Shown here one piece after another: positions 1-64,000 of a stretch of DNA of 64,000 bases. Under the pieces are notes generated by a model that was not told where the DNA came from, searched no databases, and saw nothing but the letters and a program-made list of their open reading frames with translations. A program made the translations under genes and the position numbers. Position 1 is the first letter of the stretch. Each line of letters opens with the position of its first letter. The stretch is from Streptosporangium becharense (lineage in GTDB: Bacteria; Actinomycetota; Actinomycetes; Streptosporangiales; Streptosporangiaceae), in the NCBI RefSeq assembly GCF_014204985.1, contig NZ_JACHMP010000001.1, forward strand, positions 3,472,001 through 3,536,000. The letters are read 5' to 3'.

Positions 1-1
1 G

Positions 2-322
2 ACGGGTGAGAACCTGACGATCACCGTGCCGGTCACCTTCACCGAGGCAGCGCTGGGCGCCGAGATCAAGGTGCCGATCCTGAAGGGCATGCCGGTCACG
101 CTGCGCATCCCGGAGGGCACCCCGAACGGCCGCACCTTCCGGGTGCGGGGCCGGGGCGTGCCCCGCAAGGACGGCACCAAGGGCGACCTGCTCGCCACGG
201 TCGAGGTCCTGGTGCCGCAGCACCTGGAGGACAAGGCAAGGGGTGCCCTGGAGGAGTTCCGCGACGCCACCTCGGGTGCCGACCCGCGGGCAGAACTCAT
301 CCAACAGGCCAGAAGCGAGTAG
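2..322 (+). CDS. dnaJ: DnaJ co-chaperone, C-terminal part (5' end outside window)
   Basis: The reading frame is open from base 2, so this is the 3' end of a gene that begins outside the window. The visible 106 residues hold the second substrate-binding beta-domain of type I DnaJ: a TFTEAALGAEIKVP stretch, then the GRTFRVRGRGVP loop and a DLLATVEVLVP strand. DnaJ delivers unfolded substrates to DnaK and stimulates its ATPase. The J-domain and zinc-finger region are not visible. It is followed after 2 bp by hspR, the arrangement known from actinobacterial dnaK-grpE-dnaJ-hspR operons. The identity is firm; only the length is unknown. Confidence 0.93.
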   Translation, partial: TGENLTITVPVTFTEAALGAEIKVPILKGMPVTLRIPEGTPNGRTFRVRGRGVPRKDGTKGDLLATVEVLVPQHLEDKARGALEEFRDATSGADPRAELIQQARSE

Positions 323-324
323 CG

Positions 325-672
325 ATGGACGTCAACTACTTCGATCTGTCGGACGACACTCCCGTCTACGTCATTTCGGTAGCCGCCCAGCTGTCGGGTC
401 TGCACCCGCAGACCCTGCGGCAGTACGACCGTCTCGGCCTGGTCAGTCCAGGCCGGTCGGCCGGCCGCGGCCGCCTGTACTCCACCCGCGACATCGTGAT
501 GCTCCGCGAGGTCCAGCGGCTCTCCCAGGAGGAGGGCATCAACCTCGCGGGCATCAAGCGGATCCTGACCCTGGAGAACGAGGCCCTGCGCCTGCGGGAC
601 GAGAACGAACGCCTGCGCGCGGAGATGAGCATGATCCGGGCACTGATCCAGTACCAGCTGCCGCCCGCCTGA
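325..672 (+). CDS. hspR: HspR, MerR-family heat-shock repressor
   Basis: A 115-residue MerR-type regulator. Residues 14-85 form the winged-helix DNA-binding domain (PVYVISVAAQLSGLHPQTLRQYDRLGLVSP, then a GRGRLYS wing). Residues 85-110 are a leucine-zipper-like coiled coil (LENEALRLRDENERLRAEMS). It lies 2 bp after dnaJ and upstream of clpB, the expected operon position. In Streptomyces and Mycobacterium HspR represses the dnaK operon and clpB through HAIR inverted repeats, with DnaK as co-repressor. I found no clear HAIR site between this gene and clpB. The ATG start has little room for its own ribosome binding site, which suggests coupling to dnaJ. Confidence 0.95.
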   Translation: MDVNYFDLSDDTPVYVISVAAQLSGLHPQTLRQYDRLGLVSPGRSAGRGRLYSTRDIVMLREVQRLSQEEGINLAGIKRILTLENEALRLRDENERLRAEMSMIRALIQYQLPPA

Positions 673-887
673 CTCCACGAGACACCGCAGGGTGTTCGTC
701 GCGAGGAAGCGCTGATGACCGGAGTGAGGGGAGTCCTCGTCCGGTACGCGCCGCCGACCGGACCAAGGAACGCGGGAGTCCCGCGAAGGAGCCGGGCCAC
801 AGCACCGGAGCCGCGACACGCGGCGTCGCCATCCGGCACGGTTCCCGGCCGTAAGCGGCGTCGCCATCGAACTCGAGTGAGGCAAGC
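673..887 (+). promoter_or_regulatory. clpB upstream region with duplicated 14-mer and short palindrome
   Basis: This 215-bp gap separates hspR from clpB and must carry any clpB promoter. It contains an exact 14-bp direct repeat, GCGGCGTCGCCATC, at 820-833 and 855-868 (35-bp period), and a perfect hairpin-type palindrome CGCGGGAGTCCCGCG at 771-785. The clpB ribosome binding site is weak (GTGAGGCAAGC before ATG). No HspR HAIR consensus (CTTGAGT-N7-ACTCAAG) is visible, so regulation by HspR is not supported by sequence here. The role of the repeats is unknown. Confidence 0.4.
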
Positions 888-3470
<2,583 letters not shown>

Positions 3471-3504
3471 CCACCATTGGGTTAAGCGGACCCCTGATCA
3501 AGAC

Positions 3505-3552
3505 CCCCCTGTTACGTTCGGCATTCGTCGGATCACCGAACGCAACAGGGGG
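3505..3552 (+). promoter_or_regulatory. Long stem-loop covering the ribosome binding site of the next gene
   Basis: Arm 3505-3521 (CCCCCTGTTACGTTCGG) pairs with arm 3536-3552 (CCGAACGCAACAGGGGG), with a single mismatch over 17 positions and a 14-nt loop. The right arm contains the purine-rich AGGGGGA that serves as Shine-Dalgarno for the ATG at 3559. In an mRNA starting upstream of 3505 the stem would hide the ribosome binding site. It could instead act as a clpB terminator, but no T-run follows. The structure is seen; the function is inferred. Confidence 0.6.
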
Positions 3553-3558
3553 ACGTGC

Positions 3559-4485
3559 ATGTCCAACACATCACGGAACATCCGGGGGCTCCTCGCCGTG
3601 GCGGCGCTCACGGTCGGCGCGAACTGGACGATGATCGCTCCGGCTTCGGCGGAGGCCGCGCTCTGCGGAGGGCGTGGCACCCTGGAGACGCTCCAGCGGC
3701 CCGGGACCGCGGCGTCGTTCTGCGAGGAGATCGAGGACGTCAGGGTCGCCGCGGTCGCCGGGGGGACGAGCGCCGCGCACGAGGACGAGGTGTCGGCCGT
3801 CGTCGACCGGCTCGCGCGGATCGCGGGCCTGCCCGGCCTCTCCCGGGCCTCCGCGGTGGTCAGCTTCGCCGACGCGGGGGGCGTCGCCGCGGGCCTCGGC
3901 TGCCACGCTCTGCCCTTCGGGCTGTCGGACCTGCCCGAAGGTTCCGTGGAGACCCTCACGCACCCGTTCCCGGACGCCGCGGCGGAGGAGGCCATGCGCG
4001 CCACCGGCGACCGGTGGCCGGGCACCCTGGCCGACACGCCGGAGCTGCCCGGCGCGGCCGGCGGGCCGCAGGACGGTCCGGACGACGGCCCGAGCTGGAT
4101 GCGGCCGATGCTCCAGGCGTCTCCGGACCCGGCTGATTCGACCGGCGGCGCGGAAGGAACGGACGGCGCGGACGGCACACCGTCCGGTGACGTGACGCCG
4201 CCGCTGTCCCGCACGGAGTCGGAGTCGTCCGCCCCGGGTGGCCTGTCCGGCACGGACCTGCCCGAAGTGAGGACGCCGGACGCGAGCCTGCCCGAGACCG
4301 GCCCGTCCGCGACGGACCGGCTCCCCGCCGTGCGGCCTCCGGCGGACCTGCCGGCCGCCGTCCGGCCGCAGAGCCCGGCCCTGCCCCAGGGGCCCGCCAC
4401 CGGCGGCGCGCCTGCGCAGGAGGCGCTGAACGTCGGCGACCTCTCCGTGTCGGGCTCGGCCCTGCCGGGCGGCGGGCGGCACTGA
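3559..4485 (+). CDS. Secreted protein of unknown function with Pro/Ser/Asp-rich tail
   Basis: 308 residues. An N-terminal signal peptide is clear: RNIRGLLAVAALTVGANWTMIAPASAEA, with AxA-type cleavage near residue 31. Residues about 35-150 form a compact domain with Cys residues (LCGGRGTLETLQ, ASFCEEIEDVRV, GLGCHALPFGL). From about 160 on the chain is low-complexity, rich in Pro, Ser, Thr, Gly and Asp, as in cell-wall or surface proteins. No sortase motif or second membrane helix is visible. The ATG follows a strong AGGGGGA site that is buried in a stem-loop. A terminator hairpin lies just downstream, so the gene looks monocistronic. I do not recognise the family. Confidence 0.75.
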   Translation: MSNTSRNIRGLLAVAALTVGANWTMIAPASAEAALCGGRGTLETLQRPGTAASFCEEIEDVRVAAVAGGTSAAHEDEVSAVVDRLARIAGLPGLSRASAVVSFADAGGVAAGLGCHALPFGLSDLPEGSVETLTHPFPDAAAEEAMRATGDRWPGTLADTPELPGAAGGPQDGPDDGPSWMRPMLQASPDPADSTGGAEGTDGADGTPSGDVTPPLSRTESESSAPGGLSGTDLPEVRTPDASLPETGPSATDRLPAVRPPADLPAAVRPQSPALPQGPATGGAPAQEALNVGDLSVSGSALPGGGRH

Positions 4486-4506
4486 CCTCCGTCCGCCGGA
4501 CGATGA

Positions 4507-4540
4507 CGAGGGCCGTGATCCGGGGGGATCACGGCCCTCG
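4507..4540 (+). terminator. Terminator hairpin after the secreted protein gene
   Basis: A perfect 15-bp inverted repeat, CGAGGGCCGTGATCC / GGATCACGGCCCTCG, with a GGGG loop, 22 bp after the stop codon. No T-run follows, which is usual for actinobacterial terminators. It may also serve the converging gene that ends at 4733. Confidence 0.75.
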
Positions 4541-4559
4541 CCCATGGCCGGACCGCCCC

Positions 4560-4760
4560 GGCACGGACGCCGACCCGAGACGGCGGTGAAACCACCCCCG
4601 GCACAGACACCGATCCGGGACGCCCGGCGAGGCCACCTCCGGCACGGATGTCAGCGCGAGGCACCCGGCGAAGCCACCCACAGCACAGACGTCACCCCGA
4701 GGCACCCGGCGAAACCGTCTCCGGCACGGACGTCAGTGCGAGGCGTCCAGCAGAGCGTCG
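4560..4760. repeat. Degenerate 41-bp tandem repeat running into a stop codon
   Basis: Copies of a motif starting GGCACRGAYG are found at 4560, 4600, 4641, about 4682 and 4723, a period of 40-41 bp, each followed by a CGAGGC-ACCCGGCGAARCC type segment. The last copy overlaps the stop codon and final codons of the minus-strand gene at 4733. Copies differ by roughly 15-25 percent. The same kind of array is found at other gene ends in this window. Confidence 0.7.
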
Positions 4761-5272
4761 ATCTCGTCCTCCGGCAGACCCAGGTCGACGCGGATGCGAT
4801 AGCGGGTCCGCAGGAGAGCGGTGTACTCACCGCTGCCCCGCGGGGCCTGCTGGGCCCCCTCGGTGGCCCACCGGTGGGCCTCGTCGAGGTCGCCGTACGC
4901 GACGAGGGTCTCGGCGACGGTGAGCGCGGTGGCGGCGTTGACCTCGTCGTCGGCGCGGACCGTCTCGATCACCTCCCGCGCCTCGTCGGGCCGTTCGAGC
5001 TCGAAGAGGGTGTCGGCGATACCGGCCCGGGGGTCGACGCCGACCTCGCCACCGTCGTCGACCGCCCGCTGGAAGCAGTCGAGGGCATGGGCGGGCTGCC
5101 CGGCCTGCCGCCACTCCTCGGCGGCGAGGACGAGGATCGCCGCCCGTGATATGTCGCCGGACGCATACGCCTCCGCCAGGGCTTCCAGCCGCCGGGCCAG
5201 GTTCTCGTGATCGTCGGCCAGAAGTGCCTGCTCAAGCAATCGATCAAGTTGCTCACGTGTCACATGCGCCAC
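4733..5272 (-). CDS. TPR-like cytosolic protein
   Basis: About 179 residues from a GTG at 5272 (VAHVTREQLDRLLEQALL). The body is a run of paired helices, with small/large residue patterns of tetratricopeptide repeats: LARRLEALAEAYASGD, ILVLAAEEWRQAGQPAHALDCFQRAV, GIADTLFELERPDEAREVIETV, ALTVAETLVAYGDLDEAHRWATEG. Such proteins are scaffolds for protein contacts; no catalytic motif is visible. A longer frame to 5356 exists, but its extra N-terminus is basic and non-helical, so I prefer 5272. There is no clear Shine-Dalgarno sequence and translation may be leaderless. The specific partner is unknown. Confidence 0.75.
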   Translation of the reverse strand: MAHVTREQLDRLLEQALLADDHENLARRLEALAEAYASGDISRAAILVLAAEEWRQAGQPAHALDCFQRAVDDGGEVGVDPRAGIADTLFELERPDEAREVIETVRADDEVNAATALTVAETLVAYGDLDEAHRWATEGAQQAPRGSGEYTALLRTRYRIRVDLGLPEDEIDALLDASH

Positions 5273-5435
5273 ATCGCGAGAGTACCGAGCGGCGCTCGAC
5301 TTCGTATGCCCAACGGCAGGTATTGGTCGAACGACCTTGAGTAAACGAACTGTCACGGTGCGCGTGTTCCTCCAGTAAAACGGGCATATGGCGGGGGACT
5401 CCTGCTAGTGGAGTGCATCGTCGGGAGGAGCTGCG

Positions 5436-6026
5436 ATGGAGATGTCCAAGCAGACGGCCTTCGCGTTGACGCTCCTGGTGGCCCTCTCCGTCGTCGTCCC
5501 CGGTTCGGCGGGATACCTGTCGGCGAAGATGGACGCCATCGAGCGCGCACACCGCGAGCTCCTGTCGCTGGAGAACCGCCTACGCCGGGAGAGGCTCGCC
5601 GCGCAGGCCGAGGAGGCGGAACGGGGCCGCCGGGACCGGCAGGTCGTCGCGTCGGCCCGTGCTCCCCGTGACTCCTCGCCCGGAGCCCGCGAGGAGCGGA
5701 AGGCCGGGGAGGAGGAGTCCGGTCCGCCCGCGTTCGTGCCCACGGAGCTCGATCCCGCGGAACGGCGCGAGGCGCGGCGGCGCGAGCAACGACGGCGCGA
5801 GGCCGAGCTCGCCGAGCGGGCCGCCCGCGAGGAGCGGCGCTGGGCCGAGCTCGAACTCGGCCACCTCTACCCGGGGCACCTGCCGGAGGATCTCACCGCC
5901 GCCCGGGACGTGTACGGCGAGATCGTCGTCCCCGAGCCCGACACGATCGGCAGCGGCCGGGTGCCCGTGCGCTCCGGGGACCCCGACCTTCCCGAGCACC
6001 CTCAGGCCGAGGCGCCGACCAACTGA
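5436..6026 (+). CDS. Membrane-anchored or secreted coiled-coil protein
   Basis: 196 residues from the ATG at 5436, preceded by GGGAGGAGCTGCG. One N-terminal hydrophobic segment (FALTLLVALSVVVPGSAGYL, residues 8-27) is a signal anchor or signal peptide. The following 120 residues are extremely rich in Arg, Glu and Ala (MDAIERAHRELLSLENRLRRERLAAQAEEAERGRRDRQ; RREARRREQRRREAELAERAAREERRWAELELG) and should form a long charged coiled coil. The tail is Pro/Asp-rich. There is no recognisable enzyme domain. Its last 25 bp overlap, antisense, the 3' end of the TetR gene. A structural or scaffold role is only a guess. Confidence 0.7.
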   Translation: MEMSKQTAFALTLLVALSVVVPGSAGYLSAKMDAIERAHRELLSLENRLRRERLAAQAEEAERGRRDRQVVASARAPRDSSPGAREERKAGEEESGPPAFVPTELDPAERREARRREQRRREAELAERAAREERRWAELELGHLYPGHLPEDLTAARDVYGEIVVPEPDTIGSGRVPVRSGDPDLPEHPQAEAPTN

Positions 6027-6640
6027 CGGCTCAGATAGCCGCGGATCAGCCGCTTGGCCTCGCTCACGATCTCCGGTGCGCCGTTCGGATCGCGGCGGAA
6101 GGCCAGCTTCAGCACCGCGTCCCCGGCCTCCACCGCTATCAGGACGGCCAGGTCGAGATCCTCACTGTCGGTGAAGCCGTACTCCTGGAGCAGAAGGCCG
6201 CGCAGCCGCCCGGCGATCACCGCGTGGTTGTCGGAGACCGCGTCGAGCAGGTTGAGGTCGACCACGTCACCGAAGTGCATGGACCGGAAACCGGGGACGG
6301 TCCGGTGCATCTCCACGTACTCGTCGATGATCGCGTCGACCGCGTCCCACCAGCCTCCGTACTCCTCCGATATGAAGCGCCTGCCGATGCGGGAGACGAA
6401 CTCCTCCACGTGGCGGCGGGTGACCGCCTGGGCGATGGCACGCTTGTCGGGGAAGAACTGGTAGATCGAGCCGATCGCGACTCCGGCGCGCTCGGCGATG
6501 CGGGTGGTGGACAGCGCGTCGTAACCGACTTCGTCCAGCAGGTCGGCACACGCGTCGAGCATCCTCTCGACACGGCGGGCGCTCCGTCGCTGGGTGGGCC
6601 GGCGCCGCAGCGGAGTTTCACCGGACTCCTCGGCAGGCAT
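6002..6640 (-). CDS. TetR-family transcriptional regulator
   Basis: 212 residues from ATG 6640; a GTG two codons upstream (6646) is also possible. Residues 15-65 carry a TetR helix-turn-helix: RVERMLDACADLLDEVGYDALSTTRIAERAGVAIGSIYQFFPDKRAIAQAV. The remaining all-alpha domain would bind a ligand. It lies 37 bp downstream of the hydrolase-SDR gene on the same strand, so the two are probably cotranscribed. A perfect ACAGAAT-N3-ATTCTGT palindrome in the promoter region of that operon (8487-8503) is the obvious candidate operator. Repression of a lipid or alcohol catabolic gene is inferred from the neighbour, not from the protein itself. Confidence 0.88.
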   Translation of the reverse strand: MPAEESGETPLRRRPTQRRSARRVERMLDACADLLDEVGYDALSTTRIAERAGVAIGSIYQFFPDKRAIAQAVTRRHVEEFVSRIGRRFISEEYGGWWDAVDAIIDEYVEMHRTVPGFRSMHFGDVVDLNLLDAVSDNHAVIAGRLRGLLLQEYGFTDSEDLDLAVLIAVEAGDAVLKLAFRRDPNGAPEIVSEAKRLIRGYLSRQLVGASA

Positions 6641-6677
6641 CGTCACCCGTCCATCTTGCCCGCCCGGCCCGTCCGGG

Positions 6678-8447
6678 TCAGCGCTTATCGGCCAATCCCG
6701 AGATTTCCCGGCCGCCGGTGAGCCGCGCCAGACGGCGCAGGAGCGCCGGGGAGATCCGCGAGAGCGCGTAGCCGGCCTTGCCCTCCGCGTTGATCGCGAC
6801 GGTGGGCAGGTCACGGTGGACGGCCCGCAGGATGTGCGCGGCGACCCGTTCGGGCGGGTAGCCGCGCCAGGCCAGCGCCTTCTCCGCGACCTCCTTCTCC
6901 CGTTCCCGGGACAGTCCCTCCGGGGCACCGGCGTAGGTGGCGTTGGCCGCGATCGCGGTGGAGACGAACCCCGGGCAGATCGCGGTGACCCCGATGCCCT
7001 CGCCGGCGAGCTCGGCGCGCAGGCAGTCGCTGAGCATCTTCACCGCCGCCTTGGCCGTGGAGTACGCGGGCAGCAGCCGGCTGGGGGCGAAGGCGGCGAG
7101 CGAGGCGATGTTCACGATGTGGCCGCCCTCGCCGCGCTCGACCATCTGGGCGGCGAACAGGCGGCAGCCGTGGATGACGCCCCAGAGGTTCACGTCCAGG
7201 GTCCGGCGCCAGTCGTCGACCGAGTGCGTGAGGAACGGGCCGGCCACCGCGATGCCCGCGTTGTTGACCACGATGTCGGGCACGCCGTACCGGTCCTTGA
7301 CGAGCCGGGCGAACTCCTCCATGGCCGCCGTGTCCGCGACGTCCACCCGGTGGGCGTGCGCCACCCCGCTGCCACCTCCGGCGGTACGGATGGCGACGAT
7401 GCCGTCGACGGTGCGGCGGGCGGCGTCCGGATCGATGTCCGCGCAGATCACCTCCGCCCCGTGCGCGGCGAAGGCGCGGGCGGTGGCCCGCCCGATCCCG
7501 CTGCCCGCACCGGTGACCACCACCAGCCGGTCGGCGTACGGCCCGTGCCCGCCCGTCCGGGCCCTGCGCAGTTCCCGGGAGGGCGGCGCGCCTTCGATGT
7601 GCCCGGCGAACTCGGCGATCATGCGGGCGACCGTCCGGGGGTGGCTGCGCTGCACCCAGTGGCCCGCGGGGATGCGCCGGTGCCAGAGTTCGGGCGCCCA
7701 GCGATGCGTCGAGGCCAGCAACGCGGAGGAGACGAACGGGTCCCGGGTGGCCTCGATGAGTTGTACGGGTGTCTCGGCGGTGCTCCCGGCGCCGGACGAG
7801 CCGGCCGGGCGGCGGCCGGTGAGCATGTTGGACCGGTAGAGGCCGAGGCCGTTCAGCGCGTCCTGAACGACCGTGTCGGCGGGGTGGCCGTCGCGGGGGG
7901 CGACCCCGTCGGCCGCCCGTACCAGCCGTTCCAGGCCGCGCGGCAGGATCAGGCGCAGGGCCGCCTCGGGAAGGACCGGGAGCTGGAAGGCAGCGATGTA
8001 CCAGGAGCGCATCAGCTGTCCGGCGACCTCACGCCCGGAGCCGTGCCGCAGGAAGTGGGCGGCCTGGTCCAGGTGGGGGCCGCCGAGCGAGGTGAAGGAG
8101 CGGATCCGCTCCTTGATCCCCGGCCGGCCGATCAGGTTCCATGACTGGATGGAGCCCCAGTCGTGCCCGACGAGGTGCACGCCCGGCTCGCCCACCGCGT
8201 CGAGGACCGCCGACATGTCGGCGGCCAGGCGGTCGTAGCCGTAGTCGCCGTCGCGGGGGGCACCGGAGCGGCCGGCGCCGCGGACGTCGTAGCGGACCAC
8301 GTGGAAACGGTCGTCCAGCAGGCCGGCCACCTCGTCCCAGACACGGTGGGTGTCGGGGTAGCCGTGGACCAGCAGGATCGTCGGGGCGGCGGGATCGCCC
8401 TGCTCGTACAGCGCCAGGCGGACGTCACCGGACTCGACCCATCGCAT
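6678..8447 (-). CDS. Fusion of alpha/beta hydrolase and short-chain dehydrogenase
   Basis: 589 residues. Residues 1-290 are an alpha/beta hydrolase of the epoxide-hydrolase/haloalkane-dehalogenase type: oxyanion HGYPDT, nucleophile elbow GHDWGS with Asp, and a late GHWVQRSHP histidine. Residues about 298-589 are a classical SDR: TGAGSGIG nucleotide-binding motif, NNAG, catalytic Ser in NIASLAAF, and YSTAK. Two-domain proteins of this kind are known in actinobacteria. A hydrolysis product (diol or alcohol) could be oxidised by the second domain, which is inference. The ATG at 8447 has GGAGG 5 bp upstream, better placed than the GTG at 8450. It is transcribed with the tetR gene 37 bp downstream. 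Confidence 0.9.
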   Translation of the reverse strand: MRWVESGDVRLALYEQGDPAAPTILLVHGYPDTHRVWDEVAGLLDDRFHVVRYDVRGAGRSGAPRDGDYGYDRLAADMSAVLDAVGEPGVHLVGHDWGSIQSWNLIGRPGIKERIRSFTSLGGPHLDQAAHFLRHGSGREVAGQLMRSWYIAAFQLPVLPEAALRLILPRGLERLVRAADGVAPRDGHPADTVVQDALNGLGLYRSNMLTGRRPAGSSGAGSTAETPVQLIEATRDPFVSSALLASTHRWAPELWHRRIPAGHWVQRSHPRTVARMIAEFAGHIEGAPPSRELRRARTGGHGPYADRLVVVTGAGSGIGRATARAFAAHGAEVICADIDPDAARRTVDGIVAIRTAGGGSGVAHAHRVDVADTAAMEEFARLVKDRYGVPDIVVNNAGIAVAGPFLTHSVDDWRRTLDVNLWGVIHGCRLFAAQMVERGEGGHIVNIASLAAFAPSRLLPAYSTAKAAVKMLSDCLRAELAGEGIGVTAICPGFVSTAIAANATYAGAPEGLSREREKEVAEKALAWRGYPPERVAAHILRAVHRDLPTVAINAEGKAGYALSRISPALLRRLARLTGGREISGLADKR

Positions 8448-8486
8448 CACGGCCTCCAGCCGAACGGAGATCCCGACAACAACCGT

Positions 8487-8503
8487 ACAGAATCACATTC
8501 TGT
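8487..8503. promoter_or_regulatory. Palindromic operator candidate for the TetR regulator
   Basis: A perfect inverted repeat, ACAGAAT-CAC-ATTCTGT (17 bp), about 40 bp upstream of the hydrolase-SDR start. On the minus strand it directly follows a CTGACA -35-like hexamer. Size, symmetry and position fit a TetR operator, and the regulator is encoded at the end of the same operon. Direct proof is lacking. Confidence 0.6.
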
Positions 8504-8604
8504 CAGCCGGTCTCGGTGAGCGGTTGCCCGGCTGCGGCCGGGCGGGGCGGCGGCCGCCCGGGGGCGGCGGCCAGGCGGTGAAGCGGCCGGGCGGCGGGGC
8601 GGGA

Positions 8605-9720
8605 TCAGCGGCCGGGGTCGGTGGGCTTGGCGGACAGGCCGGTGCAGCCGCGCAGGTCCTTCCAGCCGGCGATGGCCTGCTGCCTGCTCGTCCCGGTGAG
8701 CGGGATCGGCACCCCGCCCTGGATGGTGGCCGGGGTCCATTCGTCCTTGAGGACCTTGCGGCCGTCGATGGTCAGGGTGAGCACGCCGGTCTTCCCGGTC
8801 TCCGGGCCCCAGTTGTAGAAGACGAAGTTGCCCAGGCCGTAGTTGACGTAGCTGCTCTTGAGGTAACCGCCGCCGAGCAGGATGTGGGCGTGGCCGCCCA
8901 CGATGACGTCCGCGCCGGCGGCGACCAGCTTCGGCGCCAGGCCGCGCTGGGCCTCGTTCGGGCATTTCTGCAGCTCGGTGCCCCAGTGCAGGTGGACGAT
9001 GACGGTGTCGGAGTTCCTGCGTGCCCGGCGCACCTCCTGGATCAGCCTGGCCTCGTTCTTGGCCGAGGCGAGACCGCCCTTGTCACCGGCGGCCGTCCAC
9101 GCCTGGATGAACTCGGAGTCGAGCACCTGGGTGGCGCCGATGATGGAGATGCGGTTGCCGTTGACGGTCGTCCGCCACGGCTTGTACGCCTCGTCCTCGT
9201 TCGCACCCACGCCGACGACCGGGAACCTGGAACGTTCTATCGCGGCCAGGGAGTCGGCGAGGCCGCTCTGCATGTAGTCCATGCCGTGGTTGTTGGCCAT
9301 CGACGCGACGTCCACCCCGGCGGCCTTGAGCGCGGTCAGCGCGCTGGCCGGGGCACGGAAGGTGTACTGCTTGCCGGGGGCCGGGGTGCCGCCGGTGGTG
9401 ATCGCGGTCTCCAGGTTGATCATCGCGAGGTCGGAGCGCTTGAACACCTTGGCGATGGGGCCGAGCGCGGTCTTGGGGTCGGCGTTCAGCCTGGTCCGGA
9501 GCACGCCCTCGAAGTGCACGTCCCCCCCGAAGGAGATGGTGAACGGCCGGCGCTCGGGCGTCGCCTTGCGCGCGGGGGACGAGGATGTGGTGGGTTTCTC
9601 CGCGACGTCCGGCGGCGAGCCCGGGGCGGCCGACTCGGCCGGCGAGCAGGCCGCGGCGAACGCGGCTGAGACGATCATCGCGGTGGCGGCGGCGAGGCGG
9701 CGCGCAGTATACGTGTCCAT
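8605..9720 (-). CDS. CapA-family lipoprotein (metallophosphatase-like fold)
   Basis: About 371 residues from ATG 9720. The N-terminus (MDTYTARRLAAATAMIVSAAFAAAC) is a lipoprotein signal with lipobox FAAAC, followed by a Ser/Pro/Ala linker. The rest is a PGA_cap/CapA domain: ISFGGDVHFEGVL, MINLETAITTGG, DVASMANNHGMDYM, VIVHLHWGTELQKCPN, ADVIVGGHAHILLGGGYL and YVNYGLGNFVF. The family is related to metallophosphoesterases and is named after poly-gamma-glutamate capsule proteins. No capB or capC is nearby, so capsule synthesis is not supported. It would sit on the outer face of the membrane. It is divergent from the fur-catalase operon. Confidence 0.88.
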   Translation of the reverse strand: MDTYTARRLAAATAMIVSAAFAAACSPAESAAPGSPPDVAEKPTTSSSPARKATPERRPFTISFGGDVHFEGVLRTRLNADPKTALGPIAKVFKRSDLAMINLETAITTGGTPAPGKQYTFRAPASALTALKAAGVDVASMANNHGMDYMQSGLADSLAAIERSRFPVVGVGANEDEAYKPWRTTVNGNRISIIGATQVLDSEFIQAWTAAGDKGGLASAKNEARLIQEVRRARRNSDTVIVHLHWGTELQKCPNEAQRGLAPKLVAAGADVIVGGHAHILLGGGYLKSSYVNYGLGNFVFYNWGPETGKTGVLTLTIDGRKVLKDEWTPATIQGGVPIPLTGTSRQQAIAGWKDLRGCTGLSAKPTDPGR

Positions 9721-9792
9721 CGGTATCTGAGGATGCCATCCCGGCGGCGTCCGGTGGGACAACTCGCCCCATCGGATTGCACTTCGCCAAAT

Positions 9793-9821
9793 TTGAATCA
9801 GTCATATAGTTGAATCAGTCA
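9793..9821 (+). promoter_or_regulatory. Direct repeat in the fur-catalase promoter
   Basis: The 12-mer TTGAATCAGTCA is found twice, at 9793-9804 and 9810-9821 (17-bp period), immediately upstream of the Fur-family gene. The second copy supplies a TTGAAT -35-like hexamer, 15 bp before CATAAC. The AT-rich repeat is a plausible binding site for the adjacent regulator (autoregulation), as described for FurA/CatR-type proteins in actinobacteria. Confidence 0.6.
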
Positions 9822-9838
9822 GATTTGCCGCATAACGT

Positions 9839-10264
9839 ATGGCCATGCGCGACGAAGACCGGCTTCGGCAGGCGGGCCTGCGGGTCACCGCGGCACGACT
9901 GGCGATCATGCAGACCGTGCGGGAGGGCGACCACCTGGACGTGGACGCCGTCCACCGCGGTGTGCTCAGCCGGGTCGGGCAGGTTTCCCTGCAGGCCGTC
10001 TACGACTCTCTGCACGCACTGCACCGTGCCGGGCTGCTGCGCCGGATAGAACCCGCGGGCAGTCCCGCCCGGTACGAGGCACGGATCGGCGACAACCACC
10101 ACCACCTGGTCTGCCGCCGGTGCGGGAGGGTCACGGACGTCGACTGCGCCGTCGGCCACGCCCCCTGCCTCGACCCGGCATCCGACGCCGGATACCTGGT
10201 CGACGAGGCGGACGTCATCTTCTGGGGCGTGTGCCCCGACTGCCGTTCCGAAGACACTCGCTGA
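9839..10264 (+). CDS. Fur-family regulator of the PerR/CatR/FurA type
   Basis: 141 residues. A winged helix (residues about 5-80: LRQAGLRVTAARLAIMQTV, VSLQAVYDSLHALHRAGLLRRIE) precedes a metal-binding dimerisation domain with HHHLVCRRCGRV and a CPDC pair, so both CxxC zinc motifs are present. It lies 27 bp upstream of the catalase gene and is read in the same direction. Known catalase-linked Fur proteins in Streptomyces and mycobacteria (CatR, FurS, FurA) are redox-sensitive repressors of katA or katG; peroxide sensing here is inferred from this arrangement. An ATG at 9845 is an alternative start. There is no clear Shine-Dalgarno, so translation may be leaderless. Confidence 0.92.
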   Translation: MAMRDEDRLRQAGLRVTAARLAIMQTVREGDHLDVDAVHRGVLSRVGQVSLQAVYDSLHALHRAGLLRRIEPAGSPARYEARIGDNHHHLVCRRCGRVTDVDCAVGHAPCLDPASDAGYLVDEADVIFWGVCPDCRSEDTR

Positions 10265-10291
10265 AGAGAACCCCTCCGGAGGAACGCTTCC

Positions 10292-11746
10292 ATGAGCACC
10301 AGGCCCGTCACCACGACCGACGCGGGCATCCCCGCCCCCAGCGACGAGCACTCACAGTCGATCGGCCCCAACGGCCCCCTGCTGTTGCAGGACCACTACC
10401 TCATCCAGAAGATGGCCCACTTCAACCGGGAGCGCGTACCCGAGCGGGTGGTCCACGCCAAGGGCGGCGGCGCGCACGGCATCCTGCAGATCACCGAGGA
10501 CGTCAGCCAGTACACCAAGGCGAGCCTGTTCACCAAGGGCAAGGAGACGCCCCTCTTCCTGCGCTTCTCCTCGGTCGCCGGTGAGCTGGGCAGCCCCGAC
10601 ACGCAGCGCGACCCGCGCGGCTTCGCGCTCAAGTTCTACACCGACCACGGCAACTACGACATCGTCGGCAACAACACGCCGATCTTCTTCATCCGTGACC
10701 CGCAGAAGTTCTCCGACTTCATCCACAGCCAGAAGCGCCGCGCGGACAACAACCTGCGCGACCACAACATGCAGTGGGACTTCTGGACGCTCTCGCCGGA
10801 GACCGCCCACCAGGTCACCTTCCTGATGACCGACCGCGGCACCCCGGCCTCCTGGCGCCACATGCACGGCTTCGGCTCGCACACCTTCCTCTGGTACAAC
10901 GCGGGCGGTGAGAAGTTCTGGGTCAAGTACCACTTCAAGACCGACCAGGGCATCAAGAACTTCACCGACGCCGAGGCCGGCGCGGTCATCGCCCAGGACG
11001 CCGACTACCACATCCGCGACCTGTACGACGCGATCAAGGCCGGTGACCATCCGTCCTGGACGGTGAACGTGCAGATCATGCCGTTCGAGGACGCCGCCGA
11101 CTACCGGTTCAACCCGTTCGACCTGACCAAGGTGTGGCCGCACGCCGACTACCCCGAGATCACGATCGGCAGGTTCGTCCTCAACCGCAACCCGGAGAAC
11201 TACTTCGCCGAGGTCGAGCAGTCGGGCTTCGAACCGGCCAACCTGGTGCCGGGTATCGGGCCGTCTCCGGACAAGATGCTCCAGGGCCGCCTGTTCTCCT
11301 ACCCCGACGCCCACCGCTACCGCATCGGCGCCAACTACCAGCAGCTGCCGATCAACGCGCCGAAGGTCCCCGTCCACAGCTACAACAAGGACGGCCAGAT
11401 GCGCTTCGCCAACCCTGCCGACCCGGTCTACGCCCCCAACACCGTCGGCGGCCCCGCGGCCGACCCGGCGCTGTACGCGGGTGAGGACTACCACGTGGCC
11501 GGTGAGATCATCCGTTCCGCCTACACCCTGCACCGCGAGGACGACGATTTCGTCCAGCCCCGCGCGCTGTGGGAGAACGTCCTGTCCGACACCGACCGCG
11601 CACACCTGGTGAGCAACGTCGTCGGCCACGCCTCCGCGCCGGAGGTCACCGCCGAGATGAAGAAGCGCGTCGTGGAGTACTGGACCAACATCCACAAGGA
11701 CCTCGGCCAGGGCGTCGCCCAGGGTCTGGGCATCGCCGCCGACTAG
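10292..11746 (+). CDS. katA: Heme catalase, small-subunit (clade 3) type
   Basis: 484 residues, the usual length of small-subunit monofunctional catalases. The distal His is in RVVHAKGGGAHG (His55), the distal Asn in IVGNNTPIFF (about Asn128), and the proximal heme-ligand Tyr in the signature RLFSYPDAHR (Tyr337). The NADPH-binding-type region (TKVWPHADYPEI) is present. It decomposes hydrogen peroxide in the cytosol. CCGGAGGA lies upstream of the ATG. It is cotranscribed with the Fur-family gene, which probably senses peroxide and represses the pair. A hairpin terminator follows the stop codon. Confidence 0.97.
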   Translation: MSTRPVTTTDAGIPAPSDEHSQSIGPNGPLLLQDHYLIQKMAHFNRERVPERVVHAKGGGAHGILQITEDVSQYTKASLFTKGKETPLFLRFSSVAGELGSPDTQRDPRGFALKFYTDHGNYDIVGNNTPIFFIRDPQKFSDFIHSQKRRADNNLRDHNMQWDFWTLSPETAHQVTFLMTDRGTPASWRHMHGFGSHTFLWYNAGGEKFWVKYHFKTDQGIKNFTDAEAGAVIAQDADYHIRDLYDAIKAGDHPSWTVNVQIMPFEDAADYRFNPFDLTKVWPHADYPEITIGRFVLNRNPENYFAEVEQSGFEPANLVPGIGPSPDKMLQGRLFSYPDAHRYRIGANYQQLPINAPKVPVHSYNKDGQMRFANPADPVYAPNTVGGPAADPALYAGEDYHVAGEIIRSAYTLHREDDDFVQPRALWENVLSDTDRAHLVSNVVGHASAPEVTAEMKKRVVEYWTNIHKDLGQGVAQGLGIAAD

Positions 11747-11763
11747 TCACCCCGTTCCCCGGG

Positions 11764-11787
11764 CCCGCACCCCCACCGGGGTGCGGG
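11764..11787 (+). terminator. Terminator hairpin after catalase
   Basis: A perfect 10-bp stem, CCCGCACCCC / GGGGTGCGGG, with loop CACC, 18 bp after the catalase stop. It is followed by a pyrimidine-rich CCGGGCCTTCCC stretch. Confidence 0.75.
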
Positions 11788-11853
11788 TCCGGGCCTTCCC
11801 ATCGTCCCGGTCCACGGCCATGATGAGTTCATTCGCCGAACCCAGGAGTGCCG

Positions 11854-14019
11854 ATGAGAACAGCGCACCGGACCTGTCCCCTCTGCGAAGCCGTGTGCGG
11901 CCTCCGGCTCACCCTGGACGACACCGGACGCGTCACGTCGGTCAAGGGCGATCCGGATGACCCGTTCTCCAGGGGGTTCATCTGCCCCAAGGGGGCGAGC
12001 CTCGGCCGCCTCGACGAGGACCCCGACCGGTTACGTGCCCCGATGGTCCGCACGGGTGACGAGTGGCGCGAGGCGGGCTGGGACGAGGCGTTCCGCGCCG
12101 TCGAGGCGGGCCTGCGAGACGTGATCGACACCCACGGCCGCCGGTCGCTCGCCGTCTACCTCGGCAACCCCAACGCCCACTCCATGGCCGGCGCCCTGTA
12201 CGGCGCACCGCTGATCCGTGCTCTGGGCACCCGCAACGTCTTCTCCGCGGGCAGCGCCGACCAGATGCCCAAGCACGTCGCCTGCGGTCTGATGCTCGGC
12301 GACCCGTTGGCCGTCGCGGTGCCCGACCTCGACCGCACCGACTACCTGCTGATGCTGGGCGCCAACCCGCTGGAGTCCAACGGTTCACTCTGCACCGCCC
12401 CTGATTTCCCAGGCCGTCTCAAGGCGCTGCGCGGTCGCGGCGGCAGGCTCGTCGTCGTCGACCCGCGCCGGACCAGGACCGCCGCCCTCGCCGACGAGCA
12501 CCTGTTCGTCCGGCCCGGCACCGACGCCTACCTGCTGTTCGGCATCGTCCACGTCCTGTTCGCCGAGGACCTCACCACCGTCGGCGTCGAGGTCGAGGGC
12601 CTCGCGGAGGTCGGGCGGCTGGCCGCGGACTTCGCCCCCGGGGCGGTCGCCCCGGTGTGCGGCGTGCCCGCCGAGACGATCGAGCGGCTGGCCCGCGAGC
12701 TGGCCGCGGCGCCCACCGCGGCCGTCTACGCCCGCATCGGCACCTGCACCGCCGAGTTCGGCACCCTCACGCAGTGGCTGGTCGACGTCGTCAACGTCCT
12801 GACCGGCAACTTCGACCGCCCCGGCGGGGTCATGTTCGCCAAGACCGCCGTCGAGACCGGTCGTAGGAGCAGACCGTACGTCACGGGCCGCTGGCGCAGC
12901 CGGGTCCGCGGGCTGCCGGAGACCAACGGCGAACTGCCGGTGGCCACCCTCGCCGACGAGATCGAGACCCCGGGTGACGGCCAGGTCATGGGTCTCGTGA
13001 TGGTCGCGGGCAACCCGGTGCTGTCGGCGCCGAACGGCCCCCGGCTGGCCCGCGCCTTCGCCGGCCTGGAGTTCATGGTCTGCGTGGACCCGTACCTGAA
13101 CGAGACGACCCGGCATGCGAACGTCATCCTGCCGCCGCCCCCGGTGATGCGGTCCCCGCACTACGACCTGTTGTTGCTGTCCTTCGCCGTGCGCAACTAC
13201 GCGAGGTTCTCGCCGCCGGTGCTGCCGCCGGAGCCGGGGCGGCCGTCGGAGTCCGAGATCCTGGCGCGGCTGACGATGATCGCCTCCGGCCAGGCGGCGG
13301 ACGCCGACCCGGCTGCGCTCGACGAACTGATCATCGACCAGATGCTCCGCCGGGCCACCGGGACGCCCGGCTCGCCGGTGGCGGGCAGGGACCCGGCGGA
13401 CCTGCGCGCCGCGTTGGACGGCGGCAGCGGGGCCGAGCGGCGCCTGGACGCGATGCTCAGGCTCGGCCCGTACGGACTCTCCCTGAAGGAGCTTCTCGCC
13501 AACCCGCACGGCATCGACCTGGGCCCGCTCCAGCCCCGGCTGAAGGAGATCATCCGTACCGTGTCGGGGCGGGTGGAGCTGGCCCCGCCCCAGCTCGTGG
13601 CGGACGTGGCGCGGCTGCGCGAACGGCAGGCCGCACCCCCGGCGGAGATCGTGCTGATCGGCCGGCGCCACCTGCGCTCCAACAACAGCTGGCTGCACAA
13701 CGTGGAACCGCTGGTGGGCGGCACCAACCGGTGCACCCTGCAGATCAACCCGTACGACGTGGACCGTCTCGGGCTCGGCGGGCACGCCGTGGTGCGCTCG
13801 GCCGCGGGTGAGCTCGTCGTACCGCTCGAACCCACCGAGACGATCATGCCGGGAGTGGTCAGCCTGCCCCACGGATGGGGGCACGCCGGAACCCCGCAGC
13901 GGGTCGCGGCCGGACACGCGGGGGTCAACGCGAACACGCTGACGGACGACTCCGTGATCGACGTCCCGTCGGGGAACGCCGTCTTCAACGGGGTCCCGGT
14001 CACGCTCCACCGTGCGTGA
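11854..14019 (+). CDS. Molybdopterin-dependent oxidoreductase (DMSO reductase family)
   Basis: About 721 residues from ATG 11854, which has AGGAG 6 bp upstream. The N-terminus binds a [4Fe-4S] cluster (C-x2-C-x3-C in CPLCEAVCGL, fourth Cys in FICPKG). Then come the family landmarks: LMLGANPLESNGSL, VVVDPRRTRTA, ADEHLFVRPGTDAYLLFGI, and the C-terminal dinucleotide-binding domain (NNSWLHNVEPLVGG, LPHGWGH). It carries bis-molybdopterin guanine dinucleotide and performs a two-electron oxidation or reduction. No Tat signal, electron-transfer subunit or membrane anchor is present or adjacent, so it is probably cytosolic, as in FdhF- or nitrate-reductase-like singletons. The substrate cannot be told from sequence. 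Confidence 0.9.
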   Translation: MRTAHRTCPLCEAVCGLRLTLDDTGRVTSVKGDPDDPFSRGFICPKGASLGRLDEDPDRLRAPMVRTGDEWREAGWDEAFRAVEAGLRDVIDTHGRRSLAVYLGNPNAHSMAGALYGAPLIRALGTRNVFSAGSADQMPKHVACGLMLGDPLAVAVPDLDRTDYLLMLGANPLESNGSLCTAPDFPGRLKALRGRGGRLVVVDPRRTRTAALADEHLFVRPGTDAYLLFGIVHVLFAEDLTTVGVEVEGLAEVGRLAADFAPGAVAPVCGVPAETIERLARELAAAPTAAVYARIGTCTAEFGTLTQWLVDVVNVLTGNFDRPGGVMFAKTAVETGRRSRPYVTGRWRSRVRGLPETNGELPVATLADEIETPGDGQVMGLVMVAGNPVLSAPNGPRLARAFAGLEFMVCVDPYLNETTRHANVILPPPPVMRSPHYDLLLLSFAVRNYARFSPPVLPPEPGRPSESEILARLTMIASGQAADADPAALDELIIDQMLRRATGTPGSPVAGRDPADLRAALDGGSGAERRLDAMLRLGPYGLSLKELLANPHGIDLGPLQPRLKEIIRTVSGRVELAPPQLVADVARLRERQAAPPAEIVLIGRRHLRSNNSWLHNVEPLVGGTNRCTLQINPYDVDRLGLGGHAVVRSAAGELVVPLEPTETIMPGVVSLPHGWGHAGTPQRVAAGHAGVNANTLTDDSVIDVPSGNAVFNGVPVTLHRA

Positions 14020-14100
14020 CCGCCGCCCGGCGACGTCCGGCCGCACATGATCCCATGATCATCCAGAAAAGGGGGTGCGACGCGCACTAGGCTTGCGCGG

Positions 14101-14706
14101 GTGACCATCCCTCCAGCACAGGATCGCCTGCACGCTCAGCTCGCCTTCGCCATGGAGATCGACAAGCTCAGACGCGTCGTCCGCCGCAACACCCTCATGG
14201 ACGGGTCGCGGAGAGAGAACGACGCCGAGCACTCGTGGTACGTGGGCATGCTGGCGATGGTCCTGGCCGAGCACGCCCCCCCGGGCACCGACATCGGCAA
14301 GGTCGTCGCGATGCTGCTCGTCCACGACATCGTCGAGATCGACGCGGGCGACACCTTCATCTACGACACCCCGGCGGTCGAGGTCCAGCTGGACGTCGAG
14401 CGCAAGGCCGCCGACCGGATCTTCGGCCTGCTGCCCGACGACCAGGCCGGACGGCTGCGTGCGCTCTGGGACGAGTTCGAGGAGCGCAGGACCCCGGAGG
14501 CGAAGTTCGCCAAGGCCCTCGACCGCATCGCGCCCATCATGGCCAACCACCACAACGAGGGCGGCACCTGGTCGCTCTACAAGGTGACAGCCGAGCAGGT
14601 GCTCGAAAAGGTGAAAATCATCGAGGAAGGGTCGCCCACCCTGGGCGAGTACGCCACCGAGCTCATCGCCCTGTCCGTCAGCCGCGGACATCTGGCGCGT
14701 GCATAA
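14101..14706 (+). CDS. HD-domain hydrolase (YfbR/HDDC2-type)
   Basis: 201 residues from GTG 14101. The HD signature is clear: the first metal His in ENDAEHSWYVGMLAMVLAEH, HD in MLLVHDIVEIDAGDTF, and a later Asp in FAKALDRIAPIMANHHNEGG. Relatives hydrolyse 5'-deoxynucleoside monophosphates, so nucleotide-pool maintenance is likely, but the substrate is inferred. It stands 81 bp after the molybdopterin enzyme and 41 bp before the Rieske gene on the same strand, so it may be part of a run of read-through genes. No Shine-Dalgarno is obvious before the GTG. Confidence 0.88.
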   Translation: MTIPPAQDRLHAQLAFAMEIDKLRRVVRRNTLMDGSRRENDAEHSWYVGMLAMVLAEHAPPGTDIGKVVAMLLVHDIVEIDAGDTFIYDTPAVEVQLDVERKAADRIFGLLPDDQAGRLRALWDEFEERRTPEAKFAKALDRIAPIMANHHNEGGTWSLYKVTAEQVLEKVKIIEEGSPTLGEYATELIALSVSRGHLARA

Positions 14707-14747
14707 CCCCTTTCCCGGGTAGGTCCCTATCGGTTGGGAAGGGGGCG

Positions 14748-15662
14748 ATGGTGAAGGAAACAGTTAAAACAGGACGTAAGACTTTGCGACGTCTGATGCC
14801 TCCGGTCGACGTCACCGACCGGATCGAGCGGTCCACCGGTGCCGACAAACCGATCCGGATACTCGCCAAGGCCGTGCGCCGGCGGATCGGCCCCGGATGG
14901 CTGCGTGACCTGCTCCACGGGGTGCCTCTGGGCAAGCCGCTCCATCCACCGGTCGCCAACATCAGCCTCGGCTTACTGGCGGCGGCGACGGTGCTCGACG
15001 TGACCCGTTCCGACCCGAGGGCGGCGCGGGTGCTGATCGCCGGCGGCCTCGCCACCGCGATGCCCGCCGCCGCAGCCGGCATCACGGACTGGTCCGTGCT
15101 GCACCGGGAGCAACAGCGGATCGGCTTCGTGCACGCCCTCGCCAACCTCACCGCGCTCGGGCTCTACACCGGTTCGCTGGCACTGCGGCTGGCCGGGCGG
15201 GAACGCACCGGGCGTGCGCTGTCGTTCGCCGCGTTGAGCGCGTCGACCGTGGGCGGCTACCTCGGCGGCCATATGGCCTACCGGCAGGCGGCCGGCGCCA
15301 ACCACGCCGAGTCGGTCAGCCATCTGGTCCCGCTGGGCTGGCACGACCTGTGCGACATCGCCGACCTTCCCGAGGGGCGGCCGGTGACCCGGCGGCTGGG
15401 CTACATCGACCTGTTCGTGCTGCGGGCCGGCGGGAACGTCACGGTGCTCGCCGACCACTGCGCTCACCTGGCCGGGCCGCTCCACCAGGGGCGCCTGGTC
15501 TCCGAGGACGGCACGGCCTGCGTGGTGTGCCCGTGGCACGGGAGCACCTTCCGCCTGGCCGACGGGGCGGTCATGCACGGCCCCGCCACCGCACCCCAGC
15601 CCTCCTTCCAGACCCGGATCCGCCGCGACGGCATCCTGCAGGTCCGCCCCGCGCAGACCTGA
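14748..15662 (+). CDS. DUF2231 membrane protein with C-terminal Rieske [2Fe-2S] domain
   Basis: About 304 residues from ATG 14748, behind AAGGGGGCG. Residues about 60-190 form a DUF2231-type membrane domain: HPPVANISLGLLAAATVLDV, a helix through LIAGGLATAMPAAAAGITDW, FVHALANLTALGLYTGSLAL, and ALSFAALSASTVGGYLGGHMAY. Residues about 200-304 are a Rieske ferredoxin domain with ligands C-x-H in DHCAHLAGPL and C-x2-H in CPWHGSTF. Such fusions are common in actinobacteria and presumably pass electrons at the membrane; the partner is unknown. The upstream extension of the frame overlaps the HD gene and is not coding. A 12-bp tandem repeat begins over the stop codon. Confidence 0.9.
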   Translation: MVKETVKTGRKTLRRLMPPVDVTDRIERSTGADKPIRILAKAVRRRIGPGWLRDLLHGVPLGKPLHPPVANISLGLLAAATVLDVTRSDPRAARVLIAGGLATAMPAAAAGITDWSVLHREQQRIGFVHALANLTALGLYTGSLALRLAGRERTGRALSFAALSASTVGGYLGGHMAYRQAAGANHAESVSHLVPLGWHDLCDIADLPEGRPVTRRLGYIDLFVLRAGGNVTVLADHCAHLAGPLHQGRLVSEDGTACVVCPWHGSTFRLADGAVMHGPATAPQPSFQTRIRRDGILQVRPAQT

Positions 15663-15691
15663 CACCGGACCTGGGACCGGACCTGACGCGG
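15655..15691. repeat. 12-bp tandem repeat over a stop codon
   Basis: Three near-identical 12-mers of the form RGACCTGRSACC lie end to end from 15655. The first one contains the TGA of the Rieske gene. This is a small example of the stop-codon-anchored repeats seen elsewhere in this window. Confidence 0.6.
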
Positions 15692-15871
15692 TGTTCCGCG
15701 AGGACTCCCCGCCCGGCCCGGCGGGTCGTCCCGCTCGCGGCCCCGCCGCCGGCGGGGCCGCCCCGCCACCCGGATCGCCTGCGGTGCTGCGGTCTTCAGG
15801 CCGGGGACGAAGCGGACTCGCTCACGCAGCCGAGCGGGCATGCCGCAGCCGGGCAGGGGCCGGGGAGCGCG

Positions 15872-16099
15872 TCAGTCCGGCCCGCCGTCGGCGGGGTGCT
15901 CGACCAGGGCCAGGATCCGGCTGGACATGAACCGCGCGGTGCGTACGGCCGTGCCGCTGCGGGTCACCTCGCTCACCTCGACCACGCCGCCGCGACGGTT
16001 GGCCACCTCGACGCGGCGACCCGCGCGGGTGGCGATGACCTCGTAGGTGCGCGAGGAGTCCCCCGCGTCGATGACAACCTCTACTTTGTCACCCTTCAT
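15872..16099 (-). CDS. Small conserved-type basic protein of unknown function
   Basis: 75 residues from ATG 16099: a compact beta-rich sequence (MKGDKVEVVIDAGDSSRTYEVIATRAGRRVEVANRRGGVVEVSEVTRSGTAVRTARFMSS split over several strands) with no signal or membrane segment. Codon use is strongly GC-ending, supporting a real gene. It lies 29 bp downstream of the TauE-type gene on the same strand and is probably cotranscribed. A frame extending further upstream overlaps the exporter and is not credible. I do not recognise a named family. Confidence 0.65.
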   Translation of the reverse strand: MKGDKVEVVIDAGDSSRTYEVIATRAGRRVEVANRRGGVVEVSEVTRSGTAVRTARFMSSRILALVEHPADGGPD

Positions 16100-16128
16100 G
16101 GGTGTTTCATGCCCAAAAACCGGCAGGC

Positions 16129-16884
16129 TTAGCCGTACACCAGTTTGACGATCGCCACCACGCCCACGCAGACGATGAACGCGCGCAGCACCGGCGCGGG
16201 GAGCCGCCTGCCGACCTTCGCCCCGAGGAAACCACCGATCGCGGCGCCCAGCGCCACCATGAGCACCGCCAGCCAGTCGATCTCCGCGATCACGATGAAC
16301 AGCGCGGCGGCGGCGGCGTTGACGAGCAACGCGAGCACGTTCTTGGCCGCGTTGATCCGCTGCAGGTCGTCGTCGAGGAAGCTGCCCAGCAGCCCGATGA
16401 GCAGCACCCCCTGGGCGGCGCCGAAGTAGCCGCCGTAGACGCCGCACGCGAAGACACCGGCCCACAGCCAGGGGCCGCCGTGCGGATGGACGTGCTCCCG
16501 CCGGGCGTTCAGCCACCGGTTGAGCCTGGGCTGGATCACCACCAGCACGCAGGCCAGGGCGATCAGCACAGGCACGACGACGTCGAACGCCTCCTCGGGG
16601 AGGTAGAGCAGGAGCACCCCGCCGATCAGCGCGGCCACGACCGTGGGAACGCCCAGCCGGACCAGCCGTCGGCGCTGGCCCCGCAGCTCCGCGCGGTAGC
16701 CGAGTGCCCCGGTCAGCGACCCGGGAACCAGCCCGACGGTGTTGCAGACGTTCGCGACGACCGGCGGCAACCCCAGGGCCACCATCGTCGGGAACGTGAT
16801 CAGGGACCCCGAGCCGACCACGGCGTTGATGCCCCCGGCACCGATCCCGGCCGCGAAGATCGCGGCGGCCTCCCACGGCGTCAT
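16129..16884 (-). CDS. TauE/SafE-family membrane exporter
   Basis: 251 residues from ATG 16884. About seven to eight hydrophobic helices and the two-fold repeat of the TauE/SafE (DUF81) family are visible: AAAIFAAGIGAGGINAVVGSGSLITFPTMVALGLPPVVANVCNTVGLVPGSLTGALGYR in the first half and GVFACGVYGGYFGAAQGVLLIGLLG in the second. Members export sulfite or organosulfur anions or other small anions across the cytoplasmic membrane; the substrate here is unknown. Longer N-terminal starts give an Ala/Arg-rich leader without hydrophobic character, so I chose this ATG. The small gene at 15872 follows closely. Confidence 0.9.
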   Translation of the reverse strand: MTPWEAAAIFAAGIGAGGINAVVGSGSLITFPTMVALGLPPVVANVCNTVGLVPGSLTGALGYRAELRGQRRRLVRLGVPTVVAALIGGVLLLYLPEEAFDVVVPVLIALACVLVVIQPRLNRWLNARREHVHPHGGPWLWAGVFACGVYGGYFGAAQGVLLIGLLGSFLDDDLQRINAAKNVLALLVNAAAAALFIVIAEIDWLAVLMVALGAAIGGFLGAKVGRRLPAPVLRAFIVCVGVVAIVKLVYG

Positions 16885-17050
16885 GCGTTTCCCCTCACTC
16901 GTGCGGCTCGCCCCGGCGGCGTGCGCACGGCACGCACCGGACGCCAGGAGGAGACGGGCGGCCACCCGGTGGCGGGGTGCCCCCGGCCGGGCCGGCGAGC
17001 CCGCGAGGCGGACGCCCGCCCCCGCCGGCCGCGGGAACGGCCGGCGGACC

Positions 17051-17845
17051 TCAGAACTCGTACGCCCGGGCGTACCAGCGGCCGTCGCGTCCCCGTTCCA
17101 GCGTGAGGGGGATGCCGAACGTGTGGGAGAGGTTCTCCGCGCTCATCACGTGCTCGATCGGGCCCTGGGCCACCACCGAGCCGTGCCGCAGCAGCAGGGC
17201 GTGGGTGAACCCGGCGGGCACCTCCTCCACGTGGTGGGTGACCAGCACCATCGTCGGCGCCTTCGGATCCTGCGCGAGGGTGGCCAGGCGACGCACCAGA
17301 TCCTCGCGACCGCCCAGGTCGAGACCGGCTGCGGGCTCGTCGAGCAGCAGCAGCTCCGGGTCGGGCATCAGGGCACGGGCGATCTGGACCCGCTTGCGCT
17401 CCCCCTCCGACAGGGTGTTGAACCGGCGCCGGATCAGATGCGCGCAGCCCAGCTGGTCGATCAGCTCCACGGCGCGCGTGACGTCGTGGGAGTCGTACTC
17501 CTCCGTCCACCGCCCGAGGATCGCGTACGACGCCGTGAGGACCAGGTCGATGACCTTCTCGTCCGGCGGTACCTTCTCGGCCAGCGCGGCGCTCGCGAGG
17601 CCGATGCGGGGCCGCAGGTCGAAGACGTCACTCTGGCCGAGCCGCTCACCGAGGATCTCGACGACGCCTTCGGTGGGGAACAGCATCGCCCCGACCACCT
17701 GGAGCAGGGTCGTCTTCCCCGCGCCGTTGGGACCGATGACGACCCACCGCTCGTCCTCGTGAACGGTCCAGTCGATGTCCCGCAGCAGGACCGCCCCGTC
17801 CCTGCGGACGGCGACGTCCTGTAGCCGAAGCACCTGACCGCCCAT
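17051..17845 (-). CDS. ABC-type ATPase, stand-alone
   Basis: 264 residues with Walker A GPNGAGKTT (about 39-47), signature LSEGERKRV, Walker B LLLLDEPAAGLD and the switch His in VLVTHHVEEV. The sequence resembles the single-domain iron-siderophore/YlmA-type ATPases (ILGERLGQSDVFDLRPRIGLASAAL). No permease or binding protein gene is adjacent, so it may energise a transporter encoded elsewhere or act in a non-transport role. It is divergent from the hypothetical gene at 17911, with a 65-bp shared control region. Confidence 0.88.
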   Translation of the reverse strand: MGGQVLRLQDVAVRRDGAVLLRDIDWTVHEDERWVVIGPNGAGKTTLLQVVGAMLFPTEGVVEILGERLGQSDVFDLRPRIGLASAALAEKVPPDEKVIDLVLTASYAILGRWTEEYDSHDVTRAVELIDQLGCAHLIRRRFNTLSEGERKRVQIARALMPDPELLLLDEPAAGLDLGGREDLVRRLATLAQDPKAPTMVLVTHHVEEVPAGFTHALLLRHGSVVAQGPIEHVMSAENLSHTFGIPLTLERGRDGRWYARAYEF

Positions 17846-17910
17846 GCGTTACGCCTCCTCGTTGTCGCTGGAACAAAACCTATTGCAGGACAAGCGCATA
17901 TCGTGGATCG

Positions 17911-18630
17911 GTGCACCCTGATTCACCGATCTCGGCCACCCTGGTCTGCTGGGGCAACGCCTGGCTCACCGGACAGGTCGGCCTCGACGAGGCCGCCGAC
18001 CGCGTGGAGCGGCAGGGCGGCCCCCAACTCGTCGCCGCGGAGACCGGCGACACCCCCCTGCGTGGCTTCCTCGCCGAGCTGCGGGTCGGGGGCATGACAT
18101 CACTACGACTGGCCCTCCCCATCGCGGGCGACCCGCTCGGGCTCACCGGACCGCCCCCCTTCAACTCCGCGGCCATCGAGGCCGGGCAGGCGGCGATAGC
18201 CGTGCTCGGCGACAGATGCCTCGGCATGATCCCGGTAAAGGACCGTCGCGGGTCATCGTACGCCGGGGTGCGGTGGAGCGTGCTGGAGGCCCGGTGCACG
18301 GCACCCGACCTGCCCTCGCTGGCCGAGGCCGAACACGATCTGACCCGTGCCATGCGCGCGGCCACCGACGCGCTGCTCGGGGTCGCGGGCCCGGCCCAGG
18401 GCCACCGGCGGGTGCCGGCCATGGACGACGGCCTGGCCCCCGGCTACCCCGCCCGTGCCCATCGGGTCGCCGCCCTGGCGGCGCGTCTGGACGCGGCGCT
18501 GCGCGTCGCCGACGACCGGGGGATCACCTCGGGCCAGATCGCCGTCCGCGCTCAGGCCCTGCGTGACCTCGACCGGGCGGTGCGCCGGGCACGTGTCGCC
18601 GCCCATCACGCCATCACCGAACTCGTCTGA
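17911..18630 (+). CDS. Conserved-looking protein of unknown function
   Basis: 239 residues from GTG 17911. The protein is soluble and Ala/Arg/Leu-rich, with an N-terminal mixed region (ISATLVCWGNAWLTGQVGLDEAADRVERQGGPQLVA), a middle beta segment (SLRLALPIAGDPLGLTGPPPFNSAAIEAGQAAIAVL) and a helical C-terminus (ARAHRVAALAARLDAALRVADDRGITSGQIAVRAQALRDLDRAVRRARVAAHHAI). No catalytic motif, signal or membrane segment is seen. Codon use supports a real gene. Its stop converges on the two-component system, and the space between them is a degenerate repeat. Confidence 0.75.
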   Translation: MHPDSPISATLVCWGNAWLTGQVGLDEAADRVERQGGPQLVAAETGDTPLRGFLAELRVGGMTSLRLALPIAGDPLGLTGPPPFNSAAIEAGQAAIAVLGDRCLGMIPVKDRRGSSYAGVRWSVLEARCTAPDLPSLAEAEHDLTRAMRAATDALLGVAGPAQGHRRVPAMDDGLAPGYPARAHRVAALAARLDAALRVADDRGITSGQIAVRAQALRDLDRAVRRARVAAHHAITELV

Positions 18631-18639
18631 GGGCACCGG

Positions 18640-18796
18640 CGCCCCGTCGGCGAAGCCGGGAGGTCCGGCCCGCCGGGTGAGGCCGGGGGGTGTTCCCGCG
18701 GCCCGTCGGCGGGTCCGGACGGCGTTCCCGGCCCGTCGAATGAGGCCGGGCGTCCGGCCCCGTCGCGCGTCCCGGTCCCCTCAGGTGAGGCCGTTG
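18640..18796. repeat. Degenerate ~30-bp repeat between convergent genes
   Basis: A GTGAGGCCGGG-type motif is found at about 18650, 18677, 18740 and 18785, and CCCGTCG at 18643, 18702, 18732 and 18759, giving an irregular unit of about 30 bp. The last copy (GGTGAGGCCG) lies inside the end of the response-regulator gene, so its stop codon at 18781 sits within the array. Confidence 0.5.
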
Positions 18797-19488
18797 CGCA
18801 CCGCGTAGAGGGCGGCCTGGGTCCTGTCCTGCACGCCCAGCTTCATCAGCACGTTGGAGACGTGGGTCTTGACGGTCTTCTCGGCCACCGTCAGCTCCCT
18901 GGCGATCTCACGGTTGGACCGTCCGGACGCGATCAGTGCCAGCACCTGGCGTTCCCGTTCGGTCAGCGGTGCCACGGGCACCGCCGCAGGCGCGCCGGGA
19001 GCCGGGCCGGCACCACCGAGGGCGGGAGACACCCTAAAGACCGGGCCCGTGCCAGGTACCGGGGCCGGGGCTGGGGCTGGGGCTGACAGCATCGCCTCGG
19101 CGGCCTCCGGCGCCAGGAGCACCTGCCCGCCGTGGACCGCGCGGACGGCCTGGACGAGCGCGCCGGGCTCGACGTCCTTGTAGAGGAAACCCACGGCGCC
19201 GGCGCGCATCGCCGGGGCCACGTCCTCCCTGTCGCTGACGGAGGTCAGCACCAGCGCCTTCGACGACAGCCCGCGCTCCGCCATCAGGGTCAGCGCGCCG
19301 AGACCGTCCAGGACCGGCATCCTCAGGTCCAGGAGCAGCACGTCCGGGGCGAGCGACTCCACCAGGGCGACCGCCTCGGCGCCGTCGGCCGCCTCCCCCA
19401 CCACGTCGAGGTCGTCCTGCAGGTCGAGGAAGGTACGCAGCCCCTGCCGGACGACCGGGTGATCGTCGGCGATCAGTACGCGGATCAT
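18781..19488 (-). CDS. NarL/LuxR-type response regulator
   Basis: About 235 residues from ATG 19488. The receiver domain (1-120) has the acidic pair in RVLIADDHPVV, phospho-acceptor Asp in VLLLDLRMPV and the conserved Lys in FLYKDVEPG. A Pro/Ala-rich linker (APAPAPAPVPGTGP) joins it to a LuxR helix-turn-helix (LTERERQVLALIASGRSNREIARELTVAEKTVKTHVSNVLMKLG). It overlaps the upstream kinase gene by 4 bp (ATGA), so the pair is translationally coupled. It is probably phosphorylated by that kinase and acts as a transcription factor; its targets are not evident. Confidence 0.95.
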   Translation of the reverse strand: MIRVLIADDHPVVRQGLRTFLDLQDDLDVVGEAADGAEAVALVESLAPDVLLLDLRMPVLDGLGALTLMAERGLSSKALVLTSVSDREDVAPAMRAGAVGFLYKDVEPGALVQAVRAVHGGQVLLAPEAAEAMLSAPAPAPAPVPGTGPVFRVSPALGGAGPAPGAPAAVPVAPLTERERQVLALIASGRSNREIARELTVAEKTVKTHVSNVLMKLGVQDRTQAALYAVRNGLT

Positions 19489-20615
19489 GTCGGCACCTCC
19501 ATCCGGATGAGCGTTCCCCGGCCGGGTTCCGAGCTGACCCGGACGCTCCCGTCGAGGGCCTGCGCGCGGTCGTTCATCGAGGCGATGCCCAGACCCCGCC
19601 CCGCGGCGGCGGACACGTCGAACCCCACCCCGTCGTCGCCGACCTCCAGGACGACACGTCCGCCCGCGCACCCCAGCCGGACGTGCACGGCCCGAGCTCC
19701 AGAATGCCTGGAGGCGTTGTGCAGCGCCTCCTGCGCGACCCGCAGCACGGCCACCTCCACCGCGGGTTCGAGCTCGCAGACGGGGGTCTCCTCGAAGGAG
19801 AAGACGGCCGGGTGGAGCCGGTCGAGCAGGCGCACGTGCTTGCGGAGCGTCTCGGCCAGGCCGTGCCGGTCGAGTTCCGCCGGGCGGAGCTCCACGATCA
19901 CCGCGCGGAGCTCGGCCAGCGCCTCCCCCGCCAGCCGCTCCACCCGGTCGAGCTCCCGCAGTGCCCGGTCGGGGTCGCGGGTGACCAGCGAGGCGGCGGC
20001 CTGCGCGGTGAGGCGGAGCGAGAACAGCTTCTGGGTCACCGCGTCGTGCAGTTCCCTGGCCATCCGGGTGCGTTCCTCCACCAGCGCCAGCTCCCGGCCG
20101 CGCTCGTAGAGCCGCGCGTTGGTCAGCGCGATGGCCGCGTGCGCGGCGAACATGGTGAGCAACCGCTCGTCGGCCTCGGTGAAGCCGCCCGGGGAGTGCT
20201 TGTCGGACAGGAAGATGATGCCGAGCACCTGACCGCCGTCGAGGATCGGCACCCCGAGGAAGTCCTTCAGCACCGGATGCGCGCGCGGCCAGTACTCGAA
20301 CCTGGGGTCCCTGCGGATGTCCGGCAGGCGCACCGGCGCGGCCTCGCGCAGCATCGCGCCGAGCATGCCGTGCTGGCGGGGCATGGGGCCGATCGCCTCC
20401 CACTGCTCGTCCGAGATGCCCTCGGCGACGAACTCGGCGAACGCCCCCTGGTCGTCGGGCACGCCCAGGGCGGCGTAACGGGCGTCCAGCAGCCGTCGCG
20501 CCGAGCGGACGATGACCTGGAGCACCTCCCGGACCGACAGGTGCCTCGTCACGGCCAGCACGGCGGAGCTCACCGCCTGCAGGACGGCGTCGCGATCCCC
20601 GGCCTCCGCGCTCAT
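19485..20615 (-). CDS. GAF-domain sensor histidine kinase (HisKA_3 type)
   Basis: 376 residues without membrane helices, so cytosolic. Residues about 20-170 are a GAF domain (ARYAALGVPDDQGAFAEFVAEGI, GVPILDGGQVLGIIFLSDK). The phospho-acceptor His is His190 in MARELHDAVTQKLFSL, followed by a HATPase_c domain with N box VAQEALHNASRHSGA, G1 VGDDGVGFD and G2 GRGLGIASM. It resembles DevS/NarX-class kinases with a redox- or ligand-sensing GAF; no heme or cysteine ligand can be assigned from sequence. It forms a coupled pair with the response regulator at 18781. Confidence 0.94.
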   Translation of the reverse strand: MSAEAGDRDAVLQAVSSAVLAVTRHLSVREVLQVIVRSARRLLDARYAALGVPDDQGAFAEFVAEGISDEQWEAIGPMPRQHGMLGAMLREAAPVRLPDIRRDPRFEYWPRAHPVLKDFLGVPILDGGQVLGIIFLSDKHSPGGFTEADERLLTMFAAHAAIALTNARLYERGRELALVEERTRMARELHDAVTQKLFSLRLTAQAAASLVTRDPDRALRELDRVERLAGEALAELRAVIVELRPAELDRHGLAETLRKHVRLLDRLHPAVFSFEETPVCELEPAVEVAVLRVAQEALHNASRHSGARAVHVRLGCAGGRVVLEVGDDGVGFDVSAAAGRGLGIASMNDRAQALDGSVRVSSEPGRGTLIRMEVPT

Positions 20616-20738
20616 GGAGAAACTCTAGGCGCCGGTGCGCGCCGCCGCGTTACGCCATCGGTCCTAGGTCCATGAGCCCGCGCGGAACCGGTCCCGGGGC
20701 CGAGGCGCGCGCGGCTCTCCGGTTCCTACCGTCGGACC

Positions 20739-21404
20739 ATGACGAACACCGCGCTCATCACCGGCGCCTCCCGCGGTCTCGGCCTGGCCCTGGCCCGCTC
20801 CCTCGCCGCCGACGGCTGGAAGCTCATCCTCACCGCCCGCGGCCGGGACGCACTGGCCCGTGCCGCGGACGACCTCGGCGCCCTCGCCCTGGCGGGCGAC
20901 GTCGCGGACCCGGCCCACCGCGACCGGCTGGCCCGGGCCGCACGAGACCTCGGCGGGCTGGACCTGCTGGTCAACAACGCCTCGGGACTGGGCCCGGTTC
21001 CGATGCGCCCGCTGGCGGACTACCCGGTGGACACGCTGGAGGAACTGCTGCGGGTCAACGTGCTGGCCCCGCTGGCGCTGATCCAGGCGACCCTGCCCGG
21101 CCTCAGGGAGCGGCGCGGCGCGATCGTCAACGTCTCCTCGGACGCGGCGGTGGAGGCGTACGAGGGCTGGGGCGGATACGCCGCGACCAAGGCGGCCCTG
21201 GAGCGGCTCTCCCACGTGCTGGCGGTGGAAGAGCCGGACGTCGCGGTCTGGTGGTTCGACCCGGGCGAGATGCGCACCGCCATGCTCGCCGACGCGGTCG
21301 GCGCCGAGGAGGCCGCGACGGCCCCCGCCCCGGAGACGGTCGTGCCCACGCTGCGGCGGCTGGTCGCCGAACGCCCGGCCAGCGGGCGGATCAGACACCG
21401 GTGA
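20739..21404 (+). CDS. Short-chain dehydrogenase/reductase
   Basis: 221 residues. TGASRGLG (cofactor binding), NNAS in place of NNAG, Ser in VNVSSDAAV, and YAATK (catalytic Tyr and Lys) identify a classical SDR. It lacks the C-terminal substrate loop length of 250-residue members, so it is a short form. It would be an NAD(P)H-dependent oxidoreductase in the cytosol with unknown substrate. It is followed 17 bp later by the QueA-like gene and is divergent from the sensor kinase. Cotranscription with queA is likely. Confidence 0.9.
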   Translation: MTNTALITGASRGLGLALARSLAADGWKLILTARGRDALARAADDLGALALAGDVADPAHRDRLARAARDLGGLDLLVNNASGLGPVPMRPLADYPVDTLEELLRVNVLAPLALIQATLPGLRERRGAIVNVSSDAAVEAYEGWGGYAATKAALERLSHVLAVEEPDVAVWWFDPGEMRTAMLADAVGAEEAATAPAPETVVPTLRRLVAERPASGRIRHR

Positions 21405-21421
21405 ACGACGAGAGGAGAGGC

Positions 21422-22606
21422 ATGGACGTGACGGACACCGCGGACACGACCGGTGCCGTGAACACACCGAACCCCGCGAACGCACCGGCCCTCGCGAACG
21501 CACCGAACCCCGGCGACACGGCGGGCACCCGGAACACGACGGACGCCATGGCCGCCGGCTTCGAACTCCCGTGGGAACTGCAGGCGCACGAGCCGCCGGA
21601 GGCCAGAGGGCTGGCCCGTGACGGGGTGCGCCTGCTCGTCGCACACCGCGACACCGGGGAGATCGGCCACCACGCGTTCACCGACCTGCCCGGCCTGCTC
21701 CGCCCCGGTGACCTGCTGGTGGTCAACAACTCCGCGACGCTGCCGGCCGCGGTCCGCCTCGACCGGCTCGCGGTGCACTTCTCCACCGAGCGCGAGGACG
21801 GGACCTGGCTGGTCGAGCTGCGCCGGCGCGGGGGACCCCGGACACCGGAGGGCGCCGGGCCGGAGCGGGGGCCGGCCGGGAGGCCGGAGAGCGCCGCAGA
21901 GCCCTACCGGGGCGGTGCGGACGGGGAGTGGCTGCCGCTGCCGGGCGGGGCGACGCTCCGGCTGCTGGGGCGGGAGACGCCCCGGTTGTGGCGGGCCGCG
22001 CTGGACCGCGACGTCCCCGCGTACCTGCGGCGGTACGGCGTGCCGATCCGCTACTCGTACGTGGACCGGGACTGGCCGCTGACCGCCTACCAGACCGTGT
22101 TCGCGGTGCACCCGGGGAGCGCGGAGATGCCCAGCGCGGGACGGCCGTTCACCGCCGCCCTGGTGACCGCCCTGGTGTCACGCGGGATCGGCGTCGCGCC
22201 GATCACCCTGCACACCGGGGTGGCCTCGCCGGAGAAGCACGAACCGCCCTACCCGGAGCGGTTCGAGGTGCCCGTGAGCACGGCGCGGCTGGTGGAGCTC
22301 ACGCGCGGGTCCGGCGGCCGGGTGGTCGCGGTCGGCACGACGGTGGTGCGGGCACTGGAGACGGCGGCGCTGGCCACCGGCCGGGTGCGGGCGGCACGGG
22401 GCTGGACCTCGCACGTGGTGACCCCCGAGGCGGGGGTACGGGCGGTGGACGGACTGCTCACCGGGTTGCACGAGCCCCGTTCCAGCCACCTGATGATGCT
22501 CTCGGCGATCGCCGGAGGGGAACTGCTGTCGCGCTCCTACGCGCAGGCGCTCGGGCGGGGGTACCTCTGGCACGAGTTCGGCGACGTCCACCTCATCATC
22601 GGCTGA
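21422..22606 (+). CDS. QueA-like S-adenosylmethionine:tRNA ribosyltransferase-isomerase
   Basis: About 394 residues from ATG 21422 behind GAGGAGAGG. The QueA fold is clear: LPGLLRPGDLLVVNNSATLPAAVRL, YVDRDWPLTAYQTVFAVHPGSAEMPSAGRPFT, GIGVAPITLHTGVAS, EKHEPPYPERFEVP, VVAVGTTVVRALETAA, and the C-terminal SSHLMMLSAIAGGELLSRSYAQAL. QueA makes epoxyqueuosine on tRNA. No tgt, queD, queF or queG gene is nearby and actinomycetes usually lack the pathway, so this may be a paralogue with another role. Residues 1-42 are a low-complexity Asn/Pro/Ala/Thr run; ATG 21548 (MAAGFELPWELQAHEPPEARG) is a plausible alternative start. Confidence 0.82.
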   Translation: MDVTDTADTTGAVNTPNPANAPALANAPNPGDTAGTRNTTDAMAAGFELPWELQAHEPPEARGLARDGVRLLVAHRDTGEIGHHAFTDLPGLLRPGDLLVVNNSATLPAAVRLDRLAVHFSTEREDGTWLVELRRRGGPRTPEGAGPERGPAGRPESAAEPYRGGADGEWLPLPGGATLRLLGRETPRLWRAALDRDVPAYLRRYGVPIRYSYVDRDWPLTAYQTVFAVHPGSAEMPSAGRPFTAALVTALVSRGIGVAPITLHTGVASPEKHEPPYPERFEVPVSTARLVELTRGSGGRVVAVGTTVVRALETAALATGRVRAARGWTSHVVTPEAGVRAVDGLLTGLHEPRSSHLMMLSAIAGGELLSRSYAQALGRGYLWHEFGDVHLIIG

Positions 22607-22737
22607 GCGGCCCGGACCGCCCTGCCCGGGACGCCCACAGGTCGCCGGCCAGTCAGTCACAAGGGGTTTCCAAGTCGGATCCCGCATGCTGATCGCAGCA
22701 CCCAATGGGGGATCCCGAATTCCGACTGGAGTAAGAA

Positions 22738-23283
22738 ATGCGCCGGCACCTGACCGCGTTCGCCGCCCTCGCCGTGGCGGGAGGCATGCTGCTCACCCCT
22801 GGAACCGCGAACGCCGCGGCACCGCAGGCCGCTGCACAGGGAACGGCGGCCCAGGCCGACCAGCCCCTCTCGCCGCTGAAGACGGACATCTTCGCCCCGC
22901 GCGTGACCTGGCCGGGTGACCCGATCGTCTACACGCTCAAGATCAAGAACGTCGGCAAGTGGTACACCGACATCGCCTACGTCGGCGGCTACCTGCCCAA
23001 GCAGGTCTCCAAGGTCCGCATCATCAGCAAGCCCAAGGGTGCGTACTGCGAGGTCACCGGCCGCGAGGTCGGCTGCCTGCTCGACACCCTCAACCCCGGC
23101 AAGTCGACCACCCTCAAGATCCGGGCGTGGGTGAACCGCAACGCTCGCGGCACCGCCGTCGCCGAGTTCGGCTCGGCCTCCATCGACATCCCCGCGGGCG
23201 GGCTCGGCACCTTCGACATCCACGGCATCGACGTCGGCACCGACATCAAGTACGGGCGAGTGAAGACCAAGATCATTCGCTAG
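22738..23283 (+). CDS. Secreted DUF11-like beta-sandwich protein, copy 1
   Basis: 181 residues. The signal peptide HLTAFAALAVAGGMLLTPGTANAAA ends with AxA. The mature part has the pattern of a DUF11/CARDB-type immunoglobulin-like domain: FAPRVTWPGDPIVYTLKIKNVGKWYTDIAYVGGYLP, then VRIISKPKGAYCEVTGREVGCLLDTLNPGKSTTLKIRAWVNRNARGTAVAEF. Cys residues are spaced C-x8-C and probably form a disulfide outside the cell. The chain ends KTKIIR. A paralogue lies at 23521 with the same cysteine spacing and the same ending. The function is unknown; a cell-surface or extracellular binding role is inferred. Confidence 0.85.
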   Translation: MRRHLTAFAALAVAGGMLLTPGTANAAAPQAAAQGTAAQADQPLSPLKTDIFAPRVTWPGDPIVYTLKIKNVGKWYTDIAYVGGYLPKQVSKVRIISKPKGAYCEVTGREVGCLLDTLNPGKSTTLKIRAWVNRNARGTAVAEFGSASIDIPAGGLGTFDIHGIDVGTDIKYGRVKTKIIR

Positions 23284-23417
23284 TCCGCCTCCTTGCGGGG
23301 AGATGCTCCCCGAAGAGGACTCGGAGCGCCCGGAGGCCGCCCGCAGCTGGCGGCCGGTCGGTGCGGGACCCCGTTCCGCCTGCGTGACGCGGCGCCGGGC
23401 GCTCCGCTAAATCTGCC

Positions 23418-23437
23418 GTAGAAAATACAATTTCTAC
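23418..23437. promoter_or_regulatory. AT-rich palindrome upstream of the second secreted gene
   Basis: GTAGAAA-N6-TTTCTAC, a perfect 7-bp inverted repeat inside an AT-rich island (about 23409-23460) in otherwise GC-rich DNA, 80-100 bp upstream of the ATG at 23521. It could be a promoter with an operator, or a stable AT-rich element for a nucleoid protein. Confidence 0.45.
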
Positions 23438-23520
23438 ATACATCAAAATATGTGATAAAACGCTGCGGTCCTTCTGGGGCGTTCCAAGCGTCCCCTCACT
23501 CTTCGACTGGGAGATGTTTG

Positions 23521-24090
23521 ATGCGCCATCCGATCTCCAGGATCGCAGCCCTCACCCTGGCGGCCTCGCTGGCCGGCGGCGTGCTGTTCGCCGCCCCCGC
23601 CTCGGCCGCCCCCGCGCAGGCTCCGGTTCAGGCCCCCGCGTCCGCCGTCAAGACGGCGGACGAGCCCTACTCCTCCTTCAAGGTCAGCATCTCGGCGCCG
23701 AAGAAGGTCCGGGCGGGCGGGAAGATCACCTACACGGTCAAGGCCGTCAACGGGGGCCCGCACCTGGCCGACACGTTCTACATGGGCGGCGCCCTGCCCA
23801 AGAACTCCAAGATCACCGCGATCTACGGCCCCAAGGGCTCCGAGTGCGACGTCTACGATGACGGCTTCTGGTGCTGGTACCCGCGCGCCATCAAGGTGGG
23901 CGAGCAGGCCACCCTCCGGATCACCGTCAAGCTCACCAACCGGGCTCGCGGCACCGCCGAGGCCATCCTCGGCGTCGACGCCTACGACCTGCCGAACGGC
24001 GCCGAGAACCTGTCCCGGGACGAGTACGAGCGCCTGGGCATCAAGAGCTGGTACTTCGTGAAGAAGGCCAAGACCAAGATCGTCCGCTGA
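23521..24090 (+). CDS. Secreted DUF11-like beta-sandwich protein, copy 2
   Basis: 189 residues from ATG 23521 behind GGGAGATG; an upstream in-frame start would place a charged leader before the signal peptide. Signal: RIAALTLAASLAGGVLFAAPASAAP. The mature domain matches the previous gene: SISAPKKVRAGGKITYTVKAVNGGPHLADTFYMGGALP, GPKGSECDVYDDGFWCWYPR with C-x8-C, VGEQATLRITVKLTNRARGTAEAI, and the end KTKIVR. This copy has an extra loop (LSRDEYERLGIKSWYF) near the C-terminus. The pair probably arose by tandem duplication. A terminator hairpin follows directly. Confidence 0.85.
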   Translation: MRHPISRIAALTLAASLAGGVLFAAPASAAPAQAPVQAPASAVKTADEPYSSFKVSISAPKKVRAGGKITYTVKAVNGGPHLADTFYMGGALPKNSKITAIYGPKGSECDVYDDGFWCWYPRAIKVGEQATLRITVKLTNRARGTAEAILGVDAYDLPNGAENLSRDEYERLGIKSWYFVKKAKTKIVR

Positions 24091-24102
24091 CGGCACGTCT
24101 CG

Positions 24103-24132
24103 GAAGCCCCGTCCTGCGCAGGGCGGGGCTTC
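24103..24132 (+). terminator. Terminator hairpin after the secreted protein pair
   Basis: GAAGCCCCGTCCT / AGGGCGGGGCTTC, 13-bp arms with one mismatch and a tight GCG loop, 12 bp after the stop codon and followed by TCACGTTC. Confidence 0.75.
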
Positions 24133-24584
24133 TCACGTTCCCGGGACACGAACCCGGCACCGGCGGGACCGCGGGGCGGGAACGGTCCGTCAGCCGGGTC
24201 GCGGCCTCCGAGCACTCCGGACCACCATCAGCAGCTTTTATATGATTTATCCCATTAAATTAGTTAATGACCTTTTTCGCGTTTCCCGGCTCCGGAGAAG
24301 AATCCCCCGGATGGACTTCCCCGTTTCCCGCGATGTTCACCTCCCGCCCACCTGTTCCCCGATGGATTTCTCCGCGCCGCTCCGAGGAGACACGGCCTCC
24401 CCACGGGAGGCGACCTCCTGGAGGGACACAGTCCTCCGGAGGGCACGCCCTTCGGAGGGACGCTTCCCCAGCAGGACACGGCCTCCAGGGGCGGTTCCCC
24501 GGAGAGTGCGGGCAACCTCATATGCGCTGCGCTCCCTCACCCGGCAGGATTCCCCCATGACGAGTTCCGCGGGCCGCGTGACCC
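24133..24584. other. Gene-free stretch with AT island and ~17-bp tandem array
   Basis: No convincing gene is seen in this 450-bp gap; the reading frame across it is repetitive and atypical. It holds an AT-rich island at about 24233-24275 (TTTTATATGATTTATCCC and following) and, at 24381-24511, about eight degenerate units of 15-18 bp of the form TCCGGAGGGACACGGCC laid end to end. The array ends about 75 bp before the response-regulator start, so it may lie in that gene's promoter or leader. Confidence 0.55.
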
Positions 24585-25268
24585 ATGGCTGAGCTGAGGG
24601 TCGTCCTGGCCGAGGACCACTATCTGGTGCGGGAGGGCACCCGCCGCCTCCTGGAGGCTTCGGGAGAGATCTCGGTGGTCGCCGCCGTGGGCACCGCCGA
24701 CGAACTGCTCGACGCCGCACGGCGGCTCACGCCCGACACGGTGGTGACCGACATCCGCATGCCGGGCTCCGCCGAGCTCGTGCGTCCGGGAATGGAGGGC
24801 ATCGACGCCGCCCACCGGATCCGCGCGGAGTCGCGGGGCATCGGGGTCGTGGTGCTCTCCCAGTTCGCCGACGCGATGTTCGCCCTCGACCTGTTCAAGG
24901 ACGGCACCGAGGGACGGGCCTACCTGCTCAAGGACAGGGTCGGCGACATCGACGAGTTGTTCGGCGCGATCAGGTCGGTGGCCGAGGGCGGCTCGGTGAT
25001 CGACCCCAAGGTGGTGGAAGGGCTGCTGGCCAGGCGAGGGGTGCGGAGCAGCCCGCCGCCCGCCGAGCTGACCCCCAGGGAACTGGACGTGCTCAGGGAG
25101 ATGGCCCACGGCCTGTCCAACGGCGGTATCGCACGTGCCCTGCACCTGTCGGTCTCCGCGATCGAGAAGCACGTCAACTCGATCTTCATGAAGCTGGCCC
25201 TGGAGAACAGCCCCGACACCCACCGCCGGGTGGCGGCCGTCATCGCCTACCTGGGATCATCGGGCTAG
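24585..25268 (+). CDS. LuxR-type response regulator, orphan
   Basis: 227 residues. The receiver domain has the acidic pair in RVVLAEDHYLV, the phospho-acceptor Asp in DTVVTDIRMPG and Lys in YLLKDRVGDI. The C-terminal LuxR helix-turn-helix reads LTPRELDVLREMAHGLSNGGIARALHLSVSAIEKHVNSIFMKLAL. An insert (GSAELVRPGMEG) after the phospho-site is longer than usual. No sensor kinase gene is adjacent, so its kinase must be encoded elsewhere. The ATG has no strong Shine-Dalgarno. It is upstream of and convergent with the MarR gene. Confidence 0.92.
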   Translation: MAELRVVLAEDHYLVREGTRRLLEASGEISVVAAVGTADELLDAARRLTPDTVVTDIRMPGSAELVRPGMEGIDAAHRIRAESRGIGVVVLSQFADAMFALDLFKDGTEGRAYLLKDRVGDIDELFGAIRSVAEGGSVIDPKVVEGLLARRGVRSSPPPAELTPRELDVLREMAHGLSNGGIARALHLSVSAIEKHVNSIFMKLALENSPDTHRRVAAVIAYLGSSG

Positions 25269-25307
25269 ACCGGGGACCCGGCGCCTCCTCGTGGAGGGCC
25301 GCCGCCC

Positions 25308-25802
25308 TCACCCGGCGGCCATGCTCCGCAGCAGGCGGGCCAGCAGCCGGGAGAGCTGTTCCCGCTCCTCTTCCGAGAGCCCGTCCAGCAGCGTCTGAAG
25401 GCCGCGTACATGATCCTCGACGGCCTCCTCCACCAGCCTCCGCCCCCGATCCAGAAGCCGCAGGAGCACGCCGCGGCCGTCGGCCGGATCGGGGACACGA
25501 ACCAGCAACCCGGCCGCCTCCAACCGGTCGACGCGGTTCGTGGTCGCCGCGGGCGACAGCAGCAGCGACGAGGCGAGCGCTCCCGCGGAAAGCTCCTCAC
25601 CACTCCGGTACAGCGTGGCCAGCACGTCGAACTCGCCGCGGTTGAGACCGTGGACCCGTAGCGTGGCGGTCATGGCGGCGTTGGCCAGGGTGTCGGCCCT
25701 GCTGAGCCGCCCGAACAGCGCCATCGGCCGGGCGTCGACGCCGGGCCGCCGGGCCGCCCACTGGTCGGCCATCTCCCGTATGCCAAGATCCGGATCCTTC
25801 AC
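25308..25802 (-). CDS. MarR-family transcriptional regulator
   Basis: About 164 residues from GTG 25802; a GTG at 25826 would add eight residues in a less helical leader. The winged helix is clear: GLNRGEFDVLATLYRSGEELSAGALASSLLLSPAATTNRVDRLEAAGLLVRVPDPADGRGVLLRLLDRGRRLVEEAV, with the conserved Asp-x-Arg of the wing (DPADGRG). It ends in a helical dimerisation region. MarR proteins usually repress an adjacent efflux or catabolic gene; none is adjacent on the divergent side, so its target is not obvious. An AT-rich stretch (AAAAATATCTC on the minus strand) precedes the start. Confidence 0.9.
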   Translation of the reverse strand: MKDPDLGIREMADQWAARRPGVDARPMALFGRLSRADTLANAAMTATLRVHGLNRGEFDVLATLYRSGEELSAGALASSLLLSPAATTNRVDRLEAAGLLVRVPDPADGRGVLLRLLDRGRRLVEEAVEDHVRGLQTLLDGLSEEEREQLSRLLARLLRSMAAG

Positions 25803-25975
25803 CGAGATATTTTTACATCGAACCACAGGGGCGGTCCGTCATCACCCCGGAACGGGCCCGCCGGCGGCGCCACGACACGGAACCATCGAGTGCGGAGCCC
25901 GGATCCCCGCGACAGGATCCCTTCAAGCCCGGGAGGCGGCGGGAACGCGCCCGTGGACGCGGCCGCGACGCGCGG

Positions 25976-26923
25976 TCAGGCGGCGACCGGGACGTCGTGC
26001 GCGGCGCCGACGACCACCACCGAGGCGACGGACGACTCGGCCGCCCAGGCCAGTGCCCTGCGGTCGTCTCCCCGGACCTCGGGCAGCACCGTCACCTCCA
26101 CCGTCAGGCGCCGGATGGCCACCACGCGGCGTACCGAGGCCCACAGCGTGTCGTCCCCGACGAAGGCGGAGGCGGTCGCGGGAGTACCGGACGGTCCCAG
26201 ATATCTGAGCGCCACCGGTCTGACCGGGGCTCCGGCGTCCAGCGCCGCCTGGAAGACGGCCGGGCGGAACGTGCCCATCTTCCGGCCGCACCACGTGGTC
26301 CCCTCGGGGAAGGCCGCCACCGCGTGGCCTCCGGCGAGCGCCGCGGCCATCCGGCTCACGGCCACGGGCAGGGCGGACAGCCGCTCCCGGTCGATGAAGA
26401 ACACTCCCGCGACCGTCGCCAGCACACCGATCACCGGCCATCCCAGCACGTCACGCTTGGCCAGCAGGTGACACGGCTGAGCCGCCACCATGACGAGCGG
26501 GTCCAGCCAGGACACGTGGTTGGCCACGAACAGCGGGGCGGCCTGCGGGCTGCCCCGCCCCGGCGGATCGAGATCGGGCCCGGCGGCCGGGACGGAACGG
26601 TACCCGGAAGCCGGGACGATCCGGCCCCGGGCCATCCGGACGGTCCGGGGTCCGGTGGCCGAACCGGCCAGGAAGGTGAACCCCTGCCGCGCCTCCACCC
26701 GGACGCCGATCGCGCGCAACAGCAGCCTGGACCAGGCTCCCGCCAACCGGATCCGGCCACGGTCCCCCAGACCGGTGGCCACCAGCGCGAACGCCACCCC
26801 GGACAGGAGCACCAGTGTCACGGCCGTCAGCCGCAGGACCCTGCGCGGCCAGGCGGCTGTCACCTCCGGTGGCGTGAGGCACGCGGCGGGCGTGCACGGT
26901 GCCGCCGGCAGCCACGGGTTCAT
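25976..26923 (-). CDS. Lysophospholipid acyltransferase (PlsC family)
   Basis: 315 residues. The NHX4D motif (VANHVSWLDPL), the FPEGTTW block, GVFFIDRERL and an N-terminal membrane helix (VLRLTAVTLVLLSGVAFALVATGL) identify a 1-acyl-glycerol-3-phosphate-type acyltransferase at the inner face of the membrane. It overlaps the upstream GNAT gene by 4 bp (ATGA), so the two are coupled. That gene looks like the ornithine N-acyltransferase OlsB, and this one is a good candidate for OlsA; together they would make ornithine lipids. The pathway is inferred from the pairing. Confidence 0.88.
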   Translation of the reverse strand: MNPWLPAAPCTPAACLTPPEVTAAWPRRVLRLTAVTLVLLSGVAFALVATGLGDRGRIRLAGAWSRLLLRAIGVRVEARQGFTFLAGSATGPRTVRMARGRIVPASGYRSVPAAGPDLDPPGRGSPQAAPLFVANHVSWLDPLVMVAAQPCHLLAKRDVLGWPVIGVLATVAGVFFIDRERLSALPVAVSRMAAALAGGHAVAAFPEGTTWCGRKMGTFRPAVFQAALDAGAPVRPVALRYLGPSGTPATASAFVGDDTLWASVRRVVAIRRLTVEVTVLPEVRGDDRRALAWAAESSVASVVVVGAAHDVPVAA

Positions 26924-27705
26924 GACGCCCCGCCCAGGAAGCGGCGCAGGTAGCGCGTGTGCAGGTTCCCCATCGGGAGGAGTACGAAGAAGTCGGCCGT
27001 GCCGAAGGCCGGATCGTGAGCCGGCGGACCGCAGACCCACGCACCCAGCCGCAGGTACGCGCGGAGCAACGGCGGGAGCGGAGGCCGCGCCGTCGCCTCG
27101 GCCACCGGCCCCGCCCCCTCGCCCGGTCGCGGGGGAGCCGCCGCCTGCACGGGGACCGGCGCGAAGGTCCGGTCCGGCCGCCACGGACGGTGGGGCCTGA
27201 CCCGGTACTCGGGCGGGGAGAGCGGCACCCGTTCCGCGATCCCGTCGGCGTCCGCCACCGGCACCGAGCAGCACCCGCCCAGCCAGCCGTACCCGCCGGC
27301 GGCCATGTAGCGGGCGATGCCCGCCCACATCAACCCGATCACCGCTCCGCCCCGGTGATCGGGATGCACGCAGGCCCGGCCCGCCTCGACCATGGCCGGC
27401 CGTATCCCCGCCAGCGCGGCCAGATCGAACTCCGACTCGGAGTAGAGCCGGTCGGCCCTGCGCGGGGCGAGCAGCCGGTAGGTGCCGACGACCTCGTCCG
27501 TCTCGGCGTGCCGTACCAGGAGGTGGTCGCAGTAGGCGTCGAGCGGGTCGACGTCCAGACCGGTGATGGGACTGTCCAGCCGAGCACCCATCTCCTCGGC
27601 GAACACCCGGTGACGCAGGCGCTGCGCCTGCCTCATCTCGGCAGCGGTACCGGCGAGCCCGACGGTGTAACGAGCGACGCGCGGCTCAACGGGAAGGGTC
27701 GTCAT
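26920..27705 (-). CDS. OlsB-like N-acyltransferase (GNAT fold)
   Basis: About 261 residues from ATG 27705. The N-terminal half matches OlsB-type acyltransferases: QAQRLRHRVFAEEMGARLDSPITGLDVDPLDAYCDHLLVRH, VVGTYRLLAPRRADRLYSESEFDLAAL, EAGRACVHPDHRGGAVIGLMWAGIARYMAAGGYGWLGGCCSVP. The C-terminal half is PPLPPLLRAYLRLGAWVCGPPAHDPAFGTADFFVLLPMGNLHTRYLRRFLG, typical of the family. It transfers a 3-hydroxyacyl chain to ornithine in ornithine-lipid synthesis. It overlaps the PlsC-type gene downstream (ATGA). The divergent neighbour is serB. The OlsB assignment is by similarity of pattern; other acyl acceptors are possible. Confidence 0.82.
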   Translation of the reverse strand: MTTLPVEPRVARYTVGLAGTAAEMRQAQRLRHRVFAEEMGARLDSPITGLDVDPLDAYCDHLLVRHAETDEVVGTYRLLAPRRADRLYSESEFDLAALAGIRPAMVEAGRACVHPDHRGGAVIGLMWAGIARYMAAGGYGWLGGCCSVPVADADGIAERVPLSPPEYRVRPHRPWRPDRTFAPVPVQAAAPPRPGEGAGPVAEATARPPLPPLLRAYLRLGAWVCGPPAHDPAFGTADFFVLLPMGNLHTRYLRRFLGGAS

Positions 27706-27820
27706 GGACTCATGAAGACAGTCCCAGGTGACGCGGGACCTGGAAGGGCCACGAATTCCAGGCGTCCGGATGGTGAACCGCATTAACGGCCGAATCGGGA
27801 GCCAAGTAGCGTAGGACACG

Positions 27821-29035
27821 ATGAACCAGCGCACGCTCCTGATCACGTTGACCGGCCCGGACCGACCGGGCGTGACCTCCCGCCTCTTCTCGGTGCTGGC
27901 GGGCTTCCCCGTCGTCGTCTCGGACGTGGAACAGGTCGTCATCCGCAACCGGCTCACGCTGGGCGTCCTCGTCTCGTACGCGGGTGACACACCGACCGGC
28001 ACCGGCGGCACCCTCGGCGCGCTCTGGACCGCCGTCGAACGCACCGCGGAGGACCTGGGCCTGCACGTGGAACTCTCCACCGGGTCCGACCCGAAGGAGA
28101 AGCGCAGGCGGGGACGGCTCAACGTCACCGTACTCGGCTCTCCCCTCCAGCCCTCCGCGATGGCGGGCATCGCGGGGCGGATCGCCGCCGCCGGGGCCAA
28201 CATCGACCGGATCGAACGCCTGTCCAGCTACCCGGTCACCTGCATCGAACTGTCCGTCTCGGGGGCCGACCCCGACAGTCTCCGCGCGGACCTCGCCGCC
28301 GAGGCGCACGTCCAGCAGGTCGACGTGGCCGTGCAGCGGTCCGGTCTGCACCGCAGGGCCAAGCGTCTGATCGTGATGGACGTCGACTCGACGCTCATCC
28401 AGGCCGAGGTCATCGAATTGCTGGCCGCGCACGCCGGCTGCCTGGACGAGGTCGCCCGGGTCACCGAGGAGGCGATGCGCGGCGAGCTCGACTTCGCCGA
28501 GTCGCTGCGCCGCCGCGTCGCGCTGCTGGAAGGACTGTCCGCGGAGGTCTTCGAGAAGGTCCGCAAGGAGGTCGTGCTGACCCCCGGCGCCCGCACCCTG
28601 GTCCGCACCCTCAAGCGGCTCGACTACCGGTTCGCGATCGTCAGCGGCGGGTTCACCCAGCTCACCGACGCCCTCGTCGAGGATCTCGGCATCGACTACT
28701 CCGCCGCCAACACCCTGGAGGTCGTCGACGGAGTGCTCACCGGGCGGGTGCTCGGTGAGATCGTCGACCGGCCGGGCAAGGCGCGGGCCCTGGAGCGCTT
28801 CGCCCGTGAGGCCGGCATCCCGATCAGCCAGACCGTGGCCATCGGCGACGGCGCCAACGACCTTGACATGATCGCGGCGGCCGGTCTCGGCATCGCGTTC
28901 AACGCCAAGCCCGTCGTCCGCCAGGCGGCCGACACCGCCGTCAACGTCCCCTACCTCGACTCGATCCTCTACCTGCTGGGCATCCCCCGCGCCGAGGTCG
29001 AGGAAGCCGACGCGGAGGACGGCGTCGCGCGCTGA
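27821..29035 (+). CDS. serB: Phosphoserine phosphatase SerB with N-terminal ACT domains
   Basis: 404 residues. Residues 1-170 hold two ACT-like regulatory domains (LLITLTGPDRPGVTSRLFSVLAGFPVVVSDVEQVVIRN; LNVTVLGSPLQPSAMAGIAGRIAAAGANIDRIERLS). The catalytic HAD domain follows: nucleophile Asp187 and Asp189 in VMDVDSTLIQ, SGGFTQ, and AIGDGANDLDMIAAAGLGIAFNAKP. It removes phosphate from L-phosphoserine, the last step of serine synthesis. Serine feedback through the ACT domains is known for mycobacterial SerB2. It is divergent from the acyltransferase operon. Start ATG 27821. Confidence 0.95.
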   Translation: MNQRTLLITLTGPDRPGVTSRLFSVLAGFPVVVSDVEQVVIRNRLTLGVLVSYAGDTPTGTGGTLGALWTAVERTAEDLGLHVELSTGSDPKEKRRRGRLNVTVLGSPLQPSAMAGIAGRIAAAGANIDRIERLSSYPVTCIELSVSGADPDSLRADLAAEAHVQQVDVAVQRSGLHRRAKRLIVMDVDSTLIQAEVIELLAAHAGCLDEVARVTEEAMRGELDFAESLRRRVALLEGLSAEVFEKVRKEVVLTPGARTLVRTLKRLDYRFAIVSGGFTQLTDALVEDLGIDYSAANTLEVVDGVLTGRVLGEIVDRPGKARALERFAREAGIPISQTVAIGDGANDLDMIAAAGLGIAFNAKPVVRQAADTAVNVPYLDSILYLLGIPRAEVEEADAEDGVAR

Positions 29036-29063
29036 GCGCTCCCCGGCCCGGCGCCCCGGAGGT

Positions 29064-29537
29064 TCAGTGCTCTTCCGGGCTCCACCGGGCCACCCGGCGA
29101 CCGCCGTCCAGTTCGGCCCATTCCCCGGCGACCTCGATGACGGTGAACGAGCCCGGCGGGAACCCGGGGCCGCCGGGCTCCTGCGTGAGGTCCCGGACCA
29201 GCTGGTGGACACCGGGGTTGTGGCCGACCAGCAGCAGCGTGCGCACCTGCGGGTCGCTCCGCCGGATCAGGGTCAGCAACTCGTCGGAGTACGCCTCGTA
29301 GACAGCGTGCTCCACCACGATGTCCGCGCCGGGAAGGGCCAGCTCCGCGGTACGCCTGGTGCGCACCGACGGCGAGCAGAGCACCAGGTCGGGCCGGACC
29401 CCCATGCCGGAGATCGTCTCCCCCGCCCTGCGGGCGTCGCGCTCACCTTCGCCGGTGAGGGGCCGCTCCCGGTCGGCGAGGCCGGGGACCTGGGCCGCCG
29501 CGGCGTGGCGCAGGACGACCAGTGTGCGCGCCGTCAC
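29064..29537 (-). CDS. SixA-type phosphohistidine phosphatase
   Basis: About 157 residues from GTG 29537; the GTG overlaps the TGA of the tiny gene upstream. Motifs: RHA in VVLRHAAAAQV (catalytic His-phosphate site), ERPLTGEGERDARRAGE, and the second His in LLLVGHNPGVHQLV. SixA removes phosphate from HPt-type histidine phosphoproteins in Escherichia coli; in actinobacteria the substrate is unknown and the fold is the general histidine-phosphatase fold. The 35-residue membrane peptide gene upstream is probably translated with it. Confidence 0.88.
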   Translation of the reverse strand: MTARTLVVLRHAAAAQVPGLADRERPLTGEGERDARRAGETISGMGVRPDLVLCSPSVRTRRTAELALPGADIVVEHAVYEAYSDELLTLIRRSDPQVRTLLLVGHNPGVHQLVRDLTQEPGGPGFPPGSFTVIEVAGEWAELDGGRRVARWSPEEH

Positions 29538-29641
29538 CGCGCCGCCCACATGGCCAGGCCCGCGATCGCCGCGAGCACCACGGCCATCGCCAGCAGGATG
29601 AGCAGGAGCGCCTTGCCACCGGAAGGCGGTTGTTCCGTCAA
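29534..29641 (-). CDS. Tiny single-helix membrane protein coupled to SixA
   Basis: A 35-residue frame from TTG 29641 (TEQPPSGGKALLLILLAMAVVLAAIAGLAMWAAR after the start). Residues about 10-31 form one transmembrane helix with a Lys before it. GGGAGG lies 8 bp upstream of the TTG, and the stop overlaps the GTG of the SixA gene by 4 bp, which argues for translational coupling. Longer starts upstream give an Arg-rich leader. It may tether or regulate the phosphatase at the membrane; this is inference. Too small for any family match by eye. Confidence 0.55.
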   Translation of the reverse strand: MTEQPPSGGKALLLILLAMAVVLAAIAGLAMWAAR

Positions 29642-29817
29642 GGGAATCGCCTCCCTGTCGTGGTTCCGCCGTTCGAAACGGTCAAGACTCGGCCGTCGCC
29701 CGCCTCTGTCGAGGGGAGGGAGAGGCCGCTCTCTTCGGAGAGTGGAGGATTCACAACGCCCAGTTTCCCACCGCGATGCTCCGCACGCGCGAAAGGGGTG
29801 CGCGGAGCCCACGCACC

Positions 29818-29971
29818 CCTCCCGTCAGACCTCGCCCGTCAGACCTCGCCCGGCTCAGACGAGCACCCCGCACCGGGCCTCACACGCGGCGACGGCGCGC
29901 TCCCGCCGGGCCTCGTTCGCTCCCGCCGGGCCTCATACCCGGTTACGGCGTGTCCCGGCGGGCCGCACTCA
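29818..29971. repeat. Two small tandem repeats ending at the hppA stop codon
   Basis: The 14-mer CCCGTCAGACCTCG is repeated exactly at 29821 and 29835. The 20-bp unit CGCTCCCGCCGGGCCTC is found at 29898 and 29918, with a weaker third copy GTGTCCCGGCGGGCC at 29950. The last copy abuts the stop codon of hppA at 29969, so the array occupies the 3' flank of that gene. Confidence 0.55.
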
Positions 29972-32305
29972 GCTGGAGACGACCTGCTCGCGCTCCCGGT
30001 CGACGCTGCCCTCCCGCTCCGGCGCGAGACCGGCCGAGCGGCGCTTGGAGACGATCACCGCCGCGACGATGATGCCGACCGCGAGCACCGAGATCCCGAC
30101 CCGCAGCGCCGTGTTGTCCGCGTACGCCACCACCGCCGGGGCGATCAGCAGCGCCACCAGGTTCATCACCTTCAGCAACGGGTTGATCGCCGGGCCCGCG
30201 GTGTCCTTGAACGGGTCGCCGACGGTGTCGCCGATGACGGTGGCCGAGTGGGCCTCGGACCCCTTGCCGCCGTGGTGGCCGTCCTCGACCAGTTTCTTGG
30301 CGTTGTCCCAGGCACCACCGGAGTTGGCCAGGAAGACCGCCATCAGCGTGCCGCAGGCGATGGCGCCGGCCAGGAAAGCGCCGAGCGGCGCGTATCCGAG
30401 CGCGAAGCCGACCGCGATCGGCGTCAGCACGGCGAGCAGGCCGGGCGTGGCCAGCTCCCGCAGTGAGTCGCGGGTGCAGATGTCGACGACCCTGCCGTAG
30501 TCGGGCAGCTCCGTACCGTTCATGATCCCCGGCTTGGAGCGGAACTGCTCGCGGACCTCCATGACCACCCGCCCGGCCGCGCGGCCGACCGCCAGGATCG
30601 CCAGACCGGAGAACATGAACACCACCGAAGCGCCGATGATCAATCCGACCAGCACGTTCGGGGAGTCGACGCTCAGGCTGAACGTGCCGAACCCGCCGAG
30701 CGCCTCCCGTACCGACTGGGTGGCCGTGGCCAGCTGGGTCTCGATCGCCGTACGGAACGCGCCGAACAGCGCGGTCGCCGCGAGCACCGCCGTCGCGATC
30801 GCGATGCCCTTGGTGATGGCCTTGGTGGTGTTGCCGACGGCGTCCAGCGAGGTGAGCACCCGGGCACCCTCACCCTCGACGTCACCGGACATCTCGGCGA
30901 TGCCCTGGGCGTTGTCGGATACCGGGCCGAAGGTGTCCATCGACACGATCACACCGACCGTGGTCAGCAGGCCGGTGCCCGCCAGCGCGACGGCGAACAG
31001 GGCGATGGTGACGTTGCCGAAGCCCAGCAGGAAGGCGCCGTAGACGGCGGCGCCGATGACCAGGGCCGAGTAGACCGCCGACTCCAGGCCGACGCTGATG
31101 CCGGACAGGATGACCGTGGCGGCGCCGGTGCGGGAGCTCTCGCCGATGTCCCGCACCGGGCGGCGGTTCGTCTCGGTGAAGTATCCGGTGAGGATCTGGA
31201 TGGCGCTGGCCAGGACGAGGCCGATGAGCACCGCGCCGATCGCGATCAGACGCGGGTCGGAGGTGATCGCGGCGATCTCCGCGCTCACACCGGTCAGCCC
31301 GGCGAAGCTGCTCGGCAGGTAGAGGAAGGCCGCGACGGCGACGAGAACCGCCGAGATGGCCGCGGAGATGAAGAAGCCGCGGTTGATCGCGGCCATGCCG
31401 TTGCGGTCACGACTGCGCGGAGCGGTGGCGAAGATGCCGATGATGGCGGTCAGCACACCGATCATGGGTACGACGAGCGGGAAGACCAGGCCCTCGACGC
31501 CGAAGGCCACCTTGCCCAGGATCAGGCTGGCGACCAGCATGACCGCGTAGGACTCGAACAGGTCGGCGGCCATGCCCGCGCAGTCGCCCACGTTGTCGCC
31601 CACGTTGTCGGCGATGGTGGCGGCGTTGCGCGGGTCGTCCTCGGGGATGCCCTGCTCGACCTTGCCGACCAGGTCGGCCCCGACGTCGGCGGCCTTGGTG
31701 AAGATGCCGCCGCCGACCCGCATGAACATGGCGAGCAGCGCGGCGCCGAAGCCGAAGCCCTCCAGCACGGCCGGCGCCTCACCGCCGTAGACGATCACGA
31801 CCACGGCGGCGCCGAGCAGGCCGAGACCGACGGTGATCATGCCTGCCACACCGCCGGTGCGGAAGGCGATCCGCATCGCGACCTTCTCCCCCGACTCACG
31901 GGCGGCGGCGGCGACGCGGAGGTTCCCCCGAACCGCGAGCCACATGCCGATGAAGCCGGTCAGTGCGGAGAACAACGCGCCGACCACGAAGAAAAGGGAC
32001 CTGCCTATCGCGACGCCGGTCGACTCGGCGGGCAGCAGGTACAGCAGGAACGGGATCAGGATGACGAAGAGCACGAGCGTCCGGAACTGCCGCGCCAGAT
32101 AGGCGGAAGCCCCTTCCTGGACGGCTCGTGCGATGTTCTGCATGCGCTCGGTGCCTTGACCGGCGGCCAGCACTTCGCGCACCAGAACTCCGGCGACGGC
32201 GAGTGCGAGCAGGGCCACGACGGCGACCACGATCACGATGGTGAAATGGGAACCGCTCAGGGATACCGCTGGCTGATCGACAGCGGCGAGATGGAGCACA
32301 GACAT
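29969..32305 (-). CDS. hppA: Membrane H+-translocating pyrophosphatase
   Basis: About 778 residues from ATG 32305, which has GAGGAGA upstream; the frame continues further upstream without membrane character. About sixteen hydrophobic segments are seen. The active-site signature is GGGIFTKAADVGADLVGKVEQGIPEDDPRNAATIADNVGDNVGDCAGMAADLFESY, split over two lines here only by position. The Lys in GNTTKAITKG marks the K+-independent type. It couples pyrophosphate hydrolysis to proton pumping across the cytoplasmic membrane. In Streptomyces the homologue lies next to bldG, as here. It sits downstream of the bldG pair with its own 426-bp upstream region. Confidence 0.96.
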   Translation of the reverse strand: MSVLHLAAVDQPAVSLSGSHFTIVIVVAVVALLALAVAGVLVREVLAAGQGTERMQNIARAVQEGASAYLARQFRTLVLFVILIPFLLYLLPAESTGVAIGRSLFFVVGALFSALTGFIGMWLAVRGNLRVAAAARESGEKVAMRIAFRTGGVAGMITVGLGLLGAAVVVIVYGGEAPAVLEGFGFGAALLAMFMRVGGGIFTKAADVGADLVGKVEQGIPEDDPRNAATIADNVGDNVGDCAGMAADLFESYAVMLVASLILGKVAFGVEGLVFPLVVPMIGVLTAIIGIFATAPRSRDRNGMAAINRGFFISAAISAVLVAVAAFLYLPSSFAGLTGVSAEIAAITSDPRLIAIGAVLIGLVLASAIQILTGYFTETNRRPVRDIGESSRTGAATVILSGISVGLESAVYSALVIGAAVYGAFLLGFGNVTIALFAVALAGTGLLTTVGVIVSMDTFGPVSDNAQGIAEMSGDVEGEGARVLTSLDAVGNTTKAITKGIAIATAVLAATALFGAFRTAIETQLATATQSVREALGGFGTFSLSVDSPNVLVGLIIGASVVFMFSGLAILAVGRAAGRVVMEVREQFRSKPGIMNGTELPDYGRVVDICTRDSLRELATPGLLAVLTPIAVGFALGYAPLGAFLAGAIACGTLMAVFLANSGGAWDNAKKLVEDGHHGGKGSEAHSATVIGDTVGDPFKDTAGPAINPLLKVMNLVALLIAPAVVAYADNTALRVGISVLAVGIIVAAVIVSKRRSAGLAPEREGSVDREREQVVSS

Positions 32306-32731
32306 CCGACTCTCCTCGGCAAGACGGGTAGACGTCCTGCCCGGAGTGCGCTGCTTCATCTGGTAGGCGGGCGGAGCGGCGCACATCCGGGATTGGTTGG
32401 CAGTGCCGCTTCCAGTTGCGTCCGCAGACCCCTCCGGACGGCTCGCTCGCGGGCCGTCCGGAGGATAAACCTTGGCCGGTGCCGGGAGTCTACGCAGCAA
32501 AGACGCGGATATGAAGCCTCTCCAGGCCGCTAATTGACAACGCGTCAAGCGCCCTCTGTCGACCGGCCTGCTTATAAGGTCATTTAGACCGCCACGCCTA
32601 ACCCGTGCACGTCTGTTTCTTCCCCATTTCGGGCAACATAATAATAAATTATGTTTTAATCAAAATTAGGGGCCTTCATACGGAAAGCCGGGCACGTCCG
32701 CGTGGACGTGCCCGGCTGCCGAAGTCGTCTG
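32306..32731. other. Upstream region of hppA with hairpin, AT palindrome and terminator
   Basis: No gene is seen. From the hppA side: a perfect 12-bp stem, CCTCCGGACGGC (32431-32442) / GCCGTCCGGAGG (32453-32464), lies in the probable hppA leader; TTGAC-N5-GTCAA at 32533-32547 lies near a possible promoter; and an AT-rich palindrome AACATAAT-N5-ATTATGTT is found at 32635-32655. The distal end, 32687-32716, is the terminator of the anti-sigma gene. hppA is therefore likely to have its own promoter here. Confidence 0.6.
32687..32716 (-). terminator. Terminator after the bldG/anti-sigma pair
   Basis: GCCGGGCACGTCC / GGACGTGCCCGGC, a perfect 13-bp stem with a 4-nt loop, 16 bp past the anti-sigma stop on the minus strand. 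In that direction it is followed by TTTCC and then an AT-rich segment, so it has a near-classical intrinsic terminator form. Confidence 0.8.
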
Positions 32732-33178
32732 TCAGACCGGAGACAGGCCGTTCGTCGCCGCCGGCCAGCTCATGCGTATGCGCATGCCCTTCTGGCTCGG
32801 GTAGACCTGAACGTCGTCGGCCAGGCCCGCGATGACAGCGATGCCGAACCCCGACATCAAGGCATCAGGAAGCTGACCGAAGGGATCGTCGAACCCCAGA
32901 AGGCCGCGATCGTGCTCCAGTTCGTCACTCGGGGCGGAGTCGGTGACGGTCACCTCGAAGCGCCCCGGGTCATCACGCAGCTCGATCCGGATCGGCTCTC
33001 CCGGACAGTGGAGACGATGTGCCTCCACGGCCCGCGAGCACGCCTCACCGACGGCGAGCCGCACCTCGTCCAGTAGCGACTCCTCCACGCCGGTGCGTCG
33101 CGCGATCGCCGTGGCGACCAGACGCGCCGTCCGGACGTGCGCGGGAAGCGCGCTGAACGTCAGCTCGACGGTAGCCAC
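32732..33178 (-). CDS. Anti-sigma-factor-like ATP-binding protein (BldG partner)
   Basis: 148 residues from GTG 33178, only 2 bp after the bldG stop. The fold is the SpoIIAB/RsbW-type HATPase: LLDEVRLAVGEACSRAVEAH in place of the N box, DSAPSDELEHDRGLLGFDD for G1, and SGFGIAVIAGLADDVQVYP for G2. The N-box Asn, which holds Mg-ATP in kinases, is Arg here, so kinase activity is doubtful although partner binding could remain. In Streptomyces the gene after bldG encodes an anti-sigma factor that binds BldG. This gene is the equivalent by position. Confidence 0.88.
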   Translation of the reverse strand: MATVELTFSALPAHVRTARLVATAIARRTGVEESLLDEVRLAVGEACSRAVEAHRLHCPGEPIRIELRDDPGRFEVTVTDSAPSDELEHDRGLLGFDDPFGQLPDALMSGFGIAVIAGLADDVQVYPSQKGMRIRMSWPAATNGLSPV

Positions 33179-33180
33179 GA

Positions 33181-33534
33181 CTACTTGTCTCGACCGTGAG
33201 CTTCCTTGGCCTCCTTGACCGAGGCGTAGATCCCGAAGACCTTGGTCAGGCCGGTGATCCGGAAAATCTTCAGGATGCGCTCCTGGGTGCAGACCAGCTC
33301 CAGCGAGCCGTCATGCGCCCGAACCCGCTTGAGCCCCCCGACCAGGACCCCGAGGCCCGTGGAGTCAAGGAAGTCCACCTTCTCCATGTTGACGAGCAGG
33401 TGGAAGTTTCCCTTGTTGACCAGGTCGATCAGGAGCTCACGCAATCTGGGCGCGGTGTAGACATCGATCTCACCTTCCACCTCAACGATGGTGAGACGGT
33501 CATCCGAATGGTGGTCCAACTTCAGAGCATCCAC
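33181..33534 (-). CDS. bldG: BldG-type anti-anti-sigma factor (STAS domain)
   Basis: 117 residues from GTG 33534, with GGAGG 4 bp upstream. A single STAS domain: [37 protein letters not shown], then the phospho-acceptor motif [12 protein letters not shown] with Ser58, then [26 protein letters not shown]. It matches Streptomyces BldG (113 residues, Ser57), which controls aerial growth and antibiotic production by partner switching. Gene order hppA - anti-sigma - bldG - divergent helicase is the same as in S. coelicolor, which supports orthology. The divergent promoter region is 33535-33642. Confidence 0.94.
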
Positions 33535-33642
33535 AGATCCTCCAGCGCCTTGACTGCGAAGTACTGATGGGCGAGCCCCCAGGACCGGCTACGGCCCCGA
33601 TGACAAGCCCTGACGCGCGGCATTCAACCATGCGTACGCTCA

Positions 33643-36075
33643 GTGTCTATACGAAATCACGATTCCCGGCGACTCTGCCCACAGATGCAAGACTGGAAAC
33701 CAGTGACTCCGCCCACATCTTCGCCCCTCCGCACGGGTACCGCGCTCGACCGGCTGCTCGGCGTTCCCGCACGTCGCGGACGTGTCACCCACGTTGAACA
33801 CGTTTCCGCACGTCAGGCCGGGGAGACCCGCTGGCCCGACTGGGTCGACGAGCGACTGGTTACGCGCTGGGCGAACCTCGGCGTCACCGGCCTCTGGCCG
33901 CACCAGGCGGAGGCCGCCGACCTGGTCAGATGTGGCCAAAACGTGATCATCGCCACAGGCACCGCTTCGGGCAAGTCACTCTCCTACCTGGTGCCGGCCC
34001 TCTCCGCGGTCTTCGACGGCGGCACGGTCCTCTATCTGTCGCCCACCAAGGCGCTGGCCGCCGACCAGCTCCGTGTCCTGGCGGAGCTCGACGTCCCCGA
34101 GCTCCGTGCGGCCACCTACGACGGCGACACCCCCTTCGAGGAGCGGGTCTGGGTCCGCAAACACGCCAACTACGTCCTCACCAACCCGGACATGCTCCAC
34201 CGCGGCCTGCTGCCCCGGCACGCGCAGTGGTCGTCCTTCTGGCGGCGGCTGCGTCTGGTCGTCGTGGACGAGTGCCACGGTTACCGGGGCGTCTTCGGCT
34301 CGCACGTCGCGCAGATCCTGCGCCGCCTGCGCCGGATCTGCGCGCGGTACGGCTCCGGACCCGGTTTCGTGCTCTCCTCGGCCACCGCCGGCGATCCCGG
34401 CGCCTTCGCGACACGTCTGACGGGCCTTCAGGCGGCCGAGGTGACCACGGACGCCTCCCCCCGGGGCGCGACGACGTTCGTCCTGTGGGAGCCGCCCCTG
34501 ACCGATCTGCGCGGCGAGGGAGGCGCTCCCCTGCGCCGCACGGCCACCGCCGAGAGCGCCGAACTCATGGCCGACCTCGTGCTGTCCGACGTCCGCACCC
34601 TGGCCTTCGTCCGTTCGCGGCGGGCCGCCGAGACCGTGGCTCTCACCACGCGGGCCAGGCTCGAAGACCTCGTCTCCGGCGCCGGCCTGCCTGCGGACCT
34701 GCCGGACAGGGTGGCCGCCTACCGGGCCGGATACCTGGCGGACGACCGCCGGAGCCTGGAGAAGGCGTTGCGCTCGGGCGACCTGCTCGGGCTGGCGACG
34801 ACCAACGCGCTGGAGCTCGGCGTCGACGTGTCGGGGCTGGACGCCGTGCTGATCGCCGGATGGCCCGGCACCCGCGCCTCTCTCTGGCAGCAGGCCGGAC
34901 GCGCCGGGCGCGACGGGGCGGACGCGCTGGCGGTGCTCATCGCCAGGGACGACCCCCTCGACACCTACCTGGTCCACCATCCCGAGGCTCTGTTCGGCCG
35001 CCCGGTGGAGACCATCGTGCTCGACCCCGACAACCCGTACGTGCTGGCCCCGCATCTGTGCGCGGCGGCCGCGGAGATCCCGCTCACCCGGGACGATCTG
35101 CACCTGTTCGGCCCCGCGGCCGAAGAGGTGCTCCGCGCTCTGGTCAGGGACGGGATGTTGCGGGAACGTGCCACGGGCTGGTACTGGACCAGCCGGGAGC
35201 GGGCCGCCGACCTCGCCGACCTCCGCGGGGCGGGCGGCGCTCCGGTGCAGGTCGTGGAGATGTCCACCGGACGGCTGCTCGGCACCGTGGACGAACCCTC
35301 CGCCCACGCGGCGGTGCACACCGGCGCCGTCTACGTGCATCAGGGGGAGACGTTCGTGGTGGCCGAACTCGACCTGCAGGCGGGAGTCGCCCTGGTCGAG
35401 GCGGGCAAGCCCGAGTACATGACCTTCGCAAGAGACGTCACCGACATCTCGGTCATCGAATCGCTCCGTTCGCGTCCTCTCGGGCCGGGTGAGCTGCACC
35501 TCGGCACAGTGGAGGTCACCAACCAGGTGGTGTCCTATCTCAAGCGCGGGGTCCAGAGCGGTGAGCTTCTCGGTGACGAACCCCTCGACCTGCCTCCACG
35601 CACCCTGCGGACCCGCGCCGTCTGGTGGACGCTGCCCGCCTCGGCGGTCGCCCCCCTGGCCCGGGACGGCGTCGACCTCGGCGGAGCGGCGCACGCCGCC
35701 GAACACGCCGCCATCGGCCTGCTGCCGCTGTTCGCCACCTGCGACCGCTGGGACATCGGAGGCGTCTCCACCGAACTCCACCCCGACACCGAGTTGCTCA
35801 CCGTCTTCGTCTACGACGGCCACGAGGGCGGCGCGGGCTTCGCCGAACGCGGCTACGCACGTGCTCTCGACTGGCTCACGGCCACCCGCGAGGCCATCGC
35901 CTCCTGCGAGTGCGAGCACGGCTGCCCCTCCTGCATCCAGTCACCCAAGTGCGGCAACGGCAACGACCCCCTGGACAAGACTGGAGCCCTCCGGCTCCTG
36001 GCGGTCCTTCTCGGTCTCGACCCGTCCCGTGGCCGGGAGAACCTGCCCTGCGGTCAAGGGCCTTCGGCGAGTTAA
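33643..36075 (+). CDS. SF2 DEAD/DEAH-box helicase with DUF1998 zinc domain (MrfA/SftH type)
   Basis: Up to 810 residues. Helicase motifs: I ATGTASGKSLSYLVP, II VVDECHGYRGVFGSH, III SSATAGDP, and the second RecA domain with VSGLDAVLIAGWPGTRASLWQQAGRAGRDG (motif VI). The C-terminus carries a DUF1998 region with four Cys, CECEHGCPSCIQSPKCGNGN. This family includes MrfA, a mitomycin-repair helicase of Bacillus, and mycobacterial SftH. The expected partner nuclease MrfB is not adjacent. The start is uncertain: GTG 33643 or ATG 33685 (MQDWKPVTPP), neither with a good Shine-Dalgarno. It is divergent from bldG, as in Streptomyces and Mycobacterium. Confidence 0.93.
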   Translation: MSIRNHDSRRLCPQMQDWKPVTPPTSSPLRTGTALDRLLGVPARRGRVTHVEHVSARQAGETRWPDWVDERLVTRWANLGVTGLWPHQAEAADLVRCGQNVIIATGTASGKSLSYLVPALSAVFDGGTVLYLSPTKALAADQLRVLAELDVPELRAATYDGDTPFEERVWVRKHANYVLTNPDMLHRGLLPRHAQWSSFWRRLRLVVVDECHGYRGVFGSHVAQILRRLRRICARYGSGPGFVLSSATAGDPGAFATRLTGLQAAEVTTDASPRGATTFVLWEPPLTDLRGEGGAPLRRTATAESAELMADLVLSDVRTLAFVRSRRAAETVALTTRARLEDLVSGAGLPADLPDRVAAYRAGYLADDRRSLEKALRSGDLLGLATTNALELGVDVSGLDAVLIAGWPGTRASLWQQAGRAGRDGADALAVLIARDDPLDTYLVHHPEALFGRPVETIVLDPDNPYVLAPHLCAAAAEIPLTRDDLHLFGPAAEEVLRALVRDGMLRERATGWYWTSRERAADLADLRGAGGAPVQVVEMSTGRLLGTVDEPSAHAAVHTGAVYVHQGETFVVAELDLQAGVALVEAGKPEYMTFARDVTDISVIESLRSRPLGPGELHLGTVEVTNQVVSYLKRGVQSGELLGDEPLDLPPRTLRTRAVWWTLPASAVAPLARDGVDLGGAAHAAEHAAIGLLPLFATCDRWDIGGVSTELHPDTELLTVFVYDGHEGGAGFAERGYARALDWLTATREAIASCECEHGCPSCIQSPKCGNGNDPLDKTGALRLLAVLLGLDPSRGRENLPCGQGPSAS

Positions 36076-36081
36076 CGGTCC

Positions 36082-36188
36082 GGCGGCTCAGCGCCGACTC
36101 GCACCTTCAGAAGACGACCTGGCGGCCCGGCATCGACTCGCACCTTCAGAAGACGACCTGGCGGCTCAGCGCCGACTCGCACCTCCGA
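36082..36188. repeat. 39-bp tandem repeat after the helicase gene
   Basis: The core CGACTCGCACCTTCAGAAG is found at 36095 and 36134 and in altered form at 36173, an exact 39-bp period, each preceded by GGCGGCTCAGCGC or a variant. The array starts within 10 bp of the TAA at 36073-36075. The units are near-identical, so this is probably a recent expansion. Spacers between copies are not unique, so it is not a CRISPR array. Confidence 0.75.
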
Positions 36189-37012
36189 AATAGTGATCGC
36201 AAGTGAGGGGGAGAACGGTTCGGACGCCGCTTCGCTAACGGTTCGGATGCCGCATTACTACATGAACGACTCCCAAAGAGGTGTGATTCGATCACGATCC
36301 TATTCCGGAAGGCTCCCATCAGAGGAAAGAGCTGTCCGGAAAACACCAGCATCATTGCGCGGGCGACTGTGGGCCCCGACCGGTGATCACACATTCGGGC
36401 CGGCCGGTCGAGGCCGATACGAGGACGGGTGAGGTCCCCGTCCGCACTCGGGGACAAGTCAAGGCCGGCAGCTGACGATCAAAGGCTGGCGTCACACGGA
36501 TGTCACCTATCACCGCAGCCCAAGAGCATGATCACATGCAACGTCGAGCTTTCAGATTCAGAGGCGACCACGAATCAGCACGCCGAGCCCGCATTGGCCC
36601 GAACAACATGAATCACACACCAGGCCCAGGCCCAATCCACTGGACGCAAATCTATACACCAGGCCCAGAACTAGCCGCCGACCACGAATCGGTACATCGG
36701 GCCCAGAATCACCCCATTGGGCGCGTAGATCCGCATGCCGAGCCCGAATCAGCCCGCACAACACGAATCACACACCAGGCCAGGCCCAGCCCGCCGACCA
36801 CGCATCAGCACGCCGACCCCAGACCCAGCCCATTGGAGGCGGATCGACATGCCAGGCGCAAGTCAACACCTCCGTACGCACGACCACTTAGGGAACTTAT
36901 GTCACTTTCAGCGAACTTTGATCAGTTAAATCCGTTTTCAAGTTATACAACGGTTTTATTGATATTTCACACCCATGTGGTGATTTATAACTATTGATCA
37001 CCTATGGGCTCG
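36189..37012. other. 824-bp gene-free stretch with degenerate long repeats and AT island
   Basis: No convincing gene is seen; the one open frame of any length (36500-36997) has Pro/His/Arg/Thr-rich repetitive composition and no start signals. Similar blocks begin CGACCACGAATC at 36565, 36679 and 36795 (as CGACCACGCATC), spaced 114-116 bp, and ACAACAYGAATCACACACCAGGCC at 36603 and 36758. GC content falls in this segment, and 36890-37000 is strongly AT-rich (for example TTATTGATATTTCAC). It separates the helicase from the 3' end of the tad operon and could be a decayed mobile or repeat region. Confidence 0.6.
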
Positions 37013-37147
37013 CTATCCGGGGCATGACGATAGGGAGCTTTTCACCATGCTGCTTCGCCCACCCGGCGAGTCCCCATCCGCACGAATCAGCCTCATGAAC
37101 AAGATCACGGCCAGCCTCGCAAGCAAGACCACCACCGCCTCATTCAC
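37013..37147 (-). CDS. Possible 44-residue membrane peptide coupled to the TadE-like gene
   Basis: A GTG at 37147 overlaps the TGA of the preceding tad gene (GTGAATGA), followed by 44 codons. The product begins with one hydrophobic helix (NEAVVVLLARLAVILFMRL) and a short polar tail (IRADGDSPGG onward). The overlap suggests translational coupling and the helix suits a Tad-linked membrane peptide, but codon use at the tail is less biased and no known family fits. The call is tentative. Confidence 0.3.
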   Translation of the reverse strand: MNEAVVVLLARLAVILFMRLIRADGDSPGGRSSMVKSSLSSCPG

Positions 37148-37595
37148 CGGGACCGGTGATGTGCACGGGCCCCGCACGTGCCCGCGCCGTGACCCGCGTA
37201 CCGCCTGATCCGAACGGCACAGGCAGCGACAGCCATACGGCGGCCTGGACATCGGCTATGCCGTCGTCACCGACGGAGCATCGGGTGATCTCCGCCCCGT
37301 TACCGGCGGCGATCAGTGAGGCCTTCCCACAGCTCTCACCGGGATCGGCGAAGGCCACCCGGGCGGCGGCGAGCGCGCTCAGATCGGCGGCCGCCTGCGC
37401 TTGGTGCCGGGCCACTCTGACCGCGCCGGTGAACACGACCGCCATCACCACCGCGAAGAGCAACGCCGCCAACCCGACGGCCCAGACTGTCGCCGACCCC
37501 CGTTCCCCATCGCCCCGGAAAGGCCCTCCCCCATCGCCCCGCAAAGGCCAGGACATCGTCCTCCTGCCGCATCGGGCGGAACCCTTCATGATCAT
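37140..37595 (-). CDS. TadE/G-like protein of the helicase/secretion neighbourhood type
   Basis: 151 residues from ATG 37595, overlapping the upstream stop by 4 bp (ATGA). An N-terminal hydrophobic segment (GSATVWAVGLAALLFAVVMAVVFTGAVRVARHQAQAAADLSALAAAR) has the conserved form of TadE/TadG-like pseudopilins, with the Gly-Ser-Ala-Thr start typical of this set. One Cys pair follows (GESCGKASL, ITRCSVGD). It corresponds to Rv3654c in M. tuberculosis by position and pattern. It is probably a minor pilin of the Tad apparatus, exported through the membrane. Confidence 0.85.
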   Translation of the reverse strand: MIMKGSARCGRRTMSWPLRGDGGGPFRGDGERGSATVWAVGLAALLFAVVMAVVFTGAVRVARHQAQAAADLSALAAARVAFADPGESCGKASLIAAGNGAEITRCSVGDDGIADVQAAVWLSLPVPFGSGGTRVTARARAGPVHITGPGE

Positions 37596-37963
37596 TGACC
37601 TGCCTCCGGCTCGACGGCGGAGACCGCAGTCGCCCGGACGGTGACCCCTGGAAGAGAGGTGCCCCATTGCGGTCTGACGTGCACCGACACCTCCACCCGG
37701 GCCACATCGGCACCTCGGGTCACCACGACTCGCGCACCCGCCGGGACCGCTGCCAGGACGCTGCTCCGGACCCGCTCCAACGGCTCACCACGCGAGACGG
37801 CCCGAGCCCCCGCACGGGCGGCGTCCACGCACTCGAGCCGGGCCTCGACCGCCGCCACGGCCCATAGTCCGGCCGCCAGCACCACCATCAGGGCAGGCAG
37901 CACCGCGGCCGTCTCAGCGGTCACCGACCCTTTGCACCGGTGGGCGGCGAGCATCACCGCCAC
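37592..37963 (-). CDS. TadE-like minor pilin
   Basis: 123 residues from GTG 37963. The N-terminus is GSVTAETAAVLPALMVVLAAGLWAVAAVEARLECVDAARAGARAVSRGE, the TadE signature in which a Glu-Thr pair precedes the membrane helix, as in type IV pilin processing regions. The rest is a small beta-rich domain without known motifs. It overlaps the next gene by 4 bp and starts 4 bp after the DUF4244 gene, so the three small genes form a compact operon. The counterpart in M. tuberculosis is Rv3655c. Confidence 0.87.
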   Translation of the reverse strand: MAVMLAAHRCKGSVTAETAAVLPALMVVLAAGLWAVAAVEARLECVDAARAGARAVSRGEPLERVRSSVLAAVPAGARVVVTRGADVARVEVSVHVRPQWGTSLPGVTVRATAVSAVEPEAGQ

Positions 37964-37967
37964 GGGG

Positions 37968-38204
37968 TCACCCGGCCACGGTCAGTGCCCGGTTGATCAG
38001 CGCCGTGATCATCTGCTGGACCTCCGAGCTCGTCACCACCTTGAAAAGGAGCGCCGCGAAGGCGCAGGCGGCGATGGTTCCGACCGCGTACTCGGTGGTG
38101 GACATGCCACGCTCACGGTGCGGACCGGTGATCAGCAGCGCCCATCGGGCACGCACCCACCCCGTCAGGTCATGTCGCATGCTGACGGCCTTCATCGGAC
38201 GCAT
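37968..38204 (-). CDS. Flp-pilin-like small protein (DUF4244)
   Basis: 78 residues from ATG 38204, with an ideal AGGAGG five bases upstream. The core is ERGMSTTEYAVGTIAACAFAALLFKVVTSSEVQQMITALINRAL, the DUF4244/Flp-type signature: a short basic leader, the TTEYA processing-type motif and one hydrophobic helix. It is probably the major pilin subunit, processed by a prepilin peptidase not encoded in this window. It begins the promoter-proximal end of the small-gene set; the 696 bp upstream hold DnaA-box-like sequences at 38301-38325. Confidence 0.88.
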   Translation of the reverse strand: MRPMKAVSMRHDLTGWVRARWALLITGPHRERGMSTTEYAVGTIAACAFAALLFKVVTSSEVQQMITALINRALTVAG

Positions 38205-38300
38205 GGTTACCTCCTGAGGTCTTCGCCAGGCACATCGCCCGGCATCAGTGAAGTCAGGCTCTTCCATCGGCTCGCGGCCCAGCGGGGGTGAACGGTGTTC

Positions 38301-38325
38301 TGTGGACAAGTCGAGGTTGTCCACA
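38301..38325. promoter_or_regulatory. Head-to-head pair of DnaA-box-like 9-mers
   Basis: TGTGGACAA-N7-TTGTCCACA, a perfect 9-bp inverted repeat about 100 bp upstream of the pilin start. TTGTCCACA is the preferred DnaA box of streptomycetes and mycobacteria. It could equally be the operator of an unknown palindrome-binding regulator. Confidence 0.55.
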
Positions 38326-38834
38326 ACCTGTGCGCCGTACGACGCCCCCTCGGGAGACCAGTGCTCAGCGAAACGGCCTCCGATGAGGAGGCCAAGCACC
38401 CTTGGTGGCCTCACCGTCTTCGATGAGGAGGCCGTGCGCCCATGATGACCTCTTCCGGAGGAGGCCGGACGGCGTGCGCCTGTTCGCGGTCGTGTCAAGG
38501 CCACGGCGCACCTCCGCGTCTCCCGCGGTGAGCCGGCCGTCTCCCCGACGGGAGGGAACCGGTCGACAGCGGGAGGGAGCCGGCCGACAGGAGGGAACGG
38601 CCGATGGTCTCGCGAGAAGAAAGGAGACCGGCCGGTGGGCCGGTGGAGGAGAGCCAACTGGTGGGGGAATCGGAACAGACCGGTGGGCCGGTGAGGGTAG
38701 GTGCGGAGAAAATCTCCGACGACAGGTGAACCCTGGCCGCCCAAGTGGAGGCCGGTGGTGGGACGTGTGATCATCCGGCCGGGAGATCGTCGGCGGGATG
38801 AACGAGGGTCACGAACGGGGAGCACCTTCGCCGC

Positions 38835-38899
38835 TTGTCCACAGGATGCAACCTCCCCCTGTGGACAACTCGGATATCCAGAGAAAAATCTGTGGATAA
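38835..38899. promoter_or_regulatory. Three DnaA-box-like 9-mers just past tadC
   Basis: TTGTCCACAGG (38835-38845) and CCTGTGGACAA (38858-38868) form a perfect 11-bp inverted repeat, and TGTGGATAA (38891-38899) ends one base before the tadC stop. On the minus strand the inverted repeat could also fold as a hairpin at the end of tadC mRNA. Confidence 0.55.
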
Positions 38900-38900
38900 C

Positions 38901-39764
38901 TTATGGCAGCAGCACCTCACTGGCCAGACCTGCCACAACGGGGATGATTCCAAGGAAGACGAAGGCGGGCAGAAAACACAGCCCGAGCGGGGCGACCACC
39001 TGGACGCCGACCCGCTGGACGGCCGCCGCGGACGCGGCACGGGCCGCATGCCGGGAGTCGTCCGCGAGGCGGGTGAGAACGTCGGCCACCGGAGCACCGC
39101 TGAGCGCGGCCCGGTTCATCGTCCGCGCCAGGAAGGTGAGCGGGCGTTCGGTCGCCAGGGCCTGCCATGCCGTCTCCGGCGTGGCCCCAAGCCGCAGTTG
39201 GCCGCCGACCCAGACCAGGCGGTCACCGAGCGGCCCGCCGATCGCCTCCGCCGTGACGTCGAGGGCTCCGGTGATCGGTTGCCCGGCACGGAGGCAGGCG
39301 ACCATGAGATCTGCCGCCAGCGGAAGATCCGCCGCCACCCGCTCACGCTCCCGCCTCAGCTCCGATGGTTCCCGCCGACGCAGGACAACCAGGGCGATCG
39401 TGGCACCGGCCGTTCCGGCCACTCCTCCGGGCATACCGCCGACGGCGAGGAACACCGTCAGCCCGACGGCGAATGAGATCGTCACCTCACCCCGGCTCGG
39501 TCGCCGCCCCCATGCCGGATCGTGCGCCTGTCCGGTGGCGGTTGCCGGCCGCGGCGAGAACGGGACTCCACCGGTCTCCGGTTTCCCCGTGGCGGTCGCC
39601 GGACGCGACCGGAGCGGGACCCCACCGGTCTCCGGTCTCATCTCGGAAGGGCCATCGGCAGCCACCGAACGCCGGGCTCCGCGAATGCGGTCTGCGGGAT
39701 CGCCGCGGGTGTTCCACAACCACCCGGCGATCGCGGCGAGCGCCACGGCCAGCCAACCAATCAT
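38901..39764 (-). CDS. tadC: TadC-like membrane protein (GspF domain)
   Basis: 287 residues. A type II secretion F domain: DLPLAADLMVACLRAGQPITGALDVTAEAIGGPLGDRLVWVGGQLRLGATPETAWQALA, TMNRAALSGAPVADVLTRLADDSR and the C-terminal helix VVAPLGLCFLPAFVFLGIIPVVAGLASEVL. The N-terminus has one helix (IGWLAVALAAIAGWLW) and then a polar linker carrying an 18-residue tandem duplication (ETGGVP-x3-RPATATG twice). TadB and TadC form the inner-membrane platform of the Tad pilus. It is separated from tadB by 308 bp of repeats. The counterpart is Rv3657c. Confidence 0.9.
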   Translation of the reverse strand: MIGWLAVALAAIAGWLWNTRGDPADRIRGARRSVAADGPSEMRPETGGVPLRSRPATATGKPETGGVPFSPRPATATGQAHDPAWGRRPSRGEVTISFAVGLTVFLAVGGMPGGVAGTAGATIALVVLRRREPSELRRERERVAADLPLAADLMVACLRAGQPITGALDVTAEAIGGPLGDRLVWVGGQLRLGATPETAWQALATERPLTFLARTMNRAALSGAPVADVLTRLADDSRHAARAASAAAVQRVGVQVVAPLGLCFLPAFVFLGIIPVVAGLASEVLLP

Positions 39765-40072
39765 GGGATCCTCCCTGTGTTCGCTTCAGTTCCCGTCTCG
39801 ACCGGCCGCACGGTCTCGACCGGCCAGCCGCAGGACCTCAGCCAGCCATACGATCTCAACCTGCCGACCACATGTCCTCGATGGCTGCACGACCTCAGCC
39901 GGTCACCCGCCCTCGACCTGCCGGATGAGCCCGCATAAACCCAGTCGGCCGCGCGGTGGTGGGCCTGACTCCGGCCAGCCGGAGTCAGGCCCGGGTCAGG
40001 GCCCATGAGGACAGGATCGGGTCAGGCCCATGGGGTCACGCCCAGATCAGGGCCCATGGGGTCAGGCCCAGG
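39765..40072. repeat. Repeat-rich spacer between tadB and tadC
   Basis: No gene is seen in these 308 bp. From 39795 to about 39925 a degenerate ~20-bp motif (CTCGACCGGCC / CTCAGCCAGCC / CTCAACCTGCC) recurs about seven times. At 39961-39992 a perfect 15-bp stem, GGGCCTGACTCCGGC / GCCGGAGTCAGGCCC, forms a hairpin. From 39994 the motif GGTCAGGGCCCATGGGG recurs at 40020, 40045 and, shortened, at 40060 and 40071, running over the tadB stop codon at 40073. Confidence 0.65.
39961..39992 (-). terminator. Strong hairpin after tadB
   Basis: A perfect 15-bp stem with a 2-base spacer (CA) at its centre, 80 bp past the tadB stop on the minus strand. It could attenuate or end transcription between tadAB and tadC. 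No T-run follows. Confidence 0.5.
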
Positions 40073-40780
40073 TCAGGCCCGCTGTGCGCGAACCACCAGG
40101 CGGTGGGTCCACCACAGGCCGCAGGCGTCGAGCGCGAGACCGAGGATCAGGCATCCCGCGCCTGCCGGGCCACCGAAGAGAAAATGCAACGGGCGCATGC
40201 CGAGGCCTGCCGCCATCGTGATGCCGAGAACGGGCAGGCCCGCCAGGAGCCGGGCGGTGGCCCGGGGGCCGGCGAGCTGGGCGGTGACATTGCGACGGTG
40301 CGCCTGTGCCTCGCGAAGGGAGGCGGTGACGCGCTCGACGAGGACGGACAGGCCCGCCCCGGTGGTCACGCTGACCTTCCAGCAGGCGGCCAGGGCGTGG
40401 AAAGCCTCGCCGCCCTCCTCGGGAGCGACCGCGAGCAGGGCGGCGGGGACGTCACCTCCGTCTCGTGCCGCCGCGACCAGTGGACGCAGGACCACGGGGT
40501 CGGGAAAACTCGCGGCCTGAACCGCACGGGCCAGCGACTCACCGGCGGTCCGCCCTGCGGACAGCTCGGCCGACAGCCCCTGACACAGCTCGATCGACGC
40601 GGTCCGCCACGCGGCGGCACGCCCCGCAGGCCGAGAGCGGCGGGCGAATCTCTCCCGCAGGGAGTGTGACATGGCCGGACCGCGCCGGTTCATCCGGTGC
40701 AGACGGGTGGTCCCGCGATCGGGGCCGGTCCACAGCCACACCGCCACGGCGGTGAGCGCCAGCACCGCTCCCGCCGTCAT
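40073..40780 (-). CDS. tadB: TadB-like membrane protein (GspF domain)
   Basis: 235 residues from ATG 40780, overlapping tadA by 4 bp (ATGA). An F domain: IELCQGLSAELSAGRTAGESLARAVQAASFPDPVVLRPLVAAARDGGDVPAALLAVAPEEGGEAFHALAACWKVSVTTGAGLSVLVERVTASL, with helices at the N-terminus (AGAVLALTAVAVWLW) and C-terminus (LLAGLPVLGITMAAGLGMRPLHFLFGG and GCLILGLALDACGLWW). It is shorter than many TadB proteins but complete for the family. It pairs with TadC in the inner-membrane platform. The counterpart is Rv3658c. Confidence 0.9.
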   Translation of the reverse strand: MTAGAVLALTAVAVWLWTGPDRGTTRLHRMNRRGPAMSHSLRERFARRSRPAGRAAAWRTASIELCQGLSAELSAGRTAGESLARAVQAASFPDPVVLRPLVAAARDGGDVPAALLAVAPEEGGEAFHALAACWKVSVTTGAGLSVLVERVTASLREAQAHRRNVTAQLAGPRATARLLAGLPVLGITMAAGLGMRPLHFLFGGPAGAGCLILGLALDACGLWWTHRLVVRAQRA

Positions 40781-42102
40781 GGCCCCTCCCTCCGCGCCGG
40801 AGCAGCCGGGCTCTCCAGCGTGGGCGGGCGGAGCGGGCGGCCCGGGGGTGGTGGACCGCCGGTCGTGGAAGAGCGCACCGAACGCGAGGAGGTGTAAGGG
40901 CTGCGGCGGAGGGCGACGGGAAGCAGGACGCCCGGGGCTCGGGCGGCCAGTGTAGGCAGACCGGGGCCGGCGACCACACCTCCGTCCGGGGTGAACGTGA
41001 GAGCCGGCTCGGCGTCGACCAGACCGGAGGGGCGGCGGATCATCATGCAGATCTCAGCGACCCGGCGACGGCCACCGGCGTGGTCGCGGACGAGGTGGAT
41101 CACAACGTCGAGGGCCGCCGCGATCTGGCTGTGGACCGCCTCCCTGCTGAGACCGGCGGCGCAGGCGAGGGCTTCAAGCCTGGGCGGCACGTCGGTCGCC
41201 GTATTGGCGTGCAGGGTGCCGCAACCACCCTCATGGCCGGTGTTGAGCGCCGCCAGAAGGTCGACGACCTCCGCACCTCTGACCTCACCGACCACGAGGC
41301 GGTCGGGACGCATCCGCAGGGCCTGGCGGACCAGGTCGCGCAGGCCCACGCCGCCCGCGCCCTCGATGTTGGGCGGGCGGGACTCCAGGCGCACCACATG
41401 GGGATGGAGCGGCCTCAACTCGGCCGAGTCTTCGACCAGCAACAGCCGCTCACCGGGATCCGCCAGCGACAGCAGGGCCGAGAGCATCGTGGTCTTCCCG
41501 GTTCCGGTGCCGCCGGTGACCAGGAAGGCGAGCCTCGACTCGATCACCGCGGTAAGGACGGGCACGCAGTCGGCCCGGACGGCACCCGCCGCGACGAGGT
41601 TGGGAAGGGTGAAGGTGCACCGGGGTGGCAGCCGCAGGGACAGGCAGGTGCCGTTGGGTGCCACAGGTGGGAGAACCGCGTGGAGCCGGACGCCGCCGGC
41701 GAGACGTGCGTCGACGTGGGGACAGGCGTCGTCCAGGCGTCTGCCGGCGGCCGAGGCGAGACGCTGGGCGAGTCTCCGGAGCGCGTCCTCGTCGGGGAAG
41801 ACGATCTGGGTGAGGCGCAGGCCGCGGCCGTCGTCGACCCACACTTCGCGAGGGCCGTTCACCAGAACGTCGGTGACCTCGGGCTCGGCCAGCAGCGGCT
41901 CCAGCGGACCGGCGCCGATCAGATCGGCGCACAGGACCCGGGCGACCGCCAGGATCTCCGCGTCACCGAGCATCGCCCGCTCGGCACGGAGCGCGACCGC
42001 GACGTGCGCGGCACTGGGCTCGACCCCGGCGTGGGCCAACCGCAACCGGACCGCCTCCACCAGCTCGGGCGGAACGGCGGTGGTGTTCTCAGCCCGTCTC
42101 AT
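40777..42102 (-). CDS. tadA: TadA/CpaF secretion ATPase
   Basis: 441 residues. Walker A GGTGTGKTT at 197-205, the Asp box LLLVEDSAELRPLHPHVVRLESRP, Walker B/His box RMRPDRLVVGEVRGAEVVDLLAALNTGHEGGCGTLHANTATDVPPRLEALA. It powers Tad pilus assembly at the cytoplasmic face of the membrane. The last 45 residues are a Ser/Pro/Arg-rich tail unusual in length. It overlaps both the upstream ssd gene and the downstream tadB gene by 4 bp, so ssd-tadA-tadB are coupled. The counterpart is Rv3659c. Confidence 0.95.
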   Translation of the reverse strand: MRRAENTTAVPPELVEAVRLRLAHAGVEPSAAHVAVALRAERAMLGDAEILAVARVLCADLIGAGPLEPLLAEPEVTDVLVNGPREVWVDDGRGLRLTQIVFPDEDALRRLAQRLASAAGRRLDDACPHVDARLAGGVRLHAVLPPVAPNGTCLSLRLPPRCTFTLPNLVAAGAVRADCVPVLTAVIESRLAFLVTGGTGTGKTTMLSALLSLADPGERLLLVEDSAELRPLHPHVVRLESRPPNIEGAGGVGLRDLVRQALRMRPDRLVVGEVRGAEVVDLLAALNTGHEGGCGTLHANTATDVPPRLEALACAAGLSREAVHSQIAAALDVVIHLVRDHAGGRRRVAEICMMIRRPSGLVDAEPALTFTPDGGVVAGPGLPTLAARAPGVLLPVALRRSPYTSSRSVRSSTTGGPPPPGRPLRPPTLESPAAPARREGP

Positions 42103-43145
42103 GCGTCCGGCCCGAGCACGGCGTCGAGGAACGAGCCGCAGAACCGGCCAAGGGAGGTGCGGCGACCGGTCGGGGGGACGTCACCGCGGTTGAGCATGGC
42201 GGTGAGGCGTGGCTGATCGGGGATGCTCCCGGCGTACGGCACGCCGAGTGAGCCGGTCACCACCTCATGGTCCAGCACGCCGTCACGCACGATGGCCCGC
42301 ACCTCGCCGGTGTGCTTACGCAACCCGGCGAGCACCTGGGCCGCGGCGAGCACCCCCCGCACGTCGGCGGTGACGACCAGAAGGGTGCTGGTGGCCCGGC
42401 CGAGCACCTCCACCGCGGCCTGGTCGAGGTAGCGGGGCAGGTCGACGACCACCAGATCGAAACCGCGCTGCCCGGCTTCGAGGACCGAGCGCATGGCCTC
42501 GGCGGGGACCGGCTCGACCTCGCCCCGGTGGAAGGAGAGCACCGTCAGCCCGGCGAAGGTCGGCAGCGCCGCCTGGAGCGCGGTGAAACTGACCCGCCCC
42601 TCCCTGGCGACCAGGTCGGACCAGCGCGCCCCGTCGCACTCCTCCTGGCCGAGGAGGACGTCCAGGCCACCACCGAGCGGGTCGGCGTCGATGAGGAGGG
42701 TGCGGAGGCGGCGCCGCGAGGCGGTCAGCGCCAGTGAGACGGCCAGCACGCTGGCTCCGGCGCCGCCGCGCCCGGCCGCGACGCACACCACCGCTCCGGG
42801 CCGCGTGGGCGGCTCCACGGCGTCGGCGAACTCGTCGACGAGCCGCCGCTCGGCTGAGGGCAGCTCCAGCACGGCCTGCGCACCCACCGCGACGCACTTG
42901 CGCCACATGTCGGGATCTTCGGGGGTGCGGGTGGCGAGGAAGACACGAGGACGGGGTGGCGGCCCGACGGCGGCCAGGGCGTCGGCCACGTCACCGCCGA
43001 CCACCACCAGCGGAGCACGGTTCCAGTAGGGGCGGGCGTGCGCGGGCACGTGGGTGACGTCGAGTTCCGCTCCGGCCGCGGCAGCGACGCGGAGTAGATC
43101 GTCAAGCAGATCATGGTCTTCGGTGATGACCAGCGGGCGGTCCAC
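42099..43145 (-). CDS. ssd: Septum-site-determining-like protein Ssd (CpaE/MinD family)
   Basis: About 348 residues from GTG 43145, with GGGAGG 5 bp upstream; longer starts add a Pro/Gly-rich leader. Residues 1-120 are an atypical receiver-like domain (PLVITEDHDLLDDLLRVAAAAGAELDVTHVPAHARPYWNRAPLVVVGGDVADAL). Residues 120-348 are a MinD-type ATPase (VVCVAAGRGGAGASVLAVSLALTASRRRLRTLLIDADPLGGGLDVLLG; FDLVVVDLPRYLD). The P-loop reads GRGGAGASV, where the normal GKT is GAS, so ATP binding may be altered. Rv3660c (ssd) affects septation in mycobacteria; as CpaE it would help place the Tad machine. Confidence 0.9.
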   Translation of the reverse strand: MDRPLVITEDHDLLDDLLRVAAAAGAELDVTHVPAHARPYWNRAPLVVVGGDVADALAAVGPPPRPRVFLATRTPEDPDMWRKCVAVGAQAVLELPSAERRLVDEFADAVEPPTRPGAVVCVAAGRGGAGASVLAVSLALTASRRRLRTLLIDADPLGGGLDVLLGQEECDGARWSDLVAREGRVSFTALQAALPTFAGLTVLSFHRGEVEPVPAEAMRSVLEAGQRGFDLVVVDLPRYLDQAAVEVLGRATSTLLVVTADVRGVLAAAQVLAGLRKHTGEVRAIVRDGVLDHEVVTGSLGVPYAGSIPDQPRLTAMLNRGDVPPTGRRTSLGRFCGSFLDAVLGPDA

Positions 43146-44168
43146 GGGTGCCTCCCTGGGACGCGGGAGCCCGCCGGGGTCACAAGGCGTGTTCGCGCTC
43201 TCGGCGGGGCTCCCGGGGTTGCGGGAGGCCCAGCTTCCGGGACGGGCCCCCCTACCCGGGAAGCCGAACACCATTCTGTGGACAGACCTGCGGCAAGCGC
43301 CTCCGCCTGTGGAAAACCGCGGCGACTCGAAGGCCGGGACGGCGGGGGAAAAGGGGCGACCCCCGCCGGGGGGGAGAGCGGGGGTCGCCGAGCGGTCCGG
43401 CTCTGGGGGGGTAGAGCCGGTCCCGTTTCAGAAGAAAGCTTTCAACAGCCGACCGGAGCCTGGCAAGGGGATCGCAATGCAAACCCATGCACAGTTACTC
43501 CAGTATGCGGAGATACCACCTCATGCTGCCCGATCCACGCAAGTTTCGTCGAGGAGAAATCTTTGATTTCTGCTGGTTTTTTAAGGTAACGACCCGGTCT
43601 CCGTGACATCGGGCTGCGATCACTCCCATCCCCGGCTCCGATGGCGACCACTCTCGGTGAGCGCATCCGGCGTCTCGATCCGGCCCGTCCGGACGACGAT
43701 CGGCGGCCTCGCAGAGCGAGAAGACGTACGGGATGGTTCATCCTTTTATGCCCCCCGATCCGTAAAGGTCTTGACGCCGGGGGTTCCCACCAGCCTGGAT
43801 CCGGCGTACAAAGGTTGCACGGACCACCTGTCCGGGCACGACCCCGGGTACCCACGCGCCGTCAGCCGCGGGAGGCACTTTGGATCGGGCTTGTCCCGCT
43901 CCAATGATTATGAGGTGCACGCTTGGTAACCCGGTGGAGCGTGCCGGCGACGGCGCCCCATCCCAGGGGCGTCGTCCGCTTTACTGGGGGCGGATGTCAC
44001 GGATGTCCCTGATCGACAGCGTTCCATGATCAACCACGCCCCATGATCCCGGCAACCGGCCCAACTCCTCCCCGGCCGGACCCGGCTCACCCCGAACCAG
44101 CCGGACCATGGCGACCACGTCCGCCGGACGGCGCGTTCGACGCCCTCGCCCTCGTTGCCCCAAGGCTC
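43146..44168. other. 1-kb region upstream of ssd, no clear gene
   Basis: I see no convincing protein or RNA gene. From left: DnaA-box-like TGTGGACAG (43277-43285) and TGTGGAAAA (43308-43316); GC hairpin GCGACCCCCGC / GCGGGGGTCGC (43356-43388); hairpin GGCTCT / AGAGCC (43399-43418); and a lower-GC stretch from about 43420 to 43600 with a small intrinsic-terminator-like form AGAAATC-TTT-GATTTCT followed by TTTTTT (43555-43582). Short frames (for example 29 codons from ATG 43477, 108 codons from 43603) lack coding character. An untranslated RNA is possible. Confidence 0.5.
43356..43418. terminator. Two adjacent hairpins upstream of ssd
   Basis: GCGACCCCCGC / GCGGGGGTCGC (43356-43366, 43378-43388) and GGCTCT / AGAGCC (43399-43404, 43413-43418). 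They lie between the Fic-like gene and ssd and could end read-through from the former, or act in the ssd leader. Confidence 0.45.
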
Positions 44169-44942
44169 TCAACCTCGTTGCATGGCCTCACAGATCGCCG
44201 TGGTCTCGCGCACGCCCAGGGTGACCGCCGAGGCGCAGTGACGCACCCAGGTCGCCACGCCGTCGGCGGTGCCGCTGAGATAGGCCCGCAGACCGTCCGC
44301 ATACGCGGGGCCGAGTTCGAGGTGCCCCACTTCGACGGCCACCAGCGACTTGGGGTCGAGACCGAACTCCACCAGCGTCAACCGTTCCGCCGCCCGTGCG
44401 ACCACCCCGTCCGCCGTCCCGAAGGGACGCAGGACCATCAACTCCGCGTGGACGATGGCGGCGAGCACCAGTGCGGGCGCCTTGGAGGAGGACGTCACCA
44501 GGCCGACCAGCCCGTCCACCCGGGCCACCGTCTCCTCGGGGCCGGGAGCGGGCCCCAGGCCGAGCGGGTCCGGCACGACGGAGACGGAGCGGGGACGGCC
44601 GAGGTCTTCCGTCAGGCCTGTGGCGGCGAGTGTGTGCAGCCTGGCCAGCACCTGACGGGGTGCGGTGCGCCAGGTCGCGCCGAGCCGTCCCAGCTCCGCC
44701 GAGACGCGCAACGCGCCTTGGATCACGGGGTCGGTGGCCTCGGGGACGGCTTCCAGGGGAACGTCGACACCCGCCAGTGCGGCCGACGCGCGGGCACCGC
44801 GCAGCGCCGACCTGGCCGACACGTCCGGGCTCTTGCGCCGGAGCACGCGGTGGCCGTAAAGCCGGTCGACGGCCTTGCGCGCACCGGCGACCGCTTCGGA
44901 CACCTCGGGCATTTCTGCGATGACAGCCAATGGGTCGCTCAC
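44169..44942 (-). CDS. Fic-fold protein with degenerate active site
   Basis: 257 residues from GTG 44942. The C-terminal half has the Fic layout: LVLAAIVHAELMVLRPFGTADGVVARAAERLTLVEFGLDPKSLVAVEVGHLELGPAYADGLRAYLSGTADGVATWVRHCASAVTLGV. The canonical HPFx(D/E)GNGRxxR loop reads RPFGTADGVVARAAERL, so the catalytic His and the GNGR turn are changed. It is probably not an AMP transferase of the usual kind and may be a binding protein. The N-terminal half (ARSALRGARASAALAGVDVPLEAV) resembles Fic N-terminal helices. Position between tad-ssd and acsA suggests a link to the Tad/septum genes; function unknown. Confidence 0.78.
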   Translation of the reverse strand: MSDPLAVIAEMPEVSEAVAGARKAVDRLYGHRVLRRKSPDVSARSALRGARASAALAGVDVPLEAVPEATDPVIQGALRVSAELGRLGATWRTAPRQVLARLHTLAATGLTEDLGRPRSVSVVPDPLGLGPAPGPEETVARVDGLVGLVTSSSKAPALVLAAIVHAELMVLRPFGTADGVVARAAERLTLVEFGLDPKSLVAVEVGHLELGPAYADGLRAYLSGTADGVATWVRHCASAVTLGVRETTAICEAMQRG

Positions 44943-44953
44943 GGTGCCCGACC

Positions 44954-45213
44954 TTACCGGGCGGTAGGGGAGCTACCGGAGAGGGCTTCGGCGATGGCGC
45001 GGACGACGAAGACGTCCCGCGAACGGGCGGAATCCGACGGCCGGGTGGACGGAGGAGGCGGCGCAGGCCACGGGTGGCGACCGGGCCGGCCGCGGGGACC
45101 GGAGCGGTGACGGAGGCCGGGAGGGTGACCGGGACGACGGCGGGAGCGAAGATGAAGGCGGTGACCAGGACGGCGTCGAAGGCAGGAGCGAGGAGGAGGG
45201 CGTGGGGAGGCAT
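44954..45213 (-). pseudogene. Possible broken small gene upstream of the Fic-like gene
   Basis: Two strongly GC-ending reading segments lie in different frames. From ATG 45213: PPHALLLAPAFDAVLVTAFIFAPAVVPVTLPASVTAPVPAAGPVATRGLRRLL, a hydrophobic leader. Then, after a change of frame, PSDSARSRDVFVVRAIAEALSGSSPTAR ends at a TAA only 12 bp before the Fic-like start. A single indel near 45050-45090 would join them into about 85 codons. It may be a decayed gene, a sequencing error, or chance in a purine-biased stretch. Low certainty. Confidence 0.25.
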
Positions 45214-45492
45214 GCGACGAGCGGTACGGGAGGCGGTGGGGAAACCGTTCAGCGAACGCATCCCGCCGCCCGGCGCACCGCCGTGATAACGCGCGTTGAA
45301 TAACGCCCTCTACCTTCCTAAGGTGTCGAAAACGCAACGCTTCCTAACCATCTCATATCACTATCAAGGCAATTTGTAGGTATATGCCATCTCCTCACCA
45401 CTTGGTACAGACCTGTCTAGACCTCTTGTGGCGAGGACCGCTGGCCTGGTGAAGTGGAACACGACCCGACAGCAGTACGTAAGGAGTGCGTA
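45214..45492 (+). promoter_or_regulatory. acsA promoter region with tandem dre-like elements
   Basis: An AT-richer 200 bp precedes acsA. At 45403-45413 and 45414-45423 the sequences TGGTACAGACC and TGTCTAGACC stand back to back; both resemble the GntR/DasR dre core TGGTCTAGACC. They lie 70-90 bp before the GTG. AAGGAG at 45481 is the ribosome binding site. The resemblance is by eye only. Confidence 0.4.
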
Positions 45493-47478
45493 GTGGCCCC
45501 GGAGACCTCTGGTTCCGAGTCGCGTGAGACCCAGGAGACCCTGTCGAACCTGCTCCACGAGACCCGACGGTTCGCCCCTCCCGCCGACCTGGCCGCGACC
45601 GCGAACGTGACCGCCGACGCCTACGCCGAGGCCCAGAAGGACCGTCTGGCCTTCTGGGAGAAGCAGGCCGACCGGCTGACCTGGTCGAAGCGCTGGGACA
45701 GCGTCCTCGACTGGAGCCCGCCCTTCGCCAAGTGGTTCGTCGGCGGAGAGCTCAACATCGCCTACAACTGCGTCGACCGCCACGTCGAGGCGGGTCGGGG
45801 CGACAGGGTCGCCTACCACTGGGAGGGTGAGCCGGAAGGCGACAGCCGTACGCTCACCTACGCCGACCTGCAGCGCGAGGTCGCCAAGGCCGCCAACGCG
45901 TTGCGGGAGCTGGGCGTCGGCAAGGGCGACCGTGTCGCGATCTACATGCCGATGATCCCCGAGTTGCCGATCGCGATGCTGGCCTGTGCCCGCATCGGCG
46001 CGATCCACTCGGTGGTGTTCGGTGGATTCTCCGCGAGCGCGCTCAGCGGTCGCATCAAGGACGCGGACGCCAAGATCGTGATCACCGCCGACGGCGGTTA
46101 CCGCCGCGGCGCGCCAAGCGCGCTCAAGCCGACCGTCGACGAGGCGCTGAAGGAGTGCCCCGGCATCGAGCACGTGCTGGTGGTCCGCAGGACCGGCCAG
46201 GACGTGGAGTGGACCGACAAGGACGTCTGGTGGCACGACCTCGTCGAGCGGCAGCCGGACGTCCACGAGGCCCTGCCGCACGACGCCGAGCACCCTCTCT
46301 TCATCCTCTACACCAGCGGGACGACCGGCAGGCCCAAGGGCATCCTGCACACCACCGGCGGTTACCTGACCCAGACCGCCTACACGCACCACGCCGTGTT
46401 CGACCTCAAGCCCGAGACCGACGTCTACTGGTGCACCGCCGACATCGGCTGGGTGACGGGACACTCCTACATCGTCTACGGCCCGCTGGCCAACGGCGCG
46501 ACCAGCGTCATCTACGAGGGCACCCCGGACACCCCGCACCGCGGCCGGTTCTGGGAGATCGTGCAGAAGTACAAGGTCACGCTGCTCTACACGGCCCCGA
46601 CCGCCATCCGCACGTTCATGAAGTGGGGTGACGACATTCCCGCAAAGTACGACATGTCGTCCCTGCGGATCCTGGGCAGCGTCGGCGAGCCGATCAACCC
46701 CGAAGCCTACGTCTGGTACCGCGAGCACATCGGCGGCAACCGTACCCCGGTCGTGGACACCTGGTGGCAGACCGAGACCGGCGCCATCATGATCAGTCCG
46801 CTGCCCGGCGTGACGGAGGGCAAGCCCGGCGCCGCCATGCGCCCGCTGCCCGGCATCACCGCCGACGTCGTGGACGACCAGGGCAACAGTGTCGGCAACG
46901 GCGGCGGCGGTTACCTCGCCATCCGTGACCCGTGGCCGTCGATGCTCCGCACGATCTGGGGCGACGACCAGCGTTACATCGACACCTACTGGTCCCGCTT
47001 CGAGGGCATGTACTTCGCCGGCGACGGCGCCAAGAAGGACGAGGACGGTGACATCTGGCTGCTCGGCCGGGTCGACGACGTCATGCTCGTCTCCGGGCAC
47101 AACATCTCCACCACCGAGGTCGAGTCGGCGCTCGTCTCGCATCCGAAGGTCGCCGAGGCGGCGGTGGTCGGCGCGACCGACCCGGTCACCGGCCAGGCCA
47201 TCGTGTCGTTCGTGATCCTGCGCGGCAGTGTGGAGGAGAGCGAGGACATCGCCACCGAGCTCCGCAACCACGTGGCCAAGACGCTGGGCCCGATCGCCAA
47301 GCCGCGTCAGATCCTGGTCGTCCCGGAGCTGCCCAAGACCCGCTCGGGCAAGATCATGCGCCGCCTGCTGCGTGACGTGGCGGAGAACCGCAGCATCGGC
47401 GACGTCACCACGCTGGCCGACAGCGCGGTGATGAACCTGATCTCCGCGAAGCTGCCCGGCGCCAAGAGCGAGGACTGA
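45493..47478 (+). CDS. acsA: Acetyl-coenzyme A synthetase
   Basis: About 661 residues from GTG 45493, eight bases after AAGGAG. AMP-forming ligase motifs: the P-loop [47 protein letters not shown], the hinge [14 protein letters not shown], and the catalytic Lys in [14 protein letters not shown] (the site acetylated by GNAT/Pat enzymes in other bacteria). It activates acetate with ATP and CoA in the cytosol, linking acetate use to central metabolism. Synteny places it after the tad-ssd group as in mycobacteria (Rv3667). A long palindromic terminator lies 220 bp beyond the stop. Confidence 0.97.
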
Positions 47479-48399
47479 CCGGGACGATGTAGACGAGTGT
47501 CTCCCGCCGGGGCCGCGACCGACCGGGCCAGGCCGGGCCAGGCGGGTATCTCGGCGAACGGGCACCGAAGGGACGACAAGGCCCCGGGAGGCGTTCAGGG
47601 GCACCCGGGACCCGCGGCGCGGCATACAAGCAGTGAGCACACCACGGGCGCGGCCTCCGGCGACGGGGGCCGTGCCCTCCGCATGCCCCCGCCGACCGGG
47701 CCGTTCTCCCCGGCGCCGGGGAGAACGGCCCCGCCGCCCGTCCTTCGTGGTCGGCCTCCCCGCTCGCCCGTACCGTGTCCCCGGCTGCGGGCCGGCTCTT
47801 CCGCACCGCCCCCGCCGCGCGCGAACCCGGCCGGGATCTTCACCGTGGACTTCTGTAGTCTGGTGATCAGGTGTGCCGGAAGCCCGGTCGGCCGGTGGGG
47901 GACGCCCCCTTGTGTTCCCGGAGGTCTCATGCCCCGCAACGGTGTTCACCCGACCGCCGCCGGGGTAGCTTCCCGGCGTGTCGACCCGCGTGCACCGCGA
48001 CTCCGGCGAGAAGAGACCCCGTCAGACCGGATGGCCGGTCGTATTCGCGTCGTCCCGGAGAGCCTCACGCCGCGCGCGTGATCCCGCCACAGCGCAGCAT
48101 GATGGTTGACACCGACCTTCGATGGGAGATCGTCCTTGCCAGCCGCCACACGGCAGAAGCCAAGGGATTCCGGCCCGCACGGGCCGGGTCTCCCGCCTCG
48201 CCGACGGTCGCCCCGGTTCCGGACCCGGGCCGGCTCTCACCCGGCCTCCGCCGGCCCCGCATCGCGCGGGCCGGCCGGTGGAGTGCGGCGGCATGGTGCT
48301 CACCGCCGGACAGTCGGTACCGTACCAGGCACGTTCCGTTACCGTTACGCGTTTCCTCCCCGCGGCTGAAGCCCGGGATCTCCATACTGGAGGATTTCG
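47479..48399. other. 921-bp region after acsA, no clear gene
   Basis: No convincing gene is found; frames here are Pro/Arg/Gly-rich with unbiased third positions. It contains a short direct repeat (CCGGGCCAGG twice, 47522 onward) and the 34-bp palindrome at 47698-47731. The last 100 bp, with GTTCCGTTACCGTTACGCG, are likely the promoter of the membrane-protein operon that begins at 48400. Confidence 0.55.
47698..47731 (+). terminator. Perfect 34-bp palindrome after acsA
   Basis: GGGCCGTTCTCCCCGGC joined directly to GCCGGGGAGAACGGCCC, a perfect 17-bp stem with no spacer (four central bases would be the loop in RNA). It works in both directions. Its distance from acsA (220 bp) is long for a terminator, but nothing closer is visible. 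Confidence 0.65.
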
Positions 48400-48873
48400 A
48401 TGACAGAAAACCCGCCCGCGGAACCGCAGGAGGAGTCGCTGGGCGCGCTGGTCGCCGCCGCCAGCGACCACATCTCCACCCTGGTCCGTGCCGAGATAGA
48501 ACTCGCCAAGGCGGAGTTCAGGTTCGACGCCAAACGGGTCGGCATGGCCGCGGGCCTCTTCGGCGCCGCCGCCTTCATGGGCCACCTCTGCCTGATCCTC
48601 GCCTCGTTCGCGATCGCGTACGGCCTGGTCGCCCTGGGCGTGTGGACATGGCTGGCCTTCACGATCGTCACCGTCTTCTATCTGATCGTGGCGGGGTTGC
48701 TGGTCTTCGTCGGCATCCGGCGGCTCAAGGGTCTCACCGGGATGAAGCGAACCCTGCGCTCGCTCAAGACGATCAAGAGCGGCGAGACGGCACCCGGTCT
48801 TCCCACCCCTGCGGCCCCGCCCACCGCGGGCCAGGTCGGCAGCCACCGCGAGCCGGTGAGACCGACCAGGTGA
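48400..48873 (+). CDS. Phage-holin-family (PF07332) membrane protein
   Basis: 157 residues from ATG 48400 behind GGAGG. The N-terminal amphipathic helix (LVAAASDHISTLVRAEIELAKAEFRFDAKR) and two membrane helices (AAGLFGAAAFMGHLCLILASFAIAYGLVALGV; LAFTIVTVFYLIVAGLLVFVGIRRL) match the Phage_holin_3_6 family. Despite the name these are chromosomal genes, not phage lysis genes; the counterpart Rv3669 is in the same locus. The C-terminus is Pro-rich. It overlaps the next gene by 4 bp (GTGA), so the three genes 48400-50230 form a coupled operon. Confidence 0.88.
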   Translation: MTENPPAEPQEESLGALVAAASDHISTLVRAEIELAKAEFRFDAKRVGMAAGLFGAAAFMGHLCLILASFAIAYGLVALGVWTWLAFTIVTVFYLIVAGLLVFVGIRRLKGLTGMKRTLRSLKTIKSGETAPGLPTPAAPPTAGQVGSHREPVRPTR

Positions 48874-49793
48874 GCCGGCCCGACGAGTCCCTGGTCGCGG
48901 TGGAGGGTCCCTGGACCCACCGCGCCGTGCACGCCGGCGGCACCCGTTTCCACGTCGTGGAGGCCGGTACGGGACCGCTGGTGCTGCTCCTGCACGGCTT
49001 CCCGCAGTTCTGGTGGAGCTGGCGTCACCAGCTCGTCTCGCTGCCCGCGGCGGGATACCGCGCCGCCGCCGTCGACCTGCGGGGCTACGGCGCCAGTGAC
49101 AAACCGCCGCGCGGCTACGACCTGTACACCCTGGCCGCCGACGCGGCCGGGCTGATCCGCGCGCTGGGCGAGACCGGAGCGATCGTGGTCGGCCACGGCT
49201 GGGGCGGCCTGATCGCCTGGACGATGGCCGTGACCGACCCCAAGGTGGTCCTGCGGCTGGTCCCGGTGTCGGCACCGCACCCGCGCAGGCTGCGCAGCGC
49301 ACTGTTCGGCGAGCCGTTCGGCCAGCTCATGGCGGCCCGCTACGCGCTGGGCTTTCAGTTGCCGCTGCTCCCCGAGCGCCGGCTGACCGCCGCTGGAGGC
49401 GCCCTGGTGGGGCGGCTGCTGGAGCAGTGGTCGGGGCCCGGCTGGCCGGAGGAGGACGTCTCGAAGACCTACCGTGAGGCGTTCCGCATCCCCAGCGTCT
49501 CGCACTGCGCGCTGGAGTACCACCGCTGGTTCGGCCGCTCCCAGTTCCGCCCCGACGGAACGCGCTACGCGAGAACCATGCGTGCCCAGATCAACGTGCC
49601 CACCCTGCAGGTGCACGGCGCGCTCGACAGGCACGTGCTGCCCCGCACCGCCCAGGGTTCCGGCCGCTACGTGACGGCTTCCTACCAGTGGCGGCTGGTC
49701 GAGGGCGCCGGGCACTTCCCGCACGAGGAGCGCCCGGAGGAGTTCGACGCCGAGCTGGTCCGCTGGCTCGCCGACCCGGAGGCCGACCGGTGA
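48870..49793 (+). CDS. Alpha/beta hydrolase, epoxide-hydrolase-like (EphE position)
   Basis: About 307 residues from GTG 48870. The fold is clear: VLLLHGFPQFWWSWRHQLVSL, AAVDLRGYGASDKPPRGYDLYTLAADAAGLIRAL, LQVHGALDRHVLPR and the His in GAGHFPHEERPEEFDAEL. The nucleophile elbow reads VGHGWGGLIAW: the position that is Asp in epoxide hydrolases (GHDWG, as in the fusion enzyme at 6678) is Gly. The enzyme may therefore be inactive or use another residue. By position it is the counterpart of M. tuberculosis ephE (Rv3670). It overlaps both neighbours by 4 bp. Confidence 0.88.
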   Translation: MSRPDESLVAVEGPWTHRAVHAGGTRFHVVEAGTGPLVLLLHGFPQFWWSWRHQLVSLPAAGYRAAAVDLRGYGASDKPPRGYDLYTLAADAAGLIRALGETGAIVVGHGWGGLIAWTMAVTDPKVVLRLVPVSAPHPRRLRSALFGEPFGQLMAARYALGFQLPLLPERRLTAAGGALVGRLLEQWSGPGWPEEDVSKTYREAFRIPSVSHCALEYHRWFGRSQFRPDGTRYARTMRAQINVPTLQVHGALDRHVLPRTAQGSGRYVTASYQWRLVEGAGHFPHEERPEEFDAELVRWLADPEADR

Positions 49794-50230
49794 ACGGACG
49801 CGACCGCGACTCCGACGGCAGGCCCAGGAACCAGCGGCCTCGCGACGCGTTCGGACGCCCGCTGCCACACGGCGCCGAAGGCGTCGAACGCGTCCCCGAC
49901 GACTACGCCCCGAGCGCGGAGGAGGCCCTGGCCGAGGCGCGGCGGCTGCTGGGCGAGCGACGGCCGTTCCACGCCCACGAGGTGCTCGAAGGACGCTGGA
50001 AGAACTCCCCGCAGGAGGAACGGGAGCTGTGGCAGGGGCTGGCGCAGATCTGCGTCGGCCTCACCCACCTGCAACGGGGCAACCGGCGCGGAGCCGCGGC
50101 GCTGTTCGCGCGCGGAGCCGACCGGATCAGCCGGTACGGCATGTCGTACGAGCGGCTCGCGAAGACTGCCTACCTGCTCGACGAGCTGGAGGCCGACGCG
50201 GCGATCGCCAGGGTCGAGGCCCTGCTGTAG
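49790..50230 (+). CDS. DUF309 protein
   Basis: 146 residues from GTG 49790, overlapping the hydrolase stop (GTGA). The DUF309 core is plain: EARRLLGERRPFHAHEVLEGRWKNSPQEERELWQGLAQICVGLTHLQRGNRRGAAALFARGADRISRYG. The family is small, all-helical and of unknown function; the conserved HEVLE-W segment is visible. The N-terminal 40 residues are Arg/Pro/Asp-rich. It closes the coupled operon that starts at 48400, and converges on marP. Confidence 0.88.
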   Translation: MNGRDRDSDGRPRNQRPRDAFGRPLPHGAEGVERVPDDYAPSAEEALAEARRLLGERRPFHAHEVLEGRWKNSPQEERELWQGLAQICVGLTHLQRGNRRGAAALFARGADRISRYGMSYERLAKTAYLLDELEADAAIARVEALL

Positions 50231-50256
50231 GCCCCGCCCGCGGCCCCGGGCACCGG

Positions 50257-51456
50257 TCAGTTCTGGTCGCACTCCTGGGTGCCGACCCGGTTGAACAGCT
50301 TGGAGCCGTCCTCGGCGTCCGGCGCGACCTCGGCGGCGGTGAGGACGTAGCCGGTCTCCTGCTGGTCGAGGGCCGCCGCGAAGACGACACCGTAGACCTT
50401 CCCCTCCGGGGTGAGCAGCGGACCGCCGGAGTTGCCCTGCTGGACCAGGCCGCGGATCGCGTAGACGTCGCGGTAGACGGTCTTGTCCTCGTAGATGTTG
50501 AAGCCCTTGGCCCGCTGCTGCACCCGGATGCGGGCCGGACGCAGGGTGTAGCCCTGGCCGTGCGGGAAGCCCGCGACGATCGCGTCGGCGCCCTTCTTGG
50601 CGGTGCCGTCGAAGCGCAGGATCGGCATGTTCAGGTCGGGGACGTGCAGGACGGCGATGTCCCGGTCGGGGTTGTAGAGCACGACCCGGGCGGCGTGGGA
50701 CCGGTTGGTGTAGTCGGTGACCTGGAGGCTCTGGTCGACTCCGGCGACCACGTGCGCGTTGGTCATGACCTTGTTCTGGGCGAAGACGAACCCGGTGCCC
50801 TCGATGTGCTTACGGCAGCTCGACGCGACGCCCTGGACCTTGACGATGCCCCGGCGGGCCCGGGAGAGGTAGCGGTTGCCGGTGGCCACGCTCCGGTCGG
50901 GCGGCGCGACCTCGACGAACTGACCGGCTCCGAGCGCGTCGAACACCTTGGGGAAGCCCGAGGTGTCGATGAAGTTCTTGAACGGCTTCTGCCACTCCTT
51001 GGCGGCGGTGGGCAGCGCCTGGTCGACCGTGCTCAGCAGCAACGACTTGTTGACCTGCTCGCTGATCAGGGTGAAGTGCGAGGAGGCCACCAGGGAACCG
51101 ATCAGCCAGGCGATGATCAGGACCGACAAGGCGCTGGCGAAGGTGCCGCCGACCGCGTCGACGACCTTGGCGGGCTCCCAGGTCACGTGACTCCGGACGA
51201 CGGCGCCGATCGTCGAGGAGGCGAACTGCCCGATCGTGGCGGCGAGGAAGACGATGACGATCGCCAGCAGCGCGCGCTCGGTGTCGCCGTCGACCAGGGC
51301 TCCGGCGATCGGCGGGGCGATGAACATGCCGAGCAGGCCGCCGCCCACGAAACCGACGAAGCTCAGGGCTCCGATGATGAATCCCTGGCGGTACCCCGAC
51401 ACCGCGAAGGCCACCATCAACGCGATCAGGACGAGGTCGAGGAGATCACCGGTCAC
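50257..51456 (-). CDS. marP: MarP-like membrane serine protease
   Basis: 399 residues. Residues 1-125 are a CvpA-type membrane domain of four helices (LVLIALMVAFAVSGYRQGFIIGALSFVGFVGGGLLGMFIAPPI and following). A trypsin-fold protease follows, with catalytic His235 (VMTNAHVV), Asp266 or Asp264 (YNPDRDIAVL) and Ser343 (QGNSGGPLL). Cys214 and Cys396 are placed to form the stabilising disulfide. In M. tuberculosis, MarP (Rv3671c, with the triad at His235, Asp264 and Ser343) protects against acid and processes a peptidoglycan hydrolase in the periplasmic space. The near-identical positions make orthology very likely. Confidence 0.95.
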   Translation of the reverse strand: MTGDLLDLVLIALMVAFAVSGYRQGFIIGALSFVGFVGGGLLGMFIAPPIAGALVDGDTERALLAIVIVFLAATIGQFASSTIGAVVRSHVTWEPAKVVDAVGGTFASALSVLIIAWLIGSLVASSHFTLISEQVNKSLLLSTVDQALPTAAKEWQKPFKNFIDTSGFPKVFDALGAGQFVEVAPPDRSVATGNRYLSRARRGIVKVQGVASSCRKHIEGTGFVFAQNKVMTNAHVVAGVDQSLQVTDYTNRSHAARVVLYNPDRDIAVLHVPDLNMPILRFDGTAKKGADAIVAGFPHGQGYTLRPARIRVQQRAKGFNIYEDKTVYRDVYAIRGLVQQGNSGGPLLTPEGKVYGVVFAAALDQQETGYVLTAAEVAPDAEDGSKLFNRVGTQECDQN

Positions 51457-51528
51457 TCCTTTACGTTATCCAGACGTCGCCCCGCGCGTGCACACCTTGT
51501 CGGAGGTCTGTGCCGTTATCGTGGCCGG

Positions 51529-52080
51529 ATGGCAACGATCGGGGGGTCGGCGCCCGTGGCGGCTCTCATCGAGACCGCGCTGCGCGACCGGGACCAGGAC
51601 GGCGTGATCCGCTGGCAGGCGATCGAGGAGCTGCAACGCAGAGGCGACCTGGAGACCTTCGACGCGGCCAGGCGCCTGTGCGCGGGCGAGACACCGGCCG
51701 AGCGCATGCTCGGAGTCGACATCCTGGGCCGGCTCGGTTTCGCCGACCGGAGCCTGCCGGTGCTGCGTGCCCTGGCCGCCCGCGAGGACGACTGCCTGGT
51801 GCTCTACTCGGTGCTGATCGCCTTCGGGCACCTGAGGGACCGCCGCGCGCTGCCGTCGGTGATCACCCTGGCCGAGCATCCCGATCCGGGGGTGCGGTAC
51901 GGCGCGGCGTACGCGTTGCCCAACATCATGGGAAGTCCGCCCGACCCGACCGGGCTGGCCGCCCTGCGGCGGCTGATCCACGATCCGGACGACGACGTGG
52001 CCGACTGGGCGTGTCTCGGGCTCGCCCTGTCAACGGGACGCGAGGTTGAGGACGTCCGGCGGAAGATCCTCGACCCGTGA
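51529..52080 (+). CDS. HEAT-repeat protein
   Basis: About 183 residues from ATG 51529. Repeating helix pairs: VAALIETALRDRDQDGVIRWQAIEELQRRGDLETFDAARRLCAGETPAERMLGVDILGRLGFADRSLPVLRALAAREDDCLVLYSVLIAFGHLRDRRALPSVITLAEHPDPGVRYGAAYALPNI and DPDDDVADWACLGLAL, the HEAT pattern. It lacks the Glu/Tyr pairs of PBS lyases and is probably a protein-contact scaffold. Its last 51 bp overlap, antisense, the end of the NUDIX gene, an unusually long convergent overlap. It is divergent from marP. Confidence 0.8.
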   Translation: MATIGGSAPVAALIETALRDRDQDGVIRWQAIEELQRRGDLETFDAARRLCAGETPAERMLGVDILGRLGFADRSLPVLRALAAREDDCLVLYSVLIAFGHLRDRRALPSVITLAEHPDPGVRYGAAYALPNIMGSPPDPTGLAALRRLIHDPDDDVADWACLGLALSTGREVEDVRRKILDP

Positions 52081-52671
52081 GTGGTCCCAGGGAAGCGCGA
52101 ACCCCGAGCCGGCGAGCACCCCGTCGAGCACTCCCGCGGTGAACCCCCACACCAGCAGCCCGCGCACCCGGAACGCCGGCCCGCAGTGACCGCCGGGGTG
52201 GCGGAGCCTGAGCCGGTTGGCCGGGTCGACGAGCTCCCGGATGGGGACCCGCTCCACCGACTCCACCTCGTCGGGGGAGGCCGCGTGCACCACGCAGGGC
52301 GTGTGCCACCAGGCGAGTACCGGGGTCACCCGGTTGTCGCTGCGGCTGACGTACAGCTCGGGCATGGTCCCGACCACGTGGACACCGGCCGGGTCGAGAC
52401 CGGTCTCCTCCTCCGCCTCACGCAGCGCCGCGGCGACCGGGCCGCCGTCGTCGGGGTCGACCCCGCCGCCGGGGAAGGCCGGCTGGCCCGCGTGCGTGCG
52501 TCCGCGGGAACTGCGCTGGATGAGCAGCACGTCGGGCCCGAACGGCCCCTCCCCGAACAACAGCAGCACCGCGGCCGGTCGCCCGCCCGACGCCGGTGGA
52601 CGCAGCAACGGGGGAACCTGCATCCGCGCGACCCGCTCCGCCAGCGTCTCCAGCCACCCAGGGACTTCCAC
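52030..52671 (-). CDS. NUDIX hydrolase, CoA-pyrophosphatase-like
   Basis: About 213 residues from GTG 52671, seven bases after GGAGG; the earlier GTG 52677 is too close to it. The NUDIX box is PGGGVDPDDGGPVAAALREAEEETGLD: the usual first Glu is Gly but REAEEETG is intact. RSSRGRTHAGQPAFPGG and the WYVHTPCVV-type region resemble the NudL/CoA-pyrophosphatase group. It would hydrolyse CoA or a nucleoside diphosphate derivative in the cytosol. The counterpart is Rv3672c. It follows nth by 86 bp, so the thioredoxin-like gene (Rv3673c) seen there in mycobacteria is absent. Confidence 0.87.
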   Translation of the reverse strand: MEVPGWLETLAERVARMQVPPLLRPPASGGRPAAVLLLFGEGPFGPDVLLIQRSSRGRTHAGQPAFPGGGVDPDDGGPVAAALREAEEETGLDPAGVHVVGTMPELYVSRSDNRVTPVLAWWHTPCVVHAASPDEVESVERVPIRELVDPANRLRLRHPGGHCGPAFRVRGLLVWGFTAGVLDGVLAGSGFALPWDHSRVEDLPPDVLNLASR

Positions 52672-52757
52672 GGGCACACCTCCGGTCTTCTGCAACACGC
52701 CGTCCCGCCACCCGCTTCCCGGTCTCGGCCGGCGGAAGGCGGGAAACCCGCGAGCGG

Positions 52758-53477
52758 TCACGAGAAGGGGCCGGGACGCACCAGTCTGGCGGCCTCCACC
52801 GGGTCGGCGGGGCCGATCCCGTACGAGGGGCAGAGCGTCGTGAGCGGGCAGGCGCCGCAGGCTGGCCTGCGGGCGTGGCAGACGCGGCGGCCGTGCCAGA
52901 TCAGGTGGTGGGACGTCATCGTCCAGTCGCGCCTGGGGATGAGTCCGGCGACGACCTGCTCGATTTTCACCGGATCGGTCTCCGCGGTCCAGCCGAACCG
53001 CCGGACGAGCCGCTGGAAGTGGGTGTCGACGGTCAGCCCCGGCGTGCCGAAAGCGTTGCCCAACACGACGTTGGCCGTCTTCCTGCCGACGCTCGGCAGC
53101 GTCACCAGGTCCTCCAGCCGGCCCGGGACCTCGCCGCCGAAGCGTTCGCACAGGACCTGGGCCATCCCGATGATGCCGGCGGCCTTGGCCCGGAAGAACC
53201 CGGTGGGCCGGATGATCTCCTCCAGCTCGGCCCGGTCGGCCGCGGCGTAGTCTTCCGCCGCCGGGTACCTGGCGAAGAGGCGGGGTGTGACGGTGTTGAC
53301 CCTCTTGTCGGTGCACTGCGCGGACAGGATCGTCGCGACCAGCAACTCCAGCGGATTGCCGAAGTCGAGCTCGCAGTGCGCGTCGGGGTAGGTTTCCGCC
53401 AGAATTCGGGCCATCCGCCGAGCTCGGCGGACCAAGGCGAGCCGGGACTCCCCGGATGGACTGGCGTTGCGGAGCAC
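52758..53477 (-). CDS. nth: Endonuclease III
   Basis: 239 residues. Helix-hairpin-helix [13 protein letters not shown] contains the catalytic Lys, and [12 protein letters not shown] has the catalytic Asp. The [4Fe-4S] ligands C-x6-C-x2-C-x5-C are in [34 protein letters not shown] is the typical N-terminal block. It removes oxidised pyrimidines and cuts the DNA backbone (base excision repair). It is divergent from crp, with an 87-bp control region, as in mycobacteria. Confidence 0.97.
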
Positions 53478-53516
53478 CCCGACAGCCTACGCTCAAGGGC
53501 CGCCGGAGAGTCGTGC

Positions 53517-53532
53517 GGTGGAATGGGTCACA
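53517..53532. promoter_or_regulatory. CRP-like site upstream of crp
   Basis: GGTGG-N6-TCACA at 53517-53532 matches the right half of the CRP consensus TGTGA-N6-TCACA exactly and the left half in three of five positions. It lies 33 bp before the crp start and 40 bp before nth, so it could serve autoregulation. Weak evidence. Confidence 0.35.
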
Positions 53533-53564
53533 ATTACTGCGTGAGCCGTGAAACAGGAGGCACC

Positions 53565-54245
53565 GTGAACACCGACGACGTGCTGGGCAAAGCCCCTCTG
53601 TTCGCCGCGCTCGACCGTGAGGGCGCCGCCGCGCTGCGCACGAGCGTCTCCGAGGTGGAACTGTCCAAGGGGCAGACCCTCTTCAGCGAGAACGAGACCG
53701 GCGACCGCCTCTACGTGGTGCTCGAAGGGAAGATCAAGCTTTCCCGCACCGCGCCCGACGGCCGGGAGAACCTGCTCAGCGTGCTCGGCCCCGGCGAGAT
53801 GTTCGGCGAGTTGTCCCTGTTCGACCCTCGTCCGCGTACGGCGTCCGCCACCGCGCTGACGGACGTCCGCCTGGCCGGCCTCGGTCACGACGACCTGCGT
53901 CCCTGGCTGACCGGCCGCCCCGAGGTGGCCCTGCACCTGCTCCGAGCCCTGGCCCAGCGGCTCCGCCGGACCAACGACGTACTGGCCGACCTGGTCTTCA
54001 CCGACGTGCCCGGCCGGGTGGCCAAGGCCCTGCTCGACCTGGCCGACCGCTTCGGACAGAAGGTCGACGACGGCGTCCGCGTCCACCACGACCTCACCCA
54101 GGAGGAGCTGGCCCAGCTGGTCGGCGCCTCGCGCGAGACCGTGAACAAGGCGCTGGCCGACTTCGCCCAGCGCGGCTGGCTGCGCATCGAGGCCAAGGCC
54201 GTGGTCATCATGGATATGGACCGCCTGCACAACCGTTCGCGCTGA
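53565..54245 (+). CDS. crp: Crp-family transcriptional regulator (cAMP receptor protein)
   Basis: 226 residues from GTG 53565, five bases after AGGAGG. A cNMP-binding barrel (TLFSENETGDRLYVVLEGKIKLSRTAPDGRENLLSVLGPGEMFGELSLFDPRPRTASATALTDV, with the GELSLFD-x2-PRTASA phosphate-binding cassette) is followed by a Crp helix-turn-helix (LTQEELAQLVGASRETVNKALADFAQRGWLRIEAKAVVIMD). It matches Rv3676 and Streptomyces Crp in length and position. It binds cAMP and controls many genes of central metabolism and development. Confidence 0.96.
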   Translation: MNTDDVLGKAPLFAALDREGAAALRTSVSEVELSKGQTLFSENETGDRLYVVLEGKIKLSRTAPDGRENLLSVLGPGEMFGELSLFDPRPRTASATALTDVRLAGLGHDDLRPWLTGRPEVALHLLRALAQRLRRTNDVLADLVFTDVPGRVAKALLDLADRFGQKVDDGVRVHHDLTQEELAQLVGASRETVNKALADFAQRGWLRIEAKAVVIMDMDRLHNRSR

Positions 54246-54313
54246 CCGTGTCGCCGGCCGCCCCGCCCGGGTGGCTCCGGCGCGTGGGAGGGACGGGCCT
54301 GTCATGGGCCATG

Positions 54314-54339
54314 CCGCCCGTCCCGCACGGGACGGGCGG
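54314..54339. terminator. Bidirectional terminator between crp and the metallo-beta-lactamase gene
   Basis: CCGCCCGTCCC / GGGACGGGCGG, a perfect 11-bp stem with loop GCAC, in the middle of the convergent gap 54246-54392. Confidence 0.75.
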
Positions 54340-54392
54340 TCTCGGAGCCGGGGCTTCGGCCGGGGACGGTCGCGGAGCCGGAGCGGGCGGTG

Positions 54393-55184
54393 TCAGAGCC
54401 CGTCCAGGTAGGCGAGCTGCGCGCGCACCGACATCTCGGCGGCGGACCAGAGCGACTCGTCCACGTCCGCGTAGACGATCTCGACGATCTGCCGGGGTGT
54501 GACCGCCCCCCGTTCCCGTGCCGCCCGGATCTGGTCCAGCCGCCGCCGTCGGTGCGCGACGTAGCCGTCGAGCGCTCCGATCGGGTTGGGCAGCACGGGG
54601 CCGTGACCCGGCAGCAACGCCTCCGCGCCGACCTGCTCGACCCTGGCCCGGAGCAGGTCCAGGGAGCGCAGGTAGTCGGCCAGGTCACCGTCCGGGGCGA
54701 TCACCGTGGTGCCCCGGCCGAGGACGGTGTCGCCGGTGAGGATCGCCCGGTCCTGCGGCAGCCAGAAGCAGAGCGAGTCGAACGAGTGGCCGGGCGTGCC
54801 GACCACGTGCAGTTCCACGTCTCCGGCCACGAGCACGTCCCCGTCGCCGAGCCCCTCCTCGCCCAGGCGGTGCGCCGGGTCCAGGGCCCGTACCGGCGCG
54901 CCTACCAGGGCGGCGAAGGCGGCGGCACCGCCGCTGTGGTCGTGGTGCCCGTGGGTGAGCAGGATCGCGACGACCCGGCGGCCCTCCAGATGGGCGGCGA
55001 CCCTGGCGAGGTGCCCCTCGTCGTCCGGCCCCGGGTCGACGACCAGTGTCTCCTCCCCGTCGCCGATCACCCACGTGTTGGTGCCGTCCAGGGTCATCTC
55101 GGACGGGTTGGGGGCGAGGAGGTTCAGCGCGTGCTCGGTACCCGCCCCGTCGGGCCCGGTGAGGGGGATCCGCAGCCCGCTCAC
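54393..55184 (-). CDS. Metallo-beta-lactamase-fold hydrolase (LACTB2/glyoxalase II-like)
   Basis: 263 residues from GTG 55184, overlapping the NUDIX stop by 4 bp. Metal ligands: ILLTHGHHDHSGG, VVGTPGHSFDSLCFWLPQDRAILTGDTVLG, LLPGHGPVLPNPIGALDGYVAHRRRRLDQI; NTWVIG near the N-terminus is typical. It hydrolyses a thioester, phosphodiester or RNA-like substrate using two zinc ions; which one is not clear. The counterpart is Rv3677c in the same order (crp - this gene - NUDIX - RidA). Confidence 0.93.
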   Translation of the reverse strand: MSGLRIPLTGPDGAGTEHALNLLAPNPSEMTLDGTNTWVIGDGEETLVVDPGPDDEGHLARVAAHLEGRRVVAILLTHGHHDHSGGAAAFAALVGAPVRALDPAHRLGEEGLGDGDVLVAGDVELHVVGTPGHSFDSLCFWLPQDRAILTGDTVLGRGTTVIAPDGDLADYLRSLDLLRARVEQVGAEALLPGHGPVLPNPIGALDGYVAHRRRRLDQIRAARERGAVTPRQIVEIVYADVDESLWSAAEMSVRAQLAYLDGL

Positions 55185-56017
55185 ACGCCACCGAACCGGT
55201 AGCCGTCGTCGAGCACGATCCGCATCTCCCCGTCCACCTCGGCGATCCTCGGCATGAACGTCACGATCTCACGTTCGGTCGCGAGCACGTCGGCGACCTT
55301 CTCGTACGCGGCCAGCTCGCCGAGCGTGCGGTGGGTCGGCGGCATCAGGAAGATCTGGCCCTCCGCCGCGCGGGTGATCACGTCGGCGGGCCGTGCCCAG
55401 AGGACCTCGTCGGCCTCGCCGCCGACGTCACGGGTGCGCTGACCGGACGGGAGGGCCGCGACGAAGAACCGGGTGTCGAAGCGGCGGCTCTCGACCTCGG
55501 GGGTGATCCAGTGTGCCCAGGGCCGCAGCAGGTCGGAGCGGAGGACCAGGCCGCGCCTGCCGAGGAAGTCGGCGAAGGACAGGGTCCGGTCGATCAGCGC
55601 GAGCCGGTCGGCCTCCCAGTCGTCCCCGGTGGTGTCGGCCACGACGGATCCGGTGGGGGTTCCGGCGAGGAGCACGCCCGACTCCTCGAACGTCTCCCGC
55701 ACGGCCGCGCACACCAGGCCCCGGGCGGTCCGCTCGTCGGCGCGGAAGACCTCACCCCAGGCCGCGGGGGACGGCCCCGACCAGGCGATCGCCTGGTCGG
55801 CGTCACGCGGGTCGAGCGACCCGCCGGGGAAGACGTAGGCCCCCGCCGCGAAGGCCATGCTCGCCTTGCGGCGCAGCAGGTAGACCTCCACGGCGCCGGA
55901 GCCCTCGCGCAGGAGGGCCACCGTCGCGGCGTCCCTGGCCGGGACGGGTTTCACCTGCCCGGCCAGGATGCCGCGTGCATGCTCGCCCAGCTCACCGGGA
56001 AGCGGGATACCGCCCAT
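55181..56017 (-). CDS. NUDIX hydrolase (NUDT19-like)
   Basis: About 278 residues from ATG 56017, six bases after GGAGG; a longer start adds seven residues. NUDIX box region: AAGAYVFPGGSLDPRDAD, then AAVRETFEESGVLLAG, giving REtFEES with a long insert between the Gly and Glu parts, as in the NUDT19/RP2p group of CoA-type hydrolases. The C-terminal part (APRS-like MPPTHRTLGELAAYEKVADVLA) is a family feature. Substrate unknown; CoA esters are possible. It is coupled to the metallo-beta-lactamase gene. Confidence 0.85.
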   Translation of the reverse strand: MGGIPLPGELGEHARGILAGQVKPVPARDAATVALLREGSGAVEVYLLRRKASMAFAAGAYVFPGGSLDPRDADQAIAWSGPSPAAWGEVFRADERTARGLVCAAVRETFEESGVLLAGTPTGSVVADTTGDDWEADRLALIDRTLSFADFLGRRGLVLRSDLLRPWAHWITPEVESRRFDTRFFVAALPSGQRTRDVGGEADEVLWARPADVITRAAEGQIFLMPPTHRTLGELAAYEKVADVLATEREIVTFMPRIAEVDGEMRIVLDDGYRFGGV

Positions 56018-56218
56018 TCCGACCCTCCACCAGAACATCGCTCGGTTGCAGGTCCATCATGTGGCACGGCTCCGTCCCGGACAATCGCCGGGGTTCCGGC
56101 GTCCTGTTCCCATCTCCGGCCGCCGCACACCGACCGTCGCCGCACACCGGCGCCGGGAACGCCGACCGCCGACGCGCACCGGCGGCCGGTGTCCTCAGGC
56201 GTCGGCGCACCTCGGACG

Positions 56219-56677
56219 TCAGCGCACCTCGGCGATCAGCTCGACCTCGACGGGCGCGTCCAGCGGAAGGACGGTGACGCCGACGGCGCTGCGGGCGTGC
56301 CTGCCCTGCTCGCCGAAGACCTCCGCGAGCAGTTCGCTCGCTCCGTTGACCACCTGCGGCTGACCGGTGAAGTCGGCGGAACTGGCCACGAAACCGACGA
56401 CCTTGACGATCCGCACGATGTTCGACAGCCCGCCGGCCGCCGACGCGACCGCGGCGAGGGCGTTGAGCGCGCAGATCCTCGCGAGCCCCTGAGCCTCCTC
56501 CGCGCTCACCTCCGCACCGACCTTGCCGGTGACCAGGAGCTTGCCGTCCACCATCGGGAGCTGACCCGAGGTGTAGACGTGGTCACCGGTGCGAACCGCC
56601 GGCACGTACGCCGCCAGCGGCGGCACGACCTGCGGCAGGGTCAGACCGAGCTCGGCCAGCCTCTCCTCGGCCGTCAC
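56219..56677 (-). CDS. RidA/YjgF-family protein
   Basis: About 152 residues from GTG 56677. The RidA core is visible: YVPAVRTGDHVYTSGQLPMVDGKLLVTGKVGAEVSAEEAQGLARICALNALAAVASAAGGLSNIVRIVKVVGFVASSADFTGQPQVVNGASELLAEVFGEQGRHARSAVGVTVLPLDAPVEVELIAEV. RidA hydrolyses reactive enamine/imine intermediates of amino acid metabolism; the conserved Arg in HARSAVGV is present. It starts 4 bp inside the end of the DUF4177 gene. The counterpart is Rv3678c. Confidence 0.92.
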   Translation of the reverse strand: MTAEERLAELGLTLPQVVPPLAAYVPAVRTGDHVYTSGQLPMVDGKLLVTGKVGAEVSAEEAQGLARICALNALAAVASAAGGLSNIVRIVKVVGFVASSADFTGQPQVVNGASELLAEVFGEQGRHARSAVGVTVLPLDAPVEVELIAEVR

Positions 56678-56829
56678 TGCGTGGGCCGCTTCAGGTAGGC
56701 GACCAGTTGCTCGGGGTTGGGCCCCGGCACGACCTGGACGAGCTCCCAGCCGTCCTGGCCCCAGTTGTCGAGGATCTGCTTGGTCGCGTGAACCAGCAGC
56801 GGCACCGTCGCGTACTCCCATTTCGTCAT
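56674..56829 (-). CDS. DUF4177 small protein
   Basis: 51 residues from ATG 56829: MTKWEYATVPLLVHATKQIL, DNWGQDGWELVQVVPGP, NPEQLVAYLKRPTQ. The pattern KWEYxxV...LDxWGxDGWELVQVVPGP is that of the DUF4177/Rv3678A family. The TGA overlaps the GTG of the RidA gene (GTGA), so they are translated together. Function unknown. The gene is easily missed because of its size. Confidence 0.88.
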   Translation of the reverse strand: MTKWEYATVPLLVHATKQILDNWGQDGWELVQVVPGPNPEQLVAYLKRPTQ

Positions 56830-57307
56830 GCGGGACACATTAGCGAGACCCCGCCCGCCGGGCGGTCCCCGAGGGCCTCCCCACGCCCGCCGCCGGTCCG
56901 CGGCCAGGCTCGCGACGCCGGGACGGAACCGCGCCGGCTCCCCACGAGCAGGGTCGGCGCCCTATGAGAGCCCTGTGAGAATCGGCATATTTACTTTCCG
57001 CACCCCATCGATTAGGGCCGCGGCCGGCGGCGTCCCGTCCGGCCGCCCCTTCGGCCGGCCCCCGGCCCGGGTACGGCACGGCCGCGGGGCGACGGACCGG
57101 ACATAAGGCGCTGACCAGCGCGGTTCTCGGGCATGGGGTACCCGCAGCGGTGAGCGGGCGTGCGCCTCCCGCGCGGCGGACGGCCGCCGCGGCGCAACGG
57201 ACCCGGCTCCGGCGGGTCACGGAACCCCCGTCGTGGGGGTCGCCGCGGGGGGTTCACGGTCAAGGGTCCGGAGAGTCGTCAAGTAACCGTTGGGTAGCCT
57301 TCGAAAC
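56830..57307. other. 478-bp divergent control region of DUF4177-ridA and the ArsA-like pair
   Basis: No gene is seen. Around 56960-57015 the sequence is less GC-rich (CGGCATATTTACTTTCCG) and may hold promoter elements for either direction. The rest is GC-rich with no clear repeats. The ArsA-like GTG at 57308 has no good Shine-Dalgarno. Confidence 0.45.
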
Positions 57308-58312
57308 GTGAAAGCTCGCGACACCGACTGGGACGGCGTACGCCTTCACGTCGTCACCGGCAAGGGCGGCACCGGCAAGACCACGGTGGCCGCCGCACTC
57401 GCCCTCGCCCTCGCCGCGGGCGGCCGGAAGGTCCTTCTCGTCGAGGTCGAGGGGCGGCAGGGGGTCGCCCAGGTCTTCGACCTGCCGCCGCTGCCGTACG
57501 AGGAGCGCAAGATCGCCGTCGCGCCCGGCGGCGGGGACGTCTACGCGCTCGCCGTCGACCCCGAGGAGGCCATGCTCGAATATCTGGAGATGTTCTACGG
57601 CATGCGCCGGGCCGGCAAGGCGCTCACCAAGATGGGCGTCGTCGACTTCGCCACCACCATCGCGCCGGGCTTTCGCGACGTCCTGGTCACCGGCAAGACG
57701 AGCGAGGCCGTCCGGCGCAAGGGCAAGGACGGCCGAAGGGTGTACGACGCGGTCGTGCTCGACGCTCCGCCGACCGGCCGGATCACGCGTTTCCTCAACG
57801 TCACCAACGAGGTCGCCGGGCTGGCCAGGGTCGGTCCGATCAAGAACCACGCCGACCTGGTGAACGGCGTCGTGTCCTCTCCCGAGACCGCGGTGCACTT
57901 CGTCACGCTCCTGGAGGAAATGCCGGTCCAGGAGACCCTCGACGGCCTGCAGGAGCTGCGCGAGGCGGGGCTGCCGCCGGGCGGGATCTTCACCAACATG
58001 GTCCGTGAGTCGCGGCTTCCCGCGTCGGTTCTGGACGCCGCCGCCGAGGACCGCTTCGACCCGTCCGAGCTGATACTCGGCCTGAAGGTCGCCGGGCTCA
58101 CCGACGGGGGCCCGGCCGCGGTCAGCGTGGCCGAGGCGTTGACCGAGGAGATCGCCGAGCACGCCCGCCGCGGCGAGCTGGAGCGTCGCGAGAGGGCGAC
58201 GCTGAACACCTCCGGCCGTCCCCGCTACGAGCTGCCGTTGCTGGCCGACGGGGTGGACCTGTCCGGGTTGTACGAGCTGGCAGAATCGATCCGCACCCAG
58301 GGAGCAGCGTGA
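57308..58312 (+). CDS. ArsA-like P-loop ATPase, first subunit
   Basis: About 334 residues from GTG 57308 (TTG 57290 also possible). Deviant Walker A HVVTGKGGTGKTTVAAALALALA contains the signature Lys (KGGTGKT). YDAVVLDAPPTGRITRFLNV is the switch II region. It belongs to the ArsA/Get3 group but lacks the arsenic-binding Cys set; the mycobacterial homologue Rv3679 forms a complex with Rv3680 and affects lipid or cell-wall precursors. It overlaps the next gene by 4 bp (GTGA). Confidence 0.9.
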   Translation: MKARDTDWDGVRLHVVTGKGGTGKTTVAAALALALAAGGRKVLLVEVEGRQGVAQVFDLPPLPYEERKIAVAPGGGDVYALAVDPEEAMLEYLEMFYGMRRAGKALTKMGVVDFATTIAPGFRDVLVTGKTSEAVRRKGKDGRRVYDAVVLDAPPTGRITRFLNVTNEVAGLARVGPIKNHADLVNGVVSSPETAVHFVTLLEEMPVQETLDGLQELREAGLPPGGIFTNMVRESRLPASVLDAAAEDRFDPSELILGLKVAGLTDGGPAAVSVAEALTEEIAEHARRGELERRERATLNTSGRPRYELPLLADGVDLSGLYELAESIRTQGAA

Positions 58313-59436
58313 AGACCCCGCCGGTCCTCGACCTCGACGCGATCATCGATGACCCGGGCACCCGGATCATCGTCTGCTGCGGCTCCGGCGGCGTCGGCAA
58401 GACCACCACCGCCGCGGCGTTGGGCCTGCGCGCGGCCGAGCGCGGGCGCTCCGCCGTGGTGCTCACCGTCGATCCGGCCCGGCGCCTGGCCCAGTCGATG
58501 GGGCTGACCGAGCTCGACAACGTCCCCCGGCCGGTCACGGGCGTGTCGGGCGAGGGCCATCTGCACGCCATGATGCTCGACATGAAGCGGACCTTCGACG
58601 AGATCATCGAAGCGCACGCCGATCCCGAGCGGGCCCGCCAGATCCTGACGAACCCCTTCTACCAGTCCCTGTCGTCGAGCTTCTCCGGCACGCAGGAGTA
58701 CATGGCGATGGAGAAGCTCGGCCAGCTCCGCCGGTCGGGCGAATGGGATCTGATCATCGTCGACACCCCGCCGTCCCGCTCGGCACTCGACTTCCTCGAC
58801 GCGCCCGAACGGCTCGGCCGCTTCCTCGACGGCCGGCTCATCCGGCTGCTCATGGCCCCGGCCAAGGCTGGAGGACGGAGCGCGTTCAAGCTGCTCAACG
58901 CGGGTTTCGGTATCGTCGCCGGGGCGTTGACCAAGCTGCTGGGGGCCCAGGTGCTCAAGGACCTGCAGACGTTCGTCTCCGCGCTGGACGCGGTCTTCGG
59001 CGGGTTCAGGGCCCGCGCCGAGCAGACCTACCAGCTCCTGCAGGCACCCGGAACCGCGTTCGTCGTCGTGGCCTCGCCCGAGCGCGACGCGATGCGTGAG
59101 GCGTCCTACTTCGTGGAGCGGCTCGCCGAGGAGCGCATGCCGCTGGCCGGGCTCGTGGTCAACCGGGTGCACCACTCACCCGCGGCCGCGCTGTCGGCGG
59201 CCCGCAGCGCCGCCGCGGCGGAGGACCTGGACTCACGCGGCGAGCACGAGCTGACCTCGGCCGTGCTGCGGCTGCACGCCGACCGCATGCACCTGGTCGC
59301 CCGCGAGCAGCGCGAGCAGGAGCACTTCTTCTCCGCCCACCCCACGGTGCCCGTCGCCCGGGTCACCGCCATGTCGGAGGACGTGCACGACCTGGACGGG
59401 CTGCGCGAGGTCGGCCGCCTCCTGGCCGCCCAGTGA
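58309..59436 (+). CDS. ArsA-like P-loop ATPase, second subunit
   Basis: 375 residues. The P-loop IIVCCGSGGVGKTTTAAALGLRAAE has Ser where the signature Lys of the KGGVGKT class would be. DTPPSRSALDFLD is the switch II region. A middle helical part (RFLDGRLIRLLMAPAKAGGRSAFKLL) could bind a hydrophobic client as in Get3. It is translated with the first subunit and probably forms a heterodimer, as Rv3679-Rv3680 do. In mycobacteria they are linked to whiB4, which is convergent here too. Confidence 0.9.
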   Translation: MKTPPVLDLDAIIDDPGTRIIVCCGSGGVGKTTTAAALGLRAAERGRSAVVLTVDPARRLAQSMGLTELDNVPRPVTGVSGEGHLHAMMLDMKRTFDEIIEAHADPERARQILTNPFYQSLSSSFSGTQEYMAMEKLGQLRRSGEWDLIIVDTPPSRSALDFLDAPERLGRFLDGRLIRLLMAPAKAGGRSAFKLLNAGFGIVAGALTKLLGAQVLKDLQTFVSALDAVFGGFRARAEQTYQLLQAPGTAFVVVASPERDAMREASYFVERLAEERMPLAGLVVNRVHHSPAAALSAARSAAAAEDLDSRGEHELTSAVLRLHADRMHLVAREQREQEHFFSAHPTVPVARVTAMSEDVHDLDGLREVGRLLAAQ

Positions 59437-59540
59437 CGACCGGCGCGTTCCGGCCCGCCGAACCCGCCGGACACGCTGCCCGGCGTCGGATGGGCGGCAC
59501 GCGCCGGCCACGGTTCACCGGGCACGGCATCGGCTCCTGA

Positions 59541-59583
59541 CACATGTGTACGGCCGGCGCCCGGCGCCGGCCGTACACGTGTG
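59541..59583. terminator. Long palindromic terminator between ArsA-like and wblA genes
   Basis: Arms of 21 bp: CACATGTGTACGGCCGGCGCC (59541-59561) and GGCGCCGGCCGTACACGTGTG (59563-59583), with one mismatch and a single central base. It ends 7 bp before the wblA stop, so it could serve both convergent genes. Confidence 0.75.
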
Positions 59584-59590
59584 CGCGAAC

Positions 59591-59887
59591 TCAGCCGGCG
59601 ATCAGCTCGTTGGTCCGCTCGTATTCCTCTTTGGCCATCTCCAGCAGTTCCCGCCAGGAGTCGACGTCAGGTCGCCGGCGCAGCAGCGCTCGGCGTTCGC
59701 GCTCGGTCATCCCGCCCCACACCCCGAACTCGATGCGGTTGTCCAGCGCATCGGCGAGGCACTCGGTCCGGACCGGGCATCCTCGGCAGATCAGCTTTGC
59801 TCGGTTCTGGGCAGCGCCCTGAACGAACAACGCGTCAGGATCCGCACCCTTACAGGCCGCACGGGAGGTCCAATCCGTGATCCACAT
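59591..59887 (-). CDS. wblA: WblA/WhiB4-type iron-sulfur regulator
   Basis: 98 residues. Four Cys ligands for a [4Fe-4S] cluster: C12, C34, C37 and C43 in AACKGADPDALF and LICRGCPVRTEC, followed by FGVWGGMTERERRALLRRRP, the Gly-Trp turn and basic DNA-binding region. It belongs to the WhiB4/WblA branch, in which M. tuberculosis WhiB4 (Rv3681c) senses oxidation and Streptomyces WblA represses secondary metabolism. It is divergent from a PBP gene, as in both genera. An IR GAACGT-N10-ACGTTC lies in the shared promoter at 59975-59996. Confidence 0.95.
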   Translation of the reverse strand: MWITDWTSRAACKGADPDALFVQGAAQNRAKLICRGCPVRTECLADALDNRIEFGVWGGMTERERRALLRRRPDVDSWRELLEMAKEEYERTNELIAG

Positions 59888-60152
59888 TCGACCCCACTCC
59901 CCTTAGGTGGTCAGTCGTGACTTGGGCCGACGGGCGCGGGCGTCGGGCCTCGGTATTCAATTGCTGCAGAAAGAGAACGTACGCAATCAGACGTTCGGGC
60001 CGACAGACCCCGGCGGGACCAAATTCTCACATGGTCATCCACGGCCATCTGGCCGGGAATGACTAGTCACCCCGTCCCTGCGCAGGGGACCGTCACGGCA
60101 AAATGGTGGTCCGTGACCGTTTGGGTCACCCGCCCGACGTACCCTTGGATTT
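59888..60152. promoter_or_regulatory. Divergent wblA/ponA control region with three palindromes
   Basis: GAACGT-N10-ACGTTC at 59975-59996; CGGCCA-TC-TGGCCG at 60042-60055; and the perfect TGACTAGTCA at 60060-60069. They lie between the wblA and PBP starts and are candidate operators, one perhaps for autoregulation of WblA. No promoter hexamers are certain. Confidence 0.5.
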
Positions 60153-62408
60153 GTGCAAGCTCAAGGCAAAGATCAGGGGTCGGCGGTCGTCAAGGTCGTC
60201 AAGCTGTTCGGCGCGTCGATCGCCACGGGCGTGCTGGTCGCCGCGGTGGCACTCCCTGCAGTGGGCGGCGCGGGAATGACGGTGAACGCCACGACGGACG
60301 AGCTACAGCTCCGCCCCGAGGAGCTCAAGGAGCCCCCTCTCCCGGAGAAGACCACCCTGCTCGACGCCGACGGCAAGCAGTTCGCCCAGTTCCATTTCAA
60401 TGAGGGCAACCGCGAGTCGGTCAAGCTGGACCAGGTCGCCGACGTGATGAAGACCGCCATCGTCGCGATCGAGGACTACCGGTTCTACGAGCACGGGGCG
60501 ATCGACCTGGAGGGCACCTTCCGCGCGGCGGTGAAGAACGTCTCCGGTGGCGGGGTCATCCAGGGCGGATCCTCCATCACCCAGCAGTACGTCAAGCTCG
60601 TGCTGCTCAACAGCGCCGAGACCAAGGAGGAGCAGGAGGCCGCGGTGGCGCCGACCTTCTCCCGCAAGCTCAACGAGCTGCGTCACGCGCTGGCCGTCGA
60701 GGAGAAGTACACCAAGTCGGAGATCCTTGAGCGGTACCTGAACATCTCCTACTTCGGCGCGGGCGCCTACGGCATCGAGACCGCGTCCAGGCGCTTCTTC
60801 GACAAGCCCGCCTCCAAGCTCAACCTGTGGGAGGCGGCGACCCTGGCCGGAGCGGTGCAGAACCCCAGCCAGACCGACCCCAGCCGGGGCAAGGCCTTCC
60901 GCGACCGGCTGCTGGAGCGGCGCAACGTCGTGCTGAACCGGATGGCCGAGCTGGGCAAGATCACCCAGCAGGAGGCCGACGAGGCCAAGAAGAAGAAGCT
61001 CGGCTGGAAGGACATCCCCGCCCCCGGTGGCTGCGAGGAGAGCGACTACCCCTACTTCTGCCTGTACGTCCAGCACGAGCTCCTGACGAACGAGGCCTTC
61101 GGCAAGTCCCGCAAGCAGCGCGAGCGGACGCTGGAGCGGGGCGGCCTCGTCATCAAGACGACGCTCGACCGCAAGGCGCAGAAGGCCTCGGAGAAGGCCA
61201 TCAAGCAGTTCGTCAAGACCAGCGACAAGCCGGTCGCCGCACAGGCGATGGTCGTCCCCGGCACCGGCGCCATCAAGGCGATGGCCGCCAGCCGCAAGTT
61301 CGGCGGGAACAAGAAGAAGAACGAGATCAGCTACAACCTCGTCGGCGACGCGGCGCACGGTGGCGGCGGTGGGTTCCAGGCGGGGTCCACGTTCAAGCCC
61401 TTCACCCTGCTGACGGCGCTCGAACAGGGCATGAAGCTCAACGACGGCTTCACCACCGGCTCCGGCTACAACGCGCCGAGCTACGGCGCCTTCCGCGACT
61501 GCAAGGGCAACGCGGTCGGCGACCCGAAGCACACGGTCAGCAACTCCAGTGAGGGCGGCGGCGGCTTCAAGACCCTGACCACCGGCACCCTCGGCTCGGT
61601 CAACACCTTCTTCCTGCGCCTGGAGGAGGAGGTCGGGCTCTGCGAGACGGTGAAGATGGCCAAGCGGCTGGGCATCAAGCGCGCCGACGGCCGTCCGCTG
61701 GCCGAGGTCGAGACCTTCACGCTCGGCCCCAACGAGATGGACCCGGTGACGGTCGCCGGCGCCTACGCGGCGATCGCCGCCCGCGGCACCTACTGCAAGC
61801 CGATGGTCATCACCGAGAGCGTCGACCGTGACGGCAAGGCCACGCCGTACAAGCCGGAGTGCAAGCAGGTGCTCGACGAGGAGGTCGCCGACGCGGCCTC
61901 GCACATCATGTCCGGGGTGTTCACCAAGGGCACGATGAGCCAGTACGGCGGCATCGGCCGCCCGGCGGCGGGCAAGACCGGCACCACCGACGGCTACACC
62001 GCCGCCTGGTTCGCCGGGTTCACCCCCGACCTCGCCTCCGCGGTGAGCATCGGCGACCCGCGCGGCGCCTTCAAGCACCCCCTGCTCAACGTGAACATCG
62101 GCGGGCAGTACTACGGCTACGTCTACGGCGCCACGATCTCCGGCCGCATCTGGAAGTACTCCATGATCGACGCGCTCAAGGGCGTCAAGGCGACCCCCTT
62201 CACCCCGGTGAACATGGATCGCTTCGGCGGCTGCTCCGCCGGCCGGTGCGCACCCAAGCCCCCGCCGAAGCCCGAGGGCGACGACGACGGCGGCGACCGG
62301 GGCCCCGACGGGCCGGGCGACGGCGAGGACGGCAACGGCGGCACGTTCTGGCCGGGCAACGACGGCGGACGCAACGGCGGCGGGAGCATCCCGATCGTCA
62401 CCCGATGA
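60153..62408 (+). CDS. ponA2: Class A penicillin-binding protein (PonA2 type)
   Basis: 751 residues from GTG 60153. One N-terminal membrane helix (FGASIATGVLVAAVALPAVGG). Glycosyltransferase family 51 domain: IEDYRFYEHGAIDLEGTFRA, GGSSITQQYVKL, ISYFGAGAYGIETAS. Transpeptidase domain: SxxK in AGSTFKPF, SxN in GSVNTFF, KTGTT in AAGKTGTTDGYTAAWFAGF. It polymerises and cross-links peptidoglycan outside the membrane. The C-terminal PASTA domain found in mycobacterial PonA2 is absent and is replaced by a Gly/Asp/Pro-rich tail (GDDDGGDRGPDGPGDGEDG). The locus order (whiB4 - ponA2 - metallophosphoesterase) matches M. tuberculosis. Confidence 0.95.
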   Translation: MQAQGKDQGSAVVKVVKLFGASIATGVLVAAVALPAVGGAGMTVNATTDELQLRPEELKEPPLPEKTTLLDADGKQFAQFHFNEGNRESVKLDQVADVMKTAIVAIEDYRFYEHGAIDLEGTFRAAVKNVSGGGVIQGGSSITQQYVKLVLLNSAETKEEQEAAVAPTFSRKLNELRHALAVEEKYTKSEILERYLNISYFGAGAYGIETASRRFFDKPASKLNLWEAATLAGAVQNPSQTDPSRGKAFRDRLLERRNVVLNRMAELGKITQQEADEAKKKKLGWKDIPAPGGCEESDYPYFCLYVQHELLTNEAFGKSRKQRERTLERGGLVIKTTLDRKAQKASEKAIKQFVKTSDKPVAAQAMVVPGTGAIKAMAASRKFGGNKKKNEISYNLVGDAAHGGGGGFQAGSTFKPFTLLTALEQGMKLNDGFTTGSGYNAPSYGAFRDCKGNAVGDPKHTVSNSSEGGGGFKTLTTGTLGSVNTFFLRLEEEVGLCETVKMAKRLGIKRADGRPLAEVETFTLGPNEMDPVTVAGAYAAIAARGTYCKPMVITESVDRDGKATPYKPECKQVLDEEVADAASHIMSGVFTKGTMSQYGGIGRPAAGKTGTTDGYTAAWFAGFTPDLASAVSIGDPRGAFKHPLLNVNIGGQYYGYVYGATISGRIWKYSMIDALKGVKATPFTPVNMDRFGGCSAGRCAPKPPPKPEGDDDGGDRGPDGPGDGEDGNGGTFWPGNDGGRNGGGSIPIVTR

Positions 62409-62418
62409 CCCGGTGACA

Positions 62419-62477
62419 ACGGCGGGAGCCCTCCTCCCGGCCCCTTCGAGGGGCTCGGGGAGGAGGGCTCCCGCCGT
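62419..62477. terminator. Long hairpin between PBP and YqeY genes
   Basis: ACGGCGGGAGCCCTCCTCCC (62419-62438) pairs perfectly with GGGAGGAGGGCTCCCGCCGT (62458-62477), a 20-bp stem with a further small CCCC-TTCG-GGGG-type stem inside. It lies 11 bp after the PBP stop and probably ends transcription from both sides. Confidence 0.8.
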
Positions 62478-62589
62478 CACACGGGCCGGCGACCGGTCCT
62501 ACGGACCCACCGGGCCGGCCGTGCGGCCTCACACCGCCGAGCCCGCCGCGCGGCTCCCGCCACCGGGCCGGCCGCGAGGGCCGGAGAGA

Positions 62590-63054
62590 TCAGGAGGAGA
62601 GCCTGGCGCGGACGACCTGGGCGACGCGGCCACCCTCGGCGCGGCCGGCGACCTTCGGGTTCACCAGCTTCATGACCTGCCCCATGGCCTGCGGTCCGGA
62701 TGCGCCGCTCTCGGCGACGGCCTCGTCCACGATCGCGGCGAGCTCCTCGTCGGAGAGCTGAGCCGGAAGGTACCCCTCCAGCACGGCCTGCTCGTCCAGC
62801 TCGGCCTGGGCCTGCTCCGCGCGTCCGGCGCCGGTGAACGCCTCGGCCGCCTCGCGGCGCTTCTTGGCCTCCTTCGTCAGCACCTTGAGGACCTCGTCGT
62901 CGGTCAGCTCACGCGCCGCCTTGCCCGAGACCTCCTCGACGTTCACGGCCGCCAGGGCCATGCGAAGCGTGCGGGTGCGGACCTCGTCCCTATTCCTCAT
63001 GGAGGCCGTGAGATCGGCCCTCAGTTTGTCCTTCAATGCGCTCATGCGGTCCAT
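62590..63054 (-). CDS. YqeY / GatB-like domain protein
   Basis: 154 residues from ATG 63054; ATG 63045 (MSALKDKLRADLTASMRNRDEV) is equally likely. The family pattern is LKDKLRADLTASMRNRDEVRTRTLRMALAAVNVEE, then TDDEVLKVLTKEAKKRREAAEAFTGAGRAEQAQAELDEQAVLEGYLPAQLSDEELAAIVDEAV, GQVMKLVNPKVAGRAEGGRVAQVVRARL. It resembles the tail domain of GatB that binds tRNA. A role in tRNA-linked quality control is possible but not established. The counterpart of Rv3688c is found a few genes on in mycobacteria. Confidence 0.9.
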   Translation of the reverse strand: MDRMSALKDKLRADLTASMRNRDEVRTRTLRMALAAVNVEEVSGKAARELTDDEVLKVLTKEAKKRREAAEAFTGAGRAEQAQAELDEQAVLEGYLPAQLSDEELAAIVDEAVAESGASGPQAMGQVMKLVNPKVAGRAEGGRVAQVVRARLSS

Positions 63055-63125
63055 CTTGCCGCCTCACCAGCCCCGCTGTATCCCGAGTTTCCGTCCGACG
63101 CGCCGATCTCAGGCATGATGAGGGG

Positions 63126-64000
63126 GTGAGGAAAGCAGCCGCGATTCCCCTGTCCCTGTTCGGCGCCGGTCTGGCCGGCCTCGTCTACGCCTCGGTCGTC
63201 GAACGCAACGCGTTCCGGCTGCGGCGTTTCGACGTCCCCGTGCTGGCACCCGGGCAGCGTCCGGTGCGCATCCTGCACCTGTCGGACCTGCATCTCACCC
63301 CCGGCAGGAGCATGCTCATCAACTGGGTCCGCTCGCTGGGGGCGCTCAACCCCGACCTGGTGGTCAACACCGGCGACTCCATCGCCCACCCCGAGGCGGT
63401 CGCACCCCTCATGCACGCCCTGGAGCCACTGCTGGCACGGCCGGGCCTGTTCGTCTACGGCTCCAACGACATGTACGAGCCACGGCCCAAGAACCCCGCA
63501 CGGTACCTCTGGCGCACCTCCAAGGCCGACTACGGCCAGAAGGTCCCCTCACTCCCCTGGGAGGAACTGGGCGCCGCCATGGCCGCGGAGGGCTGGCTCG
63601 ACATGAACAACACCACCGCCCGGATCAAGGTCGGCGACCTCGACGTGGCCGTGGGCGGCATCCACGACTCCCACATCAACCTCGACCGCTACGACCTGAT
63701 CGCCGGCCCGGCACCGGCGGAGGCCGACCTGCGCCTGGGGGTGATGCACTCGCCCGAGCCCCGCAACATGTCGCGCTTCGCCGCCGACGGCTACCAGCTC
63801 CTCCTGGCCGGTCACACCCACGGCGGCCAGGTCTGCGTCCCGTTCTACGGTGCCCTGGTCACGAACTGCGGAATCGACCGTGCCCGCGTCAAGGGCCTGA
63901 GCCGGCACGAATCCGCCTTCCTCCACGTCTCGGCGGGCCTCGGGACCAGCCCTTACTCCCCGGTCCGCTTCGCCTGTTATCCCGAGGCGAGCCTCCTCAC
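63126..64000 (+). CDS. Metallophosphoesterase, N-terminal part (3' end outside window)
   Basis: About 291 residues visible from GTG 63126, continuing past the window. Motifs: ILHLSDLHLTPG (D-x-H), VVNTGDS (G-D), YGSNDMYEPRP (GN(H/D) variant), GGIHDSHINL, and LLLAGHTHGGQVCVPF (GHTH). A short N-terminal hydrophobic stretch (AAAIPLSLFGAGLAGLVYASVV) suggests membrane attachment. It belongs to the calcineurin-like group with Rv3683 as its counterpart next to ponA2. Substrate unknown. AGGGG overlaps the GTG, so the ribosome binding site is atypical. Confidence 0.9.
   Translation, partial: MRKAAAIPLSLFGAGLAGLVYASVVERNAFRLRRFDVPVLAPGQRPVRILHLSDLHLTPGRSMLINWVRSLGALNPDLVVNTGDSIAHPEAVAPLMHALEPLLARPGLFVYGSNDMYEPRPKNPARYLWRTSKADYGQKVPSLPWEELGAAMAAEGWLDMNNTTARIKVGDLDVAVGGIHDSHINLDRYDLIAGPAPAEADLRLGVMHSPEPRNMSRFAADGYQLLLAGHTHGGQVCVPFYGALVTNCGIDRARVKGLSRHESAFLHVSAGLGTSPYSPVRFACYPEASLL

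Follow-up and report, generated by a model that had tools for sequence, protein, structure and literature searches.

The tadC-flp gap of the Streptosporangium becharense tad locus holds a group of 9-mers that look like DnaA boxes, and it raises the question of whether these boxes serve DnaA or another regulator. We analyzed the gap within the window, the whole stretch of 64,000 nucleotides at positions 3,472,001-3,536,000 of the 7.82-Mb genome, and in related genomes.

The five boxes of the tadC-flp gap

The first-pass annotation had listed five exact 9-mers of the DnaA-box type, and we recovered all of them as the sole exact TTRTCCACA matches in the window. TTGTCCACA occurs exactly at 38301-38309 (-), 38317-38325 (+), 38835-38843 (+) and 38860-38868 (-), and TTATCCACA occurs exactly at 38891-38899 (-). 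Their assignment to the tad operon was correct; the boxes occupy the tadC-flp gap on the minus strand, in which TadA and Ssd/TadZ are recognized by NCBIfam and Flp as DUF4244. The features of the locus are the following:

37140..37667 (-): TadE/G-like pilus gene (Pfam PF13400); this ORF overlaps the preceding gene, and the true start is probably later than listed
37592..37963 (-): TadE-like minor pilin gene 3′ of flp, named by position and sequence (ORF list)
37968..38204 (-): flp, Flp pilin (DUF4244, Pfam PF14029), with ATG at 38204 and the ribosome-binding site AGGAGG
38256..38261 (-): −10-like hexamer GAGCCT of the putative flp promoter, with A at +46 and T at +50 from the first base of the core
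38290..38306 (-): core of the putative flp promoter, TCCACAGAAC-ACC-GTTC, exact match, whose first bases are the box at 38301-38309
38317..38325 (+): TTGTCCACA in the orientation opposite to the core, starting 19 bases upstream of it and presumed to be the upstream half-site of the flp promoter
38835..38843 (+): tadC-side box 3, TTGTCCACA, forming an inverted repeat with box 2
38860..38868 (-): tadC-side box 2, TTGTCCACA, 31 bp from box 1, without GAAC-N3-GTTC
38891..38899 (-): tadC-side box 1, TTATCCACA, one base past the tadC stop codon
38901..39764 (-): tadC, named by operon position, with relatives in 53 of 60 genomes
40073..40780 (-): tadB-like membrane protein gene, named by position (ORF list)
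40777..42102 (-): tadA, pilus ATPase (NCBIfam TIGR03819)
42099..43145 (-): tadZ/ssd, septum site-determining protein Ssd (NCBIfam TIGR03815), with a GTG start at 43145
43232..43237 (-): −10-like hexamer GAAGCT of the putative tadZ promoter, from the aligned sites
43266..43282 (-): second core copy, TCCACAGAAT-GGT-GTTC, with one mismatch, 5′ of the tadZ-tadA-tadB-tadC operon
43308..43316 (-): upstream half-site TTTTCCACAG of the putative tadZ promoter, 31 bp before the box of the core

When the window was shuffled with its dinucleotides preserved, TTRTCCACA appeared 0.13 times on average and twice at most, and none of 100 shuffles reached five. Thus, the cluster lies far above chance, as had been proposed. 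Genome-wide, we counted 38 exact TTRTCCACA (22 for the reversed-pattern control), among which the five-box group is the densest; every other 600-bp stretch holds two or fewer. Seven of the 38 lie within promoters that carry the element described below (1194677, 2056735, 2366342, 2366373, 3510301, 3510317 and 5685700), the tadC-side boxes account for three more and dnaN-dnaA for four. Elsewhere in the genome, a Ser/Thr protein kinase gene has two exact TTATCCACA upstream of it at a spacing of 13 bp (C1:3344167 and 3344180, L040), and exact-box pairs of the same 13-bp spacing are present in G002, G007, G013 and G015.

Four of the boxes had been described as two head-to-head pairs. The pairing itself is real, but the two pairs are not alike in orientation: 38301-/38317+ diverge (TGTGGACAA-N7-TTGTCCACA), whereas 38835+/38860- converge (TTGTCCACA-N16-TGTGGACAA). 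At 38330-38830, the enlarged gap carries imperfect GC-rich repeats of the gatgaggaggcc type, seen by eye, and no convincing gene was found in this segment. The tadC-flp gap ranges from 96 to 1677 bp across species. We also agree that the locus is not an origin of replication. oriC lies between dnaN and dnaA at about 3,932,730-3,933,290, some 422 kb away, and the tadC-flp gap lacks this dnaA-dnaN context.

A longer element at the flp start and before other DNA-uptake genes

The flp-side box at 38301 is part of a longer element, TCC[A/C]CAGAAC-N3-GTTCGG. In 37 of 46 family loci, the core TCCACAGAAC-N3-GTTC, with up to two mismatches allowed, precedes the flp ATG by 88-120 nt (of 51 family loci, five without flp within 2.2 kb were set aside, and three loci outside the family were excluded). 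The same test gave 0 of 4407 windows elsewhere in those loci. This spacing holds over gaps of 96-1677 bp, and an A at position 46 and a T at position 50 from the core start (A46/T50) are present in 34 of the 37 loci that carry the core. First alignments had suggested the tadC stop as the anchor of the boxes; only some loci fit, and the flp start proved the better anchor.

Conservation of the gap in close relatives had been put forward as a check, and its outcome is split. The flp-side element is kept, but the tadC-side boxes are absent from four of the 16 Streptosporangium genomes (G001, G003, G007 and G009), where the flp element is still there. In three genomes (G005, G008 and G011), both flp and tadZ are without the element at one mismatch or fewer; G008 has two sites in all, one of them with an assigned target.

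Searching the S. becharense genome with TCCACAGAACNNNGTTC, we found five exact sites, 11 sites at up to one mismatch and 37 at up to two, with nine for the reversed pattern at two mismatches. Eight of the 11 sites lie 5′ of flp, tadZ, comEA-comEC, two ssb genes, and genes for a DUF4192 protein, an M23 peptidase and an NlpC/P60 protein. The yraN-comM-dprA operon is preceded by the element at two mismatches. Two further sites (5441479 and 6391947) have no assigned target. The last is on a second contig of 37 kb with a phage portal gene, and the gene downstream is without known function. This copy is exact (C2:27399-27415, L165) and stands 5′ of two small genes, the second of which matches helix-turn-helix-17 below threshold; a phage or plasmid may here exploit a competence signal of the host.

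In 16 Streptosporangium genomes, we found 122 sites at up to one mismatch compared with five for reversed controls; as the genomes are related, such site counts are not independent. An automatic tblastn test (E ≤ 1e-6, inferred start at −150 to +450) placed 87 of the 122 sites 5′ of nine target operons. The first 120 sites gave 86 assignments, namely DUF4192 (13), NlpC/P60 (13), flp-tadE (13), ssb_b (12), tadZ (11, each in a different one of the 16 genomes), M23 (8), ssb_a (6), yraN-comM (6) and comEA (4). The two sites added afterwards comprise one before DUF4192 and one without a target. A hand list of the first 120 sites assigned 91; it placed sites before comEA-comEC in eight genomes and before a response regulator once. 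Of the 35 sites without an automatic target, looser tests put five (L189, L202, L221, L236 and L257) before comEA-comEC or NlpC/P60; another site, L267, was absent from the hand list and was confirmed as NlpC/P60. Performing Pfam and NCBIfam searches on representatives, we identified ComEA, ComEC, DprA, ComM/YifB, UPF0102, SSB, DUF4192, M23, NlpC/P60, Flp, TadA and Ssd. Thus, one common cis-element stands 5′ of both DNA-uptake and DNA-processing genes, as in a natural-competence regulon.

The same nine targets were found in other genera of the family. One or more sites at up to one mismatch are present in 99 of 120 genomes family-wide, with about 510 sites against 20 for reversed controls; 30 loci and 40 regions were looked at more closely. 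In a class-wide sample, for which 24 loci were viewed, CCACAGAACNNNGTTCG occurred in 13 of 28 genomes of the same family compared with 3 of 268 others, and tblastn with Streptosporangium queries recognized no target in these three. Four genomes from other families of the order hold four one-mismatch sites.

Some copies point to further genes. Genome G334 has 24 sites at up to one mismatch, including two tandem pairs 29 bp apart (L322 and L323), and its regulon is possibly enlarged by DUF4865, GST-like and ComF-like genes. The ComF similarity is weak (L330, NCBIfam comF E 1.9e-10, under the curated cut-off), and several ORFs after target-less sites of this genome, probably misread frames, were left out. 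Six downstream ORFs (L165:5473-5727, L251, L318, L308, L342 and L336) gave no Pfam match; those of L318, L308, L342 and L336 are candidate new competence genes. Among the target genes examined, no DNA-binding regulator was recognized. A single-domain response regulator gene is divergent from the NlpC/P60 gene (L166:4409-4801 and L260), and in G014 one response regulator is preceded by an element of its own. This protein is a possible signalling part of the regulon.

Promoter geometry and the proposed competence regulon

We aligned 88 of the sites. Possession of the core was the criterion for choosing them, and its conservation therefore follows from the choice; no such criterion applied to the first three bases, the upstream half-site or the −10. 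The M23, NlpC and DUF4192 labels in this alignment come partly from reading the ORFs. The A46/T50 pair was present in 77 of 87 assigned sites compared with 9 of 35 sites without an assigned target. At other tested offsets, the pair was found in at most 10 of 86 assigned sites, compared with 76 of 86 at the usual one. Hence, the element sits at a promoter position with constant geometry, as the sites of a regulon would. No −35 stood out among the 88 aligned sites. A direct CCACAG half-site at −30 or −29 was present in 44 of 86 assigned sites. Taking both orientations (CCACAG or CTGTGG), an exact half-site occurs in the 50 bases preceding the core at 69 of 86 assigned sites and at 9 of 34 without an assigned target.

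In activator-dependent promoters, the regulatory element stands beside the −35 region and the −10 lies at a set distance from it. The copies described here have this look, and activation is inferred from it. We consider it highly probable, judging from sequence, that the flp-side boxes are an element of an activator-dependent promoter, about ten copies of which define a natural-competence regulon in Streptosporangium and its family. The candidate regulator would bind TCC[A/C]CAGAAC-N3-GTTCGG, often assisted by a second CCACAG half-site, usually some three helical turns upstream. It would recruit RNA polymerase to a −10 (nAnnnT), which in most copies starts 45 bp from the core start, at a promoter without a conserved −35. 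Once active, it is predicted to switch on the Flp pilus (flp and tadZ-tadA-tadB-tadC), the DNA receptor and channel (comEA-comEC), the DNA-processing genes (yraN-comM-dprA and two ssb) and the wall hydrolases (M23 and NlpC/P60) together with DUF4192. The element, its targets, the −10 spacing and the position relative to flp are observed directly; from them we infer that the regulator activates rather than represses, that there is only one and that its output is DNA uptake. The ssb, yraN and M23 genes may serve roles other than competence.

This regulon comes close to an alternative that the first-pass annotation had offered, namely a switch of pilus genes by a palindrome-binding regulator. The companion ideas of a replication-coupled pilus switch and of titration fare worse, as neither would explain the element and its fixed −10 before comEA, dprA/comM, ssb and the cell-wall hydrolase genes.

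Alternative readings, known systems and implications

Replication could still enter through the regulator itself. It is unlikely that DnaA, or a protein with adopted DnaA-like recognition, acts with a palindrome-binding partner as the master activator of Flp-pilus DNA uptake in mycelial actinomycetes. In its strict form, where DnaA and a partner reading GAAC-N3-GTTC activate the competence regulon and couple DNA uptake to the replication state, we regard the idea as quite doubtful. The element has its TCCACAG core and its upstream half-site in common with the DnaA box, and of 49 direct upstream half-sites, 23 match TTRTCCACA exactly. In two further genera of the family, where dnaA was identified by Pfam Bac_DnaA (L139:1500-3017 in G219 and L141:1500-3017 in G245), the core CCCACAGAACACCGTTCG lies 159 nt (G219) and 228 nt (G245) before the dnaA start as read. 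However, both dnaA sites are without a −10 at the usual offset. The same stretches also carry other DnaA-like boxes, and the core there may be a piece of an origin. The first three bases of the box are variable, and in 11 of 12 aligned cases the SSB_b sites read TCCCCAG or TCCTCAG, variants that DnaA is expected not to tolerate; GAAC-N3-GTTC is no part of a DnaA box. Were such a replication-linked switch true, competence would follow replication status, and the core 5′ of dnaA in the two relatives would close the loop.

The annotation had raised a DnaA-titrating cluster as one possibility, and we weighed the boxes as a DnaA-binding locus, for titration or for datA-like damping of re-initiation, 422 kb from oriC. 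Consensus boxes clustered beyond chance and outside oriC are what titration clusters of the datA/DBC type present, and the five exact boxes compare with 0.13 expected and outnumber the two in the dnaN-dnaA gap. The tadC-side boxes 1 and 2 retain TTRTCCACA in all 10 aligned sequences. Initiation-repressing DnaA-box clusters are reported from S. coelicolor and B. subtilis, as cited in the available text of PMC5742627 and PMC4585315, the latter describing them as near oriC. Against this reading, the flp-side box tracks the flp start codon and belongs to the longer promoter element, the same element stands 5′ of competence genes at scattered places, and the tadC-side boxes are missing from a quarter of the genus genomes, as given above. 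Among the 88 aligned sites, only 19 have an exact TTRTCCACA, 34 fit TTNTNCACA and 15 end in CCCA for CACA. Titration as the main reading was dropped on the flp-start tracking and the core-element results. We judge a DnaA-binding locus a slim prospect, and the five boxes are probably not mainly a DnaA-titration site. Like datA-like clusters, the gap holds several exact TTRTCCACA boxes within one non-coding stretch; it differs in that the flp-side boxes are in a longer promoter element repeated 5′ of DNA-uptake genes and in that most element copies are not intact DnaA boxes.

For true DnaA control, dnaB (Pfam DnaB) offers a better candidate site: upstream of it stand two exact TTATCCACA (C1:3977428 and 3977483, L046) at a spacing of 55 bp. 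Exact-box pairs with this spacing are also present in G002, G013 and G015.

The three tadC-side boxes deserve their own account. We aligned them from eight of the nine long-gap genus genomes that have them and from two Planobispora loci; G004, with an extra box, was left out, and the long gap was measured for some genomes only. Box 1 is invariantly TTATCCACA in 10 of 10 sequences, and box 3 retains TGTGGA in 10 of 10. These boxes are without GAAC-N3-GTTC and, in the window, without a −10. In species with a short gap, among them S. saharense (L054), S. carneum (L052) and S. violaceochromogenes (L096), the flp promoter or its place is at approximately this point, and so the boxes may be vestigial, form an additional site for a regulator or be genuine DnaA sites. 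Probably they represent a remnant of the same system or an additional site of it, from which flp was shifted off as the gap grew. They may bind DnaA.

RNA hairpins had also been suggested; in this reading, the inverted repeats would set the tadC:flp transcript ratio. The tadC-side boxes could indeed fold: 38826-38876 (-) reaches −23.2 kcal/mol (z −4.25), and box 2 and box 3 pair in 97% of cells, dropping to 35-49% on sliding. Yet this pairing is no better than that of shuffled partners (205 of 500 reach it; 173 of 500 for covariation). Boxes 1 and 2 are direct repeats that cannot pair together, the inverted partner at flp is missing in several relatives, and the flp-side z is just −1.77. With covariation not above shuffles, we rejected the hairpin as very unlikely.

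That the palindrome is a LexA (SOS) operator and the regulon a DNA-damage regulon is highly improbable: the half-sites resemble those of LexA (CGAAC/GTTCG), and ssb and dprA could suit a damage response, but the actinobacterial SOS box has a spacer of four (GAAC-N4-GTTC) against three bases in both window copies, on which we rejected it; the genome has 20 separate CGAAC-N4-GTTCG places, none by position a competence site. Ten of these places were examined, and one immediately precedes a gene reading as ruvC. The pilus, comEA-comEC and wall hydrolase targets are not typical SOS genes.

The activator-dependent competence promoter has parallels elsewhere. Competence elements such as the ComK box of Bacillus, the CIN/com box of Streptococcus and the CRP-S sites of Haemophilus/Vibrio define regulons in which one short element stands 5′ of scattered pilus, comEA-comEC, dprA, comM and ssb genes. 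The regulon proposed here would resemble them in having one short element 5′ of scattered DNA-uptake genes; it differs in sequence and phylum and in having an Flp (tad) pilus for a type IVa or Com pilus. In Micrococcus luteus, Flp pili are required for transformation (PMC4322843), and a helix-turn-helix-17 protein beside a pilus gene was proposed as a com-gene repressor (PMC8467076). This protein family is a candidate for the regulator of the element described here. In the available text of these papers, the tad genes and comEA-comEC appear as the actinobacterial DNA-uptake machinery, as here; the role was shown there by knock-outs. The consulted parts of the M. luteus accounts of comEA-comEC regulation (PMC4322843, PMC8467076 and PMC12849477) contain no shared promoter element. 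In the titles and abstract openings of open-licence literature, including work on Streptomyces, Streptosporangium and DUF4192, we found no such Actinomycetota competence regulon.

The available text of a paper from 2026 describes the upstream regulatory cascade as unidentified, and competence control in Actinomycetota counts as an open question (PMC12849477). The locus also carries a caution, in that 9-mers resembling DnaA boxes can belong to another regulator. A promoter element shared by DNA-uptake genes points to a coordinated programme of natural transformation, in which the DUF4192 protein, the M23 peptidase and the NlpC/P60 protein become added candidate competence factors. The 17-bp element with its −10 at a set distance, which stands 5′ of much of the DNA-uptake gene set, could serve as a bait for the regulator and as a reporter for inducing conditions, and it could be used to predict which actinomycetes might be transformable.
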